This document shows, in pieces, positions 1 to 64,000 of a stretch of DNA of 64,000 nucleotides. The notes under the pieces were generated by a model, which was not told where the DNA came from, did not search any database, and worked only from the letters and a program-made list of their open reading frames with translations. The stretch comes from Rufibacter sp. DG15C (GTDB taxonomy: Bacteria > Bacteroidota > Bacteroidia > Cytophagales > Hymenobacteraceae), in NCBI RefSeq assembly GCF_001577755.1, contig NZ_CP010776.1, positions 496,001 through 560,000 on the forward strand. Reading direction: 5' to 3'. Every line of letters begins with the position of its first letter. Within the stretch, counting starts at the first letter, position 1. The position numbers and the translations under genes were made by a program.

Positions 1-1332
1 CGCTTCTACCTTTTCCTGAAACTGCACCCCATACCCCTGCAACTCCTGTAAAATAGCCGAATACAGATCTGCCTGCAACGGCACTACCACCCCGGTTTGC
101 TTCAAGTTTCCTTGCAACAACAGCTTGGTGGCAATTCCCACGGGTAGGCCTACGGTCTTGGCCATGGCCGTCTGCACCTCGTTATCCCCTAGTACTACCA
201 GAGAAGATGTCAATTTATGTTTCTGACCGTCCAGCTCATATTCAAAGAGGTGCAGCATCACGATCATATCTTTGTCGCCGGGGCTCAGCTGCCATTTCTG
301 GGTAAGCAGTTTCTCTAAGGCCTGGGCAGGCGTGGCGGTGATCATGGCAATAGGTTCGTCTTCCAACAGCCCGGCCCATTCAATCAGGTCCAGTTCCTTG
401 GCGTCTGGCGAAAGGCCCACGTAAGCAGCAATTCTATCACGGAGCGGTGCGGTTCCATGGTCGGCGGGCAAGAAGCTTTCCACTAGTTCGCGGTAGGTCA
501 TTTCCTGCGGATTGTCCAGAAAATACGTGTCATCTGGTAGACCCAATTGCACCAGTACTTGCCATGCCTGACAATAGCCCTGTCTGCGGAGTGTGCCGCG
601 CAGCATGGTGGGGATTTCCTGCAAGCCGTAGGGTTCGCGATAGCCTAAAGAATCTCGGTTGGCGTAGCCGTCAAAGAAGCCGTAGCCTTCCACATGAAAA
701 GCCTCAGTGCGGCTAAAGAGCTTGGGATACGGAATGTATTTGTAGCTGCCGTTCTCCATGTATTTAGCAGTGCTTTGCCCAGCCAAGATGACGTTGCGCG
801 GGTTCCAGGTGAATTTGTAATGCCACGGATTGGTATCTGACTCAGGGGCCATCAACCCGCCGGTGAAGGATTTGAACGACGTTATGGTAGCGCCTTGGCC
901 CTGCAAATGATGGATGATCTGCATGGCAGACATGTGGTCAATGCCCGGGTCCAAGCCGCATTCCATCAAAAACGTTAAGCCTTTCTCTTGTGCCTGCGTG
1001 TGTAATTGCTTGATGTCTTCTGGCACGTAAGAGGCCGTCACCAGATGCTTTGCTTGCTCCAGACAGGTGTTGGCCACCAAGGGATGGAACAACGCCGGCA
1101 GCATGGAAATGACCACATCGGCTTGGTTGACTTCTGCTTCGCGCTGGGCGGCGTCATGCACATCAAAGGTAAAAGCACGCACCAAGGGGTTGGTCAAAAC
1201 GGAGCTAGACAAATGGTCTACGCGTACATCGCCTATGGCCAGTAGCCAGTTTTCTTGTGGGGCGTTGGAGATGAGGTAGTCAATGAGCACTGAAGCCGAC
1301 CGACCGGCTCCCAACAGCAGAATGTTTTTCAT
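1..1332 (-). CDS. Saccharopine dehydrogenase family protein (3' end cut off by window)
   Basis: The frame is open from the ATG at 1332 down to base 1, giving 444 visible codons; the C-terminus lies outside the window. The N-terminus has a Rossmann dinucleotide motif (LLLGAGRSASVLIDYL, residues 5-20), followed by the MECGLDPGIDHMSAM and GYANRDSLGYREPYGL blocks typical of the saccharopine dehydrogenase / lysine-ketoglutarate reductase family. Family members handle saccharopine-type lysine intermediates, but many bacterial relatives have unproven substrates. Family lengths are usually close to 450 residues, so little is missing. It diverges from cdd; no clear minus-strand promoter is visible in the gap. 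Confidence 0.85.
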   Translation of the reverse strand, partial: MKNILLLGAGRSASVLIDYLISNAPQENWLLAIGDVRVDHLSSSVLTNPLVRAFTFDVHDAAQREAEVNQADVVISMLPALFHPLVANTCLEQAKHLVTASYVPEDIKQLHTQAQEKGLTFLMECGLDPGIDHMSAMQIIHHLQGQGATITSFKSFTGGLMAPESDTNPWHYKFTWNPRNVILAGQSTAKYMENGSYKYIPYPKLFSRTEAFHVEGYGFFDGYANRDSLGYREPYGLQEIPTMLRGTLRRQGYCQAWQVLVQLGLPDDTYFLDNPQEMTYRELVESFLPADHGTAPLRDRIAAYVGLSPDAKELDLIEWAGLLEDEPIAMITATPAQALEKLLTQKWQLSPGDKDMIVMLHLFEYELDGQKHKLTSSLVVLGDNEVQTAMAKTVGLPVGIATKLLLQGNLKQTGVVVPLQADLYSAILQELQGYGVQFQEKVEA

Positions 1333-1388
1333 AGCAGGTGGAATGAGGCTTCAAAATGGGCATTTTCTGCGGGACAGGCAACCTCTGC

Positions 1389-1418
1389 TTGGTTTTTCGG
1401 GCTAACTTATTAACTTTG
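1389..1418 (+). promoter_or_regulatory. Bacteroidota-type promoter for cdd
   Basis: TAACTTTG at 1411-1418 matches the TAnnTTTG -7 consensus, with TTGG at 1389-1392 in the -33 position. Transcription would start near 1425, which argues against the in-frame GTG at 1429 and for the ATG at 1453 as the cdd start. Confidence 0.6.
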
Positions 1419-1452
1419 ACTCCCGTACGTGCTCGTGCGGAAAACGCATCTT

Positions 1453-1938
1453 ATGACCGAACAAGTACAACTTAACATCACCTATGAAGTGGTGTCTTCC
1501 CAAGAAGGCCTCACCGCTCAAGAGAGACAAGTGCTCCAATTGGCCCAGAAAGCCACCGACAAAGCATACGCCCCCTACTCCAACTTTATGGTAGGCGCCG
1601 CCCTTTTGCTTTCAGACGGAACCACCCACCAAGGAACCAACCAGGAAAACGCCGCCTACCCATCTGGGCTCTGCGCTGAGCGCACCTTGCTGTTTGGCGT
1701 GGGCTCCAACTTCCCAGACCAGCAGATTGAGATTTTAGCCGTGACCGCGCGCCGCCGCCATGAGTCGCATTACCTGCCTGCCTGCCCGTGTGGCGCTTGC
1801 CGCCAAGTCATGGCCGAGTACCAGAACCGCCAAGGCAAACCCATCAAATTATTGATGCAAGCCGAAGACGGCAAAGTAGTACGTTTCTCCACCGCACTGG
1901 ATTTACTGCCATTTTCCTTCTCCAAAGAGAGCCTGTAA
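1453..1938 (+). CDS. cdd: Cytidine deaminase
   Basis: This 161-residue protein deaminates cytidine and deoxycytidine in pyrimidine salvage in the cytoplasm. The zinc-site motifs are complete: CAE (Cys74, Glu76 as proton shuttle) and PCGAC (Cys113, Cys116), within an otherwise normal tetrameric-type cytidine deaminase. The N-terminal extension of about 25 residues before the usual core is a little long. The ATG at 1453 is chosen because the upstream GTG (1429) would lie almost at the predicted transcript start. The esterase gene follows after 2 nt, so the two are probably translated from one mRNA. Confidence 0.93.
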   Translation: MTEQVQLNITYEVVSSQEGLTAQERQVLQLAQKATDKAYAPYSNFMVGAALLLSDGTTHQGTNQENAAYPSGLCAERTLLFGVGSNFPDQQIEILAVTARRRHESHYLPACPCGACRQVMAEYQNRQGKPIKLLMQAEDGKVVRFSTALDLLPFSFSKESL

Positions 1939-1940
1939 GC

Positions 1941-2594
1941 TTGACTGCCCAACACAGAACCCTTTCTGTCCCCAGAACCGCGCATCTGCACCAACTAGGC
2001 ACGCTTTCCCCTGCCACCCAACACGTATGGGTAGTGTGTCACGGCTATGGCCAATTGGCAAAATACTTCATCCGGCATTTTCAAGGACTGGAGGATGAGC
2101 AAACCGTGATTCTGGCCCCTGAGGGCTTGTCTAAGTTTTACCTGGAAGGCTTCTCTGGACGCGTGGGGGCTACCTGGATGACCAAGGAAGAACGCCTGCT
2201 GGAGATTGAGGACTATGTACGGTACCTGGACTTGGTGTGGGAAATGGTTAAATCTGAGGCGCCCAACGCGAAGCTCACCGTACTAGGTTTTTCGCAAGGT
2301 GCCGTCACCGTCTGCCGCTGGCTGGCTTTTTCTGCCGTACCCTGTGAGAAACTGATCCTGTGGGCCGGTGCCTTTCCAGAAGACATAGAATACAACGTTC
2401 TTAGCACTACGCTGGCACATGCATCGGTGTACATGGTGTACGGCCTGCAAGATCCCTTCATCACCCAAGAACGCCTGCAAACCCAACTGGACATTCTTAA
2501 ATCCCAGAACATACAGCCTGTCATGGTTCCGTTTGAGGGCAAACATGAATTAAACAAAGAGATACTGGCGCAGTTAAAAGGCGATCTTCTCTAA
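1941..2594 (+). CDS. Alpha/beta hydrolase, phospholipase/carboxylesterase family
   Basis: A 217-residue serine hydrolase of the carboxylesterase/lysophospholipase type. The nucleophile elbow GFSQG (Ser118), a plausible acid Asp171 (YGLQDPF) and His202 (GKHEL) form the triad; an HGYG oxyanion-region motif is near residue 34. The open frame extends back into cdd, but homology begins only after the cdd stop. The best start is a TTG at 1941, 2 nt past that stop, implying translational coupling with cdd. No signal peptide is visible, so it is probably cytoplasmic. The natural substrate is unknown. Confidence 0.82.
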   Translation: MTAQHRTLSVPRTAHLHQLGTLSPATQHVWVVCHGYGQLAKYFIRHFQGLEDEQTVILAPEGLSKFYLEGFSGRVGATWMTKEERLLEIEDYVRYLDLVWEMVKSEAPNAKLTVLGFSQGAVTVCRWLAFSAVPCEKLILWAGAFPEDIEYNVLSTTLAHASVYMVYGLQDPFITQERLQTQLDILKSQNIQPVMVPFEGKHELNKEILAQLKGDLL

Positions 2595-2615
2595 CATTAG
2601 CAAACTAGAATTACC

Positions 2616-3116
2616 ATGGCACAATCCTCTAACCTAGCCCATCTAAAAGCACTCCTCACGGAAGAAGACACTTGGACCATGGCCGAGGGTGAAAGCAGTG
2701 GCACGCCGTTCTTCCTTCGGTTCAGGCCCCACTTGCAGGACTTCGTCAACACCCAGCAATACACCAAGCGCCTCATCATCCTCTGGAACTACACCTCAGA
2801 AGACGATTATTTGTTCCCCACGCCAGAAGACGCAGATGTGATGGCCGATGTGGAGGAAAAGCTTATAGAAAAACTGGAGGAGGAGGCTCAAACCGTCTTG
2901 GCCTTTGTCTACACGGGCCAGGATAGAAGAGAATGGCATTGGTACACTACAGATGTTGCCGCCGCTCAAGAACAACTGAACGAGGCTCTACATCAATTTG
3001 ACCAACTGCCCTTAGAACTGACCGTTGAAGAGGACGCTGACTGGGACCAATATCTTTCTATTCTGGAAAGCATGGAGGATGCAGAGGACGAAGAAGCCTC
3101 CGAGGAAGAAAAATAG
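2616..3116 (+). CDS. DUF695 domain protein
   Basis: A 166-residue soluble protein. The central block with RLIILWNYT, PTPEDADVMADVEEKL, LAFVYTGQDRREWHWYT and the DWDQYL ending is the DUF695 signature; the last fifteen residues are a run of Asp and Glu. The family has no established biochemical function. It begins 21 nt after the esterase stop and is probably the third gene of the cdd transcript. A palindromic repeat begins 8 nt after its stop codon. Confidence 0.85.
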   Translation: MAQSSNLAHLKALLTEEDTWTMAEGESSGTPFFLRFRPHLQDFVNTQQYTKRLIILWNYTSEDDYLFPTPEDADVMADVEEKLIEKLEEEAQTVLAFVYTGQDRREWHWYTTDVAAAQEQLNEALHQFDQLPLELTVEEDADWDQYLSILESMEDAEDEEASEEEK

Positions 3117-3124
3117 ATAGCCTT

Positions 3125-3162
3125 CGTTTTTGGCTTATTTTCCAGAAAACAGGCCAAAAACG
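3125..3162. repeat. 38-bp palindromic repeat, copy 1
   Basis: Near-consensus copy between two convergent genes, 8 nt from the DUF695 stop and 4 nt from the VOC stop. Flanking CTT/AAG bases extend the stem to 3122-3165, so a transcript from either strand can form a long hairpin. Confidence 0.85.
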
Positions 3163-3166
3163 AAGA

Positions 3167-3562
3167 TTAGTCTTCGCCCCAGATGCCGGGCATGATAATC
3201 TCTAGCAGATGCTGGTCTGGATCTCTGAAGTAGCAGGACTTTCGGCCGTGCGGCCAAATCTCTTCATGTTCCATGGGCACGTCTGACCGCAACAGCATTT
3301 CTTTCCAAGCCTCATAGTCTTCTGGCTGGCATTCAAAAGCCAGATGCTGGTGGCCAGACCCGAAGTGCGGCGGCAGACCATGGTTGTCTCGGCTCACCTC
3401 AGGGTCAAAGCATAACAGCACGGAACTTCCTACCCTAAAAAAAACATAACGACCTGGCATCTGCCCAATGATGGGTAAATGCAAAATGTTGGCGTAGAAA
3501 TGCGTGGTGCGGTGCAGGTCACGCACGTACAGACAGGTCTCTTTGATTTGGGTGAACTCCAT
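3167..3562 (-). CDS. VOC family (glyoxalase/fosfomycin-resistance fold) protein
   Basis: A 131-residue vicinal-oxygen-chelate protein with the two beta-alpha-beta-beta-beta repeats (one near residues 3-50, the other near 68-125). Metal-ligand candidates are the His residues in SGHQHLAF and the Glu in HLLEII. The position that is usually the first metal His is a Cys here (ETCLYV), so metal binding and activity are uncertain. The ATG at 3562 is preferred over an upstream TTG. It is probably a small-molecule lyase or dioxygenase-fold protein; calling it a resistance enzyme would go beyond the sequence. Confidence 0.75.
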   Translation of the reverse strand: MEFTQIKETCLYVRDLHRTTHFYANILHLPIIGQMPGRYVFFRVGSSVLLCFDPEVSRDNHGLPPHFGSGHQHLAFECQPEDYEAWKEMLLRSDVPMEHEEIWPHGRKSCYFRDPDQHLLEIIMPGIWGED

Positions 3563-3610
3563 ACGCAAGGCTTTCCTATTTCAACGAGAGCCCAATTCTA
3601 AAAGATGCTT

Positions 3611-3648
3611 CGTTTTTGACCTCTTTTCCAGAAAACAGCCCAAAAACG
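3611..3648. repeat. 38-bp palindromic repeat, copy 2
   Basis: Lies directly next to the hairpin at 3649-3683. On the minus strand the hairpin is followed by CGTTTTT from this repeat, so the repeat supplies the U-tract of a terminator for the SDR gene. Confidence 0.8.
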
Positions 3649-3683
3649 GCAACACCTCCCAGGGAAGTCCTAAGAGGTGTTGC
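3649..3683 (-). terminator. Terminator hairpin downstream of the SDR gene
   Basis: GCAACACCTC pairs with GAGGTGTTGC around a 15-nt loop. On the minus strand the stem is followed by CGTTTTTGG, contributed by the adjacent palindromic repeat. Confidence 0.7.
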
Positions 3684-3733
3684 TATGAAGCTAGTCCTTG
3701 AATAGTAAGGGTTGGCGGTTTGTTCCCCTAAAA

Positions 3734-4492
3734 CTACAGCTGCTTGTGCATGACCGTGGAAGAAGCCTGGGCGGCGGGCAGAATCAGAACTTCGGCTAGG
3801 TTTACGCGGCTTGGGCGAGTGACCATGAAATGAATCAGGTCGGCGATGTCTTCGGGCTGAAGCGCCTCGTAGCCTTTGTAGACCGTGGCGGCGCGTTCCT
3901 TATCGCCTTTGAATCTCACCTCAGAGAACTCAGTCTCAACGGCACCGGGATTGATTTCAGAGACTTTCACGCCTTCTTGTACCAAGTCAATGCGCATGGC
4001 TTTGGAGAGCGCGTCTACGGCAAATTTGCTGGCGCAGTACACGTTTCCGTTGGCGTAGGCTTCTTGCCCGGCAATGGACCCGATGTTGATGATGTGCCCG
4101 CTTTTGCGCGCCACCATGCCCGGCAAGACTGCCTTGGTCACATAAAGTAAGCCTTTCACGTTGATGTCCAGCATGGCGTCCCAGTCGTCTACATCACCAG
4201 ACTGGATAGGCGCCAGGCCGTGTGCGTTGCCGGCGTTGTTAATGAGCAGGTCAATGGTAGACCAGTCAGACGGTAGGCTAACAATGGCTTCCTTCACCGC
4301 TACTTTGTCCCGCACGTCAAAGGCCAGGGTTTGAATGGTGGCTTCGCCGAACTGGTTGACTAGTTCTTGCAGACGCTCTACGCGGCGGCCGGCGGCAATG
4401 ACCCTGAAACCGTTTTGAGCCAAGACCATGGCGGTGGCTCTGCCAATGCCCGAACTGGCACCAGTAATGAGGGCTGTTTTCTTCTGTGACAT
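3734..4492 (-). CDS. SDR-family NAD(P)-dependent oxidoreductase
   Basis: A 252-residue classical short-chain dehydrogenase. It has the cofactor motif TGASSGIG (residues 10-17), NNAG, a catalytic Ser in NIGSIAG and the YCASK catalytic Tyr/Lys pair. The sequence resembles YdfG-type 3-hydroxy acid / serine dehydrogenases, but the substrate cannot be read from the sequence. The ATG at 4492 is chosen; an in-frame TTG at 4513 would overlap the preceding gene. It starts 13 nt after the porT stop and is likely co-transcribed with porT and menG. Confidence 0.88.
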   Translation of the reverse strand: MSQKKTALITGASSGIGRATAMVLAQNGFRVIAAGRRVERLQELVNQFGEATIQTLAFDVRDKVAVKEAIVSLPSDWSTIDLLINNAGNAHGLAPIQSGDVDDWDAMLDINVKGLLYVTKAVLPGMVARKSGHIINIGSIAGQEAYANGNVYCASKFAVDALSKAMRIDLVQEGVKVSEINPGAVETEFSEVRFKGDKERAATVYKGYEALQPEDIADLIHFMVTRPSRVNLAEVLILPAAQASSTVMHKQL

Positions 4493-4505
4493 AGTGGAGG
4501 ACAGA

Positions 4506-5279
4506 TTACTCAAAGTTGAGGTAGAGCGTGATGGTATTGCTGCTCATGCGCTGAATACTGTTGTTAAAGTTGTTGTCAACGGGCTTGTGCAAGTTGGTGA
4601 TGCCTCTGGAGAAGCGCAGCTCTGGCGCAAACTTAAAGAACGGATAGAACATGTCCAGCCCCACGCCAAAGTCCACGCTAAAGTCTGAGGTGCCCACCTG
4701 CAGAATCTCATTGTCCTTCTTCTGGCCACCTACCACAATGGAGGGTTTTACACCGGCAATAAAGTACATCTGGGTGTTCTTGCGGCGCAGCGACTCATAC
4801 TTTAACAGCACCGGGAACTCCCCTGTAAAGGTGTTGATTTCCTGCAGCACCGCACCGTCCTCAGAGGGCTCAGTGTTGCCGGGTGCCGTTACGTCTCCTT
4901 TGTACTCCACAGACCGGCTGTAGTAGCCCACGCCCGGCTGCAGTCTAATGAGAAAATCCGGCGACAGGCGGTAAGAGCCAATGAAGTTCACGTTGAAGCC
5001 TATGCCCATCTTGGCATTCATGGAGATGTCATCGCTGAGATCTGCCGTTTTGAGGCGGTCTACATAGCTATTTGAATGCTCCAGCTGGTACCAGGACGTG
5101 TTCATGGCCAGAGAGAAGCCCCATCTAAAGGTGCGGCTCTCGTAGCCTTGCAGGTTTTCGCCTTTGATGGTTTTCTGGGCCAAGACCGGTTGTAACGCAC
5201 TGGTGAGCACCACTGCCAAGGCCAGGGTTATTTTATGCCTGTGTAAATAGAGCTTATGCCAAAAGTAAGTGAATGCCAT
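4506..5279 (-). CDS. porT: PorT family outer membrane beta-barrel protein (type IX secretion)
   Basis: A 257-residue protein with a signal peptide (hydrophobic stretch about residues 17-33, cleavage after VLA-Q) followed by a beta-rich barrel with alternating polar and hydrophobic strands and an aromatic C-terminus (LYLNFE). PorT/SprT is required for type IX secretion and gliding in Bacteroidota, and its gene is often next to ubiE/menG, as here. The first 52 nt overlap the end of menG, an unusually long overlap, and no later Met precedes the signal peptide. The assignment rests on the N-terminal pattern, barrel features and synteny; a generic porin is the alternative. Confidence 0.75.
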
Positions 5280-5950
5280 TTTGTGTCTTTAAAACCAATT
5301 CTTTGGAAGATGGAAAGGAAATCATTGCCGTCTGGGAACGCCTGCACCGACTCGGGCAGGTACGTGTAAGCGGCATTGTCCTTAGAAATCAGCTTGCCAA
5401 AAAGCGGTAGTATGTTTTTGAAGTAAAAATTATAGCCTTGTTTCATGGGGAAGCTCTGGGGCTTGGAGAACTCCAGAATGACCACCATGCCGCCCGGCTT
5501 CAAGACCCTGTACATCTCAGAGAGGCCCTTCTCCAGGTTCTCAAAGTTACGCACCCCAAACGCCACCGTGATGGCGTCAAAGTGGTTGTCTGGGAACTGG
5601 ATATTTTCTGAGTCTCCTACGTGCAACTGAATCAAATGGCTGAGCCCGCGCTTCTGAATTTTTTCGCGGCCCACGGCCAGCATGCCCTCAGAGATGTCAA
5701 TGCCCGTGATCTGCTGGGGCTTTAAACGAACTGCTTCCAGCGCAAAGTCTCCCGTGCCGGTGGCAATGTCCAGAATGGTCTTGGGTTGCGCCTTCTCCAG
5801 TAATTTTACGGCTTTCTTGCGCCATATAATATCTATGCCGGCGCTCAGGAAATGGTTGAGGAAATCATACCGCTTGGCAATGCTGTTAAACATGTTGGCC
5901 ACCTGGGTCTTCTTGCCCTCGTTTTGATCTTTATACGGTACTACTGACAT
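5228..5950 (-). CDS. menG: Demethylmenaquinone methyltransferase (UbiE/MenG)
   Basis: A 240-residue class I SAM-dependent methyltransferase that performs the last C-methylation in menaquinone synthesis. The SAM motif [14 protein letters not shown] (near residue 60), the GIDISEGML loop, the FGVRNF block and the [13 protein letters not shown] strand are all characteristic of UbiE/MenG. Bacteroidota make menaquinone rather than ubiquinone, so MenG is the expected role. Its 3' end overlaps porT by 52 nt in another frame. A TAGCTTTG -7 box lies 26 nt upstream. Confidence 0.95.
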
Positions 5951-5975
5951 TGACTTCTCATCATGTTATGGAGGG

Positions 5976-5983
5976 CAAAGCTA
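5976..5983 (-). promoter_or_regulatory. -7 promoter element of menG-porT-SDR
   Basis: The minus strand reads TAGCTTTG (TAnnTTTG consensus), 26 nt before the menG ATG. No convincing -33 box was seen. Confidence 0.5.
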
Positions 5984-6034
5984 CTATGCTTTAACTACAT
6001 TTCCTGTAATATGTTGTACAGCGCCCGTCCCAAT

Positions 6035-6077
6035 AAAAACGCCGCCCCGGCCATTGCTGGTCTGGGGCGGCGTTTTT
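6035..6077. terminator. GC-rich terminator hairpin after the PorE-like gene
   Basis: AAAAACGCCGCCCC pairs perfectly with GGGGCGGCGTTTTT around a 15-nt loop. It separates the PorE-like gene from the menG promoter. Its plus-strand 3' arm shares the CGTTTTT bases with the neighbouring palindromic repeat. Confidence 0.8.
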
Positions 6078-6108
6078 GGGCTGGTTTCTGGATTTTAGGC
6101 CAAAAACG
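6071..6108. repeat. 38-bp palindromic repeat, copy 3
   Basis: Ends 6 nt from the stop codon of the PorE-like gene and overlaps the 3' arm of the GC-rich hairpin at 6035-6077. Confidence 0.75.
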
Positions 6109-6113
6109 GAAGC

Positions 6114-8060
6114 TTATTTCTGGTCAGCTCCTTTGATGATGGTGAACTCTGTGCGGCGGTTCAGCTGCATGTTCTCAGCAGAGGTGTTTGGCGCAATTGG
6201 TCTGCGCTCACCGTAGCTTCTAGAGATCAAGCGGTTGGCCGGTACTCCTGCTTTGATCAGGTAGTCATACGCAGCGTTGGCTCTGTTCTCACCTAACAGC
6301 ATGTTGTAGGAATCTGGCATTCTAGAGTCTGTGTGACCATCAACAGAGATACGCAGGTCTGGGTTGGCTTTCATCACTTTCACTAAGTTATCCAGCTCTC
6401 TGATAGACTCTGGGCGTAAATCCCACTTGTCTGTGTCAAAGTAGATTTTCTTGAAAGCATAAGAAGCAACGTCAATGCTAGAGCCTCCGGCAAAGTCAAT
6501 GTAGAAATCCTTCTCCACCACGGTAGTGTCTACCAAAGACAAAGGAACTTCAAACTGTTCTGTGGCAATGTTAGCACCGTCTTTAGAAAGCGTAACCGTG
6601 TAAGGACGATTTGACAAAACAGTCACCTCATAGTTACCAGAGTCTGGCTTGGTCACGTCACGGTACTCCAGAGGTGTGCTAGCCGCAGTCTTACCGGTGA
6701 ACACCAATTCCACCCCAGGGATGATAGAAGAGTCACGCAAGCTGTACACATGACCGCGTACAATGGCGTTCTTGATGTAGTTGATGGTGTAGATATCCTT
6801 TTCACCGTAACCGCCCATGCGGTAAGAAGACAAGTAGGCCAAGCTACCATCGCCGCTTAAGCGGTAATAGGTGTCATCATCTGGCGTGTTGATAGGGTAG
6901 CCAATGTTCACTGGACGGCTCCAACGGCGGGCCACCGTGTCATACTTGATGGTGAAGATGTCATAGCCACCCATGGTGGTGTGACCGCGTGAGCTGAAGA
7001 ACATAGTCAAACCATCTGGCGTGAAATAAGGGCTATCCTCATCAAACTCAGTGTTTACGCCGTTCCCGAAGTTCTTAGGCTCGCCCCACTCACCGTTGCC
7101 ATCACGCTTAGCGTAGTAGATGTCCAGGTCTCCGTTTTCAGAGAAACGGTTGGTAGAGAAATAGATAGTTTGACCATCTGCCGTAACAAAGGCATCACTT
7201 TCAAATTCTCTGGAGTTGATGTTGCGGTTCAGTTTGCTTGGCTTGCCCCAGTCACCCCCTTCACGGCTGGTTACAAAGATGTCACCGTTTTCATCCTGGC
7301 GGTAAAGCAACAATTTAGAGTCATTGTCAATCAACTGGATAGAGGCATCATGGCCGGTACCGTTCAACACACCGCTCAAGGCGCGTGGCGTCTCCCAAGT
7401 GTCTGGTCCTAGACGGCGGGTCTCAAAGATGTCTTCAAAGTATTCTCCGTCATCTGCTTCCTTGCCACCTGTCACATTCTGCCCACGTGAGGTGAACAAA
7501 AGGTAGTTGTTGTCTTTAGAGATAACCGGGCTGTGCTCAGAGAAAGGGGTGTTTACCGTTGGGCCCAGGTTTTTCACAAACACGTCCTTCTGGTTGGCTA
7601 CTTCTTTCTTGGCGTTACGCGCGTGTTGAATCAACAAAGCAGCTTGCTCTTTGCCTTCTTCGTCACGCTTGCCCAGGGTTTTCTGGTATTCTTGCGCGTG
7701 CTGAATGGCCTTGTCAAACTCATAGTTCACCAGGTCCACGCGGCCCAGCCAGTACAGGACATCCTCTTCTACCTTCGGCTTAAGAGAATAGGCTTTGTAG
7801 ATGTACTCGCTTGCCTTCTCCTTGTCAAAGGCGATTAAACTGATACCAGCTCTGTACAAGGCCTTGGCATTGTCTGGCTCACGCTCCAATGCGCGCTCAT
7901 AGAAAGGAAGCGCGGAACGGAAGTTGGTCTGGTTGAATAATTTGTCTCCGCTTCTGATCAATTGCCGCGTGCTCTGTGCCATAGCCGCAGTAGAGGCCAG
8001 GACAAAAAGCAGAAGGGCAAGTAAAGAAGATTTGAACAACCGCTTGTCTAAGTGATCCAT
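6114..8060 (-). CDS. TPR / WD40-like propeller / OmpA protein, PorE-like
   Basis: A 648-residue secreted protein. From the ATG at 8060 (the frame runs back to 8180, but the signal peptide starts here) the order is: signal peptide ending MAQ (about residue 28), TPR region (about 30-150), PD40 beta-propeller repeats such as DEDSPYFTPDGLTMFFSS (about 165-405), a carboxypeptidase-regulatory-like beta domain (about 425-505) and a C-terminal OmpA peptidoglycan-binding domain (VDGHTDSRMPD, NRRTEF). This is the architecture and size of PorE, the type IX secretion component that anchors the machine to the cell wall, although PD40-OmpA proteins with other roles exist. The location close to porT supports the idea but does not prove it. 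Confidence 0.8.
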   Translation of the reverse strand: MDHLDKRLFKSSLLALLLFVLASTAAMAQSTRQLIRSGDKLFNQTNFRSALPFYERALEREPDNAKALYRAGISLIAFDKEKASEYIYKAYSLKPKVEEDVLYWLGRVDLVNYEFDKAIQHAQEYQKTLGKRDEEGKEQAALLIQHARNAKKEVANQKDVFVKNLGPTVNTPFSEHSPVISKDNNYLLFTSRGQNVTGGKEADDGEYFEDIFETRRLGPDTWETPRALSGVLNGTGHDASIQLIDNDSKLLLYRQDENGDIFVTSREGGDWGKPSKLNRNINSREFESDAFVTADGQTIYFSTNRFSENGDLDIYYAKRDGNGEWGEPKNFGNGVNTEFDEDSPYFTPDGLTMFFSSRGHTTMGGYDIFTIKYDTVARRWSRPVNIGYPINTPDDDTYYRLSGDGSLAYLSSYRMGGYGEKDIYTINYIKNAIVRGHVYSLRDSSIIPGVELVFTGKTAASTPLEYRDVTKPDSGNYEVTVLSNRPYTVTLSKDGANIATEQFEVPLSLVDTTVVEKDFYIDFAGGSSIDVASYAFKKIYFDTDKWDLRPESIRELDNLVKVMKANPDLRISVDGHTDSRMPDSYNMLLGENRANAAYDYLIKAGVPANRLISRSYGERRPIAPNTSAENMQLNRRTEFTIIKGADQK

Positions 8061-8420
8061 AGGTAAAGATTTTGGTATAGCTTGGTTTCGGAAACAAGTG
8101 CAAACACGCAGAAGGTTATGGGGCCAGAAAGCCGTTTTGACCGGGGTGTTCACTTGGCACTTGCGTACATGAAAGGACAATGATATTAAAAATTCCAGAT
8201 ATTTTATACGTAAATTAATGAGAGGCGGGTTTCATTAGCGCTGGGCTATATATGAAATACATTTTCACCGTACTTATCCGAGATTCGATACTGCAAAAAC
8301 AACGCTAGGGTTGCCTTTTTGGCCATTTAACTTATCCACACCTAAAACTGCGGTAATTATTGCCTTGCCACATTATTTGGTAACTTTGTGGTTGCCGCCT
8401 AAAGTTTTGAGGGAGTACCT
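8061..8420. other. Divergent intergenic region, PorE-like / engB
   Basis: No credible gene is present. It should hold a minus-strand promoter for the PorE-like gene, which I could not place with confidence, and the plus-strand engB promoter at 8381-8388. A consensus DnaA-box nonamer (TTATCCACA) lies at 8332-8340. The middle part (8180-8270) is AT-rich. Confidence 0.5.
8381..8388 (+). promoter_or_regulatory. -7 promoter element of engB
   Basis: TAACTTTG (TAnnTTTG consensus), 32 nt upstream of the engB ATG, with a weak ATTG at 8359-8362 in the -33 region. Confidence 0.55.
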
Positions 8421-9038
8421 ATGAAAATCAAAGAAGCCAAGTTTATCTGCAGCAACACCCGGGCAGACCTCTGCCCTACCACCACCCTGCCAGAATACGC
8501 CTTCATTGGCCGCTCCAACGTGGGCAAGTCTTCTTTGATCAACATGCTTACCAACCACTTAAAGCTGGCCAAGACTTCTTCTTTCCCGGGAAAAACGCAG
8601 CTGATTAATCACTTTCTCATAAATGAGGAATGGTATTTGGTAGACTTACCAGGGTACGGCTGGGCCAAGGTGAGCAAGGACTCCCGCGAGGCCTGGCGCA
8701 AGATGATCAATTTCTACTTAAAGAACCGGCCCAACCTGGCCTGCGTCTTTGTCTTGATTGATTCGCGGCTGCCCGCTCAGAAAGTTGATTTAGATTTTAT
8801 AGAGTTACTTGGAACCATGGGGGTGCCTTTTGTGCTTATCTTCACAAAAACCGACAAGCAATCGGCGCCCAAGACAGATTCTAACATTGCCGCGTTCATG
8901 CAGGTCTTGAAAGAAAGCTGGGATGAGCTCCCAATGATGTTTAGAAGTTCTTCTACGTCCAAAGAGGGCCGTGAGGAGATTCTGTCCTTCATAGAAGAGA
9001 TCAATGAGCGTTACCACAACCAAGAGGACTCCTATTAA
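8421..9038 (+). CDS. engB: Ribosome biogenesis GTPase EngB (YihA/YsxC)
   Basis: A 205-residue TRAFAC GTPase needed for large ribosomal subunit assembly. The P-loop GRSNVGKS is at residues 30-37, the switch/G3 block is DLPGYGWAKV, and G4 is TKTDK; SSTSKEGREEI is the G5 region. Length and motif spacing are normal for EngB. The gene appears to open the transcript that continues with the TonB-domain gene at 9061 (22 nt gap) and the DUF5606 gene at 9473. Confidence 0.96.
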   Translation: MKIKEAKFICSNTRADLCPTTTLPEYAFIGRSNVGKSSLINMLTNHLKLAKTSSFPGKTQLINHFLINEEWYLVDLPGYGWAKVSKDSREAWRKMINFYLKNRPNLACVFVLIDSRLPAQKVDLDFIELLGTMGVPFVLIFTKTDKQSAPKTDSNIAAFMQVLKESWDELPMMFRSSSTSKEGREEILSFIEEINERYHNQEDSY

Positions 9039-9060
9039 TACTTATAACCGCTTAAATAAA

Positions 9061-9447
9061 ATGAAAGCAAAACACACTATTTTAGCCGCCATCTTAGTTT
9101 TATTCACAGCCGGCGCGTTTGCCACTGCGTCTAATGAACCAGCAACCGTTGCCGTGCAAACCACCAAGTACCCGGTGTCTGCGCACTATGAAGGTGGCCA
9201 GGACTCATTGGTAGCGCACATTAAGCGCAGCATCCAGTACCCTGCCTCTGCCAAGCGCAACCGCGTGATGGGCCAATGCATTGTAAGCTTCCTGTTGAAC
9301 GAGGACGGCTCCACCAGCAACTTCAAAATCTTGAAGGAAGTGGGCAGCGGCACCGGCGCCGAGGCCGTGCGCGTAGTACAGAACCTTAAATTCAAAGCCC
9401 CAGGTTATAGCCAGACCTACAGCCTGCCGGTGAACTTTAAATTATAA
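9061..9447 (+). CDS. Small secreted TonB C-terminal-domain protein
   Basis: A 128-residue protein with a signal peptide (TILAAILVLFTAGAFATA) and one TonB C-terminal domain (about residues 50-128: IQYPASAKRNRVMGQ, VSFLLNEDGS, NLKFKAPG). It lacks the transmembrane anchor and proline-rich spacer of true TonB, so it is a periplasmic stand-alone domain. Such proteins are common in Bacteroidota and their partners are unknown. The frame is open from 9004, inside engB, but the ATG at 9061 begins the signal peptide and is chosen. Confidence 0.82.
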   Translation: MKAKHTILAAILVLFTAGAFATASNEPATVAVQTTKYPVSAHYEGGQDSLVAHIKRSIQYPASAKRNRVMGQCIVSFLLNEDGSTSNFKILKEVGSGTGAEAVRVVQNLKFKAPGYSQTYSLPVNFKL

Positions 9448-9472
9448 TCAAACTTAACCAACCTGTTTCTCT

Positions 9473-9970
9473 ATGCCATTTGACCTGAGAGAGATTGCCT
9501 CTATTGCCGGCATGCCCGGTTTATACCGTATTGTAGCCCCTACCCGTAGCGGCATTATTGTAGAAAGCCTGGCAGAGACCCCGGTGCGCAGCGTGGCCCA
9601 GGCCCGCAACCGCGTGTCTATCCTGCATGAGATCTCTATGTACACCAATGACGAGGAAAGCACAGTGCCTCTAGAGGAGATTTTTGACCGCGTGCGCAGC
9701 CAGTACGGAGACACCCTGCCGGTAACCTCTAAGTCTAGCAACCCAGAACTAGCCAAGTTCATGGAAACCGTATTGCCTGACTATGACCAGGACCGCGTGT
9801 ATGCCTCAGACATGAAGAAACTGGTGCAGTGGTATTCTCTGGTTAGCAAATTTGTGCCGTACACAGAAGCAAAAGAGGAAGCTCCTGCCAAAACAGAAGC
9901 CAAAGAAGAGACAACAGAAGAAGCGCCAGCCAAAGAGCCGAAAGCTAAAAAAGCAGCCGCCAAGAAATAA
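9473..9970 (+). CDS. DUF5606 domain protein
   Basis: A 165-residue protein of a Bacteroidota-specific family. The N-terminus (DLREIASIAGMPGLYRIV, then RSGIIVESL, VSILHEISMYT and STVPLEEIF) is the DUF5606 pattern. The last 35 residues are a low-complexity Lys/Glu/Ala tail with repeated EEAPAK-like units, resembling histone-like or ribosome-associated basic tails. Function is not established. It sits 25 nt after the TonB-domain gene and is followed by a strong terminator. Confidence 0.82.
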   Translation: MPFDLREIASIAGMPGLYRIVAPTRSGIIVESLAETPVRSVAQARNRVSILHEISMYTNDEESTVPLEEIFDRVRSQYGDTLPVTSKSSNPELAKFMETVLPDYDQDRVYASDMKKLVQWYSLVSKFVPYTEAKEEAPAKTEAKEETTEEAPAKEPKAKKAAAKK

Positions 9971-9990
9971 GCTGATTGCTTTTACATAAA

Positions 9991-10030
9991 ACAGAAAGGC
10001 CCCAACCATTGGTAGGGGCCTTTCTGTTTT
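9991..10030. terminator. Bidirectional terminator between DUF5606 and fbp
   Basis: ACAGAAAGGCCCC pairs with GGGGCCTTTCTGT around an 11-nt loop. On the plus strand the U-tract (TGTTTTTGG) is shared with the start of the palindromic repeat at 10025. Confidence 0.85.
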
Positions 10031-10061
10031 TGGCCTGTTTTCTGGAAAACAGGCCAAAACG
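10025..10061. repeat. 38-bp palindromic repeat, copy 4
   Basis: Near-consensus (one A missing in the right arm), between convergent DUF5606 and fbp, 8 nt from the fbp stop. Composite with the hairpin at 9991-10030. Confidence 0.85.
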
Positions 10062-10069
10062 AGGTAGTA

Positions 10070-11113
10070 TTAGTTGTGAGATGCCTCAGACATAGAAGCA
10101 GAAACTGTAGCCTCTGAGTTAGCCAGCAACCGCTCTACTTCTTCCACCATTTCTGTAGAACCAATATACAACGGGCAGCGCTGATGAAGATCCGTTGGGT
10201 ATAGTTCCATGATGCGTTCAGAGCCGTTAGACGCTTTTCCGCCGGCTTGTTCTACTATAAAGGCCAAGGCATTGGCTTCATACAACAGACGCAGTTTACC
10301 GTTTGGCGCCTTGGTGGTGCTTGGGTACATGTAGATACCGCCCTTCAGCATGTTTCTATGGAAGTCTGCCACCAGAGAGCCTATGTAGCGCGCCGAGTAG
10401 TTGCGCTCGCGGCACAGCTCTACGTATTGCTTGATGGCCGCCTGGAACTGGTTGTAGCTTCCCTCATTGATGGAGTAGATGCTGCCTGTAGCCGGAATCG
10501 TGATGTTAGGGTGAGATAGGAAAAACTCGCCCAGGGAAGTCTCATACGTGAAGCCATTCACACCACAGCCTGTGGTGTAGACCAGCATGGTGCTAGAACC
10601 ATAGATGATGTAACCGGCCGCCACCTGTTGTACGCCGCGCTGCAGGCAGTCCTCCATGGTGCCTTCGCAGCCTTGTTCAGACAAACGACGGTACACAGAG
10701 AAGATAGTCCCTATAGACACGTTCACATCAATATTAGAAGAGCCGTCCAGGGGATCAATGGCTACAATGTACTTACCTTTGTGATTGCCGGTCTGGATGA
10801 CCTCTTCGTCTTCTTCAGAGATGATGGCGCAGACCTCGCCGCCGTTGCGCAAAGCCCTGATGAACCGTATGTTGGCCACCACGTCCAGCTTCTGCTGGTC
10901 CTCGCCCTGCACGTTTTGTTTGCCGTAGGCACCGCCAATATCTGTTAAACCTGCGTGATTAATGGCGCGGTTTACGATCTTTGCCGCCAGGGCAATGTCA
11001 CGCAACAGCTGGGAAAGCTCCCCGGTCGCAAAAGGAAAGTCCTCTTGTTTCCGCATAATAAACCGGTCAAGCGTTGTGCCTACCGGCAGGGCCAGATTCT
11101 CTGTAATAGTCAT
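10070..11113 (-). CDS. fbp: Fructose-1,6-bisphosphatase, class I
   Basis: A 347-residue class I fructose bisphosphatase that removes the 1-phosphate in gluconeogenesis. The metal-site motif [16 protein letters not shown], the GTTLDRFI N-terminus, the [12 protein letters not shown]-like block (here [12 protein letters not shown]) and the [23 protein letters not shown] block are intact. It is transcribed away from the aspartokinase gene across a 98-nt gap; its ATG is at 11113. It ends in a composite terminator plus palindrome shared with DUF5606. Confidence 0.96.
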
Positions 11114-11211
11114 ATGAAAGCGGGGTAAGATCGAATTAGATTACGAAAATACTACTAATTCTGTTAGAGAGGGCAATGTTTTTATAAATTCGATAATTTT
11201 AACGTCAATAA

Positions 11212-12489
11212 ATGAGAGTTTTTAAATTTGGGGGAGCCTCTGTAAAAGACGCTGACGCGGTGCGCAACATCTACAGGATCCTGTCTGGCCTGCCAGAGAA
11301 AGAGGAGCTGGTGATTGTGGTCTCGGCGATGGGCAAAACCACCAACGCGCTAGAGGCCATCTACCGCAAAGCCCACCAAAAGGAAGACTTCGCCCCTGCC
11401 TTACAAGCCTGCCGGTTCTACCATGAAGATATAGCGCAACTTTTGTTCCCAGAGGCCGGGAGCCCCGTGTACGCAGACATTGCCCAACAGTTTCAGGAAC
11501 TGGAGCAGACACTAGCTACGTTGCAGCCTGACCATTGGGACCAGCAATATGACCAGGTCATTAGCCGGGGCGAGTTGCTTTCCAGCCTGATACTGCACCA
11601 CTTCCTGCAAAGCCAGGGCATCTCCAATTTCTGGCTGGACTGCCGTACCTGCCTGCGCACCGACAGCACTTGGCGAGAGGGACGGGTAGACTGGACCTTC
11701 ACCGAAAGTCAGATTCAAGCCACTTTGCCAGCTATCTTGCAAAAACAAATCATCGTGACCCAAGGCTTTATAGGGGGCACAGAAGACGGGTTTACCACCA
11801 CCCTAGGCCGTGAAGGCTCTGACTACAGCGCTGCCATCTTCGCCTTCTGCCTCAACGCCTCATCACTCACCATCTGGAAGGATGTGCCCGGTCTGCTTAA
11901 CGCGGACCCCAAGCTGTTTAAAGAAGTCACCCGCTATGAAGAGGTGGCTTACCAGGAAGCGATTGAAATGGCTTATTACGGGGCTTCGGTGATTCACCCC
12001 AAGACCATTCAGCCCCTAGCCAACAAGTGCATTCCACTGTTTGTGAAATCGTTTCTGCAGCCAGAGTTGCCCGGCACCGTGATTCATGACTGCCAGCACG
12101 CGCGTATTGCGCCTTCCTTTATTCTCAAGCAGAACCAATGCTTGCTGTCATTTACGGCCAAAGACTTGGGCTTTATTTCTGAACAACATCTAAGCGCGAT
12201 CTTTCAGGCGGTGCATGAAGGTCGTCTGAAGATTAACATGATGCAGAACTCAGCGCTCTCTTTCTCTGTCTGCTGTGACTATGACGAGGATCGGGTACAG
12301 CAAATCAAGAAGAAACTGGAAGACCAGTTTATTATCAAATACAACCAGCCCTTGCACCTGTTCACCATCAAAAACTATGACCAGGAAAGCATCCAGCGCC
12401 TCACGCAGGACCGCGAAATCTTGATGGAACAGCGCACCCGGCTTACCTTCCAGTTTGTCTGCCGACCTTCAGAAACGCTGGCGGGCTAA
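11212..12489 (+). CDS. Aspartate kinase
   Basis: A 425-residue monofunctional aspartokinase, the first step of the lysine/threonine/methionine pathway. The N-terminal substrate motif is KFGGASVKD (Ala where most members have Thr), with ISRGELLSS, FTTTLGREGSDYSAA (ATP/aspartate site) and WKDVPGLLNADP in order. The C-terminal 130 residues form a weakly conserved ACT regulatory region, so feedback control cannot be predicted. A palindromic repeat begins 9 nt after its stop. Confidence 0.92.
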   Translation: MRVFKFGGASVKDADAVRNIYRILSGLPEKEELVIVVSAMGKTTNALEAIYRKAHQKEDFAPALQACRFYHEDIAQLLFPEAGSPVYADIAQQFQELEQTLATLQPDHWDQQYDQVISRGELLSSLILHHFLQSQGISNFWLDCRTCLRTDSTWREGRVDWTFTESQIQATLPAILQKQIIVTQGFIGGTEDGFTTTLGREGSDYSAAIFAFCLNASSLTIWKDVPGLLNADPKLFKEVTRYEEVAYQEAIEMAYYGASVIHPKTIQPLANKCIPLFVKSFLQPELPGTVIHDCQHARIAPSFILKQNQCLLSFTAKDLGFISEQHLSAIFQAVHEGRLKINMMQNSALSFSVCCDYDEDRVQQIKKKLEDQFIIKYNQPLHLFTIKNYDQESIQRLTQDREILMEQRTRLTFQFVCRPSETLAG

Positions 12490-12497
12490 GCTTTTTC

Positions 12498-12536
12498 CGT
12501 TTTTTGCCTATTTTCACCGAAAACAACCCAAAAACG
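12498..12536. repeat. 38-bp palindromic repeat, copy 5
   Basis: Between the aspartokinase stop and the enoyl-CoA hydratase start (both plus strand); diverged in the centre, arms still pair. Confidence 0.75.
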
Positions 12537-12558
12537 ACCAACTACAAATAGATATAAA

Positions 12559-13332
12559 ATGGAATTCATAAAAGTAACCGAGCAGGTCCGTCCCCAGGTA
12601 GCCCTCATCCAACTGAACCGTCCCAAAGAACTTAACGCCTTGAACCTGCAACTGATGGGCGAACTGCGCGATGCCCTCAAAGAGCTGGACGACAATGAGA
12701 ATGTGCGCGCCATAGTCCTTACGGGCAATGACCGCGCTTTTGCCGCCGGCGCCGATATTAAGCAGATGGCTGGCAAAACCGCCATTGACATGCTCAACAT
12801 TGACCAGTTCTCTACTTGGGACCAGATCAAGAAAACCAAGAAGCCCATCATTGCAGCCGTGAGCGGTTTTGCCTTGGGTGGTGGCTGTGAGTTGGCCATG
12901 ACTTGTGACATGATCATCGCCTCAGAGACGGCTCAGTTCGGCCAGCCCGAAATCAAGATTGGCGTCATGCCCGGCGCTGGCGGCACCCAGCGTTTGACCC
13001 GTGCCCTGGGCAAAGCCAAAGCCATGGAAATGGTCTTGACAGGTAAATTCATCTCCGCCCAGGAAGCCGAAAAACACGGCCTCATCAACCGCGTAGTACC
13101 AGTAGAACTGTATTTGGAGGAAGCCTTCAAACTGGCCACCGAGATTGCCCAACTGTCGCCAGTAGCTGTGAAGCTGGCCAAAGAATCTGTGAATCGCTCT
13201 TATGAAACCCACCTGGACGAAGGCCTCCATTTTGAGCGCAAGAACTTCTACCTCACCTTCGCCTCTGAAGACCAAACCGAAGGCATGAATGCCTTCGTGG
13301 AGAAGCGTAAACCAACGTTCACGGGTAGGTAG
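12559..13332 (+). CDS. Enoyl-CoA hydratase/isomerase family protein
   Basis: A 257-residue crotonase. The oxyanion-hole segments AFAAGADIKQM and SGFALGGGCELAM are present, and both catalytic Glu positions of true hydratases are kept: Glu in GGCELAM and Glu in GQPEIKIGVMPG. This supports hydration of 2-enoyl-CoA in beta-oxidation or amino-acid catabolism. No other fatty-acid catabolic gene is adjacent, so the pathway is open. The gene stands alone between two palindromic repeats. Confidence 0.9.
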   Translation: MEFIKVTEQVRPQVALIQLNRPKELNALNLQLMGELRDALKELDDNENVRAIVLTGNDRAFAAGADIKQMAGKTAIDMLNIDQFSTWDQIKKTKKPIIAAVSGFALGGGCELAMTCDMIIASETAQFGQPEIKIGVMPGAGGTQRLTRALGKAKAMEMVLTGKFISAQEAEKHGLINRVVPVELYLEEAFKLATEIAQLSPVAVKLAKESVNRSYETHLDEGLHFERKNFYLTFASEDQTEGMNAFVEKRKPTFTGR

Positions 13333-13376
13333 TTTTTTAGACACAGGACACAAGATTCAAGACGTAAGACCTGAAT

Positions 13377-13418
13377 CCCGATTTTGACCTGATTTTCAGA
13401 AATCAGGTCAAAATCGGG
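13377..13418. repeat. 38-bp palindromic repeat, copy 6 (variant)
   Basis: Variant in which both arms changed together (CCCGATTTTGACCTGATTT with a compensated right arm), so the palindrome is preserved although the sequence differs from consensus. Confidence 0.8.
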
Positions 13419-13510
13419 ATTTCTTGTTTTATCAAATTCTAAAGCGAGCTGGTAACCTTTTGGGTACTTCTATGTTAGGGTCCTTGGTTGCAGCTTAGTT
13501 CTATAGGTTG

Positions 13511-13518
13511 TACCTTTG
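13511..13518 (+). promoter_or_regulatory. -7 promoter element of the peroxiredoxin gene
   Basis: TACCTTTG (TAnnTTTG consensus), with TTGG at 13484-13487 and TTG at 13488-13490 upstream. It predicts a leader of about 65 nt before the ATG at 13589. Confidence 0.6.
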
Positions 13519-13588
13519 CACCCGCAAACGGGAAGGTGATTTCACCCTTTTCAGGCAAGGTTTAATTTACATTTTAACACATAGCATC

Positions 13589-14215
13589 ATGGCAGTATTA
13601 GTAGGCAAGAAAGCTCCTGCATTTAAGGCAACCGCGGTAGTAGACGGTGAGTTTGTAGAAGATTTCTCTTTAGAGCAGTACGTTGGGAAGAAGCACGTTA
13701 TCTTCTTCTTCTATCCACTGGATTTCACGTTTGTGTGTCCAACTGAGATCATCGCGTTCCAGGACCGCATGGATGACTTTGAGCGCAAGAACGTAGCCGT
13801 GGTAGGTTGCTCTATTGACTCCCACTTCTCGCACTGGGCTTGGTTGAACACCCCCCGCGACAAAGGTGGCATTGAAGGCGTTGCCTACCCATTGGTAGCA
13901 GATACCTCTAAAACCATTGCGTCTAACTATGACGTGTTGGCCGGTCACTATGACTACAACGACGAAGGCGAAATGACTTTCGTGGGTGAGCCAGTAGCGT
14001 ACCGCGGTTTGTTCTTAATTGACAAAGAAGGCGTAGTGCGTCACCAAGTAGTGAATGACATGCCACTAGGCCGTAGCATTGATGAGGCGCTTAGAATGAT
14101 TGACGCCCTTCAGTACTTTGAGGTGAAAGGCGAAGTATGTCCTGCTAACTGGGAAGAAGGCAAAGAAGCCATGGAAGCCACCCGCGAAGGTGTTTCTAGC
14201 TACCTAGCCAAGTAA
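13589..14215 (+). CDS. 2-Cys peroxiredoxin (AhpC/Prx1 type)
   Basis: A 208-residue thiol peroxidase that reduces hydrogen peroxide and organic hydroperoxides. The peroxidatic Cys50 lies in FTFVCPTE and the resolving Cys (about residue 184) in GEVCPANW, with the C-terminal arm typical of typical 2-Cys enzymes. The frame is open upstream to 13508, but a promoter box at 13511 and homology both favour the ATG at 13589. It is monocistronic, bounded by its own promoter and a strong terminator. Confidence 0.94.
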   Translation: MAVLVGKKAPAFKATAVVDGEFVEDFSLEQYVGKKHVIFFFYPLDFTFVCPTEIIAFQDRMDDFERKNVAVVGCSIDSHFSHWAWLNTPRDKGGIEGVAYPLVADTSKTIASNYDVLAGHYDYNDEGEMTFVGEPVAYRGLFLIDKEGVVRHQVVNDMPLGRSIDEALRMIDALQYFEVKGEVCPANWEEGKEAMEATREGVSSYLAK

Positions 14216-14242
14216 TTAGTTAGAGTTTAATCTCTTAATAGA

Positions 14243-14279
14243 AGCAGCCTCTGCCTTTGGTAGAGGCTGCTTTGTTTTT
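14243..14279 (+). terminator. Intrinsic terminator of the peroxiredoxin gene
   Basis: AGCAGCCTCTGCC pairs with GGTAGAGGCTGCT (one mismatch) and is followed by TTGTTTTT. Confidence 0.85.
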
Positions 14280-14378
14280 AACGGTCAGCTATTCTTGGTC
14301 AAGCAAAACAGGTAGTACTCAAAAACCGTTATACACAAAGGCAAAAGAGCAAGGCGAAGGGCAAGTTAAAAATACCCT

Positions 14379-14386
14379 TACCTTTG
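14379..14386 (+). promoter_or_regulatory. -7 promoter element of waaA-rsgA
   Basis: TACCTTTG (TAnnTTTG), about 70 nt before the preferred waaA ATG at 14456. The longer reading frame begins at 14384, inside this box, so it cannot be the translated start. Confidence 0.55.
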
Positions 14387-14455
14387 TCCCTTATTATTGA
14401 ATATACCTTACCAGGTGGTATTCCCCCCAAACCTACAAACGCACACGCAAAAGGT

Positions 14456-15712
14456 ATGTCTTTGATTTTATACAATGCCGGCATTCACGCCTATGGACTA
14501 GGAGCCCGAGTGGCTGCCCCGTTCCATAAGAAGGCCGCGCTTTGGGTAAATGGCCAGGTGAATCTGCTGGAGGAGATTGCTGCCAAGATGAAGGGCAACA
14601 AAAGCCCAGTAGCGTGGTTTCATTGCGCCAGCTTAGGCGAGTTTGAGCAAGGCCGCCCTTTGATAGAAACGTTCAAAGAGAAGTATCCCGATTTTAAAGT
14701 AGTCCTCACCTTCTTCTCCCCGTCTGGGTATGAGGTACGCAAGAAATACGCGGGTGCAGACTACGTTTTTTACCTGCCTCTAGACACTGCCGGCAACGCC
14801 AAGAAATTCATCTCAAAGGTGCGGCCCAAGGTGGCGTTTTTTGTGAAGTATGAGTTCTGGCACCATTACACCAAGGAGCTGAAGAAGCGGCACATTCCCT
14901 TGTTCTCCGTGTCTACCATTTTCAGGCCCAACCAGATTTACTTCAAGAAGGGCGGCGATTTTTACTGCCGTATCTTAAAGCGGTTTACCTTTTTCTTCAC
15001 CCAAAACCAAGAATCTGCCGAACTGCTGGCCAGCGTAGACATCAACAAAGTAACCTTGGCCGGTGACACCAGGATGGACCGCGTACTGCAAACCGCCGAC
15101 AAAGTAGCGCCCATCCCGTTGGTGGAGGCCTTTAGGCAGGACAGTCCGGTGATGGTAGTGGGGAGCAGCTGGCCGCAAGACATGAAAGTGCTGTTGCCCT
15201 TCATCAAAAAGCAGTTGGGCAGCCTCAAGTTCATCATCGCGCCGCATGAGATCAAGGACAAAGAGCTGGCAGAAATAGAACAGCAACTATCCGGCAAAGC
15301 CGTACGGTTCTCAAAAGCTATTCCAGACACCGTGGCGTCTTATGACGTGCTCTTAATTGACAACATTGGCATGTTGAGCGCCTTATACCAATATGCAGAC
15401 TATGCGTACGTGGGTGGCGCCTTCGGGAAGGGCTTGCACAACACCCTAGAGCCAGCCGTATTTGGGCCACCTTTATTTTTCGGGCCTAAGTACCAGAAGT
15501 TTCAGGAAGCAATTGATTTGGTAGAGATGGGCGCGGCGTTCCCCGTGAAATCGTCCCAAGAACTGGATGCCGTTTTTAACAAAGTATCCAGCAATGATGA
15601 ACAAATGGCTAAAATCAGAGAACATATCACACATTACATACACAAACAGGCAGGTGCCACCAACCGCATATTAGAGGCGCTGGAAACCTGGATTCCCGTT
15701 CCTACTACATGA
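14456..15712 (+). CDS. waaA: 3-deoxy-D-manno-octulosonic acid (Kdo) transferase
   Basis: A 418-residue GT30-family enzyme that transfers Kdo from CMP-Kdo to lipid A precursors at the inner membrane. The N-terminus is hydrophobic; family motifs include HCASLGEFEQGRP with the catalytic-base Glu, VLTFFSPSGYEVR, FVKYEFWHHY, GSSWPQD, PHEI and GGAFGKGLHNTLEPAVFGPPLFFGP. All are in the expected order for WaaA. The start at 14456 begins the usual N-terminus. Its last 4 nt (ATGA) overlap the rsgA start, indicating translational coupling. Confidence 0.93.
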   Translation: MSLILYNAGIHAYGLGARVAAPFHKKAALWVNGQVNLLEEIAAKMKGNKSPVAWFHCASLGEFEQGRPLIETFKEKYPDFKVVLTFFSPSGYEVRKKYAGADYVFYLPLDTAGNAKKFISKVRPKVAFFVKYEFWHHYTKELKKRHIPLFSVSTIFRPNQIYFKKGGDFYCRILKRFTFFFTQNQESAELLASVDINKVTLAGDTRMDRVLQTADKVAPIPLVEAFRQDSPVMVVGSSWPQDMKVLLPFIKKQLGSLKFIIAPHEIKDKELAEIEQQLSGKAVRFSKAIPDTVASYDVLLIDNIGMLSALYQYADYAYVGGAFGKGLHNTLEPAVFGPPLFFGPKYQKFQEAIDLVEMGAAFPVKSSQELDAVFNKVSSNDEQMAKIREHITHYIHKQAGATNRILEALETWIPVPTT

Positions 15713-16632
15713 TTGGCACTGTCATAAAATCTACCGGCTCGTGGTACCTGGTCCGCAACCATGCAGATTCACAACTTTACCGGTGTCGCCTTCGGGGGAA
15801 GTTCAAGAACAAAGGCCTTAAGGTCAGCAATCCCATTGCCGTAGGCGATGAGGTGACCATGGAGCTAGAGGGTGGCGAGGGCCACGCGGTCATCACTGAG
15901 ATTGCCACTCGTAGAAACTACATCATCCGGAGGTCCACGCACAAGGCACACCACGCCCACATTGTGGCCTCCAACCTAGACCAGGCCTTTCTGGTTGTGA
16001 CGCTGGCCTCGCCGCGCACCTCGTTCGGGTTTATTGATAGGTTTCTGGTGACGGCAGAGGCGTATCAGATTCCTACCACGCTGCTCTTCAACAAGAGTGA
16101 CTTGTATGACCAGGAGGCGCAGAAATACCTAAAACAAGTGATGGGCCTGTACAGCCAGATCGGGTACCCGGGCATCAGCTGCTCGGCGCACACTGGTGAA
16201 GGCATTCCTGAAATCCAGGCATTGCTCAAGGACAAAACGACTTTGCTATCCGGGCACTCGGGCGTGGGCAAGAGCACGCTCATCAATGTGCTAGTCCCAG
16301 ATTTGGACTTGAAGACTACAGAAATCTCTGCCTTCTCAGACAAGGGCGTACACACCACCACGTTTGCTGAGATGTTTGAAGTGGAGCCAGGAACCTACCT
16401 CATTGACACGCCCGGCATCAAGGAACTAGGCGTGGTGGAAATGAAGCGCGAGGAGATTAGCCATTACTTCCCGGAGATGCGCGAGCGCCTGAACCAGTGC
16501 AAATACAACAACTGCCTGCACGTCAACGAACCCGGCTGCGCCATCCAAGCTGCCGTCAAAGCGGGCAAGATTGCGCTGCCCCGTTATGAGAGCTACCTGA
16601 GCCTGCTGCAGGACGAGGACAGCCACCGGTAA
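15709..16632 (+). CDS. rsgA: Small-subunit ribosome-dependent GTPase RsgA
   Basis: A 307-residue circularly permuted GTPase that checks 30S subunit maturation. An N-terminal OB fold is followed by GTPase motifs in permuted order: NKSD (G4), then SGHSGVGKSTLIN (G1), then DTPG (G3). A C-terminal zinc site follows (Cys residues in CKYNNCLHVNEPGC). All hallmark residues are intact. ATG overlaps the waaA stop in an ATGA junction. Confidence 0.96.
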   Translation: MIGTVIKSTGSWYLVRNHADSQLYRCRLRGKFKNKGLKVSNPIAVGDEVTMELEGGEGHAVITEIATRRNYIIRRSTHKAHHAHIVASNLDQAFLVVTLASPRTSFGFIDRFLVTAEAYQIPTTLLFNKSDLYDQEAQKYLKQVMGLYSQIGYPGISCSAHTGEGIPEIQALLKDKTTLLSGHSGVGKSTLINVLVPDLDLKTTEISAFSDKGVHTTTFAEMFEVEPGTYLIDTPGIKELGVVEMKREEISHYFPEMRERLNQCKYNNCLHVNEPGCAIQAAVKAGKIALPRYESYLSLLQDEDSHR

Positions 16633-16693
16633 GACAAGTCGCGAGTTCTGAGTCTTGAGTCGCGAGTCAAAAATTTGGAGAGCCTCATTCCCT

Positions 16694-16740
16694 TTTTGTC
16701 ATCTTAAAAGGACCTTGTGGCCAAACTAGATGAGCGGTGG
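16694..16740 (+). repeat. Left arm of a 47-bp inverted repeat around the cyclophilin gene
   Basis: Its core TTGTCATCTTAAAAGGACC followed by TTGTGGCC is matched in inverted orientation at 17525-17571, including the flanking CTAGA and GCGGTG blocks. Confidence 0.75.
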
Positions 16741-16756
16741 CTAAACGCGCTAAATC

Positions 16757-16793
16757 CGTTTTTGCCTTATTTCCTGGAAAACAGCCCAAAAGT
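16757..16793. repeat. 38-bp palindromic repeat, copy 7
   Basis: Diverged copy in the rsgA-cyclophilin gap; the left arm is close to consensus, the right arm ends AAAAGTG instead of AAAAACG. Confidence 0.7.
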
Positions 16794-16842
16794 GAAAGTA
16801 TGACCAGCAATTCAGCCTTGGGCCATACATTGCAAAATTGCG

Positions 16843-16850
16843 TACCTTTG
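16843..16850 (+). promoter_or_regulatory. -7 promoter element of the cyclophilin gene
   Basis: TACCTTTG with TTG at 16818-16820 (spacer 22). Predicted leader is about 80 nt and contains the AGCACATTAACC word repeats. Confidence 0.55.
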
Positions 16851-16934
16851 TAGAGTCAAAACCAGTGCTGGCTATTGAAGAAAATCAGCGATAGCACATC
16901 AGCACATTAACCATTAGCACATTAACCTATTATT

Positions 16935-17393
16935 ATGAAAACTGCAGAAATCCATACCGCTAAAGGTGTCATGAAAGTAGAATTCTACGAGCAAGACGCC
17001 CCTAAAACTGTTGAGAACTTTACCAAACTGGCCAAAGACGGCTTCTATGACGGCTTGGCGTTCCACCGCGTATTGCCTGACTTCGTGATTCAGGGTGGTT
17101 GCCCTAACAGCCGCGAAGGCTCTAAAGGCATGGCCGGAACCGGCGGACCAGGCTACAAAATTGACTGCGAATTGACTGGCGGCAACCAGTACCATGACCG
17201 TGGTGTGTTGTCAATGGCGCACGCTGGCCGCAACACCGGTGGTTCACAGTTCTTCATCTGCCACAGCCGCAACAACACCGCGCACTTGGACAGAAACCAC
17301 ACCTGCTTCGGGAAAGTGGTAGAAGGCTTGGACGTGATTGACGAAATCAAAGCCGGTGACAAAATCGAGAAGATTGTAGTAACAGAAGCGTAA
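16935..17393 (+). CDS. Peptidyl-prolyl cis-trans isomerase, cyclophilin type
   Basis: A 152-residue single-domain cyclophilin that catalyses proline isomerisation. The motifs FHRVLPDFVIQGG (catalytic Arg), MAHAGRNTGGSQFFI and HTCFGKVVEGLDV are intact. There is no signal peptide, so it is cytoplasmic (PpiB-like). It is monocistronic, with its own promoter and a hairpin terminator at 17455-17492, and is bracketed by an inverted pair of 47-bp repeats. Confidence 0.95.
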   Translation: MKTAEIHTAKGVMKVEFYEQDAPKTVENFTKLAKDGFYDGLAFHRVLPDFVIQGGCPNSREGSKGMAGTGGPGYKIDCELTGGNQYHDRGVLSMAHAGRNTGGSQFFICHSRNNTAHLDRNHTCFGKVVEGLDVIDEIKAGDKIEKIVVTEA

Positions 17394-17454
17394 TTGATTG
17401 TTAGTTGTTGATTGTTTTTTGATTCAACAATTGACAATCAGCAATGAACAATTC

Positions 17455-17492
17455 AAATAGCCGAGGGACATTCGTTTCTCGGCTATTTTTTT
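17455..17492 (+). terminator. Intrinsic terminator of the cyclophilin gene
   Basis: AAATAGCCGAG pairs with CTCGGCTATTT around a 12-nt loop, followed by a run of T. A TTGATTG-word inverted array (17394-17450) precedes it. Confidence 0.8.
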
Positions 17493-17524
17493 GGAATTAC
17501 GTCAAAACCGGATTTTGCCTGTAG

Positions 17525-17571
17525 TCACCGCTTTTCTAGCTGGCCCACAAGGTCCTTTCAGGATGACAAAG
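17525..17571 (-). repeat. Right arm of the 47-bp inverted repeat around the cyclophilin gene
   Basis: On the minus strand it reads TTTGTCATCCTGAAAGGACC then TTGTGGGCC, matching 16694-16740 with few differences; the similarity also covers the outer CTAGA and GCGGTG segments. Confidence 0.75.
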
Positions 17572-17637
17572 AAGTGGGTTGAAGAATTATAAGTTGGAAT
17601 TTCGAAATTGGAAGGACAAAGGCTGGTTAAGCTTATT

Positions 17638-18633
17638 TCAATTTCCTGTTTCTGGTTTAGCCCTGAGCAATTGGTAAGCTTTGGCTCTGAGTTTCTGAAT
17701 CCACTTAAGAGGGGCAGGCAGATTATTAGCTTTCACGGACAGGAAATACGCGGGTTCTGACCCGAAACTTCTGTAAAAGTCGGAGATGGGGCCTACTTCG
17801 GGGGCCTCAAAGTCATATACCAAGTCTTGGTCAGCGTAGGTCTGCAGAATATGGTCTACCAGAAATGAGATGGCGTTGGTTTTCTTGCCTTCGGGGGTAG
17901 AGGAGTTGAAGATGTAGATGAGCTTCTGGTTGTAATGGAAGAGCATGATCATGGCCACCACTTCTTGCCGCGCATTCACTGCTTCGTGCATAGAGACTAG
18001 GCCGCGTTTACTGGCTGCTGCATAGAGTTGCCGAAGCATTTTGTATTCATAGGCTTCACCGATGACGCCATAAATTTTTTGGGCGATGTGTTGGTCAAAA
18101 ATATGGATGATGAGGTCTATGTTGGTAGAGGGCCTTGCCGTCAGGCCCACGCGTTTGGCCTGGTTGATGCGCCAGCGCCGGTCTTTTCTATAGCCAGACA
18201 CAATGGCGGGGTACCCTCGCTTCAAGTCTAAATGATAGGTAGAGAAGCTGGCTGTTTCAAAGTTGGGCAGGCCGTCTTGTACCAGCTCAATGTTGCCGGT
18301 GTTGAACTCATAGCTAGAAATCACCTTGAAGTTCTGGTACAGCAGACAGCCAAACTCTTGCCATTCTGCTGGCGTGAGCGGCTGCGCATGAAATACTCCC
18401 AACTGCTGCGCGAAGATAGGCTGACGCACTATGTTCACCCCAAACTTCTGAAACACCGGAATGGGCATGATGGCTAGGTACTTCTCACCTTCCTTTTTCA
18501 CGATGGCTTGCCAGCCCGGGGCCACTATGTCCAGGTACCAGGTAAACCCATAGATGATGGCATTGGGCGAGGCCTCCAGGCACCAGTCCCATTCTGCGTA
18601 GTCAATCTCATGGTGTTTCAGGTAGTGGAGCAT
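17638..18633 (-). CDS. FemAB/GNAT-like acyltransferase-fold protein
   Basis: A 331-residue soluble protein of a family widespread in Bacteroidota and usually annotated as GNAT-like. Recognisable blocks are NAIIYGFTWYLD near the N-terminus, RQPIFAQQLGVF, GYRKDRRWRINQAKR and FNSSTPEGKKTNAISFLVDHIL, with FEAPEVGPISDFYRSFG near the C-terminus, which resemble acyl-CoA or aminoacyl-tRNA transferase folds. Acceptor and donor are unknown. The ATG at 18633 is chosen over a TTG at 18657. No operon partner is evident, since a terminator separates it from the AAA gene. Confidence 0.65.
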   Translation of the reverse strand: MLHYLKHHEIDYAEWDWCLEASPNAIIYGFTWYLDIVAPGWQAIVKKEGEKYLAIMPIPVFQKFGVNIVRQPIFAQQLGVFHAQPLTPAEWQEFGCLLYQNFKVISSYEFNTGNIELVQDGLPNFETASFSTYHLDLKRGYPAIVSGYRKDRRWRINQAKRVGLTARPSTNIDLIIHIFDQHIAQKIYGVIGEAYEYKMLRQLYAAASKRGLVSMHEAVNARQEVVAMIMLFHYNQKLIYIFNSSTPEGKKTNAISFLVDHILQTYADQDLVYDFEAPEVGPISDFYRSFGSEPAYFLSVKANNLPAPLKWIQKLRAKAYQLLRAKPETGN

Positions 18634-18731
18634 ATAGAGAGGCGCACACACTTCCAAAGCTGCACCGTTGTAAAAACCAAAGTAACGAATTGTTCTCGAC
18701 TATGAGTGAGCAGGCAAACCCTTAAACGGCG

Positions 18732-18766
18732 AAAAGCCTGAGATCTCTACAGAAACTCAGGCTTTT
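18732..18766. terminator. Bidirectional hairpin downstream of the AAA ATPase gene
   Basis: AAAAGCCTGAG pairs with CTCAGGCTTTT around a 13-nt loop, so either strand yields a U-tract. It lies just beyond palindromic repeat copy 8. Confidence 0.75.
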
Positions 18767-18774
18767 CTTAAGGT

Positions 18775-18812
18775 TGTTTTTGGCTTATTTTCTGGAAAAG
18801 AGGCTAAAAACG
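18775..18812. repeat. 38-bp palindromic repeat, copy 8 (contains a stop codon)
   Basis: Overlaps the end of the AAA ATPase gene: on the minus strand the repeat's CGTTTTTAGCC encodes the last Arg-Phe and the TAG stop of that protein. Confidence 0.8.
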
Positions 18813-20345
18813 GTCTTCATCTTCATCGTCCTCGTCTTCTTCGCTTAGGCTAAAGCCGCCTCCGGAGAACATGCTGCTCAAAAGATCTTTGAACTGCAAG
18901 CCCGCCGTGAGGCGGTTACGTGAAATCAAACTGTATTCAGCCAGACCGTGCAAGCAGAACTCCATCCAGAAAAGGTGCTCCGCCTCATTTTTAGGCGTGG
19001 CCTGGAACTTGTTCACCACCTCAGAAAGACCCGGCACTTGGTTTAGTTCGTGCTTGTACTCTGCGTCTGAGGCATCGTTTAAGATGTCCAGGGTATGGCC
19101 GTCAGAGAACCACTCGGTGACTTTCTTGTAGGGGTCCTTGTCTTTCTGCTTTTTGAACTTGTCTGGGTCTGGGAAGTAGTGCACAAACTGCGTCCGAATG
19201 GCTTTGCCCATCAGTCTATATGCCACGCCGCCGGCTCCCTCCTGTTCGCCTTCATACACCAGTTCCACTTTACCCGTCACCGATGGCACCGCGGCCAGAA
19301 AGTCGGTGACGCGTACATGAGTTTTAGCTTCGCCGTTCAATAAAACACGTCGCTCAGCGGCACTAATCACGCTTTCATAGGCAGAGATGGTCAAACGCGC
19401 TGACACCCCAGATTTAGCATCCACGTACTCGCTCTCGCGGGCCTCAAAGGCAATCTGTTCTACCAGGTCATGGATAAGCTCATGGCCCAGCACACGGTCC
19501 TTCTGGGCGTCTGTGATGCGGGCCTCCTGCTTGGTGATGCGCTTGCCCACTTCCAGGCTCTTAGGGTAGTGGGTGATGATTTGGGAGTCAATGCGATCCT
19601 TGAGCGGCGTCACAATAGAGCCGCGGTTGGTGTAGTCCTCTGGGTTGGCCGTAAATACAAATTGAATATCCAGAGGCAGTCTAATCTTGAAACCACGTAT
19701 TTGAATGTCGCCTTCCTGCAGAATATTGAACAGGGACACCTGGATGCGCGCCTGCAAATCGGGCAGCTCATTAATCACAAAAATGCCGCGGTGGGCTCTA
19801 GGTATCAACCCGAAGTGAATCACGCGCTCATCTGAGTACGGCAACTTGAGCGTGGCGGCTTTGATGGGGTCAGCATCGCCAATCAAGTCAGCCACGGAAA
19901 CGTCTGGCGTAGCTAGTTTCTCAGTATAACGCTCTGCGCGGGGCAACCAACCCACAGGCGTTTCATCGCCGTGATGGGCTATCTGGTCCAAGGCGTACCT
20001 GGACAATGGCTGTAAGGGGTCATCGTTGAGCTCTGAGCCGGCCACCACAGGCACGAACTCATCCAGCAGGTCTACCATGAGCCGAGCTATGCGCGTCTTC
20101 GCCTGCCCCCTTAATCCCAGCAGGTTAATGTGGTGGCGGCTTAGGATGGCCCGCTGTAAATCTGGAATAACCGTTTCTTCATAGCCGTAGATGCCAGGAA
20201 AAACGTCTTCGCCGGAGCTTAGTTTTTTGATGAGGTTAGCTCTTAGTTCTTCTTTGACACTGCGCGGCTCATAGCCGGCGGCTTTCAACTGCCCCAGGGT
20301 CTTTATTTTCAAAAGCTGGGCGGGTGGTATATCTGTATAAAGCAT
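18804..20345 (-). CDS. MoxR/ChlI-type AAA+ ATPase
   Basis: A 513-residue AAA+ ATPase of the magnesium-chelatase I / MoxR group. Walker A is GLRGQAKTR (about residue 77; Ala precedes the Lys), Walker B is GIFVINELPDL, and FTANPEDYTNRG is the sensor-1 region. The C-terminus is very acidic (EEDEDDEDEDR). Such ATPases act with a VWA protein to remodel or metallate client proteins; the VWA gene lies upstream on the same strand at 20898-22010. The client is unknown. The final three codons are supplied by a palindromic repeat. Confidence 0.87.
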   Translation of the reverse strand: MLYTDIPPAQLLKIKTLGQLKAAGYEPRSVKEELRANLIKKLSSGEDVFPGIYGYEETVIPDLQRAILSRHHINLLGLRGQAKTRIARLMVDLLDEFVPVVAGSELNDDPLQPLSRYALDQIAHHGDETPVGWLPRAERYTEKLATPDVSVADLIGDADPIKAATLKLPYSDERVIHFGLIPRAHRGIFVINELPDLQARIQVSLFNILQEGDIQIRGFKIRLPLDIQFVFTANPEDYTNRGSIVTPLKDRIDSQIITHYPKSLEVGKRITKQEARITDAQKDRVLGHELIHDLVEQIAFEARESEYVDAKSGVSARLTISAYESVISAAERRVLLNGEAKTHVRVTDFLAAVPSVTGKVELVYEGEQEGAGGVAYRLMGKAIRTQFVHYFPDPDKFKKQKDKDPYKKVTEWFSDGHTLDILNDASDAEYKHELNQVPGLSEVVNKFQATPKNEAEHLFWMEFCLHGLAEYSLISRNRLTAGLQFKDLLSSMFSGGGFSLSEEDEDDEDEDRF

Positions 20346-20444
20346 TTTTAAGGACTGATGGCTAAATAATTGTTGATTGCTGGTTGTTGATTGTTCTATC
20401 CTGACTTACGTAAAAATGGTATTGGGTATTGGTGTCTTTGTCAT

Positions 20445-20642
20445 ATGAAAAAAACTGCTGTGCCTACGTGGTTAACCGTCATTGCAATCATCTTGTTTGT
20501 ATGCGGGTTGCTTTTGCGCGTATTCCATTTGGCCAGCTTGACGGTGGTGTTCATCTTTATTGGTTTGGGTCTGGTGCTCAGGGTCATCGCCCGCGTACTC
20601 AACTACCAGAACGACCGCTCAGAAGCCCAAGACCAGGACTAG
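20445..20642 (+). CDS. Small two-helix membrane protein
   Basis: A 65-residue protein starting at the ATG at 20445 (the frame is open further upstream, but this Met begins the natural KK-rich N-terminus). It has two hydrophobic helices (about residues 9-26 and 30-48: LTVIAIILFVCGLLL and LTVVFIFIGLGLVL) and a charged, Asp/Glu-rich C-terminus. No family recognised. It lies on the opposite strand between the MoxR-type ATPase gene and its VWA partner, and a palindromic repeat begins directly after its stop. Confidence 0.6.
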   Translation: MKKTAVPTWLTVIAIILFVCGLLLRVFHLASLTVVFIFIGLGLVLRVIARVLNYQNDRSEAQDQD

Positions 20643-20643
20643 T

Positions 20644-20681
20644 CGTTTTTAACCTGTTTTCTGGAAATTAGGCTAAAAACG
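20644..20681. repeat. 38-bp palindromic repeat, copy 9
   Basis: Begins one base after the stop codon of the small membrane protein gene; arms read CGTTTTTAACCTG and ATTAGGCTAAAAACG. Confidence 0.8.
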
Positions 20682-20704
20682 GAGCTTGCATAAGGAGCTT
20701 CTTC

Positions 20705-20836
20705 GTCCCCCTTTGAAAGGGGGTTGGGGGATGATTCACATCTGTAGTGCATCACATTCCCGAGAATCTCATCCTTCCAATTAACAAACTGCTGTTTTCG
20801 GTTCATCCTCCTCCCTACCCTTCAAAGGGGGACGAA
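20705..20836. repeat. 132-bp element bounded by inverted CCCCCTTT/AAAGGGGG repeats
   Basis: Left end GTCCCCCTTTGAAAGGGGG plus TTGGGGGATGAT; right end is its inverted relative, ATCCTCCTCCCTACCC then TTCAAAGGGGGAC. The same right-end sequence recurs at 48441-48470 and 62653-62683. About 70 bp of unrelated sequence lies between the ends. It resembles a small MITE-like or boxed intergenic repeat and has no coding capacity. Confidence 0.65.
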
Positions 20837-20897
20837 ATGCGTGCTATCATCTCCAAACTTTCAAATTGAAGCAATAACACATTACCCAATTAGCATG

Positions 20898-22010
20898 TTA
20901 AACTCGCTTCTTGCGGTTACGGCCGTAGTCTCTGAACACTAGGTCTCCTAAGCCTTGCAGACTGCTGTAATAAGCCTGGCCGTTGTTGACCTGGGTGAAC
21001 TCTTCCACAAACTGTTGCAGGTAGGGGTCTGAAGCAATCATGAAGGTGGTGATGGGAATGTTGAGCCTTCTGCACTGAGCGGCCAGATTGAGCGTCTTGT
21101 TCACCACTTTCCTGTCCAACCCGAAACTGTTTTTATAGTACTTCAGGCCTTCTTTCAGGCAGGTGGGTTTGCCATCTGTAATCATGAAGATTTGCTTGTT
21201 GCTGGTCTTCCTTCTTCTGAGCAAGTCCATGGCCAGTTCTAAGCCTGCCACCGTGTTGGTATGGTACGGGCCCACCATCAGGTATGGCAGGTCTTTGACG
21301 GTAATCTGCCAGGCGTCGTTACCAAACACGATGATGTCCAGGTTGTCTTTGGGGTATTTGAGTTTGACCAGCTCTGCCAGGGCCATGGCTACCTTTTTAG
21401 CGGGTGTGATGCGATCCTCGCCGTACAGAATCATGGAGTGCGATATGTCAATCATGAGCACGGTGCTGGTCTGTGTTTTGTGCTCCCGCTCGGTTACTTC
21501 TAGGTCGTTTTCTGTCAAGAAGAAGTCATCCGTGAGGCCGTGGTGAATCTGGGCATTCCGGATAGACTCTGTGAGTTCAATCTGCTCGGGCGCATCCCCG
21601 AAACGGAATTCGCGGCGGTCTGCGTTGGGCTCATCGCCAATGCCCGACTTTGGCGTGGAATGGCTTCCGCGGCCGCCTTTCTTCAGCTTCCCGAAGATTT
21701 CTTCCAGCGCACTCTTTCTAATTTTTTGCTCCCCTTTGGCCTGCAGTTGAAACTGGCCGTCTGGGCCTTGGTCATCTATGTAGCCCTGCTTTTTGAGGTC
21801 TTCAAAGAAATCGCCCATGCCGTAAGAATCATCGGTGAGACGGTACTTCTGGTCCAGCTTGTTAAGCCAGGACATGGCCTCGGCTACATCACCAGCAGTG
21901 AGGGTGATGATTTGTAAGAAGATATTGAGCAGTGCCTCAAACCCCTTCTGGGTGGTTTCTTCGGGCACAAAATTGGTGAATCTATAACCGGCTGACATGG
22001 TAAAAGACAT
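20898..22010 (-). CDS. VWA domain protein, partner of the MoxR-type ATPase
   Basis: A 370-residue protein with a C-terminal von Willebrand A domain. The MIDAS site is complete: DISHS (about residue 193), a Thr in YHTNTVAGLELA and the ITDGKP aspartate. The N-terminal half is helical with a basic, Gly/Ser-rich linker (GKLKKGGRGSHS). VWA proteins of this type recruit substrates to MoxR/ChlI ATPases, and such an ATPase is encoded downstream on the same strand. The start codon sits directly at an array of short words (22009-22045) in the leader. Confidence 0.87.
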   Translation of the reverse strand: MSFTMSAGYRFTNFVPEETTQKGFEALLNIFLQIITLTAGDVAEAMSWLNKLDQKYRLTDDSYGMGDFFEDLKKQGYIDDQGPDGQFQLQAKGEQKIRKSALEEIFGKLKKGGRGSHSTPKSGIGDEPNADRREFRFGDAPEQIELTESIRNAQIHHGLTDDFFLTENDLEVTEREHKTQTSTVLMIDISHSMILYGEDRITPAKKVAMALAELVKLKYPKDNLDIIVFGNDAWQITVKDLPYLMVGPYHTNTVAGLELAMDLLRRRKTSNKQIFMITDGKPTCLKEGLKYYKNSFGLDRKVVNKTLNLAAQCRRLNIPITTFMIASDPYLQQFVEEFTQVNNGQAYYSSLQGLGDLVFRDYGRNRKKRV

Positions 22011-22160
22011 AAGAGGTAAGAGGTAAGATACAAGACGCAGGTAAGAACAGTTTCTATTAGATGGTATCCTTTTCTACACTATACTCCTGAAAGAACAAAG
22101 AACGTTCTTAACCAAGTAACAGAAGAAAATCTTGTGTCTTATGTCTTACGTCTTGTATCT
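22009..22160. repeat. Inverted short-word arrays upstream of the VWA gene
   Basis: Words of the form AAGAGGTAAGA, TACAAGACG at 22009-22045 are answered in inverted form by TGTCTTATGTCTTACGTC-type words at 22131-22160. Imperfect, so possibly a large stem; the remaining gap up to DUF427 (22160-22283) is AT-rich and holds no gene. Confidence 0.5.
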
Positions 22161-22283
22161 ATAACTAAACAACGAGTAAACGGCATTGTTCCTTAAATAC
22201 ACAACCTTCTCATGGCAAAGCAGTAAACAACTAGAGAGAATACAATCATTTTAGTAAAATAATTACATTTTTTATAGTAAAGT

Positions 22284-22592
22284 ATGCGTGCCATTTGGAA
22301 AAACACAATTATTGCAGAGAGCGAACAGACCGTGGAGATAGAAGGCAATCATTATTTTCCGCCGAGTGCCCTTAAGTGGGAATTTCTACAGCCTAGCACC
22401 CGCCAGTCCTTTTGCCCCTGGAAAGGCGAAGCCTCTTACTACTCTGTAAAGGTGGGACTGTTTGAAAACAAAGACGCCGCCTGGACCTACTCCAACACCC
22501 AAGAACAAGCCGCCAAACCTATTGAAGGATACGTGGCCTTCTGGAAAGGGGTACAAGTGGTCCACAGCCACCCGTCTCCCGTACACAGTTAA
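22284..22592 (+). CDS. DUF427 domain protein
   Basis: A 102-residue single-domain protein of the DUF427 family, a small beta-barrel fold. The family signature is clear: NHYFPPSALKWEFL, FCPWKGEASYYSV and the AAWTYSNTQEQAAKPIEGYVAFW segment. Biochemical role is not established. The gene is monocistronic and ends in a terminator hairpin that is half of an inverted pair enclosing the next gene. Confidence 0.9.
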   Translation: MRAIWKNTIIAESEQTVEIEGNHYFPPSALKWEFLQPSTRQSFCPWKGEASYYSVKVGLFENKDAAWTYSNTQEQAAKPIEGYVAFWKGVQVVHSHPSPVHS

Positions 22593-22610
22593 TGGTGATT
22601 TGGTAAAAAG

Positions 22611-22640
22611 AAACGCCCCGCTGAGAAGTGGGGCGTTTTT
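22611..22640 (+). terminator. Terminator of DUF427 (left member of an inverted hairpin pair)
   Basis: AAACGCCCC, loop with GCTGAGAAGT, then GGGGCGTTTTT. A close inverted relative lies at 23256-23291. Confidence 0.85.
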
Positions 22641-22699
22641 GCTGGATAGAAGCCTGATCTTAATTCTTACCATTTCAGTACTAATGGAATAATTCTTCA

Positions 22700-23251
22700 T
22701 TAGAGGATTTCGTTTCCAGCCTTTAGAGTCTCTATGGGAGAAGCTGAGAATTCAATAAATCCTCTTATAGAAGCAGGATATATCTTTTGTGTAAGTTTAA
22801 CAACCCAAAGGACTCCTATTTCTACCTTTCCTACCATATAATCTGCTGGACTTCCATAGGCAAACGCAAACGCACTCCCATCTTTTAGAAGCAATTGCTT
22901 AAACAGCACATAGTCCTGGCACACATCAAAATCAATTACTGGAGTACCTTTAAATCTATTATCACTTATCCGTTGTTTATACTCAATCAAACCTTCGGCA
23001 TTAGCCGGTATTCGGCCAATGCATGAAATTTCTTGTATGTTTTCTAAAGGGATGCCTTTGCTACACAGTTGCTCAAAAAGAGAAATTAGGCCACCTATTA
23101 AAAGTTTGTCATACCCCTTATAAATCCAGCCTTTAGAAACGTATTCAATTATTTTTTCCCGACCAACGGCTTCTTCATCAACAAATAGAGAGTTGATAAA
23201 GGCTAAAACTTTAGATTTCAATCTGTTCTTTTTAAAAATACCAAAATGCAT
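22700..23251 (-). CDS. Orphan hypothetical protein
   Basis: A 183-residue soluble protein I do not recognise. The N-terminus is basic (KKNRLKSK); residues 30-130 are amphipathic with no catalytic motif visible, and there is no signal peptide or membrane segment. Codon use is clearly more AT-rich than its neighbours. The gene is enclosed by two inverted terminator-like hairpins (22611-22640 and 23256-23291) and starts only 5 bp inside the right one, leaving no obvious promoter. It resembles a small horizontally acquired cassette, perhaps an immunity-type gene; that is inference. Confidence 0.6.
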   Translation of the reverse strand: MHFGIFKKNRLKSKVLAFINSLFVDEEAVGREKIIEYVSKGWIYKGYDKLLIGGLISLFEQLCSKGIPLENIQEISCIGRIPANAEGLIEYKQRISDNRFKGTPVIDFDVCQDYVLFKQLLLKDGSAFAFAYGSPADYMVGKVEIGVLWVVKLTQKIYPASIRGFIEFSASPIETLKAGNEIL

Positions 23252-23255
23252 TATA

Positions 23256-23291
23256 CCAAAAACGCCCCACTTTTCAGCAGGGCGTTTTTAG
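23256..23291 (-). terminator. Terminator of the desaturase gene (right member of the inverted hairpin pair)
   Basis: On the minus strand it reads AAAAACGCCC, loop TGCTGAAAAGT, GGGGCGTTTTT. Stem and loop match the hairpin at 22611-22640 in inverted orientation (18 of 20 core bases). Confidence 0.8.
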
Positions 23292-23320
23292 GTTATATTC
23301 TGGGAAAAAAGACAAAAACG
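23283..23320. repeat. 38-bp palindromic repeat, copy 10 (diverged)
   Basis: Lies 9 nt beyond the desaturase stop and shares its left CGTTTTT with the hairpin at 23256-23291; the centre is strongly diverged. Confidence 0.6.
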
Positions 23321-23329
23321 ACTTCTAGC

Positions 23330-24313
23330 TTATACTTCAATCCACTTGAATTTGTATTGCAGTTCTGGTACGCGTAACCGCTCAGCCACGCGGCGCAGGC
23401 GGTTAGGCAGTTGCATGATGTAGTCACGGGCGCGTTCGCCGTTTTCATTGAGACCCGTCATGGTAGAGATTTTCCACTCACGGATTAAGGTTTCCATGAT
23501 TTCTACGTAATCTGTAGACGTGTACACGCCAATACGCTGGGCGGCGTCTGTAAAGTGCCCGAAAGTCTGGCCTTGATCAATTCCTAGTTCGCGCAGGTAG
23601 TGAGCCGGCATGACAATCTTCTTGCGCATCATGTCTTCAAAGGCCATCATCATCTCAGACGGGTCCACTTCAAAGATTTTCTTCACAAAGGTTTTGTAGG
23701 CCAACGCGTGGCGTCCTTCATCTGCGGCAATAAAGTTACAGATACGGGATAAGGTGGTTTCGCCTACTTTCTTGGCCAGGGCACCTACGCGGCGGTGAGA
23801 CACGTTGGTAGCTGTCTCTTGGAAAGAGGTATACACAAAACTGCGGTACGGGTCATTGTCTGTTTTAATGTCCATGCCGTCAGCAATCAGGTACTGCGTT
23901 GACGCCTCCATCTGGCGCATGTCAATGCGGCCGGTCAGGTAGAGGTAGCGGTTGAGCAAGTCGCCGTGGCGGTTCTCCTCAGAGGTCCAGCCGCGGTTCC
24001 ACTTCATCCAAGCGCTGTGCTCGTCATTGTTGATGTCATGAATGCTCATGATCCAGCTTTCATAGGTAGGCAGGGCCTCTTCGGTGATGGTGTCACCAAT
24101 AAGCACGGCCAGCAGGTCATAAGACAGTTCTTTGGCCCGCTCTTGCAGGTCTTTTATTTCAGAGAAGAAGTTGTCAAAACGGGCGTCTGGCAGAAAGTCT
24201 GCGGGTTGCCAGCTGTCTTCCACTGATTTCAGGAACTCCGGAAGCTTCTGCTCCAGGAAATTCTCCAGGTATTTCATTACCTCAGAACGGGTGGTCGTGA
24301 GCGTTGAGATCAT
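23330..24313 (-). CDS. Acyl-ACP desaturase (ferritin-like di-iron)
   Basis: A 327-residue soluble fatty-acyl desaturase that introduces a double bond into acyl-carrier-protein-bound chains. The two di-iron motifs are present: EENRHG (about residue 112) and DEGRHA (about residue 197), with ESWIMSIHDINNDEH and SFQETATNVSHR supporting blocks. The ATG at 24313 is chosen because the -7 box at 24335-24342 overlaps the earlier in-frame ATG at 24337. It probably adjusts membrane fluidity, with electrons supplied by ferredoxin. Confidence 0.93.
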   Translation of the reverse strand: MISTLTTTRSEVMKYLENFLEQKLPEFLKSVEDSWQPADFLPDARFDNFFSEIKDLQERAKELSYDLLAVLIGDTITEEALPTYESWIMSIHDINNDEHSAWMKWNRGWTSEENRHGDLLNRYLYLTGRIDMRQMEASTQYLIADGMDIKTDNDPYRSFVYTSFQETATNVSHRRVGALAKKVGETTLSRICNFIAADEGRHALAYKTFVKKIFEVDPSEMMMAFEDMMRKKIVMPAHYLRELGIDQGQTFGHFTDAAQRIGVYTSTDYVEIMETLIREWKISTMTGLNENGERARDYIMQLPNRLRRVAERLRVPELQYKFKWIEV

Positions 24314-24334
24314 ACGTGTATCTATATGGAATGT

Positions 24335-24342
24335 CAAATATA
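24335..24342 (-). promoter_or_regulatory. -7 promoter element of the desaturase gene
   Basis: The minus strand reads TATATTTG (TAnnTTTG), 21 nt before the ATG at 24313. Confidence 0.5.
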
Positions 24343-24492
24343 CTAGTTTTCAAGCATTCTACCTGACTCTGGGCTTAATAACTGTTACTGCGCCAACAAG
24401 GGAGAAGGAAGGAACTGTTACCTACGTAAACCAGCCGTTAAAGATGTCAGTACTAATCCCGTGCGCATGCAGATAAAATACGGAACGGTCTG

Positions 24493-24500
24493 TATCTTTG
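24493..24500 (+). promoter_or_regulatory. -7 promoter element of the methyltransferase gene
   Basis: TATCTTTG (TAnnTTTG), 18 nt before the ATG at 24519, giving a very short leader. Confidence 0.5.
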
Positions 24501-24518
24501 GTAAGATTTGCCCTGCCC

Positions 24519-25286
24519 ATGTACCTTTTGAAAGCCCTTTTGCCTGCCCAAACCCGCCTGCGCCTGCGTAGCTATTCCTGGTGGGCCAGAGGGTGGTTTT
24601 ACCAAGGCAAGGAAGTCTTCTGCCCATTGTGCCAAGGGCATTTCCAGAAGTTTCTGCCCTTTGGCGTGGAGCGCAGACCGCAGGCGCTCTGCCCTAAATG
24701 CCATACTTTGGAGCGGCACCGTCTGCTGTGGCTGTACCTGCAGGAGCAAGTTCAGGTAGAAACCCAGAAGCTTTCCATCTTGCACATGGCACCCGAGCCG
24801 GTGTTACAAGAGAAACTCAAACGCCTGCCCAACCTCCAGTACCGAAGCGCCGATTTATCTTCTCCCCTGGCCATGGACCAAGTAGACATTCAACGACTGC
24901 CGTACGCAGACGCGTCCTTTGACTTGATCTTGTGTTCCCATGTGCTGGCCCACGTTCCAGATGAGAAGCTAGCCTTGCAGGAATTGCGCCGCGTCTTGAA
25001 GCCCCAAGGACAGTTGCTACTCCAAGCTAGAATCTTCCAAGACCTGCCGCAGACATTGGAAGAAGCCGACGTAGCCACGCCGCAGCTGCGCCTTAAAGCA
25101 CACGGACAGGCAGACAGGTTTAGAAAGTATGGCTTGGACTTTGCCGACCGCGTGAGCGCGCAAGGCTTTACCGTCAACCCAATAGAATACGCCCTCACCA
25201 GAACCAGCCAAGAACAGCAACACCTAGGCCTGGGTCAGCAGGAAATCATCTTTGTGGCTACTCCTTCTGCCCATGTCCCTGCTTAA
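24519..25286 (+). CDS. Class I SAM-dependent methyltransferase with N-terminal Cys4 motif
   Basis: A 255-residue methyltransferase. An N-terminal zinc-ribbon-like motif (CPLC ... CPKC, about residues 35-62) precedes the methyltransferase core: a degenerate motif I (LHMAPEPVLQEKL), YRSADLSSP and the DIQRLPYADASFDLILCSHVLAHVPD block. The type is common in glycan and antibiotic clusters. The frame could start at a TTG at 24498, but the -7 box covers it. The downstream gene starts 14 nt inside this one, so the two are coupled. Substrate is probably a nucleotide sugar or glycan; inference. Confidence 0.78.
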   Translation: MYLLKALLPAQTRLRLRSYSWWARGWFYQGKEVFCPLCQGHFQKFLPFGVERRPQALCPKCHTLERHRLLWLYLQEQVQVETQKLSILHMAPEPVLQEKLKRLPNLQYRSADLSSPLAMDQVDIQRLPYADASFDLILCSHVLAHVPDEKLALQELRRVLKPQGQLLLQARIFQDLPQTLEEADVATPQLRLKAHGQADRFRKYGLDFADRVSAQGFTVNPIEYALTRTSQEQQHLGLGQQEIIFVATPSAHVPA

Positions 25287-26739
25287 ACGCCTGTTACACG
25301 CAGCACCCGGCTTGCAAAAGCTGGCTTTACGCTGGTCGGGTCCATTACGGCATTACTGGTGGCGAATGCGCCTCACCAAGCCAACGGCTCCAGACCCCGT
25401 CACGCCAGACATGGTTCCGCAACCCTTGGAAGGCTATGCCCACCAGCTCTTTTACACCCCGGGACAAACCATCCAATTCCATCTAAAAGCCCTACAACCC
25501 GGCAACCGGTTGTTGTTGCAATGCAGAACCGCGGCAGAAACCTGGGAGCTTGTCACAGAGTATTCGTTTGGGGAAATAGTACAGCCTGAAACGCTAGAGG
25601 AGGCGCAGCAGGGATGCCATTGGATTGTGGTTTGGGAATACGCGTTGCCGCATGACCAACCCCAAGGCTATTATCGTGCTTTATTGGTAAATGAAGCCTT
25701 GAACCTGTCTTCTGATATCCATTTTATAGTAGGAAGCGCTCAACCCACCAGCCAAGTGGCGGTGTTGGCGCCGGTCACCACCTGGCTCGCCTACAACGCC
25801 TACGGTGGACAGTCCCTCTACCGGAATGCCGTTGCCCCAGCAAATGTGTCGTTGGTTTCAGCGCTTCGGCCTAACACCGCCCTGACCTATAGCAGAAGCA
25901 ACAGCCACCAGCACGACCTACGCATAGAGTCCCATATCTTCTATTGGTTTGCTGAGCACTACCAAGCAGACCTCCTCCCCGATTATTGGCTAGAAGCGCA
26001 TCCAGAAAAACTGGCTTCCTACCAAGTGCTGGTGCTGGCTTACCACGCCGAGTATTTCTCTGAGGCCATGTACCTAACCTTGCAGAAACTTGTCTGGCAA
26101 AAAGGCAAATCCCTACTCTCTTTAGGCGGAAATCAAGTCTACTGGCAAGTGCGCTGGCATCAGAACTTCACGCAGGTGGAGTGTCCTAAAAATGGCTCTT
26201 TTTTCCAAAACAGCCCAAAACGAGGCGGCCTCTGGCGCCATACCTCCACCCCGGAAAGTAAATTATTGGGTGGAAACTTCACCGAGGCCGGAATGGGCAC
26301 CTACGCTCCCTATCAAGTTATAGAAGCAAGTCATTGGCTATTTGAAAACTGCGAGGTGAAAAACGGCGATGTATTTGGCCAGGCAGGAATAGACGGCTTA
26401 CCCATTTGCGGGGATGAAACCGATAAAACTACCTGGAGCAGCCCTGAAAATACAGTGGTCTTGGCCCGTGGCCTTAACAAAACTATAGCTACCTCTGATG
26501 TAGAAGTTTATAAACAAGAGGATAATGCTTGGGATGGCACCGGCGGTGGCGAGATAACTATTACTGAGTTGTCAAAGCAACATGCGGTACTAGCTACTGG
26601 TTCTATTCAAAGCGGCAGCGGTTTGGGTGTAGACAAGGTATTCACGCAAATGATAGGCAATTTTATGCGGCGATACGTCCATAGCGCAATAGATGATACC
26701 ACTTCCGGAACATCTGCAAAGGCACGCGTTTCTGAGTAA
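25273..26739 (+). CDS. N,N-dimethylformamidase beta-subunit-like domain protein
   Basis: A 488-residue protein. Residues 50-160 form a beta-rich domain; residues 165-480 match the C-terminal domain of the dimethylformamidase large subunit, with APVTTWLAYNAYGGQSLY, a YHAEYFSEAMY segment in place of the usual GHDEYW block, and SLGGNQVYWQVRWH. The family includes hydrolases of unknown substrate found in polysaccharide loci. Within residues 306-318 the DNA matches the genome's palindromic repeat, suggesting an in-frame insertion. The 3' end overlaps the convergent glycosyltransferase gene by 77 bp. Function here is unknown; a role in glycan modification is inference from neighbours. Confidence 0.7.
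   Translation: MSLLKRLLHAAPGLQKLALRWSGPLRHYWWRMRLTKPTAPDPVTPDMVPQPLEGYAHQLFYTPGQTIQFHLKALQPGNRLLLQCRTAAETWELVTEYSFGEIVQPETLEEAQQGCHWIVVWEYALPHDQPQGYYRALLVNEALNLSSDIHFIVGSAQPTSQVAVLAPVTTWLAYNAYGGQSLYRNAVAPANVSLVSALRPNTALTYSRSNSHQHDLRIESHIFYWFAEHYQADLLPDYWLEAHPEKLASYQVLVLAYHAEYFSEAMYLTLQKLVWQKGKSLLSLGGNQVYWQVRWHQNFTQVECPKNGSFFQNSPKRGGLWRHTSTPESKLLGGNFTEAGMGTYAPYQVIEASHWLFENCEVKNGDVFGQAGIDGLPICGDETDKTTWSSPENTVVLARGLNKTIATSDVEVYKQEDNAWDGTGGGEITITELSKQHAVLATGSIQSGSGLGVDKVFTQMIGNFMRRYVHSAIDDTTSGTSAKARVSE
26189..26222. repeat. 38-bp palindromic repeat, copy 11 (degenerate, inside a coding sequence)
   Basis: The right arm AAAACAGCCCAAAACG is almost identical to other copies; the left arm is reduced to ATGGCTCTTTTTTCC. 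It is translated in frame as KNGSFFQNSPKRG in the dimethylformamidase-like protein. Confidence 0.5.
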
Positions 26740-27631
26740 GCCACTTTAGTAATCTATACGCAGGCCTCATGCCTCCTTCATCCTCCAACATTTGCAACAG
26801 CGTTAGCGCTTCTGGATAATTTCCTGTGAAATAGGCATGTCGTGCCTCGTATTGAATACGCTTTACCAAAGCTTCTTTCTCCCGCTCATTTTGCACCAAT
26901 ATTTGGGCCTTCTGGATAATCTGAATGGTAGACTGGAGTTGGCGGTCGCCGGGTTTGTAGATTTGGTTGGACAGAGAACTGGCATGCTCCCTGCGTTGGC
27001 AGAGCACTTCGTCTAGGAAATGGTAGTGCCAGTTACGGGCAGAGCGTACCCAAAAATCGAAGTCCTCATAGGCCAGCGTTGTATCATATCCTCCCAGTCC
27101 TTGCAAGACCTGCCGGCGCACCATCATGGTGGGCGGACAGATAAAGTAACGGCCCAGCACATCTGCAAAAACGTCTCCTTGGGCTGGTTTTGGGAATATT
27201 TCGCCTTTGGTATTTCTTCGGTAAAAAAGGCCTAAGGGCTTGGACTGCTCGTCTATCAATTCCGCATCGGTATAGACCACACCCACCTTTTCAGGCAATG
27301 TTTCAAAAGCTGCTACTTGTTTGGCCAGGCGTTCTGGGTGAAGGACATCATCCGTGGCGAAGTCTATGATAAACTCACCTTTGCTCAGGGCAAAGGCTTC
27401 ATTAAAGGAACGGCAGTTGCCTTGGTTCTGAGCATGTTGTATGAACTGAATATGCGGGTGCGCAGCCACATATTCCTGGATGATGGCCACGCTATTATCC
27501 AGGCTCAGATCATCCACTACAATCACCTCCACGCGCGGGTAGGTCTGCGCCAGGACAGAGTCCAGGGCCTCGCGCAAAAAGCGCTCATGATTGTAGCAAA
27601 GGCAAATAATAGAGACCAGCGGCTGTGTCAT
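26663..27631 (-). CDS. Glycosyltransferase family 2
   Basis: A 322-residue GT-A glycosyltransferase. The N-terminus is VSIICLCYNHERFLREALDS, followed by VEVIVVDDLSLDNS and the metal-binding ATDDVLHPER (DxD-type) motif; YEDFDFWVR is near residue 205. It probably builds a surface glycan from nucleotide sugars. The frame extends upstream to 27745, but homology starts at the ATG at 27631. That ATG overlaps the flippase stop (ATGA), and the 3' end overlaps the convergent dimethylformamidase-like gene by 77 bp. Confidence 0.88.
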   Translation of the reverse strand: MTQPLVSIICLCYNHERFLREALDSVLAQTYPRVEVIVVDDLSLDNSVAIIQEYVAAHPHIQFIQHAQNQGNCRSFNEAFALSKGEFIIDFATDDVLHPERLAKQVAAFETLPEKVGVVYTDAELIDEQSKPLGLFYRRNTKGEIFPKPAQGDVFADVLGRYFICPPTMMVRRQVLQGLGGYDTTLAYEDFDFWVRSARNWHYHFLDEVLCQRREHASSLSNQIYKPGDRQLQSTIQIIQKAQILVQNEREKEALVKRIQYEARHAYFTGNYPEALTLLQMLEDEGGMRPAYRLLKWLTQKRVPLQMFRKWYHLLRYGRIAA

Positions 27632-28911
27632 TTCTGGGAATAAAAATACGACCTGAACAGCCATACGTGAAACAGCAGAAACAACCCCCAGTCCAAGGCA
27701 TAGGCCCACAAAAGTCCATGCAAGCCATACAAGGGCAACAACCACAGTACCAGCAACACGTAAATAGCCGGCGACACCAAATGCACGCTCACATACAATT
27801 TCACCTGCGCCCGCACGGTCACCACATAGGACAGAATCCAGGCCACCATCTTCAGGAAATCGCCTAAGAGTTGATATTCAAACAGCGACTGGGCAGGCAA
27901 GAACTCTTCGTTGAAAAACAGCAGAAGCAAAAAGCGTCGCAATAGCCAGACCAAGGTCAGCCCGGCGGCAATCAAGGGAGTCAAGGTGAAGAAGATGGTG
28001 CGCACGTACTTCCGGAGGTCCTTTTCCTCCTGGTGGAGCAGGGCCGCAATTCTGGGATAATACACCATGCCCAGCACCGAGGTATACACCAGCGTGTACG
28101 AATCAGAAACTTTAGCCACGGCCTGCCACATGCCGGTCTCATGCAGAGAAAAATGCCGGATGGCCATCTCACGGACCAGAAACTCAGCCAGCTTGCCGCC
28201 TACTAACATCGCAATGGCCATCATCAGAAACTTCCCCAAATCCTGGAGCGACACTTTTGAGAAATGCCCACGCCAAGCTGGCACCAACTTTTTACTAAGG
28301 ACAACGGCAGTAGCCACCAACCCGGTCACCGCTTGCGCCCCCAGGAAGAATAAGAGTACCAAGGGCAGACTCATCTTACCTACCGTTAGCCAGGTAATGG
28401 CAATGGAAAGCGCGCTGGTGAACAGGCTCAAGCCCACGTACAACTGCAACTTTTGCCTAGCCAGCAGCACCGACAGCCAGAACAACTGCAACAGCAACAA
28501 CAGAAAAAGCCCCAGCCCTGCTACCCAATACCACGGGTGCAAGGAAAGGAACTCGGGTAGGCCGAACCGCTCAAAGAAGAATGATGGGAATAAGAACAAG
28601 CCGCCCAGCACCGCCAAAAACGTAAGCAGATTTAATCCTAGGCCCGTCCAAAAATAAGATTGATAGGCAGGTTCTTCGGGTTGGCCTTTGGCCAGGTACC
28701 GGATCAGGCCTACGTTCACGCCGCTGTTAGGCAGGGTAGTAAGAATGGCGATGAGGCTCTGAAAATGGGCCAGCAACGTGATGCCGCTGGGACCATAGGC
28801 CATGGCAAACAGTTTATTCACTACCAAGGCGCTCACCGCCCGGGCTACCGTAGACAGCCCAGACCACAAAGAACCTCCCAGAAACTGATGAATGAGCTGT
28901 TTGCGAGCCAT
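27628..28911 (-). CDS. Wzx-type oligosaccharide flippase
   Basis: A 427-residue polytopic membrane protein with about 12 hydrophobic segments, of the MATE/oligosaccharide flippase fold (polysaccharide biosynthesis family). The N-terminus LWSGLSTVARAVSALVVNK and regular Gly/Pro-containing helices are typical. It would move lipid-linked glycan repeat units across the inner membrane. It lies in the glycan island upstream of the glycosyltransferase gene, with which it overlaps by 4 nt, and downstream of the aminotransferase gene. Linked-sugar specificity cannot be read from the sequence. Confidence 0.85.
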   Translation of the reverse strand: MARKQLIHQFLGGSLWSGLSTVARAVSALVVNKLFAMAYGPSGITLLAHFQSLIAILTTLPNSGVNVGLIRYLAKGQPEEPAYQSYFWTGLGLNLLTFLAVLGGLFLFPSFFFERFGLPEFLSLHPWYWVAGLGLFLLLLLQLFWLSVLLARQKLQLYVGLSLFTSALSIAITWLTVGKMSLPLVLLFFLGAQAVTGLVATAVVLSKKLVPAWRGHFSKVSLQDLGKFLMMAIAMLVGGKLAEFLVREMAIRHFSLHETGMWQAVAKVSDSYTLVYTSVLGMVYYPRIAALLHQEEKDLRKYVRTIFFTLTPLIAAGLTLVWLLRRFLLLLFFNEEFLPAQSLFEYQLLGDFLKMVAWILSYVVTVRAQVKLYVSVHLVSPAIYVLLVLWLLPLYGLHGLLWAYALDWGLFLLFHVWLFRSYFYSQK

Positions 28912-28943
28912 GGTGCAAACTACGAAGATTGGTGCAGGATTCC

Positions 28944-28981
28944 CGATTTTAGCCTCTTTTCAGGAAATCAGGCCAAAAACG
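28944..28981. repeat. 38-bp palindromic repeat, copy 12
   Basis: Between the aminotransferase stop and the flippase start on the minus strand; the left arm reads CGATTTTAGCC. Confidence 0.8.
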
Positions 28982-29008
28982 ATGAATGATTTTAATGGTG
29001 CGTCAGAT

Positions 29009-30112
29009 TTAGGCGAAGAACTGCTTGACGGCTTTAATGACTAAACTCTGTTCTTGTTCGGTCATGCCCGGAAATAGCGGCAGGCTCAAGCTGGTATTGG
29101 CTAGTTCCTTAGTGATGGGCAAATCACCTGCTTTCAAGTTTAGATGCGCGTAAGACGGCTGCAGATGAGCCGGCACCGGGTAATGAATCAAGGTGGTGAT
29201 TTCTTTCGCCTGAAGGTGTTGTTGCAGGGCATCGCGGCGCGAAGTCCTTACTACAAACAAATGGTATACGTGCCCGCAACCCGCCTGTGTTGCAGGAAGC
29301 ACCAAATCCCCTACTCCCTGTAACTCTTGAAGGTAGATTTTGGCCAAGCGTTGGCGCTCCAAATTCAAGGCGTGCAGATGTTTTAGCTTCACAGAGAGGA
29401 TTGCTGCCTGCAAAGAGTCTAGTCGTGAGTTCACACCTACCACGTCATAATAGTAGCGCTCTGATTGGCCGTAATTGCGGTATTTGCGAAGGGAATCCGC
29501 CACCTCCTCAGATTGAGTGGTTACTCCGCCGGCATCGCCGTAGGCACCCAGGTTTTTGGTTGGATAAAAGCTGAAAGCATTGGCATGCCCGAAGGTTCCT
29601 ACTTTTTGACCACCCACATAGGCGCCGTGAGCCTGAGCACAATCTTCTACCACCAATAGACCGGCTTGGTTGGCTACTTCCATGATGGCTTCCATGTCAC
29701 AGGCTTGGCCATACAAATGCACGGGCAAGATGGCTTTCACATCAGGTGTTATAGCTTTGGCTATCCCAGCAGCGGTGAGGTTGTAGGTTTCTGGGTCGGG
29801 CTCCACAAGCACGGGCGTGGCCCCTACTTGTTGTACGGCGTTGATGGTGGCAATGTAGGTATTGCCGGGCAACAGAACTTTATCCCCTTCGCCAATGCCC
29901 AAGGCTTTTAAGGACAGGACCAATGCATCATATCCATTGCCCACGCCCACCACATGCGGCACGTTTTGGTACTGGGCAAATTCTTCTTCAAAAGCTGTCA
30001 CCGCCGGACCCAGTACAAACCGCTTCTCAGCCAGAGTAAAAGCTACCTTCTCCTGAATGGAAGCTTCTAGTCCCTCGGGGAAGTCCCTCAACTCAAAAAA
30101 CGGAACGTGCAT
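29009..30112 (-). CDS. fdtB: DegT/DnrJ/EryC1/StrS aminotransferase, FdtB-like
   Basis: A 367-residue PLP-dependent sugar aminotransferase. The lysine block is FSFYPTKNLGAYGDAGG, with GNGYDALVLSLKALG at the N-terminal cofactor site and CAQAHGA before the Lys. Adjacent to an FdtA-type ketoisomerase, it is best read as FdtB/QdtB, adding the amino group to dTDP-3-keto-6-deoxyhexose to give a 3-amino-3,6-dideoxy sugar (Fuc3N or Qui3N). Neither an N-acetyltransferase (FdtC) nor RmlA/B is in the window. The gene follows fdtA by 29 nt and is clearly in the same transcript. Confidence 0.82.
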   Translation of the reverse strand: MHVPFFELRDFPEGLEASIQEKVAFTLAEKRFVLGPAVTAFEEEFAQYQNVPHVVGVGNGYDALVLSLKALGIGEGDKVLLPGNTYIATINAVQQVGATPVLVEPDPETYNLTAAGIAKAITPDVKAILPVHLYGQACDMEAIMEVANQAGLLVVEDCAQAHGAYVGGQKVGTFGHANAFSFYPTKNLGAYGDAGGVTTQSEEVADSLRKYRNYGQSERYYYDVVGVNSRLDSLQAAILSVKLKHLHALNLERQRLAKIYLQELQGVGDLVLPATQAGCGHVYHLFVVRTSRRDALQQHLQAKEITTLIHYPVPAHLQPSYAHLNLKAGDLPITKELANTSLSLPLFPGMTEQEQSLVIKAVKQFFA

Positions 30113-30141
30113 ACGTGGTTGAATGAAATCAGAAAAAACGG

Positions 30142-30561
30142 TTATTTGGACGTGGCCTGCTGGTGGATGACGTGCTTAAAGGCGGGGTAATCACGCAGGT
30201 AATCTGCCTCGTCATACACCGTAGAGGCCATGCAGCAGAGAATGGCATCTGGCGTAGGGAACACTTTGATCCAGCAATACGGCGGAATGTACAGTCCCAT
30301 GGTGGGTGCATCCAAGAGAAAGGATTCGGTGCCTTGGGCGGTTTCGGTGTCAATGCGCACGGTGCCCCTCAAAACGGTCATAAGCTCCTGCGTGGTATGA
30401 TGCGCGTGTCCGCCGCGCTCAGAGTTGGGCGTGGTGTTCATGACCCAGAAAACCCGCTTGGCGGTAAACGGCAAGCCCTTCTCATCTTGGGTAGAGATAA
30501 GAACACCTTCTACGTTGTTGATTTGCTTAAAAGAAAGTAAATGCGGCTCCGGGTGGTTCAT
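30142..30561 (-). CDS. fdtA: FdtA/QdtA-type sugar 3,4-ketoisomerase (cupin)
   Basis: A 139-residue cupin that isomerises dTDP-4-keto-6-deoxyglucose to the 3-keto sugar. The RGGHAHHTTQELM active-site block and the YDEADYLRDY C-terminal motif are characteristic of FdtA/QdtA. It feeds the aminotransferase encoded immediately downstream, so this pair makes a 3-amino-3,6-dideoxyhexose for surface glycan. The stereochemistry at C4 (Fuc3N vs Qui3N) cannot be predicted with confidence. No clear -7 box precedes its ATG at 30561. Confidence 0.87.
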   Translation of the reverse strand: MNHPEPHLLSFKQINNVEGVLISTQDEKGLPFTAKRVFWVMNTTPNSERGGHAHHTTQELMTVLRGTVRIDTETAQGTESFLLDAPTMGLYIPPYCWIKVFPTPDAILCCMASTVYDEADYLRDYPAFKHVIHQQATSK

Positions 30562-30629
30562 GTGCCCAAGTTACGGAATGCCCGGCAATTGGTGACAGGC
30601 TTAGGAAAGCTTCTCTTATCTAGTACTTC

Positions 30630-30667
30630 CATTTTTAGCCTGTTTCCTGTAAAACAAGCCAAAAACG
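30630..30667. repeat. 38-bp palindromic repeat, copy 13 (divergent gap)
   Basis: One of the few copies in a divergent intergenic region, between fdtA and yigZ starts, upstream of the yigZ -7 box. Confidence 0.75.
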
Positions 30668-30696
30668 GGCCCTACCTGCAATTCTGTTTTCCTGCG

Positions 30697-30704
30697 TACC
30701 TTTG
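30697..30704 (+). promoter_or_regulatory. -7 promoter element of yigZ (leaderless transcript)
   Basis: TACCTTTG ends only 5 nt before the ATG at 30710, so the predicted transcript starts at or next to the start codon. Confidence 0.5.
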
Positions 30705-30709
30705 CCTGC

Positions 30710-31312
30710 ATGGAGGATAGGTACCGCACCATAGCCGCGCCCGCCGAGGGGTTGTACAAAGAGAAAGGCAGTAAGTTCATTGCCAAGGCTTATGCTGTGT
30801 ACTCAGAGGAAGAGGTCAAAGACGTGCTACAGGCCTTGCGCAAAGAGTATTTTGATGCCCGCCACCATTGCTACGCCTACCTGTTGGGCGCCGACAGAGC
30901 CACCTACCGCGCCAACGATGACGGTGAACCCAACCATTCGGCCGGGGATCCTATTCTGGGGCAGATTAGATCTGCGGGGCTGAGCAATGTGCTGGTGGTG
31001 GTGATTCGGTATTTTGGGGGCACCAAGTTGGGCGTGAGCGGCCTCATCCATGCCTACAAAACCGCCACCGCAGAAGCCTTGTCCCAAGCCGAAGTGATGG
31101 AGCGCCACGAGACTGGTTTACTGACCGTCCAGTTTGGATATGAGCAGATGAACGAGGTTATGAAGCTAGTCAAAGACCATGACTTACCGGTGCGCCAGCA
31201 GGACTTCAACCTGGACTGCCGCCTTACCGTGGAGGCCCGAAAAGGCCTCATCCCCCAACTAATAGAACAATTTGAAAAGCTGGACCTTCTGGTCATGACC
31301 AGTGAACAATAA
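30710..31312 (+). CDS. yigZ: YigZ/IMPACT family protein
   Basis: A 200-residue protein of the UPF0029/IMPACT family. The motifs GSKFIAKAY, DARHHCYAYLLG, DDGEPNHSAGDPIL and VIRYFGGTKLGVSGLIHAY are diagnostic, with a C-terminal DUF1949-like domain. The eukaryotic homologue modulates Gcn2-linked translation control; the bacterial role is unclear, possibly translation-linked. The short leader (see promoter at 30697) makes a leaderless mRNA likely. Confidence 0.92.
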   Translation: MEDRYRTIAAPAEGLYKEKGSKFIAKAYAVYSEEEVKDVLQALRKEYFDARHHCYAYLLGADRATYRANDDGEPNHSAGDPILGQIRSAGLSNVLVVVIRYFGGTKLGVSGLIHAYKTATAEALSQAEVMERHETGLLTVQFGYEQMNEVMKLVKDHDLPVRQQDFNLDCRLTVEARKGLIPQLIEQFEKLDLLVMTSEQ

Positions 31313-31326
31313 AGTAATTGGCAGAC

Positions 31327-31364
31327 CATTTTTGGCGTGTTTCCTAGAAAACAGGTCAAAAATG
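31327..31364. repeat. 38-bp palindromic repeat, copy 14
   Basis: Begins 14 nt after the yigZ stop; arms CATTTTTGGC and GGTCAAAAATG show compensating changes at the ends. The rest of the gap to corA (31365-31578) has no gene, only a TACCTTTT near-box at 31521. Confidence 0.8.
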
Positions 31365-31578
31365 ACTTCTTCTCTTTCATTGAAAAGGAACTGTGCCTTT
31401 ACTTATGCTACGGGCATAAAATCCACCTAATAGTTTCTTCTCAGTATTAACCCTTCGTCATTGGGAGTTACTCAATAGCCAATGAAGAAGGATCAAGCAA
31501 TCATTATTCTTAGATTTCCGTACCTTTTGTCCGCATGCTCATGTAATGGCGTGCCTCACTGCTTAAAGTCCAAACTGC

Positions 31579-32694
31579 ATGACGCCTAGCCCTACCAAGC
31601 AATTCACCAAAAACATTTTAGAGCGAAAAGTTGGCCAAAAGCCGGGCTTCTTGAATGTCGCTGAACACTCGCTTCCGCCAAGGCTGTTTCTGGTGACCTT
31701 TGACGGCGACTTGTATGAGAGCCGTGAATTTGAGGATTATGACAGCCTCATGGCTGCGTTTGTGAGCCAACCCAACGCCCGCCATTGGATAGACGTGCGC
31801 GGCTACCAGAACCTGGAAATGATGGAGCGCATCATGCTAGACTTCCAGATACACCCGCTGCAGATGGAGGATGTGATCAATGACTACCAACGGCCCAAAG
31901 TAGAGGAAGACGGCAACCGCCTGTTCATTATTTCGCGCATGGTCACCTTCACCGAGGAACATGAGATTGACGATGACCAATTCTCCATGTTCACAGGCTC
32001 CAACTATGTACTCACCCTCCAGAGTGATTACGAGGATTGTTTAAACCCTTTAAGAGAACGCATTAGGGCCGGCAAAGGCAGCATTAGAAAGAAATCATCC
32101 ATGTACCTGGCCTATGCCATGCTGGACGTAGTGCTAGATCACTACTTTCCGGCCATGGCCCAACTAGGCGAATACGCCGAAGAGCTGGAGGATTGTCTCT
32201 TTGAAAACCCCAGCAAAAAGCTCTTAAGTGACATTTTAGACCTAAAGCGCCAAGTGGTCAAAATAAGGCGCATCATCTGGCCAGAGCGGGACAAGATCAA
32301 TGAGATTCTGCGCATGGACGAGGCGCAGATACCGCATGACCTCAGAATCTACTTTAAAGACATTTATGACCACGCAGTTCAACTCATAGACTTAGTAGAC
32401 AACTATAGAGAGACCACCAGTAGTTTAACCGACCTGTACCTCTCCAATGTGAGCAACCGCATGAATGAGGTCATGAAGGTATTGACCATCATCTCCACCA
32501 TCTTCATCCCTCTTAGTTTTATTGTGGGCCTGTATGGCATGAACTTCTCCAGGGAACAGCCAGACGGAGACGTTAATCCCTTGAACATGCCTGAGCTGTA
32601 CCATCCCTACGGCTACGTCACTTTGCTGGGCTTTATGGGTTTGGTGGTGATAGGCATGGTGTACTACTTCTACAGAAAAGGCTGGCTCAGCTAG
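31579..32694 (+). CDS. corA: Magnesium/cobalt transporter CorA
   Basis: A 371-residue CorA-family divalent-cation channel. The cytoplasmic N-terminal funnel contains QIHPLQMEDVIN-type blocks; two C-terminal membrane helices flank the selectivity motif YGMNF (about residue 323), followed by the second helix and a short basic end (YRKGWLS). Length and topology match the family. The gene is monocistronic. A palindromic repeat lies upstream after yigZ, but none follows corA before the convergent TolC gene. Confidence 0.94.
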   Translation: MTPSPTKQFTKNILERKVGQKPGFLNVAEHSLPPRLFLVTFDGDLYESREFEDYDSLMAAFVSQPNARHWIDVRGYQNLEMMERIMLDFQIHPLQMEDVINDYQRPKVEEDGNRLFIISRMVTFTEEHEIDDDQFSMFTGSNYVLTLQSDYEDCLNPLRERIRAGKGSIRKKSSMYLAYAMLDVVLDHYFPAMAQLGEYAEELEDCLFENPSKKLLSDILDLKRQVVKIRRIIWPERDKINEILRMDEAQIPHDLRIYFKDIYDHAVQLIDLVDNYRETTSSLTDLYLSNVSNRMNEVMKVLTIISTIFIPLSFIVGLYGMNFSREQPDGDVNPLNMPELYHPYGYVTLLGFMGLVVIGMVYYFYRKGWLS

Positions 32695-32803
32695 AATCGC
32701 AAGAAGGATCAGTCATCTCCCAAAATGGAAAAAACAGCGATTCATAATGTAGAGGCAACTTGTGGGTTAATATAGGATTTTTTCTGCTTTGCGCGTGCCC
32801 GGT

Positions 32804-34234
32804 TTAGTCAGCAGCCCCTAACCGGCCGGCGGCCCATTGCAGGTAGTATTTTGCTTTGCCGTATTTGGTTTTGAGTTCATAGAGCTTCAGCTGCTGGTTC
32901 AGCAGGTTCATCTCGCGCGTATTGACCAGGAACAGGGAGCTTTCGCCGTTCTCAAACCGTTGCTGCTCCCCGCGTTGTAGCAGGCGGCTGTTGGCAATAA
33001 TCTGCTCTTGCAGGTTGATTTGGTCTTCTAGCTGCTGGCGTTCATTGTAGGCGGCCTGCACCAGGTTAAGGCTCTCCCGCCTGGTCTGCTCCAATTCCAT
33101 TTGCGCGGCGTTAATTTTGAGCCGCGTTAGCTGCAGCTTGCCCCGCTCCTGCCGCAGAAACAGGGGTACGCTGAAGCTGGCGCCCAGCTTGTAGTTGTTG
33201 GACAGGTAGCGCTCCTCCAGCCATTGTTCACTTGCCGTACCGCCGGGGCCAATCAGGTTGTATTCCAGGTTCAGCTTGGGCAGTAGTTTGCTTTGGGTAA
33301 ACCGCCGGTCTACCTCCAGTTGCCGGAGCTTTATTTGTAGCTTGGCCACGTCTGGGTGCCGTTCTTTGGCAAGGGTCAGCAGTGCGGCAAGGTCTGTTTC
33401 TGAGAGCGGCTCCAGGTCAGTGCCCAGCAAGGAAGGCACCACTCCTTTTGGCAGTTCCAGGGGTGTATTGTCCTGTCCCCACAGAAAATTAGACACCAGC
33501 AGGGCCGCGTTCTGGCTCTCCATCTGGGCTTGCCTTAGCAGCGCCAGGCGGTTCTGAGCTTCAATCTGCGCTTCTACAGAGTCAATGGCTGCCAGGTCGC
33601 CTTGGCGCACCCTTTCTTGCACGGCCTGTAAACGCACGGTGGCCAACTGCAGACTTTGGGCCAGTAATTGGCTGCGGTGGTAGGCATAGGCCCAGTCCCA
33701 GTAGGTTTTGGCGGCCTCCAGCAGCAGCTTGTTGATGTGTTTGACGCGGTCTGCCTCTGCCAGTTCTTGGGCTTGCTTTGCCTGTTGCAGGGTGGCTCTG
33801 CGCTCATCAATCAACAGGCCCTGCCCGATGGGCACCGAGATGCCTACATATTGGAGTCCCTGGCGGGGAGTGATGTTCTCGCCGTTCACATTGATGCCGC
33901 TATTGCGCTCGTAGCCCGCTTTTACCTCGCCAATCCAGACCGGCACTCTTAAAACATTGTCCCACAGGGTGAAGTAGTTTTTACCGTCCAGTTCCTTCTG
34001 ATAGAACTTAGAAGCCACCACCGGGTCAAAGGCACTTCTGGCAATGCGCAGCTCCTGCCGGGCCTGCTCGGAGAATTGGTTGGCCTGCCTCACTACCGGA
34101 TGATGTACTGCCATCTGGGTCAGCAGATCCTGGATAGTGAAGACCGAGGTGCTGTCACTGGCCAGGCTAAATCTGCTGACCAGGAGCAGCGCCCAGCTAA
34201 GACCCAAGCCAAGGATGTAGGAGCGCCTTCTCAT
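32804..34234 (-). CDS. TolC-family outer membrane efflux protein
   Basis: A 476-residue outer membrane factor. From the ATG at 34234 it has a signal peptide (ILGLGLSWALLLVSRFSLAS) and two long periplasmic coiled-coil repeats (Gln/Ala/Leu-rich, about residues 60-280 and 290-450), the TolC arrangement. It is translationally coupled to the HlyD gene through an ATGA overlap. Together with the ABC protein it would form a trans-envelope type I-like exporter. The frame is open further upstream, but that part lies inside hlyD. Confidence 0.88.
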   Translation of the reverse strand: MRRRSYILGLGLSWALLLVSRFSLASDSTSVFTIQDLLTQMAVHHPVVRQANQFSEQARQELRIARSAFDPVVASKFYQKELDGKNYFTLWDNVLRVPVWIGEVKAGYERNSGINVNGENITPRQGLQYVGISVPIGQGLLIDERRATLQQAKQAQELAEADRVKHINKLLLEAAKTYWDWAYAYHRSQLLAQSLQLATVRLQAVQERVRQGDLAAIDSVEAQIEAQNRLALLRQAQMESQNAALLVSNFLWGQDNTPLELPKGVVPSLLGTDLEPLSETDLAALLTLAKERHPDVAKLQIKLRQLEVDRRFTQSKLLPKLNLEYNLIGPGGTASEQWLEERYLSNNYKLGASFSVPLFLRQERGKLQLTRLKINAAQMELEQTRRESLNLVQAAYNERQQLEDQINLQEQIIANSRLLQRGEQQRFENGESSLFLVNTREMNLLNQQLKLYELKTKYGKAKYYLQWAAGRLGAAD

Positions 34235-35598
34235 TTCTGCTCTTTCTCTGGGGTTTTGCCCGCTTCTTCTTGCTGTCCGTTCACCTTGCCCACATAGTCC
34301 GGCGGAAACGCGTTCAACTGCCGCCACAACTCATACCAGATAGGCACATCCTGGAGCATGACCCAGCCATAGGCCCCAGACCCTACCCGCACCGGAGCTG
34401 GCCATGGCCCTTCCTTTGGATCTGGAACCACCAGAATGCGGTACTTGCCCTGGCTGTCAATGTTGTCAATGACGGCCACCACGCCGCCAAACGTCCCAAA
34501 GCCCATGTTGGGCCAACCGGAGAAGACCAGGGCCGGCCATCCCTCAAACTGTAACCGCACCTGGCGGCCCACCTCCAACAAGGGAACATCCATGGGCCGC
34601 ACATACAACTGTACTGCCAACTGCGGATTGGCGGGCATGATGCTGCAGACTGGTTCGCCCTCTTTCAGGGTTTCGCCAATGCCGGCCTTCAAGGCGCGCA
34701 CCACGTACCCGTCTTGCGGGGCCGTTATCTGGTAAAAGGAACTCCTGATCTGGGTGTTGGCATACTCGTTTTCCATCTTGGAGATTTCTCCGCGGCTATC
34801 ATTCACATAGGCCAGGGTGGCATTCAGCTCAGAACGGGCCTTGGCAATTTTATCCTGATACTCGGCCTGCAGGGAGGAGAGCTCTAGGCGGGCATTCTGC
34901 TTTTCATTGCGACTGATGCTCACCTTATTTTGCACGCTCTGCCACTTGGCTTGCACCTCCTGGAATTTAAGGCGCCGGCTCTCCAACTCTGTGAGCGACT
35001 TTAAGCCCTGCTGGTACAGTTTCTCCTGCCGGGCGTACTGGGCTTGGGCCACTTCAAACTCAGCCCGCATGGCCACTACATCTGCGCTGTCACTCTGTAC
35101 CTTCAAGTTGGCCTGCAGCACCTTGTTGCGGGCTTTCTGCAAACTAAACCGCAGTCCCTGCTGCATGGCGGCAATTTGCTTGGCGAGGGCTTCGGCTTTG
35201 GCTTGGGTGGACTCCAGGCTGCCTTCTTTGGCCTGCAGCTGCTCTTTGATTCGGCCCAGTAGTTGAGGGTCAAAGTATTTCTCCTTCACCTCAGAGAGGA
35301 CTACCAAGGTGTCCCCTTTTTTTACCTTCTGTCCCTCCTGCACCTGCCAGCTCTCAATGCGCCCGGCAATGGTGCTGTGCACGGTCTGGGGTCTATCTTG
35401 CGGCTGTAACGTAGTCACTGCCCCGGTGGAGCGGATGTTCTGGGTCCAGGGCAACCACAAGCCGATGAATAACAGGACAAAAAAGCCGACGGCCCAGTAG
35501 GCCAATACTTTTGCCAGCCTGGGCTTGGTCACTAGCTTAAAGGAATTGAACTGTTCCCATTCCTCTTGCACGGGATGAGGTGTTATCTGCTTTGCCAT
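34231..35598 (-). CDS. HlyD-family membrane fusion protein
   Basis: A 455-residue adaptor subunit. One transmembrane helix (about residues 32-50: AYWAVGFFVLLFIGLWL) leads into a lipoyl/barrel-sandwich domain (STIAGRIESWQVQEGQKVKKGDTLVVL), a long coiled coil (about 110-290) and the returning half-lipoyl motif (TAPQDGYVVRALKAGIGETL). It bridges the inner-membrane ABC protein and TolC. The start overlaps the stop of the ABC gene by one base (TAATG), and its own stop overlaps the TolC start. Confidence 0.88.
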   Translation of the reverse strand: MAKQITPHPVQEEWEQFNSFKLVTKPRLAKVLAYWAVGFFVLLFIGLWLPWTQNIRSTGAVTTLQPQDRPQTVHSTIAGRIESWQVQEGQKVKKGDTLVVLSEVKEKYFDPQLLGRIKEQLQAKEGSLESTQAKAEALAKQIAAMQQGLRFSLQKARNKVLQANLKVQSDSADVVAMRAEFEVAQAQYARQEKLYQQGLKSLTELESRRLKFQEVQAKWQSVQNKVSISRNEKQNARLELSSLQAEYQDKIAKARSELNATLAYVNDSRGEISKMENEYANTQIRSSFYQITAPQDGYVVRALKAGIGETLKEGEPVCSIMPANPQLAVQLYVRPMDVPLLEVGRQVRLQFEGWPALVFSGWPNMGFGTFGGVVAVIDNIDSQGKYRILVVPDPKEGPWPAPVRVGSGAYGWVMLQDVPIWYELWRQLNAFPPDYVGKVNGQQEEAGKTPEKEQK

Positions 35599-37322
35599 TA
35601 CACAAGCTTGTTAAATTCTGCGGTGACTGCTTCTTCTCCAGTGACTACCTGGCTTACCCGCCCCTGCTGCACCAGCACCACTCTGGTGCAGAGGCGCATG
35701 ACGTTTTTCTCGTTTGAGATCACCACCACAGTCCAAGGCATGTCTGGATGGAGGAGTCTTTCTGCAATCCGGGCCCGCAAGGCTTTGTTCACCAAGGGCA
35801 GGAAATTGTCCAGCAACAGAAGTTTTGGCTTTCTGGCAATGCTGCGGGCTAAGGCCAGCCGCTGGGACACCCCATTGGGCATGCCCGGTGAGTTACTATG
35901 GATCAGGGTATAAAGACCTTCTGGCTTACTTTGCACATAATCACTTAGTTCTACTGTCTGCAGGGCCCACAAGACTTCTTCTAAGGTAACATCCGGCTGG
36001 CCCAGGGTAATGTTCTCCAGGATGGTTCCCTCAAACAAAAGGGCTGGCAGCAGGTAGAATCCTATCTGCTCATGCAGTGCCTCTGGCAGGTAATCCTTCA
36101 AGGACAAGTCATTAAAGACCACTGTTCCTCCATATTCTGTATGAAGGCCTGCCAGAATTTGCAACAGCGTGGACTTGCCTCCTTCTTCTGGGCCGGTGAG
36201 GCACAGCTTTTCGCCAGTGGTTATAGTCAGGTCCATTCCTTGCAAGACTGGCGTCTGCGCGCCTGCATACTTGAATGATAAACTTTTCACCTGCACAGAC
36301 ACGCCCTGGTAGGTAGAGGGCATTTCTCTGGTGAGCCCTTTGGTTTCTTCTAAGGGCAGGTCCGTCACGCCACCCAGTTTCTCTAGGCTGGTCAAAACGT
36401 CATACACCACATCCAGCTTCACCAGCAGCTTCTCCACGGCAGTGATGATGAGGATGATGATGATCTCTGAGGCCACAAACTGCCCCAGGTTGATTTCCTG
36501 GTTTAACAATAGAAAGCTACCCATGAGGAGCAAGCCAGCCGTGATCACCGTTTTAAAGCCAATGAAGCCAATGTATTGGGTGATGAGCACTTTAAAGTGG
36601 GCGCCTCTGGCCTTCAGGTAGCCGCTGGTGTAATAGTCGGTCTTCTCCAGGGACAGCCGTTCATGGGACGCAGATTTAAAAATGACAAGGTTCTGGGCCA
36701 GTTCTTCCAACCAGTGCACCAAGCGGTACTTGTACTTTGACTCCTCCAGACTGGTGCGCATGCCCTTTGGACTGGTAATCCGAATGATGAGGATAAGCAA
36801 CACCACCAGCACCAACCCAAAGAGGATAAAGTACGGATGGTAGAAGGACAGCAGAATTACCCCGAACAAAATCTGGATGGCCGCCGCAGAGAAATCCGTC
36901 AGCATTTTGGCCAGGCCTTTCTGCAGGGAGATCACATCAAAGAACCGGTTCATCAACTCTGGCAGGTTGTGCTCAGCCATCTGGTTGCTCTTTAGGTGAG
37001 TGAGCTGCGTAGTGAACTGAAAAGCCTTGGTTGCGAAGAGGCGCTGCTGGATATGCTCCACCAGATACAACTGCATCACCTGCAAGCCACCCACCACCAG
37101 CACCCCCACAATGATTAGGAGGATGAGGACGGTGACCGAGGTGACCATCTGCCCACTAGAGACAAACCCAATCAGACTCTGGATACCCAAAGGCAAGGAC
37201 AGGCTGACCAATCCAGAGAAAACGGCATACAGGTAAATGTACCCTATGACCTTGTGCTCAGAGGAGAGCAGCTCTAAAAACCGCTGGAACGGCGTTGGCC
37301 GGGTAGTGTGCTGTGAGGGCAT
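35598..37322 (-). CDS. ABC exporter (transmembrane + ATP-binding) with degenerate ATPase motifs
   Basis: A 574-residue half-transporter: six membrane helices (about residues 25-310) and a C-terminal nucleotide-binding domain, without the peptidase domain of many type I exporters. Walker A (GPEEGGKST, 377-385) is intact, but the other catalytic elements are not: the Q-loop Gln is Leu425 (YLLPALLF), the LSGGQ signature is MPNGV (481-485), the catalytic Glu after Walker B is Asn506 (LLLDNFL) and the H-loop His is Asn537. ATP hydrolysis is therefore doubtful unless it is partnered or non-canonical. The gene heads the HlyD-TolC genes and follows the TetR gene by 5 nt. Confidence 0.85.
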   Translation of the reverse strand: MPSQHTTRPTPFQRFLELLSSEHKVIGYIYLYAVFSGLVSLSLPLGIQSLIGFVSSGQMVTSVTVLILLIIVGVLVVGGLQVMQLYLVEHIQQRLFATKAFQFTTQLTHLKSNQMAEHNLPELMNRFFDVISLQKGLAKMLTDFSAAAIQILFGVILLSFYHPYFILFGLVLVVLLILIIRITSPKGMRTSLEESKYKYRLVHWLEELAQNLVIFKSASHERLSLEKTDYYTSGYLKARGAHFKVLITQYIGFIGFKTVITAGLLLMGSFLLLNQEINLGQFVASEIIIILIITAVEKLLVKLDVVYDVLTSLEKLGGVTDLPLEETKGLTREMPSTYQGVSVQVKSLSFKYAGAQTPVLQGMDLTITTGEKLCLTGPEEGGKSTLLQILAGLHTEYGGTVVFNDLSLKDYLPEALHEQIGFYLLPALLFEGTILENITLGQPDVTLEEVLWALQTVELSDYVQSKPEGLYTLIHSNSPGMPNGVSQRLALARSIARKPKLLLLDNFLPLVNKALRARIAERLLHPDMPWTVVVISNEKNVMRLCTRVVLVQQGRVSQVVTGEEAVTAEFNKLV

Positions 37323-37327
37323 AAGAT

Positions 37328-38032
37328 TCAGGGGTTGACCGCAGGTGGAACAGGCAAAGAGACCAGAGCAGAGAAGGCAAGGTGATGCAGAAAGCTGACT
37401 AAACTGGTTTCACCTGAATTCATGGACCGAACTTCTGTCAAAGAAGGCAGGTGCTCGGCAAAGAAGGTATGCTTGCGGGAGGCCTCAAACAGTGTACTGA
37501 CCAAGGCATGCGGAAAAGGGTACTGTGGGTTTATCTCCAGCACCACCAAGGCCATCTTATGGCAGATGCCTTTGTAGTCCTGAAACAGGCCGTCTTTGTT
37601 GTTGGAGTCCACCTCTTTGGTTAGGTAGGCCTTGGACGCTTCCAGGATAACCATCCGGGACAGGGCATCTACATCTACCTGCGGGGTCAGTTCATCACTT
37701 ACCTGGCTTTGGGCCAGAATCTTAATAAAGATCTCAAGTTTCTCTTTAGCGCTGGTTACGTTGTGCGTGTGGTAACTAAGGCGGTAATCCAGCCAGTTCC
37801 AATACCAGGATACCAGGTACAGCAGCAGCTTGTGCTTGTTTTCAAAATACCGGTACACAGAAGCCTCAGTAGAAGAGATGCTCTGCGCCAGCTTCTTGAA
37901 CGTGAAGTGCTCAAAGCCTACTTCGTCTATCAGCTTGATGCTCTCCCTCACCAGGACCTTTCCCAACTCTGTCTGTTCTGGGTCCCTGAGGAAAAGCTTG
38001 TCGTTTAGCTTTACATTAATTACGGTGCTCAC
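37328..38032 (-). CDS. TetR/AcrR-family regulator
   Basis: A 234-residue regulator with an N-terminal helix-turn-helix (FTFKKLAQSISSTEASVYRYFENKHKL-type block, about residues 44-72; HTH core TEASVYRYF) and a larger C-terminal ligand/dimer domain. It is the first gene of the transcript that encodes the ABC-HlyD-TolC exporter, so it probably represses the operon in response to exported substrate or envelope signals. GTG at 38032 is used as the start. No operator repeat was identified with confidence. Confidence 0.85.
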   Translation of the reverse strand: MSTVINVKLNDKLFLRDPEQTELGKVLVRESIKLIDEVGFEHFTFKKLAQSISSTEASVYRYFENKHKLLLYLVSWYWNWLDYRLSYHTHNVTSAKEKLEIFIKILAQSQVSDELTPQVDVDALSRMVILEASKAYLTKEVDSNNKDGLFQDYKGICHKMALVVLEINPQYPFPHALVSTLFEASRKHTFFAEHLPSLTEVRSMNSGETSLVSFLHHLAFSALVSLPVPPAVNP

Positions 38033-38209
38033 TGTGCAAGGATCTAGTTAGGTGCTACTCTCAAAAATGATAGCATTACTATTACCCAAACCACCACCAC
38101 TATCAATTGTTTAAGCAAAGTCAAAGAATTTTAGTTTGGTATGCTGCACGTGATTGCTGCTGGAAAGGCTTCTGCTTCCTATAAAGCACTACTAGGGTAC
38201 AAAAAGAGA

Positions 38210-38252
38210 AAGGCCTCCGGGCAGAGCAAAAGCTCTGCCCGGGGGCCTTTCT
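38210..38252. terminator. Strong bidirectional terminator after the yceI gene
   Basis: AGAAAGGCCTCCGGGCAGAGC and its complement pair around AAAA; on the minus strand the tail is TCTCTTTTTG. It lies 17 nt beyond the yceI stop. Confidence 0.88.
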
Positions 38253-38268
38253 AAACATGCAGGGGAGA

Positions 38269-38859
38269 TTATTTCTGGGCTACCAGATCCACGTTCAAGG
38301 TAAACTCATTGTCAATGGCTTTGTCGCCTAGGTTGTCAAAGAAGCTACCAGAACCATACTTGATGTCATAAGCTGTTCTGTCAACTTTGATGGCTGCTTT
38401 GGCTTTGATCTGGTTGCCAGCGTGCGTGATGGTAGCTGGGAACTGGATAGGTTTTTTGATGCCTTTGATGGTCAAGTCACCGTTGATCAGGTACTGACCG
38501 TTTTTGGCTTTGGTTACTTTGGTGATGGCCAAGGTAGAAGTTGGGTATTTGTCAGCGGCAAAGAAGTCATCGTTCTTCAAGTGACCTACCAACTGCTGGT
38601 TGTATTTGGCGTCTGTGATGTCTGTGTTGGTGATAGAGGTCATGTCCATGGTGAACGTACCGCCGGTGATGTTCTTACCGTTGCTAGTCAATTTACCCTG
38701 GGAGATTTTGATGGCGCCTGAGTGCTCACCAGCTACCTTCTTACCTACCCAAGTTACTTTAGACTGACCATTCACTACTTTGTAGTCTATGCCTTTACCG
38801 GCAAACGCGAAGGTTACAAATGCCACTAGGGCTACTAATAAGGTGTTTTTCAATTTCAT
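38269..38859 (-). CDS. YceI-family periplasmic protein
   Basis: A 196-residue secreted lipocalin-like protein. A signal peptide (LLVALVAFVTFAFAGK) is followed by the YceI fold: VNGQSKVTWVGKKVAGEHSG, TFTMDMTSIT, GDLTIKGIKKPI and the FDNLGDKAIDNEFTLNVDL end. YceI proteins bind isoprenoid-type or other hydrophobic ligands in the periplasm. A TACATTTG -7 box 28 nt upstream and a strong terminator make it monocistronic. The specific ligand is unknown. Confidence 0.9.
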   Translation of the reverse strand: MKLKNTLLVALVAFVTFAFAGKGIDYKVVNGQSKVTWVGKKVAGEHSGAIKISQGKLTSNGKNITGGTFTMDMTSITNTDITDAKYNQQLVGHLKNDDFFAADKYPTSTLAITKVTKAKNGQYLINGDLTIKGIKKPIQFPATITHAGNQIKAKAAIKVDRTAYDIKYGSGSFFDNLGDKAIDNEFTLNVDLVAQK

Positions 38860-38887
38860 GGCTGTGGTTATTTTTTGTTTGATGTTA

Positions 38888-38895
38888 CAAATGTA
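38888..38895 (-). promoter_or_regulatory. -7 promoter element of the yceI gene
   Basis: The minus strand reads TACATTTG, 28 nt before the ATG at 38859; no -33 box recognised. Confidence 0.5.
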
Positions 38896-39025
38896 TAAAC
38901 AATTGATGTATATACATATGTCTACATGAAAAATATTTTTTTAGTTCATGAGTGATTGCAAATTCCTCTTAAGGTCACAGGTTGAAAGAGCTGATAGTAT
39001 TCAGCCAAAACATCAGTATATACCT

Positions 39026-39063
39026 CGTTTTTGACCTATTTCCGGTAAAATAAGCCAAAAACG
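39026..39063. repeat. 38-bp palindromic repeat, copy 15
   Basis: Downstream of the 901-residue protein gene (minus strand), 68 nt beyond its stop; right arm AAAATAAGCCAAAAACG. Confidence 0.8.
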
Positions 39064-39131
39064 AAAGTCTATGTTGATTTAGAAGGTATCCTGAAATTCT
39101 GAGAAAATTTTTAAGAGTCTGGACTTAAAAA

Positions 39132-41837
39132 CTAATCCCGGCCCTGCACAATGATCTTCTGCACGGCGTTCTTAAAGGTAGCGAAGACGGTATATTGGTT
39201 CTGCACCTCGTTGTAGCGCACGGTCACCGGCGCACTAGCATTGATGGGTTCTTGTCCCAGTGGCTGGGCCTGCACATCATATAGATACGCCTTGCGCGGA
39301 CCAGTCTCTGTAATCACATACAGCTTGCGGTCTCCCCCAAAATGGAAATACTGTATCACTTTCCTGGATGAGGTCACAAACTTCCTGTCCAACAGCAGCT
39401 TCAACTCCTGGCTGTACAATGCTACGCGCCCTGGGTCACTTCTGGCAATGATAAAGGACTTGCCGCCTACCTCAGGCACCAGCTCAAAGGTGCTTCTTCT
39501 GTCGGTGCGCAACAGTTGTTCCCGCTTGGTAATCTCGCCGGTCAGGTCAAAGGTAATCACCTGCCCGTCTTGGGTGACGGTGGTGAACAAGGAACGCCTA
39601 AAGGAAATGCCCGGTTTGGCGTACACGGTAGAGCGCAGGTTTTTCTCCAGGTTCAGCGGGAAGCCGGGGTAGGTTTCGCCTTGCGTGGTAAAGGCATACA
39701 CAAATCCGTTTTCCAACACGACTAAAATCACGTCGCGGCCGTTGACCCGGTGGTGTTGAGGTGGGGCCGCCAGGCGGGCATCCAGGCGCATTGGCCCCCA
39801 GCCAGACTGTAGGTTGCCTTGCATGTCCAGTAGGTAGAGGTTGCCTAGGTTATCATCGGCGGCCAGCCGGTAATCATGGTTTTTGCTGTAGTCAAAGACG
39901 GTGAGGTGCTGTAGGGCCAGCGTGTCCCCCAGCGTGAACGGAAAACCACTCACGTCCTTGCCGCTCTTGTCTACGCAGTAGATACGGTTGGCCGTGGCAA
40001 ATAGGTACTTAAGGCGTTTGTCCTCCCCGAAGGTGAGCTGCTGCACCGGACCAATGATGGCGTTCTCCAAAGAATCGGTCCAGTTCTGCTTGCCGGTTTG
40101 CGTGCCCAAGCCATACAAGACGTGCGCCGAATCCTGCACCACAATCTCATCTGACTTGTCTACCGGGTACTGCGTCAAGAACGCCGAAGTGAGGAGCTGG
40201 CTCTTTAAGGTGAACACATCCTCCTGCCGGAAGCCCTCGTTGGCCAGCACCGCCTTCACAGATGACTCCTCCTGGTGGCGCAGCAGCAGGCTGGTGTAGA
40301 ACCTGTCTTCCTTGGCCGTGAACTGAAAACTGAAATGGTTGAATTTCTTGATGATGGAGCTGTTACGCACCAACGCCGTTTGCTTTTCTGCACTCATGCC
40401 GCGCATAAGCAGGTTCCAGGCATTGGCGGTGTTGATGTACAAACCCACGTTGTCTTGTTGCTGGGTTTGCTCCAGCATGGGTTGCAGGGCCGCCGACTTG
40501 CTCCAAACCCTGCCCGCCTCTACTTCTTTTAGCAGCGTGCGCATGGTCTGCACGTCATCTGTAAACAGAATGTAGTCCTGCAAGGTGGTATAGTACACCT
40601 GCTCAAAGCCCCTGAACAATTCGCCGAACAACTGCTCAGGCAGTTCACGGGTAGTCAGCAGCCTGATCACGTTTTTGCCGTGCCGCTCCTCGGTGCCGTT
40701 GGTACGTCCCGGTTGCAGGCGGTTGAGCAAGGCGCTGGTGTAAGAAGGATTGCTGGCCTGCGCGAACAAGACTTTCTCCGTGGCGGTTTTGGTGTCATAG
40801 GATTCCAGGTAGCAGAGCCCCAGCTCCCCCGAAAAAGAGTTGGCCAGCGTATCTACAAAACTTGGTCCTTCTTTGCCGGGACCGCCTTTCAAGACGCCCA
40901 TTTTGTCCATGCCCAAATGCAAGACCACCGCCGCACTGCTGGGCAGAAAATCCTTCATCTTAAAGGTCTTGGCTTTGTGGCCCTTTAAGCGGCTGTACAA
41001 GGAGCCTTCAATGGTCTCTGGAATAGAAAACCCGTTCATGAACAAGCGGTTGTTGTCCAGCTTTAATTCTAGCAGACTGCTCCGGCAAAGGCTGCTGATA
41101 AGGTTGACATCGCCCTGCAAGTCTTTGCGCAGAAACACGCCCAGTAGGTCGGGTACGTGCTGGTAGTTCACGAAGACGTTGGCGTACACGTCAGGTTGGC
41201 TCAGGTAGTTGGTGTTCTTGTAGTCCTTTGCCGGCGACTCCAGCTGCCCGCGGTTGATCTTGCGCACAATCTCCTCAATCAAGACCGGGCTGGGGCTGAT
41301 GATCAAGTTGTTGTGGTATGAGAAATAGGAAAGGTTTTCCTTGTTGCCGTTGTGTGAGATATCCGTGATCTGGAAGCCCTGGTACTCGCGCATCTCTTGG
41401 CGGTACTCTGGGTTGCGCCCCAGGTTCTCTACCAGCGTTCTGATGTACCTGTGCTCCCCTACCGTTTTGACGGGCACGTAATAGATGAAGTCATAGTCTG
41501 AGCGGCCCAGCACGTGCATGGATACCAGCACGTTTTTCTTGGTCAGGAATTTCTTGAGCTGAATCCGGCCCGTGGAAAGGGTGTCTAGTAAAGAGAGCTG
41601 GTCTTCTAATCGCAAGACGTACGGCATGCGCGAGACGGTGGCCCAAAGGTCTGTCTGTTGCAGGTGCTCTACAAAGCGGGGGGCGTTGTTGGTTTCTACT
41701 ACAAAGACGGCATCATCGGGTACTATCGTCCAGAGATCCACTTTTTCGCGGGTCTCCTGCCATTTTGTAAATCCGTAAAATCCCAGCGCACCCAGCACCA
41801 ACAAGCCACACAGCCAGTAAATCGTCTTTTTCGGCAT
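39132..41837 (-). CDS. Large anchored protein, DUF3352-like with a C-terminal propeller-like region
   Basis: A 901-residue protein that starts at the ATG at 41837 (an upstream GTG at 41858 falls inside the promoter box). One transmembrane helix (residues about 5-22) anchors it; the long N-terminal half (about 40-520) resembles DUF3352 (VPDDAVFVVETNN), and the C-terminal 340 residues contain beta-propeller-like repeats (GKDVSGFPFTLGD, YPGFPLNLEKN). It is probably periplasmic. No enzyme motif is visible and the function is unknown. Confidence 0.7.
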   Translation of the reverse strand: MPKKTIYWLCGLLVLGALGFYGFTKWQETREKVDLWTIVPDDAVFVVETNNAPRFVEHLQQTDLWATVSRMPYVLRLEDQLSLLDTLSTGRIQLKKFLTKKNVLVSMHVLGRSDYDFIYYVPVKTVGEHRYIRTLVENLGRNPEYRQEMREYQGFQITDISHNGNKENLSYFSYHNNLIISPSPVLIEEIVRKINRGQLESPAKDYKNTNYLSQPDVYANVFVNYQHVPDLLGVFLRKDLQGDVNLISSLCRSSLLELKLDNNRLFMNGFSIPETIEGSLYSRLKGHKAKTFKMKDFLPSSAAVVLHLGMDKMGVLKGGPGKEGPSFVDTLANSFSGELGLCYLESYDTKTATEKVLFAQASNPSYTSALLNRLQPGRTNGTEERHGKNVIRLLTTRELPEQLFGELFRGFEQVYYTTLQDYILFTDDVQTMRTLLKEVEAGRVWSKSAALQPMLEQTQQQDNVGLYINTANAWNLLMRGMSAEKQTALVRNSSIIKKFNHFSFQFTAKEDRFYTSLLLRHQEESSVKAVLANEGFRQEDVFTLKSQLLTSAFLTQYPVDKSDEIVVQDSAHVLYGLGTQTGKQNWTDSLENAIIGPVQQLTFGEDKRLKYLFATANRIYCVDKSGKDVSGFPFTLGDTLALQHLTVFDYSKNHDYRLAADDNLGNLYLLDMQGNLQSGWGPMRLDARLAAPPQHHRVNGRDVILVVLENGFVYAFTTQGETYPGFPLNLEKNLRSTVYAKPGISFRRSLFTTVTQDGQVITFDLTGEITKREQLLRTDRRSTFELVPEVGGKSFIIARSDPGRVALYSQELKLLLDRKFVTSSRKVIQYFHFGGDRKLYVITETGPRKAYLYDVQAQPLGQEPINASAPVTVRYNEVQNQYTVFATFKNAVQKIIVQGRD

Positions 41838-41857
41838 CCTTACAGAGTTAGGAACCA

Positions 41858-41865
41858 CAAAAATA
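41858..41865 (-). promoter_or_regulatory. -7 promoter element of the 901-residue protein gene
   Basis: The minus strand reads TATTTTTG, ending 20 nt before the ATG at 41837. This rules out translation from the GTG at 41858. Confidence 0.5.
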
Positions 41866-41977
41866 ACGGAAAAAGCTCCGCTTCAGCGTTTAGGCCCCGT
41901 CAATTTGCATATACTGGTATTCTGGCGCCGTGGCCGCGCTTTTCTTTTTATCTTGGCGCTTCCAAATTAGATTTTTT

Positions 41978-42430
41978 ATGCGCGTAGTGATACAACGGGT
42001 GAGCCAGGCCGCCGTGGTGATTGACGAAAAGGTAAACGGACAAATTGAGCAGGGACTGCTAGTGCTGGCCGGTTTCACGCCCACAGATACCAAAGAAGAT
42101 TTGCAGAGGACCGCCAAGAAAATAGCCCAGCTGCGCATTTTCTCTGATGACCAGGATAAGATGAACTTGAGCGTACAGGACGTAAATGGCGGCATTCTCC
42201 TGATCAGCCAGTTCACGCTATACGCCAGCACCAAGAAAGGCAACCGTCCCTCCTACATTGACGCCGCGCAGCCGGCGGTGGCCATTCCCTTGTATGAGCA
42301 GTTCCACCAAATACTGGAGGCAGAGTTGGGCAAACCCATTCCTACCGGCGTCTTTGGCGCAGACATGAAAGTAAGCCTGGTCAACGACGGTCCGGTCACC
42401 ATCACCATTGACTCTAAGAACAAAGAATAA
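41978..42430 (+). CDS. dtd: D-aminoacyl-tRNA deacylase
   Basis: A 150-residue Dtd enzyme that removes D-amino acids (and glycine) mischarged onto tRNA. The diagnostic motifs LLISQFTLYAST (SQxTL) and NDGPVTITID (NxGPVT) are intact, as is MRVVIQRVSQAAV at the N-terminus. The frame is open from 41930, but the ATG at 41978 begins the canonical N-terminus. A TATCTTGG near-box at 41949 may be its -7 element. A word array and palindrome follow. Confidence 0.95.
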   Translation: MRVVIQRVSQAAVVIDEKVNGQIEQGLLVLAGFTPTDTKEDLQRTAKKIAQLRIFSDDQDKMNLSVQDVNGGILLISQFTLYASTKKGNRPSYIDAAQPAVAIPLYEQFHQILEAELGKPIPTGVFGADMKVSLVNDGPVTITIDSKNKE

Positions 42431-42432
42431 AG

Positions 42433-42568
42433 TGATTGTTGCTTGCTAATGGCTGGTTGTTTGAACGTAGATTCAAAACGGTTTTCAGCCTGATTTCTGG
42501 AAAACAAGCCAAAAACGATTAACGTCACTCCTAGCCTTAACAACCAGCAATAGACAATTAACAATAAG
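42433..42568. repeat. Inverted short-word arrays framing palindrome copy 16
   Basis: TGATTGTTGC, TGGCTGGTTGTTTG words at 42433-42461 are matched in inverted form by AACAACCAGCAATAG and ACAATTAACAAT at 42538-42568, with copy 16 of the palindrome between them. Confidence 0.55.
42479..42517. repeat. 38-bp palindromic repeat, copy 16
   Basis: Between dtd and mazG; CGGTTTTCAGCCTG and CAAGCCAAAAACG arms. Confidence 0.8.
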
Positions 42569-42572
42569 AAAC

Positions 42573-42902
42573 ATGACCCTAGACGAAGCGCAGAAAACCG
42601 TAGATACCTGGATTAAAGAAGTGGGCGTGCGCTATTTCTCTGAGCTCACCAACCTGGCCATTCTCACCGAGGAAGTAGGTGAAGTGGCGCGCATCATTGC
42701 CCGCCGCTACGGCGATCAGAGCTTCAAGAAAAGCGACGAGGACGTGGAACTGGGCGCCGAGATGGCCGATGTGCTGTTCGTATTGATTGCCTTGGCCAAC
42801 CAGACCGGCGTGAACCTCACCGAGGAGTTTGAAAAAGGCGTGGCCAAACGCACCCACCGTGACAAGGACCGCCATCAGAACAACCCGAAACTAAAGGATT
42901 AA
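42573..42902 (+). CDS. MazG-type nucleotide pyrophosphohydrolase
   Basis: A 109-residue MazG-family enzyme of the compact all-alpha NTP pyrophosphatase group, which removes non-canonical or excess NTPs. The metal motif LTEEVGEVARI (EExxE type) and EMADVLFVLIAL (ExxD) are present with the KSDEDVELGAE spacer. It is one short domain, unlike the two-domain E. coli MazG. A palindromic repeat and then a second hairpin follow, in a convergent arrangement with comB. Confidence 0.9.
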   Translation: MTLDEAQKTVDTWIKEVGVRYFSELTNLAILTEEVGEVARIIARRYGDQSFKKSDEDVELGAEMADVLFVLIALANQTGVNLTEEFEKGVAKRTHRDKDRHQNNPKLKD

Positions 42903-42911
42903 CCGCAGCTT

Positions 42912-42949
42912 GATTTTTAGGCTGGTTCTCATAAAACAGCCCAAAAACG
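42912..42949. repeat. 38-bp palindromic repeat, copy 17
   Basis: 10 nt after the mazG stop; overlaps the base of the hairpin at 42947-42986. Left arm GATTTTTAGGCTGG, right arm CAGCCCAAAAACGA. Confidence 0.75.
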
Positions 42950-42986
42950 AATGAGGTAGCTAATTGTAACTAGCTACCTCATTCGT
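42947..42986. terminator. Perfect hairpin between convergent mazG and comB
   Basis: ACGAATGAGGTAGCTA pairs with TAGCTACCTCATTCGT around an 8-nt loop. Stable on either strand but with little U-tract of its own on the plus strand. Confidence 0.7.
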
Positions 42987-43003
42987 TGTGTAATTGTCTT
43001 TAT

Positions 43004-43711
43004 TTATTTGGCAGGCACTAGAAAATCGCCTTCCAGCACCGGCACTACGTCATAGACATCATGCTGCAAACAGAACTCAATGTCTGGTAAAATGTGCAGG
43101 CGCTCCAGGCGCTGTACGTGGCTGGACTTGGACAAGTAGCCTAGCAAATCATGCTTGGCACTTTGGTACATGGAATGCGCGGCCAGCGTGGCGTCATGGT
43201 TCAGGGAGAAATTCCCTTCTAAGCGCTCAGCCAAGGCGCCGGCAAACAGCGTGTCTTCTAGGTTGAACAAGCCTTTCCAGCCAGCGCAGACTACCACCAC
43301 GTCTTTGTTAGCTTTTCGCAAATAATCTGCCACGGCGCCCACGTTTAAGAAAGCGCCTACTATGACCGCGTCTGCCGTGCGGGACCGGTTGATGGCCTGC
43401 GTACCATTGGTAGTGGTGATGGCCAAGAAACGGCCTTTCACGCCATCCTCGCGGTAATGGAACGGCGAGTTGCCCAAATCAAACCCTTCAGCTTTTACGC
43501 CGTCGCGCTCAGCGGCCACCAGGTAGTTCTGTTCTTTGTAGGCCAGGCATTCGTGGAGTTCGCTGACCGGGGCAATGTGCGTGACGCCGTGCGCCAGGGC
43601 GGTGACCATGCTGGAAGTAGCGCGCAACACGTCTACGGCTACGGCAATCTTTCCCTTTAAATCATACAAAGGCAACAGCTCTGGGCTGAAGCAAACATCT
43701 ATAGAAGGCAT
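43004..43711 (-). CDS. comB: 2-phosphosulfolactate phosphatase family protein
   Basis: A 235-residue ComB-family phosphatase. The motifs VAVDVLRATSSMVTALA, GNSPFHY, TTTNGTQAI and VVVVCAGWKG define the family, which in archaea dephosphorylates 2-phosphosulfolactate in coenzyme M synthesis. Bacteroidota homologues may serve sulfolactate or another phospho-acid, since coenzyme M is not expected here. The neighbours give no pathway clue. A palindrome separates it from gcvT. Confidence 0.88.
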   Translation of the reverse strand: MPSIDVCFSPELLPLYDLKGKIAVAVDVLRATSSMVTALAHGVTHIAPVSELHECLAYKEQNYLVAAERDGVKAEGFDLGNSPFHYREDGVKGRFLAITTTNGTQAINRSRTADAVIVGAFLNVGAVADYLRKANKDVVVVCAGWKGLFNLEDTLFAGALAERLEGNFSLNHDATLAAHSMYQSAKHDLLGYLSKSSHVQRLERLHILPDIEFCLQHDVYDVVPVLEGDFLVPAK

Positions 43712-43721
43712 TTTTAAATAG

Positions 43722-43878
43722 TCTTGAGCGCGAGTTATGAGTCGCGAGTCTTGTTAAAAAAGTTTGGCGTTTTTGGCCTGTTTTCATGAAAACAGGCCAA
43801 AAACGCCAATTACAAATTCTGATTCTTGAGCTGAAAACAAATCCCTCAGACTCAGGACTCTTGACTCAAGACTCAGAA
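43722..43878. repeat. Inverted GAGTC-word arrays framing palindrome copy 18
   Basis: GAGTCTTGAG-type and GTCGCGAGTC words at 43722-43754 are answered in inverted form (CAGACTCAGGACTC, TTGACTCAAGACTC) at 43846-43878, with a palindromic repeat in the middle. Confidence 0.55.
43768..43805. repeat. 38-bp palindromic repeat, copy 18 (perfect)
   Basis: Perfect 38-bp palindrome (centre CATG), extended by GG/CC to 43766-43807; lies between comB and gcvT. Confidence 0.9.
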
Positions 43879-44973
43879 CTATACTGTAGGTTTATAGAAA
43901 GGCAATTTTACCACCTGGGCCTTGAGGTTCTTGTTACGGACCTTGATGAAGATGTCAGTGCCCGGAGTAGTGTACTCGGTTTGTAGGTAGCCCAAGCCCA
44001 CGCCTTTGCCCAAAGAAGGAGACATAGTGCCAGAGGTTACTTCGCCAATGGTAGCGCCTTCGGCGTTCACAATCTCATAGTGGCTGCGCGGAATGCCCTG
44101 CTCCATCATCTCAAAGCCAATCAGTTTGCGGCTCACGCCCTGCTCTTTCTGGGCCTTTAAGTTGTCTGCGTTGGTAAAGTCTTTGCTGAACTTGGTAATC
44201 CAGCCCAAGCCCGCCTCCAGCGGCGAGGTAGAGTCGGTGATGTCATTGCCGTAAAGGCAGTAGCCCATCTCCAGACGCAGGGTGTCACGGGCGCCCAAAC
44301 CAATTGGTTTGATGCCGTAGGGCTCGCCGGCTTTCATGATTTTCTCAAACACCTCTTTGGCATTCTCATTCGGTACGTAGATTTCAAACCCGCCCGCGCC
44401 GGTGTAGCCCGTGGCAGAAATAATCACGTTGGGTACGCCAGCAAAGGTGCCCTTATCAAAGGTGTAGTACACCATGTTAGGCAAATCTACCGGCGTCAAA
44501 GACTGAAGCGCCTGCGCCGTCTTAGGGCCTTGCACGGCAAACAGGGACATCTGGTCAGAGATGTTCTCCAGCTTGGCATTGCCGGTGTTAAACTGATTGA
44601 TCCAGTTCCAGTCTTTCTCAATGTTGGAGGCGTTCACCACCATCATGTACTCTTCAGGAGCTAGGCAGTACACCAACAGGTCATCCACAATACCGCCTTC
44701 CTGGTTAGGAAAGCAGGAGTACTGAATCTTGCCCGGCGTCAGCTTGGAGGCATCATTGGAGGTCACGCGCTGAATCAAGTCCAAAGCACCAGGTCCGGTC
44801 ACCATGAACTCGCCCATATGCGACACGTCAAAAATACCCATCGCCTTGCGCACCGTGTGGTGCTCATCCAAGTCTGAGGAGTAGCGCACCGGCATGTTGT
44901 AACCGGCAAAAGGCACCATCTTGGCACCTAAGGCCTCGTGCACATCGTTCAGGGCAACTTTCTTTAATTCCAT
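43879..44973 (-). CDS. gcvT: Aminomethyltransferase (glycine cleavage T protein)
   Basis: A 364-residue T protein that releases ammonia from aminomethyl-lipoate and forms 5,10-methylene-THF. Motifs include [43 protein letters not shown] and [20 protein letters not shown]. The frame is open upstream to 45093, but the ATG at 44973 gives the family N-terminus and lies after the -7 box at 45012. No other gcv gene is adjacent. Confidence 0.95.
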
Positions 44974-45011
44974 ATATGTCTTTGTTTGAAGGAATAACTG
45001 TACTAGTAAGG

Positions 45012-45019
45012 CAAAAGTA
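45012..45019 (-). promoter_or_regulatory. -7 promoter element of gcvT
   Basis: The minus strand reads TACTTTTG, 38 nt before the ATG at 44973. Confidence 0.5.
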
Positions 45020-45421
45020 CAGATTTGAAGCGGGTTTGGAAACCACTTCTCTGCAAGTTTTACGCTGGCCATTTCCAAGTCTAAGAACCGCACTCTCTAC
45101 CATTCCTTACCTTGGAAAGTGGACGCCCGCATTTTACTCAACAGGTTCATTACCTAGGAAAGGTTTGCAAAAGTTGATTCTTTTTTGAGTGCAGCAATCT
45201 TCGCATAAGGTCCAAAACTAAAGTAGGTGGACGGGCGTACTGCCTTTGGCTGGCAGAAGGCAAGCTTGTTTAGCTTTAAGCATTGAGGTAATAAAGCATC
45301 ATTCACAAACAGTCATCAAGTAACAAACCGCTGTCTATCACCAACATAAAATTTAAACATACGCTTTTGGCAAAGGATTTTCTTACCCAGCCTTCTGCCA
45401 AGGCAGGTTCATATATTTTTC
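45020..45421. other. Gap between gcvT and the histidine kinase
   Basis: No gene. Two inverted, partly palindromic CTGCCTT(TGGCT)GGCAGAAGGC copies lie at about 45240-45262 and 45387-45408. No riboswitch-like glycine motif was recognised before gcvT. Confidence 0.4.
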
Positions 45422-45429
45422 TATTTTTG
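45422..45429 (+). promoter_or_regulatory. -7 promoter element of the kinase operon
   Basis: TATTTTTG (TAnnTTTG), about 80 nt before the ATG at 45514. Confidence 0.45.
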
Positions 45430-45513
45430 CGCAGAGACCCGTTGTAAGGAGGGGTTTTCTGTTTCATTTTGGATTCCCGGCGGTGGCTGTTTCGCCATCC
45501 ATACCCCATGCTC

Positions 45514-47010
45514 ATGAAATTATCTACCAAGCTTTTTGCTGGTTTCGTCCTTATCTCTTTTCTATTCACGGCCGTGGGGGTGGTCAACTACCGCCTGTCT
45601 GAGGACGTGATTGAGAACTCCAAGTTTGTCTCTGAGTCGCAGAACGTTATCCGTAACTCTTCTTCTTTGCAACGGAACATCATTGACATGGAGACCGGTA
45701 TGCGCGGTTTCCTACTCACGGGCAACGAAGAATTCCTGCAGCCCTACCATACCGCAGACCGCCTCATGCCCGCCCTCTTCCAGGACCTCAAGAAACTGGT
45801 AGATGACTCGCCGGAGCAGTTAAAGAAAATCCAGGAGATTGAAGAACTGCAGGTAAAATGGAAAACCGAATTTGCTGAACTGCTCATCTCAGAGAAACGC
45901 AAAGAGAATGAACAGGGGATAAATACCAAGGGCATCAGGAATCTGGACCACGGGTATTTGGTGCTCAATGAGGAAGGAAAGCGCCTCACAGACCAGATGC
46001 GTATTTACTTCAGGGCGTTTAACAGCATTGAGTACCAGGTGCGTGAAGAGCGTCGCAACAGGCTAGACCAGAGTATCAATGAGACGCGCCGGGTGTCTAC
46101 CGCTTTGACCATTATCTCTGTGATGCTGGGACTTGCCTGGGCCTATTACATTACCCGTCTTATCTCCAGGCGTATCATGAAGATGGTGAACCTGGCAGAC
46201 CGCATTGCCAGCGGTGAGTATAAGACCGCCATTCAGGACGATGCCCATGATGAGCTCACCTTGCTCTCAGACTCTCTCAACCGCATGTCTGGCACCATTG
46301 ATAAAACCTTCTCTGAGCTAGACAGCAAGAACAAGGAACTGGACCAGTTTGCCTACGTGGTCTCGCATGACTTAAAGGCGCCTTTGCGTGGCATTGAGAA
46401 CGCCTCTAAGTGGGTTGAAGAAGACATGGGCAAGGAGCTCCCCAGCCATATTCAAGAATACCTGCTCATGATGCGGGCCCGTGTGCACCGCATGGAAAAC
46501 CTGATCAACGGGATTCTAGCCCTGGCGCGGGTGGGCAGGGCCAAACTGGAGGAAGAGAATGTGAACGTGCAGCACCTTTTGTTTGACGTGATAGACATGC
46601 TCAACCCACCGGCTGGTTTCCAGATTCACATGCCCGACAGGCTCCCCGTTTTGCGCGCCGCCAAGGTAGAGTTGCAGCAGGTGTTCAGTAACTTGATCAG
46701 CAATGCCATCAAATACCATGACAAGGAAAAAGGCAACGTGACCGTGTCTTATAATGAGTTTGCTGACTACCATGAATTCTCTGTGGCAGATGACGGCCCC
46801 GGCATTGAGGCAGAGTACCATGACAGAATCTTTGTCCTGTTCCAGACACTACAAGAGCGCGATGCCGTAGAAAGTACAGGCGTGGGCCTGTCAATTGTCA
46901 AGAAGATCATTGAACGGCAGGGCGGCAAGATCCAAGTGGCTTCTAGCCCGGGCCAAGGCTCTGTCTTTACCTTTACCTGGCCCAAGGTTAAATTAGCCGA
47001 GGCAGCCTAA
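45514..47010 (+). CDS. Sensor histidine kinase (CHASE3-HAMP-HisKA-HATPase)
   Basis: A 498-residue kinase. Two membrane helices (about 9-25 and 188-205) bracket a CHASE3 sensor domain with its TGMRGFLLTGNEEFLQPY signature. HAMP, a HisKA dimer domain with SHDLKAPLRGI (phosphorylated His) and the ATPase boxes NLISNAIKYH, DDGPGIE and TGVGLSIVKK follow. ATG at 45508 (MLMKL) and 45514 are both possible; the latter starts the normal N-terminus. The response regulator is encoded 40 nt downstream. CHASE3 ligand unknown. Confidence 0.92.
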   Translation: MKLSTKLFAGFVLISFLFTAVGVVNYRLSEDVIENSKFVSESQNVIRNSSSLQRNIIDMETGMRGFLLTGNEEFLQPYHTADRLMPALFQDLKKLVDDSPEQLKKIQEIEELQVKWKTEFAELLISEKRKENEQGINTKGIRNLDHGYLVLNEEGKRLTDQMRIYFRAFNSIEYQVREERRNRLDQSINETRRVSTALTIISVMLGLAWAYYITRLISRRIMKMVNLADRIASGEYKTAIQDDAHDELTLLSDSLNRMSGTIDKTFSELDSKNKELDQFAYVVSHDLKAPLRGIENASKWVEEDMGKELPSHIQEYLLMMRARVHRMENLINGILALARVGRAKLEEENVNVQHLLFDVIDMLNPPAGFQIHMPDRLPVLRAAKVELQQVFSNLISNAIKYHDKEKGNVTVSYNEFADYHEFSVADDGPGIEAEYHDRIFVLFQTLQERDAVESTGVGLSIVKKIIERQGGKIQVASSPGQGSVFTFTWPKVKLAEAA

Positions 47011-47050
47011 CCCTATTTTTAGCAATCTATTTAGTACTTAATTCTATATT

Positions 47051-47494
47051 ATGAGTGAATCCCAAGCCAGTATTTTGTTAGTGGAAGACGATTACCTGGA
47101 TGCCATGAGCGTAGAGCGCGAGTTGCGTAAAATCAAGGTGATGGTACCGCTACACAAAGCCAAAAACGGACGCGAGGCCCTGGCCATGCTCCGCGGCGAA
47201 CCAGGCACTCCCAAGCTGTCCCCCTTGCCAACCGTGGTGTTGCTAGACATTAACATGCCCCGCATGAACGGCATAGAGTTCTTACAGGAAATACGCAAAG
47301 ACCCCAGTTTGTCTGGGTTGAACGTGTTCATCATGACCACCTCCAACGAAGACTCTGACCGCCATGCCGCCCAAGACCTGCGCGTGAGCGGCTACATTGT
47401 CAAGCCCCTCTCCTTTGACTCCTTCGGGGAAGGTGGTTCTGGCATTGACTCCTTCAGTTTGTTCCTTGACCTGTTGAAGCTGAAACCGCAATAA
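47051..47494 (+). CDS. Single-domain response regulator
   Basis: A 147-residue receiver-only protein. The acidic pocket is VEDDYLD, the phospho-acceptor is in LLDINMPRMNGIEFL, TTS and YIVKPLSF supply Thr and Lys; there is no output domain. It looks like the RcpA-type receivers that accept phosphate from phytochrome-like and related kinases. It pairs with the kinase encoded upstream and probably acts by protein contact or phosphorelay. Confidence 0.92.
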   Translation: MSESQASILLVEDDYLDAMSVERELRKIKVMVPLHKAKNGREALAMLRGEPGTPKLSPLPTVVLLDINMPRMNGIEFLQEIRKDPSLSGLNVFIMTTSNEDSDRHAAQDLRVSGYIVKPLSFDSFGEGGSGIDSFSLFLDLLKLKPQ

Positions 47495-47521
47495 CAGACA
47501 TTCTTGCTTACACGAAAGAGC

Positions 47522-47559
47522 CGTTTTTGGCCTGTTTTCATAAAAACAGGCCAAAAACG
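47522..47559. repeat. 38-bp palindromic repeat, copy 19 (near-perfect, terminator-like)
   Basis: Between convergent response-regulator and rnhB genes. Flanks GAGC/GCTC extend the stem to 47518-47563, followed by TTTTCTTT on the plus strand: a full intrinsic terminator. Confidence 0.9.
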
Positions 47560-47585
47560 GCTCTTTTCTTTACTAATATTGGTGA

Positions 47586-48188
47586 CTATAGAAGCTCCAG
47601 CGTCTCTTCTTCCGCCAATAATTTAAACGTCATTCTGTGGTGCGGCGTAGTGCCGTATTGAGAAATAGCTGCTCTATGTGATTTGGTAGGATAGCCCGCA
47701 TTCTGTTCCCAACCATAGAAAGGATGTGCCTCGCCTAGCTTCTTCATGAGCTCATCGCGGTGCGTTTTGGCCAGGATGGACGCCGCGGCAATACTAAAGA
47801 AGCGCCCATCGCCTTTTACCATACATTCATGCGGCACCTGCTTGTAAGCCTTAAACCGATTGCCGTCTACCAACAAATACTCTGGCTCTATGGTAAGTTG
47901 ATTCACTGCACGGTGCATGGCCTCAAAAGAGGCGTTCAAGATATTGATTTGGTCAATCTCCTGCGGCGATACCTCGGCCACGGCCCAGTGCAGAGCCTCC
48001 TTGTAAATTTCCTCGCGCAGCAAGTCACGTTGTTTGGCAGACAGTTGCTTGGAGTCCGTGAGCAGGGCGTGGTGGTAATCTGAGGGCAAAATCACCGCCG
48101 CAGCAACCACCGGCCCGGCCAGACATCCTCTACCCGCCTCATCCAAGCCCGCTTCCAAAAGTTTACCGCTATGGTTGGCAATCAGCAT
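47586..48188 (-). CDS. rnhB: Ribonuclease HII
   Basis: A 200-residue RNase HII that cleaves RNA in RNA/DNA hybrids and single misincorporated ribonucleotides. The catalytic acidic residues lie in [15 protein letters not shown] (DEAGRG), [18 protein letters not shown] and [15 protein letters not shown]. The stop codon is close to palindrome copy 19. It is transcribed away from the non-coding island at 48189. Confidence 0.95.
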
Positions 48189-48371
48189 ATTCCTTCGTTT
48201 TTCTGTCTGGGGTAAAACAGCACTTCCCCCAAAATAATTCTCAGCGAAGGTACGTAGGCTAGCTCAATTTTCTCGCTTGGCACAATACGCCCTTCTAAAG
48301 TAAGTTGAGGTTCCTTTCCTAATCATTACACTTGGCATTACCACAACGAGCGACTAATGGCCAGTAGCGCG

Positions 48372-48405
48372 CACACTCGCAGGTCTAGCCGGACGCTGCG
48401 AGACC
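48372..48405 (+). other. Candidate pseudoknot-forming segment
   Basis: CTCGCAGGTCT is followed by a spacer and CTGCGAGACC. CGCAG can pair with CTGCG and GGTCT with AGACC; the order is interleaved (a-b-a'-b'), as in an H-type pseudoknot or two exclusive stems. Confidence 0.4.
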
Positions 48406-48440
48406 TTGATAGCAGTAGTCAATATTCCCAGCGCCCTCGT

Positions 48441-48470
48441 CATCCCCCTACCCCCTTCAAAGGGGGACGC
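48441..48470 (+). repeat. CCCCCTTCAAAGGGGG repeat, solitary copy
   Basis: CATCCCCCTACCCCCTTC then AAAGGGGGACGC; the same element bounds 20705-20836 and recurs at 62653. Confidence 0.75.
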
Positions 48471-49000
48471 AATGCGCAGGTAAAAGCAAGCGCTTCGCGG
48501 CAGTTGCAAACTGCCTCCACCATGGGTCCAATTCGCAGACTTGAACCATGGGCACGGGAATGCAGATCAAACAAACCGTGCCTTGGCACGCATGCCTCTG
48601 CAGCGACAGGAACCGTAATTGCCTGCAACCAACAAACCCACCATCAGGCCATTTCAGAACTGGAACCCAAACCAGTCCTGACCCTGAGCGCCTCTGTTGT
48701 TTCGTTGCCGCAGGCAGGGCCCCACAGGCCCAGAGTACAACAGCAGTGCGAAGGATCAGGACGAGGCCCCGCGGCCGTGAGCGCTTAGCGGATGAGATGA
48801 AACAAGGCTGTGAGTGCGCTCCGGAACAAGCGGCTACTACAAACGAACAGCCAACGGCGTGCACTTGAACAGTGTCCAATAAGCTGTTGGCTTGAAGGCA
48901 TAAAGCGGTCGGTAATGAGAACACTAAAAACGGCAGGCAGGTTAAGGCACGGTAATCCAAGTTGAGGTTAGCTAATGGTAAGCAATTAGCAATCAAACCT

Positions 49001-49038
49001 CGTTTTCCGCCTAATTCCCAGAAAACACCCCAAAAACA
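49001..49038. repeat. 38-bp palindromic repeat, copy 20 (divergent gap)
   Basis: Diverged copy 84 nt upstream of the acs start in the rnhB/acs divergent region. Confidence 0.65.
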
Positions 49039-49121
49039 CCTCTTTCATAGAGTAAACCATTGATTTCTTGGCCGCTTCAGCGTAAACCTTAACTTTAAGG
49101 ATTCAACCTACCAGCAACACT

Positions 49122-51020
49122 ATGGACGACCGCATCAGATCTATGGAGGAGTACCAAGCCGCGTACCAGAAAAGCGTGGAGCAGCCAGAGGAGTTTTGGG
49201 CCGGGGTAGCCAAGAACTTCACCTGGCGCCAGAAATGGGACAAGGTTTTGGACTGGAACTTTGAAGAGCCCAACGTGAAATGGTTTGTGAACGGCAAGCT
49301 CAACATCACGGAGAACTGCTTGGACCGACACCTGGAGAAACGCGGCAACAAACTGGCCCTCATCTGGGAACCCAACGACCCCAAAGAGCGCTTCATCCGG
49401 TTCACGTACCGTGAGTTGCACGAGAAGGTCTGCCAGATGGCCAACATCTTAAAGCGCAACGGTGTGCAGAAAGGCGACCGCGTGTGCATTTACATGCCCA
49501 TGATCCCGGAGTTGGCGTTCAGTGTGCTGGCCTGCGCGCGCATTGGGGCGGTGCATTCGGTGATTTTTGCGGGATTCTCTCATACGGCCATGGCCGATAG
49601 AATCAATGACGCCCAAGCCAAGGTAGTCTTGACCTCAGATGGGTTGAACCGTGGTCCCAAGCAGATACCGGTCAAGCGCGTAGTAGACGAGGCCTTGGAA
49701 ACCTGTCCCAGCGTGGAGAAGGTGGTGGTGGTAGACCGTATTGGTTGGGCCGTGAACATGGTAGAGGGCCGCGACGTCTGGTACCATGAAGAACTGGAGC
49801 ACGTAGACAAGAACTGCCCCGCCGAGGAGATGGATGCTGAGGATTTGCTTTTCATTCTCTACACCTCGGGATCCACCGGAAAACCCAAAGGCGTGGTGCA
49901 CACCTGCGGCGGCTACATGGTCTACACGGATTATACTTTCCGGAACGTGTTCCAGTACGAGGAGAGCGACATCTACTGGTGCACCGCCGACATTGGCTGG
50001 ATCACCGGCCACTCCTATTTGCTGTACGGTCCTTTGCTCTCAGGTGCCACCACGCTCATGTTTGAGGGCGTGCCCACGTTCCCAGACCCGGGCCGCTTCT
50101 GGCAGGTCATTGACAAGTTTGGCGTCAACATCTTCTATACCGCACCCACCGCTATTCGGTCGTTGATGGCCTCGGGCTTGGACCATGTGTTGTCGTATAG
50201 CCTGGATTCTTTGAAGGTGCTGGGATCGGTGGGCGAACCCATCAACGAGGAAGCCTGGCATTGGTACCACATCCATGTGGGCAAGGAGCGCTGTCCTGTG
50301 GTAGACACGTGGTGGCAGACCGAGACGGCGGGCATCATGCTCAGCTCCCTGGCCAACATCACACCCACCAAACCCAGCCATGCGGGTTTCGCGCTACCGG
50401 GCGTGCAGCCCATCTTGATTGACCAGGAGGGCAACGAAATCTTAGAAAACGAGCAGGAAGGCTACCTGTGCATGAAGTTTCCGTGGCCAGGCATCATTAG
50501 AACCACTTACGGCGACCATGAGCGCTGCCGCCAGAGCTACTTTAGCACCTACAAAAACCTGTACTTTACCGGCGACGGCGCCAAGCGCGACAAGGATGGC
50601 TTATGGCGCATCATTGGCCGCGTGGATGATGTGATCAACGTCTCGGGCCACCGTTTTGGCACCGCCGAGATTGAGAACGCCATCAACCAGAACAAGCACA
50701 TAGTGGAGAGCGCTGTGGTGGGCTACCCGCATGAAGTGAAAGGCCAAGGCATTTACGCCTTTGTGGTCTGCGGCGAAGAGGCTCCTACCAATGAAGAGAA
50801 CCTTCGCGCCGAAGTCATTGAAACCGTGGTGGAACAGATTGGCAAGATTGCCAAGCCAGACAAGATCCAGATTGTAAGCGGCCTGCCCAAAACACGGTCG
50901 GGTAAGATCATGCGCCGCATCTTGCGGAAAGTAGCCGAGGGAGACACGACAAACCTAGGCGATACCAGCACCTTGCTGGATCCGCCGATTGTAGATGAGA
51001 TTGTGAAAGGAGCCTTGTAG
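49122..51020 (+). CDS. acs: Acetyl-CoA synthetase
   Basis: A 632-residue AMP-forming acetate:CoA ligase. The adenylation motif YTSGSTGKPKG, WWQTETAG, YFTGDGAKRDKDG, the hinge GRVDDVINVSGHR and the C-terminal catalytic Lys in KTRSGKIMRRIL (target of acetylation control) are all present. Length is slightly under the E. coli enzyme. A TAACTTTA near-box at about 49090 may be the -7 element. It scavenges acetate into central metabolism. Confidence 0.96.
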   Translation: MDDRIRSMEEYQAAYQKSVEQPEEFWAGVAKNFTWRQKWDKVLDWNFEEPNVKWFVNGKLNITENCLDRHLEKRGNKLALIWEPNDPKERFIRFTYRELHEKVCQMANILKRNGVQKGDRVCIYMPMIPELAFSVLACARIGAVHSVIFAGFSHTAMADRINDAQAKVVLTSDGLNRGPKQIPVKRVVDEALETCPSVEKVVVVDRIGWAVNMVEGRDVWYHEELEHVDKNCPAEEMDAEDLLFILYTSGSTGKPKGVVHTCGGYMVYTDYTFRNVFQYEESDIYWCTADIGWITGHSYLLYGPLLSGATTLMFEGVPTFPDPGRFWQVIDKFGVNIFYTAPTAIRSLMASGLDHVLSYSLDSLKVLGSVGEPINEEAWHWYHIHVGKERCPVVDTWWQTETAGIMLSSLANITPTKPSHAGFALPGVQPILIDQEGNEILENEQEGYLCMKFPWPGIIRTTYGDHERCRQSYFSTYKNLYFTGDGAKRDKDGLWRIIGRVDDVINVSGHRFGTAEIENAINQNKHIVESAVVGYPHEVKGQGIYAFVVCGEEAPTNEENLRAEVIETVVEQIGKIAKPDKIQIVSGLPKTRSGKIMRRILRKVAEGDTTNLGDTSTLLDPPIVDEIVKGAL

Positions 51021-51141
51021 GCTCCTTTTTTCTTGGCTTTCTGCTTTAGAATGGCTTTCAGAATCCATTCAATTTCTAACCTTTTACCGGGAACGGGGTA
51101 CAAGCAAGAACAAATTTTTCTGACCTTTAAGATAAACCAAG

Positions 51142-51408
51142 ATGGCCTTAGACATAAAACACGACACGCAGAATCAGCAGTTCACGGCGTATTTAGAGAA
51201 CGAGGAGATTGGCGAACTGGCCTATGCCCTGCCAGACACCAAGATCATAGATTTTCAGCATACGTTTATTGAGGAGCAGCACCGGGGCAAAGGCCTGGCA
51301 GACAAACTGATTCAGCACGGGCTGGACCATGCCAGACAAAACGGTTATGAGGTACGGGCTACCTGTACGGCGGTGGCTACTTACCTAAAGAAGAACCCGC
51401 AGTCTTAG
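51142..51408 (+). CDS. Small GNAT-like N-acetyltransferase (NATD1 type)
   Basis: An 88-residue minimal GNAT-fold protein. The core FIEEQHRGKGLADKLIQHGL has the RGKGLA acetyl-CoA loop; the C-terminus VRATCTAVATYLKKNP is typical of the YidJ/NATD1 subgroup. Substrates of this subgroup are unknown. It is probably the second gene of the acs transcript, 121 nt after acs, and ends at a perfect palindrome. Confidence 0.85.
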   Translation: MALDIKHDTQNQQFTAYLENEEIGELAYALPDTKIIDFQHTFIEEQHRGKGLADKLIQHGLDHARQNGYEVRATCTAVATYLKKNPQS

Positions 51409-51436
51409 GCAATCTGTTCCTGAAACCAGTGAAAGC

Positions 51437-51474
51437 CGTTTTTGGCCTGTTTTCTGTAAAACAGGCCAAAAACG
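51437..51474. repeat. 38-bp palindromic repeat, copy 21 (terminator)
   Basis: Consensus copy; AGCC/GGCT flanks lengthen the stem and a run of seven T follows on the plus strand, making a full intrinsic terminator between convergent genes. Confidence 0.9.
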
Positions 51475-51585
51475 GCTTTTTTTATGAACATCATTCTAAA
51501 TGGCAGGGCATAAAAAAAGAGCCTCAGCGCTTTCACCGAAACTCTTTTTCCAAACAAATCTACAAAGAAGCTTTTGAATGCCTTA

Positions 51586-51879
51586 CTATCTAGGAATGAT
51601 CAGTTTTTGACCAGGGTGGATCAAGTTTGGATCTTTTACCTGGTCTGTATTGGCTTGGTGTATTTTGTGCCACTGCTGGGCGTCTCCATACACGTGCTTG
51701 GCTATTTTAGACAGCGAGTCGCCGCTCTGTACGGTATAGTACTCAGTAGCTGGATTGGCTGCTGCTCCTGCTGCTGGCGTTTGGGCCGCATTAGGGTTGT
51801 TCTTGAAAAAGTCATTATTGGCGGCTGGCTTAGCGGCCGGCTTTTCTTCGCCTTTCTTTAAAAAATCAAACAGTCCCAT
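51586..51879 (-). CDS. LysM domain protein
   Basis: A 97-residue protein with a C-terminal LysM domain (YYTVQSGDSLSKIAKHVYGDAQQWHKIH, then LIHPGQKLIIPR) after an Ala/Pro/Asn-rich linker and a short amphipathic N-terminus (MGLFDFLKK). No signal peptide is visible, so it resembles YgaU/LysM-BON-type cytoplasmic or envelope-associated proteins. The N-terminal FDFLKK pattern is common to this Bacteroidota subgroup. Role in envelope stress or potassium sensing is possible but unproven. Confidence 0.85.
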   Translation of the reverse strand: MGLFDFLKKGEEKPAAKPAANNDFFKNNPNAAQTPAAGAAANPATEYYTVQSGDSLSKIAKHVYGDAQQWHKIHQANTDQVKDPNLIHPGQKLIIPR

Positions 51880-52077
51880 AGTAGTATTTCTAGTTTAGTT
51901 GGTAATAGCTAGACATGTGCCTTGTAGCTAGCACATTGGTTTTCACTTTTCTACTTACGATTCTTGGCCCCCTTTGTTAGAATTATTTAGTAGAACTGTG
52001 TGGTAAATACCACGTAAGAACTACCGATTGTCTTTTGCGCAATCAGTACAAGTAATAGCAACCACAACCCCACAACT

Positions 52078-52503
52078 ATGAAAAAGTCAATTGCATCAAC
52101 ATTCACTCAACTACTCTCTTTGGTGATGGTTCTTACCTTCACGGCGTTCACCTTTAGCTGCGGTAAAAAAGGCGCCGAAGGCGGAGACTCCAGCATGATT
52201 TCGGGCACTACCAGCAAAGTTTGGAAAGCCGACAAAGAAACCACCGCCGCCGGTGACAAAGACAAGCTGACTTCTGCCGAGAAGGAAGAGCAAATTCAGT
52301 TCTTCGCCAACGGTAATTTCACCCAGACATCTAACAGCCAGTCGGCCAACGGAACCTGGACCTATGACGCCAGCACCAAGACCTTAAGCCTTACTTACGC
52401 CAACAACAATGTAAGCGAGAACTTCACGGTAACGGAGCTTACCAAAAACGACTTGAAACTGCAGGCCCCAGATGGCTCTACCCTGGCCATGGAAGCTGAA
52501 TAA
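52078..52503 (+). CDS. Small lipoprotein with lipocalin-like domain
   Basis: A 141-residue lipoprotein. The signal peptide ends in the lipobox TFSC (Cys at about residue 28), followed by a charged linker and a beta-rich domain (FFANGNFTQTS, GTWTYDASTKTLSLTY, LKLQAPDGS) of the lipocalin-like type used for small Bacteroidota surface lipoproteins. No Met precedes the start. It has a terminator at 52524-52562. Function unknown. Confidence 0.78.
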   Translation: MKKSIASTFTQLLSLVMVLTFTAFTFSCGKKGAEGGDSSMISGTTSKVWKADKETTAAGDKDKLTSAEKEEQIQFFANGNFTQTSNSQSANGTWTYDASTKTLSLTYANNNVSENFTVTELTKNDLKLQAPDGSTLAMEAE

Positions 52504-52523
52504 TTTTCATACTAGCATTTAAA

Positions 52524-52562
52524 AAAAAGCCCGGTTTGTCTCTGTACATGGCGGGCTTTTTT
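52524..52562 (+). terminator. Intrinsic terminator of the lipoprotein gene
   Basis: AAAAAAGCCCG pairs with CGGGCTTTTTT around a 16-nt loop. Confidence 0.8.
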
Positions 52563-52615
52563 ATTGAGAGTTTGAAGGATTGAATTAGTGAGAGAATAGG
52601 GTAGAAACCCACAGC

Positions 52616-52653
52616 TGTTTTTGGGCTGGTTTCCAGAAAACAGGCCAAAAACA
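52616..52653. repeat. 38-bp palindromic repeat, copy 22
   Basis: Near-consensus left end, right end AAAAACAA; last copy before a 5.9-kb stretch without any. Confidence 0.75.
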
Positions 52654-52812
52654 ATTTCACAGGTTTTCACTTATCAACTAGAAATTTCCTTACTTCACTT
52701 TCAACCAGTTTATGTATTCACTTCTAAGTTTTAAATGAATACATGCTTCATAAATTAAAATTTCAGCGCATTACATAAGTAGCACCTTAGCCCTCAGCCA
52801 TTCCATTAAACC

Positions 52813-53595
52813 ATGAAAAACCGCTGGCAACTTTTTGAGCTGGAAGACCAGGCGTGGTTTCCGCATGCGGTGCGGCAGGGCATGATGGACGTATTGCGGT
52901 TTCTGATTACGGCGCTGGGCATCTACAAACCTATTGTGCCCCTGCTATTGAATGGCTTAAAGCAGACCAACCAAACTCAGCTTGTAGACCTGTGTGCGGG
53001 TGCGGGCGGCGGCATCTTGCAGATTTGGGAGGAGTTGGAAAAACAGAGCGGTCAAGCCATCAACATTACCGTCACAGACAAATTCCCAAACGTAGAGGCT
53101 TACCAATTTCTAGAGACTCAATCTAACGGGGCTATCTCTTTTGTAGAAACGGAAGTAGATGCCACCGCTGTGCCGCCAGACCTGAGAGGGTTTAGGACGG
53201 TGTTTTCGGCGTTTCATCATTTTAAGCCTGAGATGGCGCAAAAGATTTTGCAAGACGCGGTTCGCCAGAACCAAGGCATTGGGGTGTTTGAAGGCGCCAG
53301 CAAGAAATGGCACGAGTTGCTGTTGGTGTGGCTGGTCTTCCCGTGGGTGATTTTGTTGATTACGCCGTTCATCAGGCCATTTACCTGGAGCAGGTTGTTC
53401 TTTACCTACTTACTCCCGTTGATTCCTTTGGGCGTGGTGTGGGACGGGACGGTTTCTATCTTGCGCATGTACACCCCAGAGCATCTACAAACCATGGTGC
53501 AACATTTGAATGCTCCGCACTATACCTGGCAGATTGGCCGGGCCAAACACTGGAGTGGCACGGGTGTGTTGTATTTAATAGGCTATCCTTCGTAA
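52813..53595 (+). CDS. Methyltransferase-like protein with C-terminal membrane segments
   Basis: A 260-residue protein. The first half has a Rossmann-like SAM-binding motif (VDLCAGAGGGILQIW, about residues 58-72) and a TVTDKFPN acidic strand; the second half carries two or three hydrophobic segments (WLVFPWVILLITPFI, FFTYLLPLIPLG). This combination fits a membrane-bound methyltransferase for a lipid or quinone. The UbiA gene follows after 9 nt, so a prenyl-aromatic or lipid substrate is likely. Not a recognised named family. Confidence 0.65.
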   Translation: MKNRWQLFELEDQAWFPHAVRQGMMDVLRFLITALGIYKPIVPLLLNGLKQTNQTQLVDLCAGAGGGILQIWEELEKQSGQAINITVTDKFPNVEAYQFLETQSNGAISFVETEVDATAVPPDLRGFRTVFSAFHHFKPEMAQKILQDAVRQNQGIGVFEGASKKWHELLLVWLVFPWVILLITPFIRPFTWSRLFFTYLLPLIPLGVVWDGTVSILRMYTPEHLQTMVQHLNAPHYTWQIGRAKHWSGTGVLYLIGYPS

Positions 53596-53604
53596 ACTGC
53601 GTCC

Positions 53605-54489
53605 ATGAACCTTTCCCTGTCTAGCGCCTGGCGGCTGTTGCGCATTCCGTTCTCGGTGTTTTTGATGCCTATTTTCTGGTTTGCGGTGAGTGCCACGCCT
53701 ACTATTTCTGTCTGGCGAGCCGCAGCGGTGTTCTGCATTCTGCACTTGTTAGTGTACCCCGCCAGCAACGGCTACAACTCCTATTATGATCGCGACGAAG
53801 GCAGCATTGGTGGTCTCAAGCATCCGCCGCAGGTCACAGAATCTTTGTACTGGCTGGTGTTAGTTTTTGATGTGCTGGCGGTGGGCTTGTCTTTGTTGAT
53901 TTCCTGGCCGTTTGCGGTGATGGTTCTTGTGTATTTGCTGGTGTCTAAGGCGTATAGCTTTAAAGGGATTCGGCTGAAGAAGTATCCTTTCCTGAGTACG
54001 TTGGTAGTGGTGCTATTCCAAGGGGCATTCACGTTTGTCATGGTACAGGTGGGGAGTGGCGTGCCTATGGATCAGATTCAAGACGACACCAATCTGTTGC
54101 TGGCTTTGGTGAGTTCACTATTTTTGTGTGGCTCTTATCCCCTCACCCAAGTGTATCAGCATCAAGAAGACGCCCGCCGCGGCGACCAAACCTTGAGTTT
54201 GCTCTTGGGCCTGACCGGCACCTTTCTGTTTGCGGGAATAAGTATGTTACTGGCTACCAGCGTACTGCTTTACACATATTTCTTGCGCAATCAAAACACG
54301 CACAGCCTGCTCTTTTTATTGGGTACGTTCCCCGTGATTCTGGTTTTCACGCGTTGGGTATTGCGGGTACAGAAAGACGCCGCTGTGGCAGATTTTGATC
54401 ATACCATGCAGATGAACAAGGTCTCCAGCCTAAGCATGAGCTTTACATTTGCGGGTATTTTGGCTTGGCAAATCTGGCATTTGGGGTAA
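53605..54489 (+). CDS. UbiA-family prenyltransferase
   Basis: A 294-residue integral membrane protein with about eight helices. Of the two Asp-rich motifs of UbiA enzymes, the second is clear (EDARRGDQTL) and the first is a variant (NGYNSYYDRDEGS). It would transfer a polyprenyl group to an aromatic or glycerol acceptor. It follows the methyltransferase-like gene by 9 nt, suggesting joint synthesis of a prenylated, methylated lipid. It is not menA by context, and the acceptor is unknown. Confidence 0.83.
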   Translation: MNLSLSSAWRLLRIPFSVFLMPIFWFAVSATPTISVWRAAAVFCILHLLVYPASNGYNSYYDRDEGSIGGLKHPPQVTESLYWLVLVFDVLAVGLSLLISWPFAVMVLVYLLVSKAYSFKGIRLKKYPFLSTLVVVLFQGAFTFVMVQVGSGVPMDQIQDDTNLLLALVSSLFLCGSYPLTQVYQHQEDARRGDQTLSLLLGLTGTFLFAGISMLLATSVLLYTYFLRNQNTHSLLFLLGTFPVILVFTRWVLRVQKDAAVADFDHTMQMNKVSSLSMSFTFAGILAWQIWHLG

Positions 54490-54547
54490 AACGCCAACAG
54501 CCTTGCAGGAACTGCGTACATGGGTTTTTACGAAGCTTCATACACCC

Positions 54548-55147
54548 ATGCGTACCTTCCCTTTTATCTGCCTTTTGTCATTACTGGTTGCTTGTGAGCC
54601 CGCCACTAAAGAGACAACTACTTCTACTTCTAACCCGGTAGAAGCCCAAGAGACCACGGCAGACAATAAAAAGGGCAAAATCCCAGTGATAAAGATTGTG
54701 CAACGCACGCACAAATTCTCTTCTGCGTCCCAACCAGATTATTTTAGGTTGGTGCTGACCGGCGATTCCATCACTACCGGAAACGTGGCTTTTACCATCA
54801 CCGCTGCTGACGGCCAGAAGATTTATGAGGAGCAGTTCACCGCCGCCGACTTAGAGGCCGCCATGGTATATGAGATGGAAACGCCAACTGCTCCTATCCG
54901 TGACCGCGAAGCCTATATCTTGCGTCGCATGGAGGAGTTTGTGCAGGAAGATGATTTTGTAACGCCGGCCATTCCGGCCACTATGCGCGCAGATACGGCC
55001 TTTGTTTCCTTGACCACGTTTAAAGCTATCCAAGCTAATCCTTCGGCTACTGGGTTTAAGTACCTGCTAGGCAAGGAAGACGGGCGGCTGTTGGTGTATG
55101 ACCCCAGCCAGAAGAAAGCAATACGTTATGGTAGTTTTGGCGGGTAA
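54548..55147 (+). CDS. Lipoprotein of unknown function
   Basis: A 199-residue lipoprotein. The ATG at 54548 starts a signal peptide with the lipobox LVAC (Cys at about residue 16), followed by a Thr/Ser/Glu-rich linker and a soluble domain without recognised motifs (KIVQRTHKFSSASQPDYFRLVL, then VAFTITAADGQ). The frame is open from 54449, inside the UbiA gene, but that part is not homologous to anything recognised. It starts 58 nt after UbiA and may belong to its transcript. Confidence 0.65.
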   Translation: MRTFPFICLLSLLVACEPATKETTTSTSNPVEAQETTADNKKGKIPVIKIVQRTHKFSSASQPDYFRLVLTGDSITTGNVAFTITAADGQKIYEEQFTAADLEAAMVYEMETPTAPIRDREAYILRRMEEFVQEDDFVTPAIPATMRADTAFVSLTTFKAIQANPSATGFKYLLGKEDGRLLVYDPSQKKAIRYGSFGG

Positions 55148-55247
55148 GCTAGATTAGGTGAAGCTTATTAAATGCAATCTCATATAGAGTTGCGCAACGT
55201 GATGATATATCCATCAATCCTTAATATTGATTATTTTGGTCCTTCTC

Positions 55248-56318
55248 TTAATTGGAGGACTTCCAGAGGCTGACGGTTCGGTCTGAGCTTCCGGCGGCAA
55301 TCCATTTCCCGTCTGGTGAGAACTGTACATCATTCACATCGTTTTCATGTTGCGAGAAGGTCTGTAGCAGTTTTCCAGTCTTCACCTGCCATAAGCGCAT
55401 AGAAACGCCTTTGTTGTATTTAGAATCACCCAAGAAATTTTGCAGGAACTCCCCAAGAGCGGGTTTGTCACGGCCGGCGGTCACCAGCAATTCATTGTTA
55501 GGGCTGAAATCAACGGCCTGGGCATGTTCTGGCGTGTGAAGTGTTTTCAATAGCCGCCAATCTGCGGTGGCCCACAGTTTGGTGGTTTTATCATCACTGG
55601 TGCTGGCCAGGATGGTACCGTCGTGGCTGAAGGCCATGGAGACCACGGCTTCTGAGTGACCCGCAATTGTCTTCAATAGCTTACCGGTATGCAGGTCCCA
55701 GATTTTAATGGTGCTGTCAAAACTGCCACTGGCCACTTTGTCTCCCAGAGGGCTGATTCTCACGACCCACACATTGCGTTCATGTCCTTTGAGGACGTGT
55801 AACAGGCGCCCAGTTTCAACGTCCCACACTTTGATAGTGCCGTCTTCTCCGCTGCTGGCCAGCACCTTTCCGTTGGGGCTGAAATCTATGGACCAAACCG
55901 TGCCATTGTGTCCTACCAATTCCTTGGCAAGCGTTCCAGTCGGCAAAGCCCAGAGTCTTATTTTGGCATCATACCCCGCCGAGGCTACATAATAGGGTGT
56001 GCGATTGATGGTGACCGCCGTCACCCCACTTGGTTGAGACAGACGTTTAACCAATGATTTGTTGGTAGTGTCCCAAATGTTAACGGTGCTGTCCACGCTT
56101 CCGGTGGCCAGCCATTTACCGTCTGGACTAAACCTCACTGACCAAATATCTGCCCGATGACCAGAGAGGATGGACGTTAAGCTAAAAAGATTACTGTTTA
56201 CAATTTCGGGTTTATACCAGAGCTGGATATAAAGTAAGAATCCTAAAATGCCCGCTAGCACAAATATTAACCAAGCAGAATTTTTTATACCTCGTTGAGG
56301 CTTTTTTGATGATGGCAT
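55248..56318 (-). CDS. Membrane-anchored WD40-repeat protein
   Basis: A 356-residue protein with an N-terminal transmembrane helix (about residues 14-31: AWLIFVLAGILGFLLYIQLW) and seven or so WD40 repeats, each with the FSPDGKWLA/ASGSxDSTxKIWD pattern (for example VRFSPDGKWLATGS and VQFSPDGKWIAAGS). The repeats form a beta-propeller. The topology puts the propeller in the periplasm or on the cytoplasmic face; not decidable. No linked kinase or caspase-like gene is present. Function is unknown. Confidence 0.85.
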   Translation of the reverse strand: MPSSKKPQRGIKNSAWLIFVLAGILGFLLYIQLWYKPEIVNSNLFSLTSILSGHRADIWSVRFSPDGKWLATGSVDSTVNIWDTTNKSLVKRLSQPSGVTAVTINRTPYYVASAGYDAKIRLWALPTGTLAKELVGHNGTVWSIDFSPNGKVLASSGEDGTIKVWDVETGRLLHVLKGHERNVWVVRISPLGDKVASGSFDSTIKIWDLHTGKLLKTIAGHSEAVVSMAFSHDGTILASTSDDKTTKLWATADWRLLKTLHTPEHAQAVDFSPNNELLVTAGRDKPALGEFLQNFLGDSKYNKGVSMRLWQVKTGKLLQTFSQHENDVNDVQFSPDGKWIAAGSSDRTVSLWKSSN

Positions 56319-56384
56319 TTTTGCAAGAAGTTTAACTGGGGTGAGTTTTCTTTAAAGAGGCATTGTCAATAGGCACTGGTTTTA

Positions 56385-56750
56385 TTACGCTTTGCGCAGA
56401 ATCTTCTCCATTTTCTTGCCTTTGGCCAGTTCATCTATCAACTTGTCCAAATACCGCACCTGCTTGGTTAAGAGCGTTTCAATCTCTTCTACCCTGTAGC
56501 CACAAATAACTCCGGTAATAAGGTGCGCATTGGGGTTCAGGTTGGCGTTTTGAAAGAAGGTATCAAACGTCACTTTCTGGTCAATCTGCTCTTGCAATTC
56601 TTTCTCTCCAAAGCCCGTCAGCCATTCTATCACTTGGTGCAACTCTTCTTTGGTTCTGCCTTTTGTTTCCACTTTCTTGACGTAATGCGGATATACAGAG
56701 GCAAAGGTCAAACTCGCTATTTTGGCGTCGTGCTCTGGGGTAGTGGTCAT
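56385..56750 (-). CDS. DUF2200 domain protein
   Basis: A 121-residue soluble protein of the DUF2200 family ([22 protein letters not shown], then [33 protein letters not shown]). The family is small and basic at its ends and has no established role. It ends in a Lys/Arg-rich tail ([13 protein letters not shown]). Nothing in the neighbourhood suggests a pathway. No promoter was recognised. Confidence 0.85.
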
Positions 56751-56955
56751 ATTATTGTAATCTTTTCAATTCGTCTTATCATTCAAGCAAACTTTCTTCT
56801 TACTCTTCAGGTCTTATTTGGGATTGAATCATTGTGAGAAGTTTTGCTGGTATTATTTTCAGTAATGTTTACCAGTACAATGTATAAGTTGAGTTAAGTT
56901 GCTGAAAGAGATTTGCTTTTACCAATTTCGCCTGCAAGTTTTCCAATCAACAACT

Positions 56956-57705
56956 TTACCCTACGCCCCATTGGGTTGGTGGCTCTATAGTAAGGTTGTT
57001 GAACTCTTTAAAAATTAACCAGCCAGAAACGAGTATCTGGATAGGAAGCAAGGGCATAGCCATCTCTCCAATGGGACGGTGTCCCAAGAACATCATCAAT
57101 GTTACTCCAGTGAATTGAAGTAGTATCCCAAAGAGTCCAATGCTAGCCAATGCTCTTGGAATCAGCTTGAAACGAAACAGTGAGACATAAAAAATAAACA
57201 TCCAGGCGCCAATGGCAAACAACTGCGTTATATGAGCAGAGCGCCTCGCGGAAGCCACCGTTGCACCAATCACCTGATATAGTTCTGAATCTGGGGCACC
57301 TGCAGAAACAAACCTATCGCTTATTGCCAGCATAGACATGATACTGCTGGCGTGCACTAAATCCAAGATGCAACTGACAACACAAACCACTAAGAACACT
57401 AGCGCACCTGTTATACTATACCGTCGGAAAACTTGGAAGGCAGTGATACCCAGGCACACTGTAACCCCGGAACCTATGAAAGAGAGAAGCACCGCCACCC
57501 TAATCTGAAGGGCTTGCTCTGCCACCGCCGAAAGAAAAGCCGGTGAGCCCAATGTAATGGGCTTTGATAAGATAAAGGGCAGAGTTAGCGCAGTAATTAA
57601 TTGAAGCAACAAAAGAATGCCAACCTTCCGGCCAATTTTAAGCACATATTGGGAAGCTGATTGCATACACTTTCCTTCGTGGTAAGCTGTAGAATTGGTC
57701 GGCAT
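56956..57705 (-). CDS. DUF4386 membrane protein
   Basis: A 249-residue integral membrane protein with six or so helices matching the DUF4386 pattern (LITALTLPFILSKP, RVAVLLSFIGSGVTVCLGI, CCILDLVHASSIMSM-type segment, then GATVASARRSAHITQLF). The family function is unknown. Codon use is AT-richer than the housekeeping genes around it. Either the ATG at 57705 or the one at 57666 could start translation; the first is listed. Confidence 0.8.
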   Translation of the reverse strand: MPTNSTAYHEGKCMQSASQYVLKIGRKVGILLLLQLITALTLPFILSKPITLGSPAFLSAVAEQALQIRVAVLLSFIGSGVTVCLGITAFQVFRRYSITGALVFLVVCVVSCILDLVHASSIMSMLAISDRFVSAGAPDSELYQVIGATVASARRSAHITQLFAIGAWMFIFYVSLFRFKLIPRALASIGLFGILLQFTGVTLMMFLGHRPIGEMAMPLLPIQILVSGWLIFKEFNNLTIEPPTQWGVG

Positions 57706-57877
57706 TGTATTTTAGGTTCGTTTAAATATTACACTAATACATTCCTAAGCTATGCTTATTGCCTAATGCCTTCAATTGAATATTTATCAATTAGAATTTA
57801 TCTTCAACAGGCTGGTTACCAGTCACACCCAAAACAGTCCCTCATTTCCAAAAATTACGCTAACGTAATTTAACCTT

Positions 57878-58402
57878 TTAAGACAGAACAGAATGACCAT
57901 CCTTTATGCTGGCTAAGAAGGATTCTACCTCGTCTTCATGAATAGTAGGAAGCCCACTCTCTTCTACACAGTACATATCTGCCATATACCGCATGCCCAG
58001 ATATTTTGCTGTTTCCTTGAAGGGCATATAGAACCCATCCTTCAGCTCCTGGTCACACCCACAGCAGACAACGGCCATTTCCATTCCCCTTAATTTTCGG
58101 CCGGTTTCCTTCTCTGTCTTCAAACAGTCTGAAAGACGGTCGAAGAAGATTTTCATTGTTCCACTCATGGCATACCAGTAAACTGGCGTTGCAAAAACAA
58201 CAATCTGATACTCTTCTACAATATGCCTGATTAAAGGAAGGAAATCGTCGTCCCTGTTTTTAAACTCATAGTCAAACTCTCCTATCTTTTTGGTCTTCAA
58301 ATCTATGATAGGAAAGTTTGTTCTTGTACTTATAAAATTGGCTATACTCTTAGTAGTTCCATTGCTATTAGAACTTCCCAAGATGATGACTCCTTTCTTC
58401 AT
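57878..58402 (-). CDS. Flavodoxin/NADPH-dependent FMN reductase family protein
   Basis: A 174-residue FMN-binding protein. The phosphate loop SSNSNGTTKS (residues 10-19) and FATPVYWYAMSGTMKIFFDR (second FMN loop) are typical of the NADPH-dependent FMN reductase / flavodoxin-like family; several Cys residues (AVVCCGCDQ) follow. It may be an iron-sulfur- or redox-linked flavodoxin-like reductase. No obvious partner gene. AT-rich like its two neighbours. Confidence 0.82.
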   Translation of the reverse strand: MKKGVIILGSSNSNGTTKSIANFISTRTNFPIIDLKTKKIGEFDYEFKNRDDDFLPLIRHIVEEYQIVVFATPVYWYAMSGTMKIFFDRLSDCLKTEKETGRKLRGMEMAVVCCGCDQELKDGFYMPFKETAKYLGMRYMADMYCVEESGLPTIHEDEVESFLASIKDGHSVLS

Positions 58403-58573
58403 TTAAATCTAATTTTTAGCAAGCAGGTTCTTACCGGTTTTGTGTAAAGTGAACGTAATTGAATTATTAGCCCAATATATGGATTATTATATGTTGTATA
58501 AAAGCAGCAAGTACCTTCTCATAATTCATATTTTGGAGTACTATAAACCTATCAGTAGATAATAGAAAGGCAC

Positions 58574-58611
58574 CGTTTTCAGCCTACTATCCAGAAAACA
58601 GCCTAAAAACG
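58574..58611. repeat. 38-bp palindromic repeat, copy 23
   Basis: CGTTTTCAGCCTACT and CAGCCTAAAAACG arms; lies beyond the rho terminator on the minus strand. The AT-rich 58403-58573 before it holds no gene. Confidence 0.75.
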
Positions 58612-58622
58612 GCAACTATATA

Positions 58623-58666
58623 AACCAACAAGGCCTTGCAGATTTCTCTGCAAGGCCTTGTTGGTT
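58623..58666. terminator. Terminator hairpin after rho
   Basis: AACCAACAAGGCCTTGCAG pairs perfectly with CTGCAAGGCCTTGTTGGTT around a 6-nt loop, 50 nt beyond the rho stop. A word array (TGTCTTGCGTCTTC-type, 58680-58708) lies between. Confidence 0.85.
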
Positions 58667-58716
58667 CCGCAAAACAGCTGGTGTCTTGCGTCTTCTATCT
58701 TGTGTCTAAATAAAGA

Positions 58717-60579
58717 CTAGCTGTTCATAGAGATTAAGAACTCATCGTTGTCCTTGGTGCCTTTCATGCGGTCTTTCAAGAACTCCATGGCTTCTACAGA
58801 GTTCATGTCTGACATGAACTTGCGCAGAATCCAAACACGGCTCAGTTCGTCGCGGTCCATCAACAAGTCCTCTCGGCGAGTACCAGACGCCGGAACGTCA
58901 ATGGCAGGGTACACACGCTTGTTGGCTAGCTTTCTGTCTAGTTGGAGTTCCATGTTACCAGTACCTTTGAACTCTTCAAAGATTACCTCGTCCATTTTAG
59001 AACCGGTCTCAATCAAGGCAGTAGCGATGATGGTCAAAGAACCACCGTTTTCCACGTTACGGGCCGCCCCGAAGAAGCGCTTAGGCTTGTGCAAGGCGTT
59101 GGCATCCACACCACCAGAAAGAATCTTTCCAGATGAAGGCACCACGGTATTGTAGGCACGGGCCAGACGTGTGATGGAGTCCAACAGGATGACCACGTCA
59201 TGGCCGCACTCTACCATGCGCTTGGCTTTGTCTAGCACAATGCTGGAGATTTTAACGTGACGGTCGGCTTGCTCATCAAAGGTAGAGGCAATCACTTCGG
59301 CTTTTACGCTACGGGCCATGTCGGTTACCTCTTCCGGGCGCTCATCAATCAAGAGAATCATCAGGTATACTTCTGGATGGTTCTCGGTGATGGCGTTGGC
59401 AATCTCCTTCAACAAGACGGTTTTACCAGTCTTCGGCTGTGCCACGATCAGACCACGCTGTCCTTTACCAATGGGCGCGAACAGGTCCATGATGCGGGTA
59501 GAGTATTGGCTGGATTTGGTCGTCAGTTTCAGGCGCTCCTCTGGGAACAAAGGCGTCAAGTGCTGGAACGGAATACGGTCTCTGATCTCCTCAGTAGTAC
59601 GGCCGTTCACAGAATCCACTTTCAAAAGAGCAAAGTACTTCTCTCCTTCTTTCGGGGCACGCACGGTACCTTTCACGGTATCACCGGTCTTCAAACCAAA
59701 CAATTTGATCTGCGACGGAGACACATAAATATCATCTGGGCTGGCCAGGTAATGGTAATGAGCAGAACGCAGGAAGCCGTAGCCGTCTTGCATCAACTCC
59801 AGAACGCCTTCATTGGCAATAACGCCGTCAAACTCTCTAAAGTTGGGCTGGTTGTTCTGTTGCTGGTTGCGGTTCTGATTTTGGTTTTGGTCCCGGCGGT
59901 TGGTTTGCTGATTGTCGCGGGTATTGGATTGATTGTCGCGGGGTTCGCGGTCACGGTTGTTGTTGTCTCTTGGCTCGCGGTTGCTGTTGTCACGCGGTTG
60001 TTGCGCTTCTCTGGGCTCGCGTTGCTCTCTTGGTTCACGTTGTTCTCTTGGAGCGCGGGGCTGCTGGCCTTCGCGCGGCTCGCGGTTCTGGAACTCACGC
60101 GGCTGTTGCATGCGGTTCTCGCGCGGCTCGCGGGCTTCGGTGCGCGGGGCGGCCTCAGGGTTGTCAGAGGCGGGCTCTGGGCGGGCAGCTCTTTGCTCAC
60201 GGGCCTCGTCGGTCTTAGGAGTGCGCTCACGCGGGGCACGGGCTTCTCTTGGTGCACGCTCAGGTCGTTCTGCGCGGGCCGGACGCTCTGCCACTTGGGC
60301 TGGGCGGGCCTCGTCGGCTACCAGGGCCACTGGCGCTTCGGCCATGGCTTCCACCAGTTCTTCTTCTTGTTGCACGGCTACGCCTTCAGCCTCTGCGGGT
60401 GCAGCGGCCGCTTTATATTTCTTGGGGAGTTTTTCAATAGGAGTGACAGCCTGCTGATCTAAAATCTTGTAGACCAATTCTTGCTTGCTGAGCTTCTTGA
60501 AGTTGGTGACACCGAGGTTTTCGGCAATTTCTTTGAGCTCTGAAAGAAGACTTTCTTTCAACTCTTCAATGTTGTACAT
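58717..60579 (-). CDS. rho: Transcription termination factor Rho with a large disordered insertion
   Basis: A 620-residue Rho, much longer than the about 420 residues of E. coli Rho. Residues 1-45 are the Rho N domain; residues about 51-247 are a low-complexity insertion rich in Arg, Pro, Glu, Asn and Gln (repeats of [17 protein letters not shown]); then come the cold-shock RNA-binding domain ([16 protein letters not shown]), Walker A ([10 protein letters not shown]), Walker B ([10 protein letters not shown]) and the Q/R loop. The hexameric helicase core is intact. Such basic, disordered insertions in Bacteroidota Rho are known to add RNA binding. Its length and repeats probably evolve fast. 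The gene is monocistronic. Confidence 0.95.
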
Positions 60580-60856
60580 AAATAGGTAATTAGCTATTCG
60601 ATTTTAAAAGACATAGCGGTTGCGAGCGCAACGGTCAGGCGAAAAATCAGGAAAATTTTTGGTGGTGAATTGGTAATGAAGAACCAGGATGGCGGTCTTA
60701 CTGAAAATGTCCTGCAATGTTAGGCAGCCTCGTTCTAAATTACAAGCAATACGAGGCTTTTTATATATTATGTTACGTTAATTTTGATAAAAAAGTGCCG
60801 GCTGCCGTAGCCTATTCAAAATATTCTATTTTTGTGAGCAGATAAACCGCCTTACC
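60580..60856. other. Divergent gap between rho and serS
   Basis: No gene. It contains the serS -7 box at 60827-60834 and, for rho, only an AT-rich leader without a clear box. No T-box or other aminoacyl-tRNA-responsive element was recognised. Confidence 0.4.
60827..60834 (+). promoter_or_regulatory. -7 promoter element of serS
   Basis: TATTTTTG (TAnnTTTG), 22 nt before the ATG at 60857. Confidence 0.5.
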
Positions 60857-62134
60857 ATGTTACAAATACCCGTTTTACGCGAGAACACCGCCCAAGTCCT
60901 GGCCGGCCTAGAGAAGAGAAATTTCCGCAACGCCGCCCAGGAGGTACAGTCCATCCTTGACCTGGACCAGAAGCGCCGCACCTTGCAGACAGAACGTGAC
61001 GAGTTGTTGTCACGGGCAAACTCTCTAGCCAAGGAAATTGGCGGCCTCATGAAAAACGGACAGAAAGACCAGGCCGAGCAACTCAAAACCGAGACCGCCG
61101 AGCTGAAGCTGAAAACCAAAGCCCTAGACGAAGAGGTACAGCAACTGGAGCATGACCTGCAGCAGGCCCTCTACAAAATCCCGAACGTGCCGCATGCCAG
61201 CGTGCCCGCCGGTAAGTCTTCTGAGGACAATGAGGTAGTTTTGGAGCACGTTGCCATCCCGCAGTTGCCAGAGAACGCCCAGCCGCACTGGGAACTCATC
61301 AAACAATATGACATCATTGATTTTGACCTGGGTAATAAAATCACCGGCGCGGGCTTTCCCGTGTACAAAGGCCAAGGTGCCCGTCTACAACGCGCGCTTA
61401 TCAACTTCTTCTTAGACGAAGCCATCAAAGCCGGATACTATGAAGTACAGCCACCTATCCTGGTGAATGAAGCCTCTGGCATTGCCACCGGCCAGCTCCC
61501 CGACAAAGAAGGCCAGATGTACCATGACAAGGCAGATAACTTATATCTAATCCCTACCGCCGAAGTTCCCATCACCAACCTGTACCGCGATGAGATCATC
61601 GCTGAAGGAAAACTGCCCATCAAAAACGTGGGCTATACGCCTTGTTTTAGAAGAGAGGCTGGTTCTTGGGGCGCCGATGTGCGCGGTCTGAACCGCCTAC
61701 ACCAGTTTGACAAAGTAGAGATAGTGCAGATACAGGCACCGGAAAAATCCTATGAGGCCCTGGAAGAAATGAGCCAGCACATACAAGGTTTGTTGCAGAA
61801 ACTAGAGTTGCCTTACCGCGTGCTCCGTCTTTGCGGCGGTGACATGGGCTTTACCTCTGCCCTTACCTATGACATGGAAGTGTACTCTGCCGCCCAAGGC
61901 CGTTGGTTGGAGGTGAGTTCTTGCTCTAACTTTGAGACCTACCAAGCCAACCGCTTAAAGCTACGCCAACGCACCGAAGGCGGAAAGCCTCAACTGCTCC
62001 ATACCTTGAACGGAAGTGCCTTGGCCCTCCCGCGCATAGTGGCCGCATTATTAGAGAACAACCAAACGCCAGAAGGTATCAAATTACCAAAGGTGTTACA
62101 TTCTTACTTAGGCTTTGAGATGATTACGAAGTAG
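60857..62134 (+). CDS. serS: Seryl-tRNA synthetase
   Basis: A 425-residue class II synthetase. The N-terminal long-arm coiled coil (about residues 30-105) binds tRNA-Ser; motif 2 is FRREAGSWGADVRGL and motif 3 is LALPRIVAALLENNQ, with LIPTAEVPITNLY between. Length is normal. It is monocistronic, followed by a terminator and a palindrome copy. Confidence 0.97.
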   Translation: MLQIPVLRENTAQVLAGLEKRNFRNAAQEVQSILDLDQKRRTLQTERDELLSRANSLAKEIGGLMKNGQKDQAEQLKTETAELKLKTKALDEEVQQLEHDLQQALYKIPNVPHASVPAGKSSEDNEVVLEHVAIPQLPENAQPHWELIKQYDIIDFDLGNKITGAGFPVYKGQGARLQRALINFFLDEAIKAGYYEVQPPILVNEASGIATGQLPDKEGQMYHDKADNLYLIPTAEVPITNLYRDEIIAEGKLPIKNVGYTPCFRREAGSWGADVRGLNRLHQFDKVEIVQIQAPEKSYEALEEMSQHIQGLLQKLELPYRVLRLCGGDMGFTSALTYDMEVYSAAQGRWLEVSSCSNFETYQANRLKLRQRTEGGKPQLLHTLNGSALALPRIVAALLENNQTPEGIKLPKVLHSYLGFEMITK

Positions 62135-62162
62135 TAACTTGTCATCTTAGGAAATGTACTAA

Positions 62163-62195
62163 AAAGAGGCAGTGATGTATCATCACTGCCTCTTT
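62163..62195 (+). terminator. Intrinsic terminator of serS
   Basis: AAAGAGGCAGTGATG pairs with CATCACTGCCTCTTT; the following CGTTTTCGG belongs to palindrome copy 24, which acts as part of the U-tract. Confidence 0.85.
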
Positions 62196-62233
62196 CGTTT
62201 TCGGCCTGTTTTCTAGAAATGATGCCGAAAACG
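62196..62233. repeat. 38-bp palindromic repeat, copy 24
   Basis: Immediately after the serS terminator; left arm consensus-like, right arm diverged (ATGATGCCGAAAACG). Confidence 0.7.
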
Positions 62234-62652
62234 TCCCTTGCCGCATCCGTTTTATCCGATGGGCGCCAGAGACAAGGCAGTGCCGTTGTCTCTACAGATA
62301 AATCCGCGTCAGCGCACGCAGGCATTGCAATCCTTCATCCACCTAGAAGCCCACCGACCGACCTTGCGCAGGGCAGCCATCGGCTGTGCGCCCGGAGCAT
62401 GGGAGGAAGCGGCAGTGACTTAACAAGTAGCAGAGCCGTAAGCCCGCCATGAAACAAATCACGCCAGCCAGGTGCACAAAACTGAACCACCGCCTGTCTG
62501 AGCGGCAGCGAGTTCGGTGGTTCTTGATTCTTTTGGTTACTTTTCTCATCAAGGAGAAAAGTGACAGACGCGGGTAGAAAGTAAGGGAAAATGAAATTGG
62601 TAGTGATGAGTTTGGGAGGCAGAGGCCTAAATGAATAATCAGATAAAGAAGT
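62234..62652. other. Non-coding island with three successive hairpins
   Basis: No credible gene; a 106-codon minus-strand frame (62335-62655) has no recognisable domain and is disfavoured. Stems: AGAGACAA/TTGTCTCT at about 62268-62293; GAACCACCG/CGGTGGTTC at about 62483-62524; GTTACTTTTCTC/GAGAAAAGTGAC at about 62534-62566. This block resembles widespread Cytophagales intergenic sequence. Confidence 0.55.
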
Positions 62653-62683
62653 CATCCCCCTACCCCCTTCAAAGGGGGACGAA
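62653..62683 (+). repeat. CCCCCTTCAAAGGGGG repeat, solitary copy
   Basis: Same 30-bp core as 48441-48470 and the right end of 20705-20836, ending GGGGGACGAAG. Confidence 0.75.
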
Positions 62684-62719
62684 GAAGTTCTTTTCCTAAT
62701 AAAGGCTTAAACAGAGAAT

Positions 62720-62757
62720 CGTTTTCAGCCTATTTCCCAGAAAACAAGCCAAAAACG
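62720..62757. repeat. 38-bp palindromic repeat, copy 25
   Basis: Ends one base before the TAG stop of the glycosyltransferase gene on the minus strand (TAGCCGTTTTTGG). Confidence 0.8.
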
Positions 62758-62758
62758 G

Positions 62759-63784
62759 CTACGCTTCCTTAGTAGGCGTTAAGACAGGCAGAGTAAAATC
62801 AAACGTCTGCTCCCGCATACACCTAAAGTGGCGCTCGGGGCATTTTGAATAGCCAATCTTAGAGCAAGGCCGGCAGTACAGGTTCTTCACTTCCAGCACT
62901 TCATAATCCTGCGTGTAGGGGTACATGCCGAACTCCGGAACGGTGTTACCCCAGATGCTGTAAATCTTCTTATGGAACGCGGCGGCAATGTGCATCAAGC
63001 CCGTGTCATGGCTGAAAACGGCCCAAGCCTGACGCACAAGGGAGGCAGAACCGTTCAAGTTGTATTGACCACAGGCATTCAAGATGACCGTATTTTGCGT
63101 AGAATCTGCCTCGTGCTGGCTTTTGTACGGTTCCGTTTGGAAGTACATCGCTATTACATGCCCCACAGCCATATCCTCCTTACCGCCTAAAAGAACAACC
63201 GGACCGTTAATCTTCTCGCAGAGCTCAATAAGCCGATCTACCGGCAAACGCTTGGTGTAATGCTGGGCGCCAATGGCAATGGCGTAGTAGCCGTTTTGAT
63301 GGGTGACAGGCAAGGTGGCCAAGTTTACTTCGTCCTTCTCTGGGATGAAATAGTCAAGGCCTTTATTATCATTGGTCACTCCCAAAGAGGCCGCCGTAGC
63401 CAGATATCTATCTACAATGTGCACCTTGGGCATGCAGTTGATCTTGAATTTGACCAACAGCAACTTCTCCAGATTGAGCTTGTCAAAACTTTTAGAGGGT
63501 TTTCCCAAACGAGCTTTCAAGATGCGGGTGCGCAGGTTGTGGTGCAGGTCCAACACCAGATCATAATTCTCAGCCTTGAGCTGGACCAACAGGTCTTTGA
63601 GCGAATGCTCCAGACAGAATACCTTGTCCACGTAAGGATTGCTGGCAAGTATGTTTCTGAAAGCGGCTTTGGTACAGAAATGCACCTCGGCACCGGGCAC
63701 CTGCTGTTTCACGCACCTGATGACGGGCGTGGTGAGCACAATGTCACCTATGGAGGAGAACCGGATGATGAGGATTTTTTTCAC
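62759..63784 (-). CDS. Glycosyltransferase family 9 (heptosyltransferase-like)
   Basis: A 341-residue GT-B enzyme of the ADP-heptose:LPS heptosyltransferase family. The N-terminus is VKKILIIRFSSIGDIVLTTPV; HDTGLMHIAAA (donor-site Asp/Thr/Gly) and IYSIWGNTVPEFGMYPY are diagnostic. The C-terminus has a Cys cluster (CRPCSKIGYSKCPERHFRC) seen in Bacteroidota members. A GTG start at 63784 is preferred over the frame start at 63850, because a -7 box lies at 63806-63813. It probably adds sugar to the lipopolysaccharide core. Confidence 0.88.
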   Translation of the reverse strand: MKKILIIRFSSIGDIVLTTPVIRCVKQQVPGAEVHFCTKAAFRNILASNPYVDKVFCLEHSLKDLLVQLKAENYDLVLDLHHNLRTRILKARLGKPSKSFDKLNLEKLLLVKFKINCMPKVHIVDRYLATAASLGVTNDNKGLDYFIPEKDEVNLATLPVTHQNGYYAIAIGAQHYTKRLPVDRLIELCEKINGPVVLLGGKEDMAVGHVIAMYFQTEPYKSQHEADSTQNTVILNACGQYNLNGSASLVRQAWAVFSHDTGLMHIAAAFHKKIYSIWGNTVPEFGMYPYTQDYEVLEVKNLYCRPCSKIGYSKCPERHFRCMREQTFDFTLPVLTPTKEA

Positions 63785-63805
63785 ACGTAACCGTTTTAGC
63801 TTCGG

Positions 63806-63813
63806 CAAAGGTA
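63806..63813 (-). promoter_or_regulatory. -7 promoter element of the family 9 glycosyltransferase
   Basis: The minus strand reads TACCTTTG, 21 nt before the GTG at 63784; a start at 63850 would lie upstream of the transcript. Confidence 0.55.
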
Positions 63814-63865
63814 CGCGTCTTGGTACTGAACAGAAAACAGTTAGGCGCAAAGAGTTTTACGTATC

Positions 63866-63903
63866 CGTTTTTGCCCTGTTTTCTGGGAAAGGAGCCAAAA
63901 ACG
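63866..63903. repeat. 38-bp palindromic repeat, copy 26
   Basis: Upstream of the family 9 glycosyltransferase gene; the left arm is close to consensus, the right arm is diverged (AAAGGAGCCAAAAACG). Beyond it, 63904-64000 is AT-rich with no recognised gene. Confidence 0.75.
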
Positions 63904-64000
63904 AGACAAGACCAATCTCTACTTTACCAAAGCTAATCCCATGGTGAATCTTTTTGAAGAATTATCCAGTAATATGTTTGTTGTTTATATAAAATTACTA

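Follow-up and report, generated by a model that had tools for sequence, protein, structure and literature searches.

An ABC-type exporter protein with a degenerate ATPase domain in a TetR-HlyD-TolC operon of Rufibacter sp. DG15C and its Bacteroidota relatives

An ABC-exporter gene of Rufibacter sp. DG15C, located in the 64,000-nucleotide stretch of DNA that was analyzed (the window), encodes a protein in which eight of 14 scored ATPase motif positions are replaced. Comparison of homologous sequences shows that the predicted catalytic set is broken throughout its clade, that one sub-clade lacks the whole ATPase domain, and that the rest is kept under purifying selection. With confidence evenly divided for and against, we read the window protein as the inner-membrane subunit of a tripartite exporter under TetR control that would not hydrolyze ATP and is probably driven by an ion gradient.

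Features of the operon are listed in Table 1. The ABC protein matched two Pfam models above their gathering scores, ABC_membrane (residues 28–295) and ABC_tran (residues 360–506). Presence of the six-helix ABC_membrane domain is supported by PF00664 (E 1.2e-12) and by a structure match. The operon proposed in the original prediction was upheld: 5 nt separate the end of the TetR gene from the ABC start codon, one base is shared by the ABC stop and the HlyD start, and TolC lies next. The TetR-ABC-HlyD-TolC order recurs across the Bacteroidota phylum. In the 104 other full-length loci for which longer flanks were available, HlyD was found within 700 nt in 99 and TolC in 99.

Table 1. Positions of the operon genes and of motifs in the ABC protein, numbered from the first base of the window.
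Feature	Coordinates	Strand	Evidence
TetR-type regulator, which opens the operon	37328..38032	-	Pfam TetR_N, E 3.5e-7
ABC-exporter protein, degenerate ATPase domain, 574 aa	35598..37322	-	ORF, Pfam; AlphaFold mean pLDDT 83.3
Membrane domain of six helices (residues 10-328), the family's conserved core	36339..37295	-	Alignment, dN/dS
ATPase-dead nucleotide-binding-domain fold, residues 340-574	35601..36305	-	ABC_tran; fold match to PCAT1/HlyB
Walker A GPEEGGKST, with Glu in place of Gly380	36168..36194	-	
Q-loop position, Leu425	36048..36050	-	Alignment to the genome's other exporters
Signature position, MPNGV (481-485)	35868..35882	-	Alignment to the genome's other exporters
Walker B Asp505, followed by Asn506 where the catalytic Glu would be	35805..35810	-	Alignment to the genome's other exporters
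H-loop position, Asn537	35712..35714	-	Alignment to the genome's other exporters
Second coupling helix, residues 212-217 (model), within stretch 196-227	36672..36689	-	AlphaFold model
Glu286 in TM6	36465..36467	-	Alignment of membrane domains
HlyD-type periplasmic adaptor, 455 aa	34231..35598	-	Pfam HlyD_3, HlyD_D23; NCBIfam type_I_hlyD 93 bits, under cut-off
TolC-type outer-membrane channel; start codon uncertain, listed GTG overlaps HlyD	32804..34327	-	Pfam OEP, E 1.1e-36

Motifs were placed by reference to six further ABC exporters that the genome encodes. Against these, the Q-loop Gln is replaced by Leu425, the signature by MPNGV, the Glu after Asp505 by Asn506, and the H-loop His by Asn537, which bears out the substitutions first proposed from the window alone. 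Walker A had been called intact, but its second conserved Gly (Gly380) is Glu; Lys383 is present, and all 10 Rufibacter/Sabulibacter relatives compared carry Arg there. The window protein thus retains Gly377, Gly382, Lys383, Ser384, Gly484, and Asp505 and has lost Gly380, the Q-loop Gln, four signature positions, the catalytic Glu, and the His. The AlphaFold model superposes on PCAT1 (8voz, TM-score 0.90) and HlyB (8dck, 0.91) over nearly the full length, confirming the motif locations; this superposition and the alignment to the six canonical exporters rule out misplaced motifs. The suggested absence of ATP turnover is plausible from the motifs.

The expectation that other Bacteroidota relatives would share the motif loss proved true on a large scale. 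The Walker A Lys, catalytic Glu, and H-loop His (K, E, and H) occur together in none of the 134 distinct ATPase domains of the window's clade, its own included, versus 13 of the sister clade's 16; these counts exclude fourteen rows that duplicate another row. The loss of this set is more than chance, because it is common to every one of the 134 domains. Single elements persist, with Glu at position 506 in 12/134 and His at 537 in 1/134, and Glu-Asp or Asp-Asn pairs stand at Walker B in many members. Such residues would speak for a slow ATPase, in which Asp/Glu neighbors replace the catalytic Glu and Lys-bearing members weakly hydrolyze ATP. We consider this very unlikely, as the signature and H-loop are lost too, the Walker A Lys is missing in the Rufibacter relatives, Walker A is unrecognizable in eight loci (L050, L053, L058, L060, L063, L064, L066, and L193), and further loci have no ATPase domain at all.

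The domain is cleanly absent from 67 loci (48 and 19) of Spirosoma, Dyadobacter, Hymenobacter, and others, which encode a short membrane protein followed directly by HlyD and TolC. In these TMD-only loci, the reading frame stops 1–10 residues past the membrane model, and HlyD lies no more than 150 nt away, followed by TolC, in 48/48 and 19/19. The sampling included loci picked for their short frames, hence 48/212 is no frequency, and L070 (Spirosoma luteum) and L130 were taken as one gene. A quick tree with SH-aLRT as its only support measure was built from 121 of the 195 distinct membrane domains that remained after removal of identical rows and of membrane stretches shorter than 280 residues, thinned at ~80% identity. 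It places 21 TMD-only rows in one clade within the ATPase-dead rows (SH-aLRT 100), with the root set by us on the rows having E and H; no single branch separates these rows from the rest, because L178, L187, and L188 of that clade miss a residue. The 67 loci argue that ATP binding is dispensable to the export system as a whole.

A displaced ATPase domain was not found in 13 TMD-only genomes among the matches listed. The top matches, at most 170 bits, were ordinary exporters of 594–637 aa, and two control genomes retaining the domain gave 379 and 342 bits in the same search. In L203, a 286-aa ORF 3 kb away from the TMD-only gene carries an ATPase domain; its Walker A, Walker B, and signature motifs look canonical, and it was judged unrelated. 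ORFs of ~1000 aa beside L184, L186, and L188 have intact motifs and were rejected as second ABC partners; from their architecture, we take them to be UvrA.

In the TMD-only relatives, 7 of the 10 columns that lose most conservation fall in the coupling loop, residues 196–227; this stretch was chosen after the ranking had been viewed, and its value of 4.6e-6 is descriptive. Were a partner ATPase retained, the reverse would be predicted; the loss counts against a complex powered in trans, by a canonical ABC half or a stand-alone ATPase with its gene elsewhere. Such an ATPase could come from among the six further full-length exporter proteins encoded in the window's genome. TMD-only and full-length copies also occur together in the Dyadobacter-like genomes G139, G349, and G073, and a weakly similar stand-alone ATPase is compatible with the search, which rests on the matches listed. 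However, the window operon has no second exporter or partner gene, the family ATPase domain was not recovered from the 13 TMD-only genomes, and the only family member found in the window's own genome is the window gene itself. Pairing the window protein with a normal half would likewise give no consensus ATP site, because a single chain has lost the signature, the Walker B Glu, and the H-loop together. The second ABC partner raised in the original prediction is therefore unlikely, and we give an ATPase acting in trans a low probability.

Selection was assessed in both domains. Across 58 aligned sequences, column identity of the membrane domain averages 64%. In six relative pairs with dS <1, dN/dS is 0.003–0.05 for the membrane domain and 0.035–0.10 for the ATPase domain, which is thus still under purifying selection. 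The TMD-only membrane domains have dN/dS of 0.017–0.067 in the 11 with finite dS of 14 pairs listed; dS was saturated in most window comparisons and several others. The ATPase domain is less window-like than the membrane domain in 135 of 135 relatives without E and/or H. Higher conservation of the membrane domain contrasts with a canonical exporter but is not unique to dead members, because the sister clade, in which E and H are mostly kept, has it likewise (pairwise 48% versus 43% for the ATPase domain, the latter being higher in 27/78 pairs).

A decaying pseudogene carried by the operon would explain the lost catalytic motifs, the faster divergence of the ATPase domain, and the splitting of the gene in two in one genome (G177, L279). 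We give this relic almost no credence, since dN/dS values of 0.003–0.10 contradict it and the gene is present in 318 of 390 genomes of the window organism's order, with no stop inside the matched stretch among the order's matches listed. The dN/dS values and frames open over hundreds of genomes rule out a pseudogene or sequencing error.

At the position of Glu286 in TM6, all 195 distinct membrane domains, the window's included, have an acidic residue, and the six other exporters of the window's genome all have a non-acidic one. Glu286 is also found in 13/13 rows with E and H; it therefore did not arise with loss of the ATPase, and it may be structural. Glu297, Asp143, and Glu89 are nearly always acidic in the membrane domains. 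SbmA-like transporters have a ladder of conserved membrane glutamates, to which these residues may or may not correspond.

Strictly conserved charged residues in helices suggest more than a pore, which counts against a passive or gated conduit. There, the membrane domain would be no more than a docking platform and gated pore, passing hydrophobic or amphipathic cargo that already resides at or within the membrane along its gradient into HlyD-TolC; where present, the dead ATPase domain would gate the pore through nucleotide binding without turnover. This account covers the loss of both catalysis and the whole domain, and passive gating would explain the sequence data as well as ion coupling does. 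The ATPase domain is under purifying selection in the six pairs, and the Walker A Lys, retained in 109/134 dead-clade domains, fits nucleotide sensing and suggests that nucleotide binding may still matter in this clade. An ungated inner-membrane pore would, however, be expected to leak ions. We regard the conduit as possible but doubtful. The regulated channel named in the original prediction is also a possibility.

In the ion-driven exporter that we prefer, an ABC-fold dimer would act with the HlyD adaptor and the TolC channel, and an ion gradient would supply the drive. The dead ATPase domain of the window protein would have stayed docked as a remnant with a structural or regulatory role and would still couple to the second coupling helix. 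The TetR gene suggests that the cargo is a small toxic or lipid-like molecule. More broadly, and with slightly less than even confidence, we propose that the family represents a further way of powering tripartite efflux. It would be an ABC-fold secondary transporter that arose independently of SbmA from an HlyB-like ATP-driven ancestor, by loss of catalysis and then, in one lineage, of the ATPase domain, and that moves cargo out through HlyD-TolC on an ion gradient. The steps from ATPase-competent to dead to ATPase-free would be preserved in living relatives.

To our knowledge, the case that a membrane half works without an ATPase has so far rested mainly on engineered MsbA and LmrA truncations and on SbmA. 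The present family is natural and widespread, with stepwise loss of the ATPase, the rest of the export machine kept, and relatives whose ATPase apparently works. It makes matched natural proteins available for asking what the ATPase is for. Several hundred of its Bacteroidota genes are presumably annotated as ABC transporter ATP-binding proteins and are probably not ATPases, a warning for annotation.

No paper describing this family was recognized in a search that covered a library of open-access articles. The TetR-TolC operon of Flavobacterium johnsoniae differs, its genes as given in PMC10197871 being TetR, TolC, an adaptor, and an efflux permease. The type I exporters HlyB, PCAT1, and LssB resemble the window protein in fold over nearly the full length and in their HlyD and TolC operon partners. 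The window protein differs from them in its broken ATPase motifs and in having no C39 or C39-like N-terminal domain, and it scored far under the cut-off for each of 25 NCBIfam families listed. An exporter fold that is normal apart from its degenerate motifs is shared with the heterodimers TmrAB, which is among the best structural matches listed, and TM287/288. Heterodimeric exporters with one degenerate site keep one consensus site; unlike these, the window protein has no possible consensus site and no partner gene. TmrB is described as the degenerate member of TmrAB (PMC8277102).

The closest precedent is SbmA/BacA (SLiPT, beside the full ABC proteins YddA/BclA/Rv1819c), reported as an ABC-exporter-like membrane dimer without an ATPase domain. 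That last trait is found in the 67 TMD-only relatives only, the window protein having kept its dead domain. We know of no HlyD or TolC partners of SbmA. Unlike SbmA, the present family sits in an HlyD-TolC operon, its model keeps both elbow and coupling helices, and every stage is still found today, dead ATPase domains of long standing among them. SbmA is described as a proton-driven, ABC-like dimer in the membrane whose presumed ancestors are full ABC transporters, and as an importer with extra TM0 helices and no coupling or elbow helices (PMC13316013). The model of L067 has an N-terminal helix (13–22), short helices at the two coupling positions (114–117 and 214–219), and no extra helices. 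The Pfam SbmA family matched neither the window protein (E up to 0.001) nor three TMD-only relatives (E up to 0.01); SbmA fell outside the best 50 structural matches of either model, which carries no weight.

MsbA trimmed to its membrane domain is reported to move ethidium still with a pH gradient (PMC4979069). Transport of protons and ethidium by LmrA is described as requiring E314 in TM6; in one of the LmrA experiments, no current was seen with LmrA-MD (PMC6155054). The likeness to MsbA-MD and LmrA-MD lies in a membrane domain alone, reported to move drugs or ions on ion gradients. Those proteins are laboratory truncations, whereas here the truncation is natural and occurs across genera.

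The window's ABC-exporter protein is one ATPase-dead member of a real and widespread family of exporters that lose their ATPase. It matches ABC_membrane and ABC_tran in Pfam well over the cut-offs, and its top five NCBIfam hits, each scoring far under the cut-off, are to exporters of the bacteriocin and type I kinds (NHLM, LssB, bacteriocin ABC, HlyB). An AlphaFold model from a 58-sequence alignment has a mean pLDDT of 83.3 and superposes over nearly its full length on PCAT1 (8voz, TM-score 0.90) and HlyB (8dck, 0.91).

Genes of the ABC exporter operon in the window
Feature	Coordinates	Strand	Note
TetR	38032-37328	minus	first gene of the operon
ABC exporter	37322-35598	minus	574 codons; follows TetR in a compact operon of four genes
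HlyD	35598-34231	minus	start shares one base with the ABC gene's stop
TolC	34327-32804	minus	last gene of the operon; start uncertain

A scan with the window protein over 84,980 species, one genome each, gave 73 loci, of which 72 were counted as family; L073 matches weakly and over the ATPase part only. With a membrane-domain profile (A1), matches turn up in 318 of the 390 genomes sampled from the window's order and in 77 of 296 from the phylum. Of 104 further full-length loci with longer flanks, 99 have HlyD no more than 700 nt away, 99 have TolC inside 5 kb, and 65 have a TetR gene inside 5 kb; the misses are partly artefacts (L053 is at a contig end, and L072 has HlyD directly downstream by eye). 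Searches of open-access literature turned up no description of the ATPase-losing exporter family. Many Cytophagales members have an extra N-terminal stretch of ~155–180 residues in frames of ~707–780 aa (L126, 5416–7587; L127, L128, L129, L135, L136). No Pfam match to this stretch was found in L126 and L135, the two proteins scanned; HlyB has its C39-like domain at this position. L279 (2962–6978), in genome G177 of the window's taxonomic family, has the gene broken into two open frames ~1.8 kb apart, the first 129 profile positions in one and the remainder with the ATPase domain in the other, with HlyD and TolC intact behind.

Motifs were aligned against six other ABC exporters of the same genome. 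Leu425 replaces the Q-loop Gln, MPNGV stands in place of LSGGQ, Asn506 substitutes for the catalytic Glu, and Asn537 for the H-loop His. The original prediction held Walker A to be intact, which it is not: GPEEGGKST carries Glu380 in place of a conserved Gly. All 10 Rufibacter and Sabulibacter loci from the species scan have Arg in place of the Walker A Lys. Scoring of 164 loci with both domains gave 150 distinct ATPase domains after 14 identical rows were dropped. These form a dead clade of 134 rows including the window gene, four of them (L146, L156, L162, L170) from other classes of the phylum, and a sister clade of 16 rows (14 loci from classes other than the window's, plus two Methylothermaceae MAGs); assignment follows tree position for rows in the tree and is assumed for their near relatives. 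K383, E506, and H537 are jointly kept in 0 of 134 dead-clade rows versus 13 of 16 sister rows. Singly, the dead clade keeps K383 in 109, D505 in 36, E506 in 12, H537 in 1, Q425 in 6, and Gly484 of the signature in 18 of 134. The sister clade keeps K and D in 16/16, E in 15/16, and H in 13/16; it already lacks Gln at the aligned Q-loop position in 16/16 and has a worn signature, so decay of the ATPase site predates the loss of catalysis. On these motifs, the window protein likely does not hydrolyze ATP.

A recognizable Walker A was not found in eight dead-clade loci (L050, L053, L058, L060, L063, L064, L066, L193). L193 (genome G434, 3118–4773) is extreme, with ATPase domain length retained, YEHPLFVRT at Walker A, and a profile score down to 116 bits. 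The Methylothermaceae MAGs (L061, L072) form a gammaproteobacterial branch with near-canonical motifs, and contamination of the MAGs is possible. In L072 the ABC, HlyD and TolC genes again stand together, and TetR's place is taken by a 399-aa ORF that has no assigned function.

Other members have no ATPase domain. In two Spirosoma species the frame stops just past the membrane domain, and in L067, read closely, HlyD starts ~50 bases later. Open frames of 334–402 aa occur in 43 of 80 members in the 74 individually listed genomes of Spirosoma's family. The window's own family has frames of 337–409 aa at 24 of 68 places (67 genomes), 23 of them in a genus identified as Hymenobacter because one of its sequences is identical to a named locus. 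By frame length the form is common there (23 of the 42 genomes that have a match). Two genomes of a third family also have it (L176, L177); the loci outside Spirosoma's family are L175–L177 and L260–L278. Sequences were read for 67 short members (48, 46 of them distinct, plus 19 more), and none encodes an ATPase domain in frame. Frames stop 1–10 residues past the membrane model, and every locus (48/48 and 19/19) retains TolC and has HlyD no farther than 150 nt away. Searched with a profile built from dead ATPase domains (A4), two control genomes in which the domain is kept score 379 and 342 bits. Among the matches listed in 13 TMD-only genomes the profile scores at most 170 bits, to exporters of 594–637 aa whose kind scores ~165 bits in the controls too; therefore the domain was not simply relocated. 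The Spirosoma protein is modeled with a mean pLDDT of 92.1 and pTM of 0.85, and matches the exporter membrane domains of TmrAB (Z 26.7, 320 residues, 2.6 Å) and HlyB (Z 26.3, 324 residues, 2.8 Å), which are tied.

Dyadobacter-like genomes G139, G349, and G073 (L216, L222, L234, L219, L233, L225) hold the exporter in two or three copies, with full-length and ATPase-free forms side by side, so mixed dimers are conceivable. Of the first 48 ATPase-free loci, 20 have an opposite-strand TetR no more than 5 kb away, versus 0 of the 19 further ones. Regulation changed inside the ATPase-free clade, the contrast being between L130–L134 with L195–L207 on one side and L208–L232, L175–L177 and L260–L278 on the other.

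A tree of 121 membrane domains was built by quick search with SH-aLRT support. The E- and H-bearing clade separates from the remainder with support 100. All 21 domain-less rows fall in a single clade (support 100) inside the ATPase-dead rows, next to two full-length rows of Spirosoma's family (L141, L135); the window's own family is represented among them by L175 only, 19 further loci being left out. L175–L177 sit within the Spirosoma-family clade, a position suggestive of horizontal operon transfer. If the root is set outside the dead clade, the tree is most simply read as follows: catalysis was lost once, the ATPase domain was lost once later, and the domain-less form was transferred between families.

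In six pairs with membrane-domain dS <1 (L001-L055, L001-L004, L004-L055, L006-L007, L002-L055, L012-L019), dN/dS is 0.003–0.05 for membrane domains and 0.035–0.10 for dead ATPase domains. The dead domain is thus under constraint, weaker than that on the membrane domain. ATPase-free relatives have dN/dS of 0.017–0.067 in 11 of 14 pairs among those listed; the other three have saturated dS. Mean identity to the window across 132 dead-clade relatives is 54% for the membrane domain and 33% for the ATPase domain, and the ATPase domain is the less window-like in 135/135 relatives without E and/or H (three from the sister clade). The pattern is the opposite for a canonical exporter encoded in the window's genome (membrane 68%, ATPase 76%; ATPase higher in 20/24). 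The sister clade is intermediate (48% and 43%; ATPase higher in 27/78 pairs).

In known exporters, the coupling helix 2 loop docks into the other subunit's ATPase domain. Conservation was compared between 136 full-length rows without E and/or H and 46 domain-less rows. Seven of the 10 most-relaxed columns (196, 204, 207, 210, 214, 215, 227) lie in the cytoplasmic TM4-coupling helix 2-TM5 loop, a stretch delimited after the ranking was seen; the first coupling loop had no comparable relaxation between these sets. Because loop conservation fell in domain-less rows, the window's dead domain probably still docks, and the dock fell into disuse once the domain was gone. Charged helix residues stay conserved in domain-less rows. 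In TM6, the Glu286 position holds Glu in 194 of 195 rows and Asp in one, and is non-acidic in 6/6 other exporters of the same genome.

At the sequence level, the catalytic set is broken across the whole clade, the domain is gone in a sub-clade, partners are retained, and selection is strong. The membrane dimer would pass cargo to HlyD-TolC without ATP hydrolysis. The main rival is that the dimer is a passive or nucleotide-gated conduit. In a review of tripartite systems, ABC, RND, and MFS transporters are named as the energized inner-membrane parts (PMC8277102). An ion gradient would be the most likely energy source by analogy with SbmA, MsbA-MD, and LmrA (PMC13316013, PMC4979069, PMC6155054). 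The authors of the SbmA work propose its descent from full ABC transporters via ATPase-domain loss, and that YddA bears part of SbmA's glutamate ladder (PMC13316013). Glu286 in relatives with E and H is a candidate counterpart of that partial ladder, and would be a pre-adaptation akin to it.
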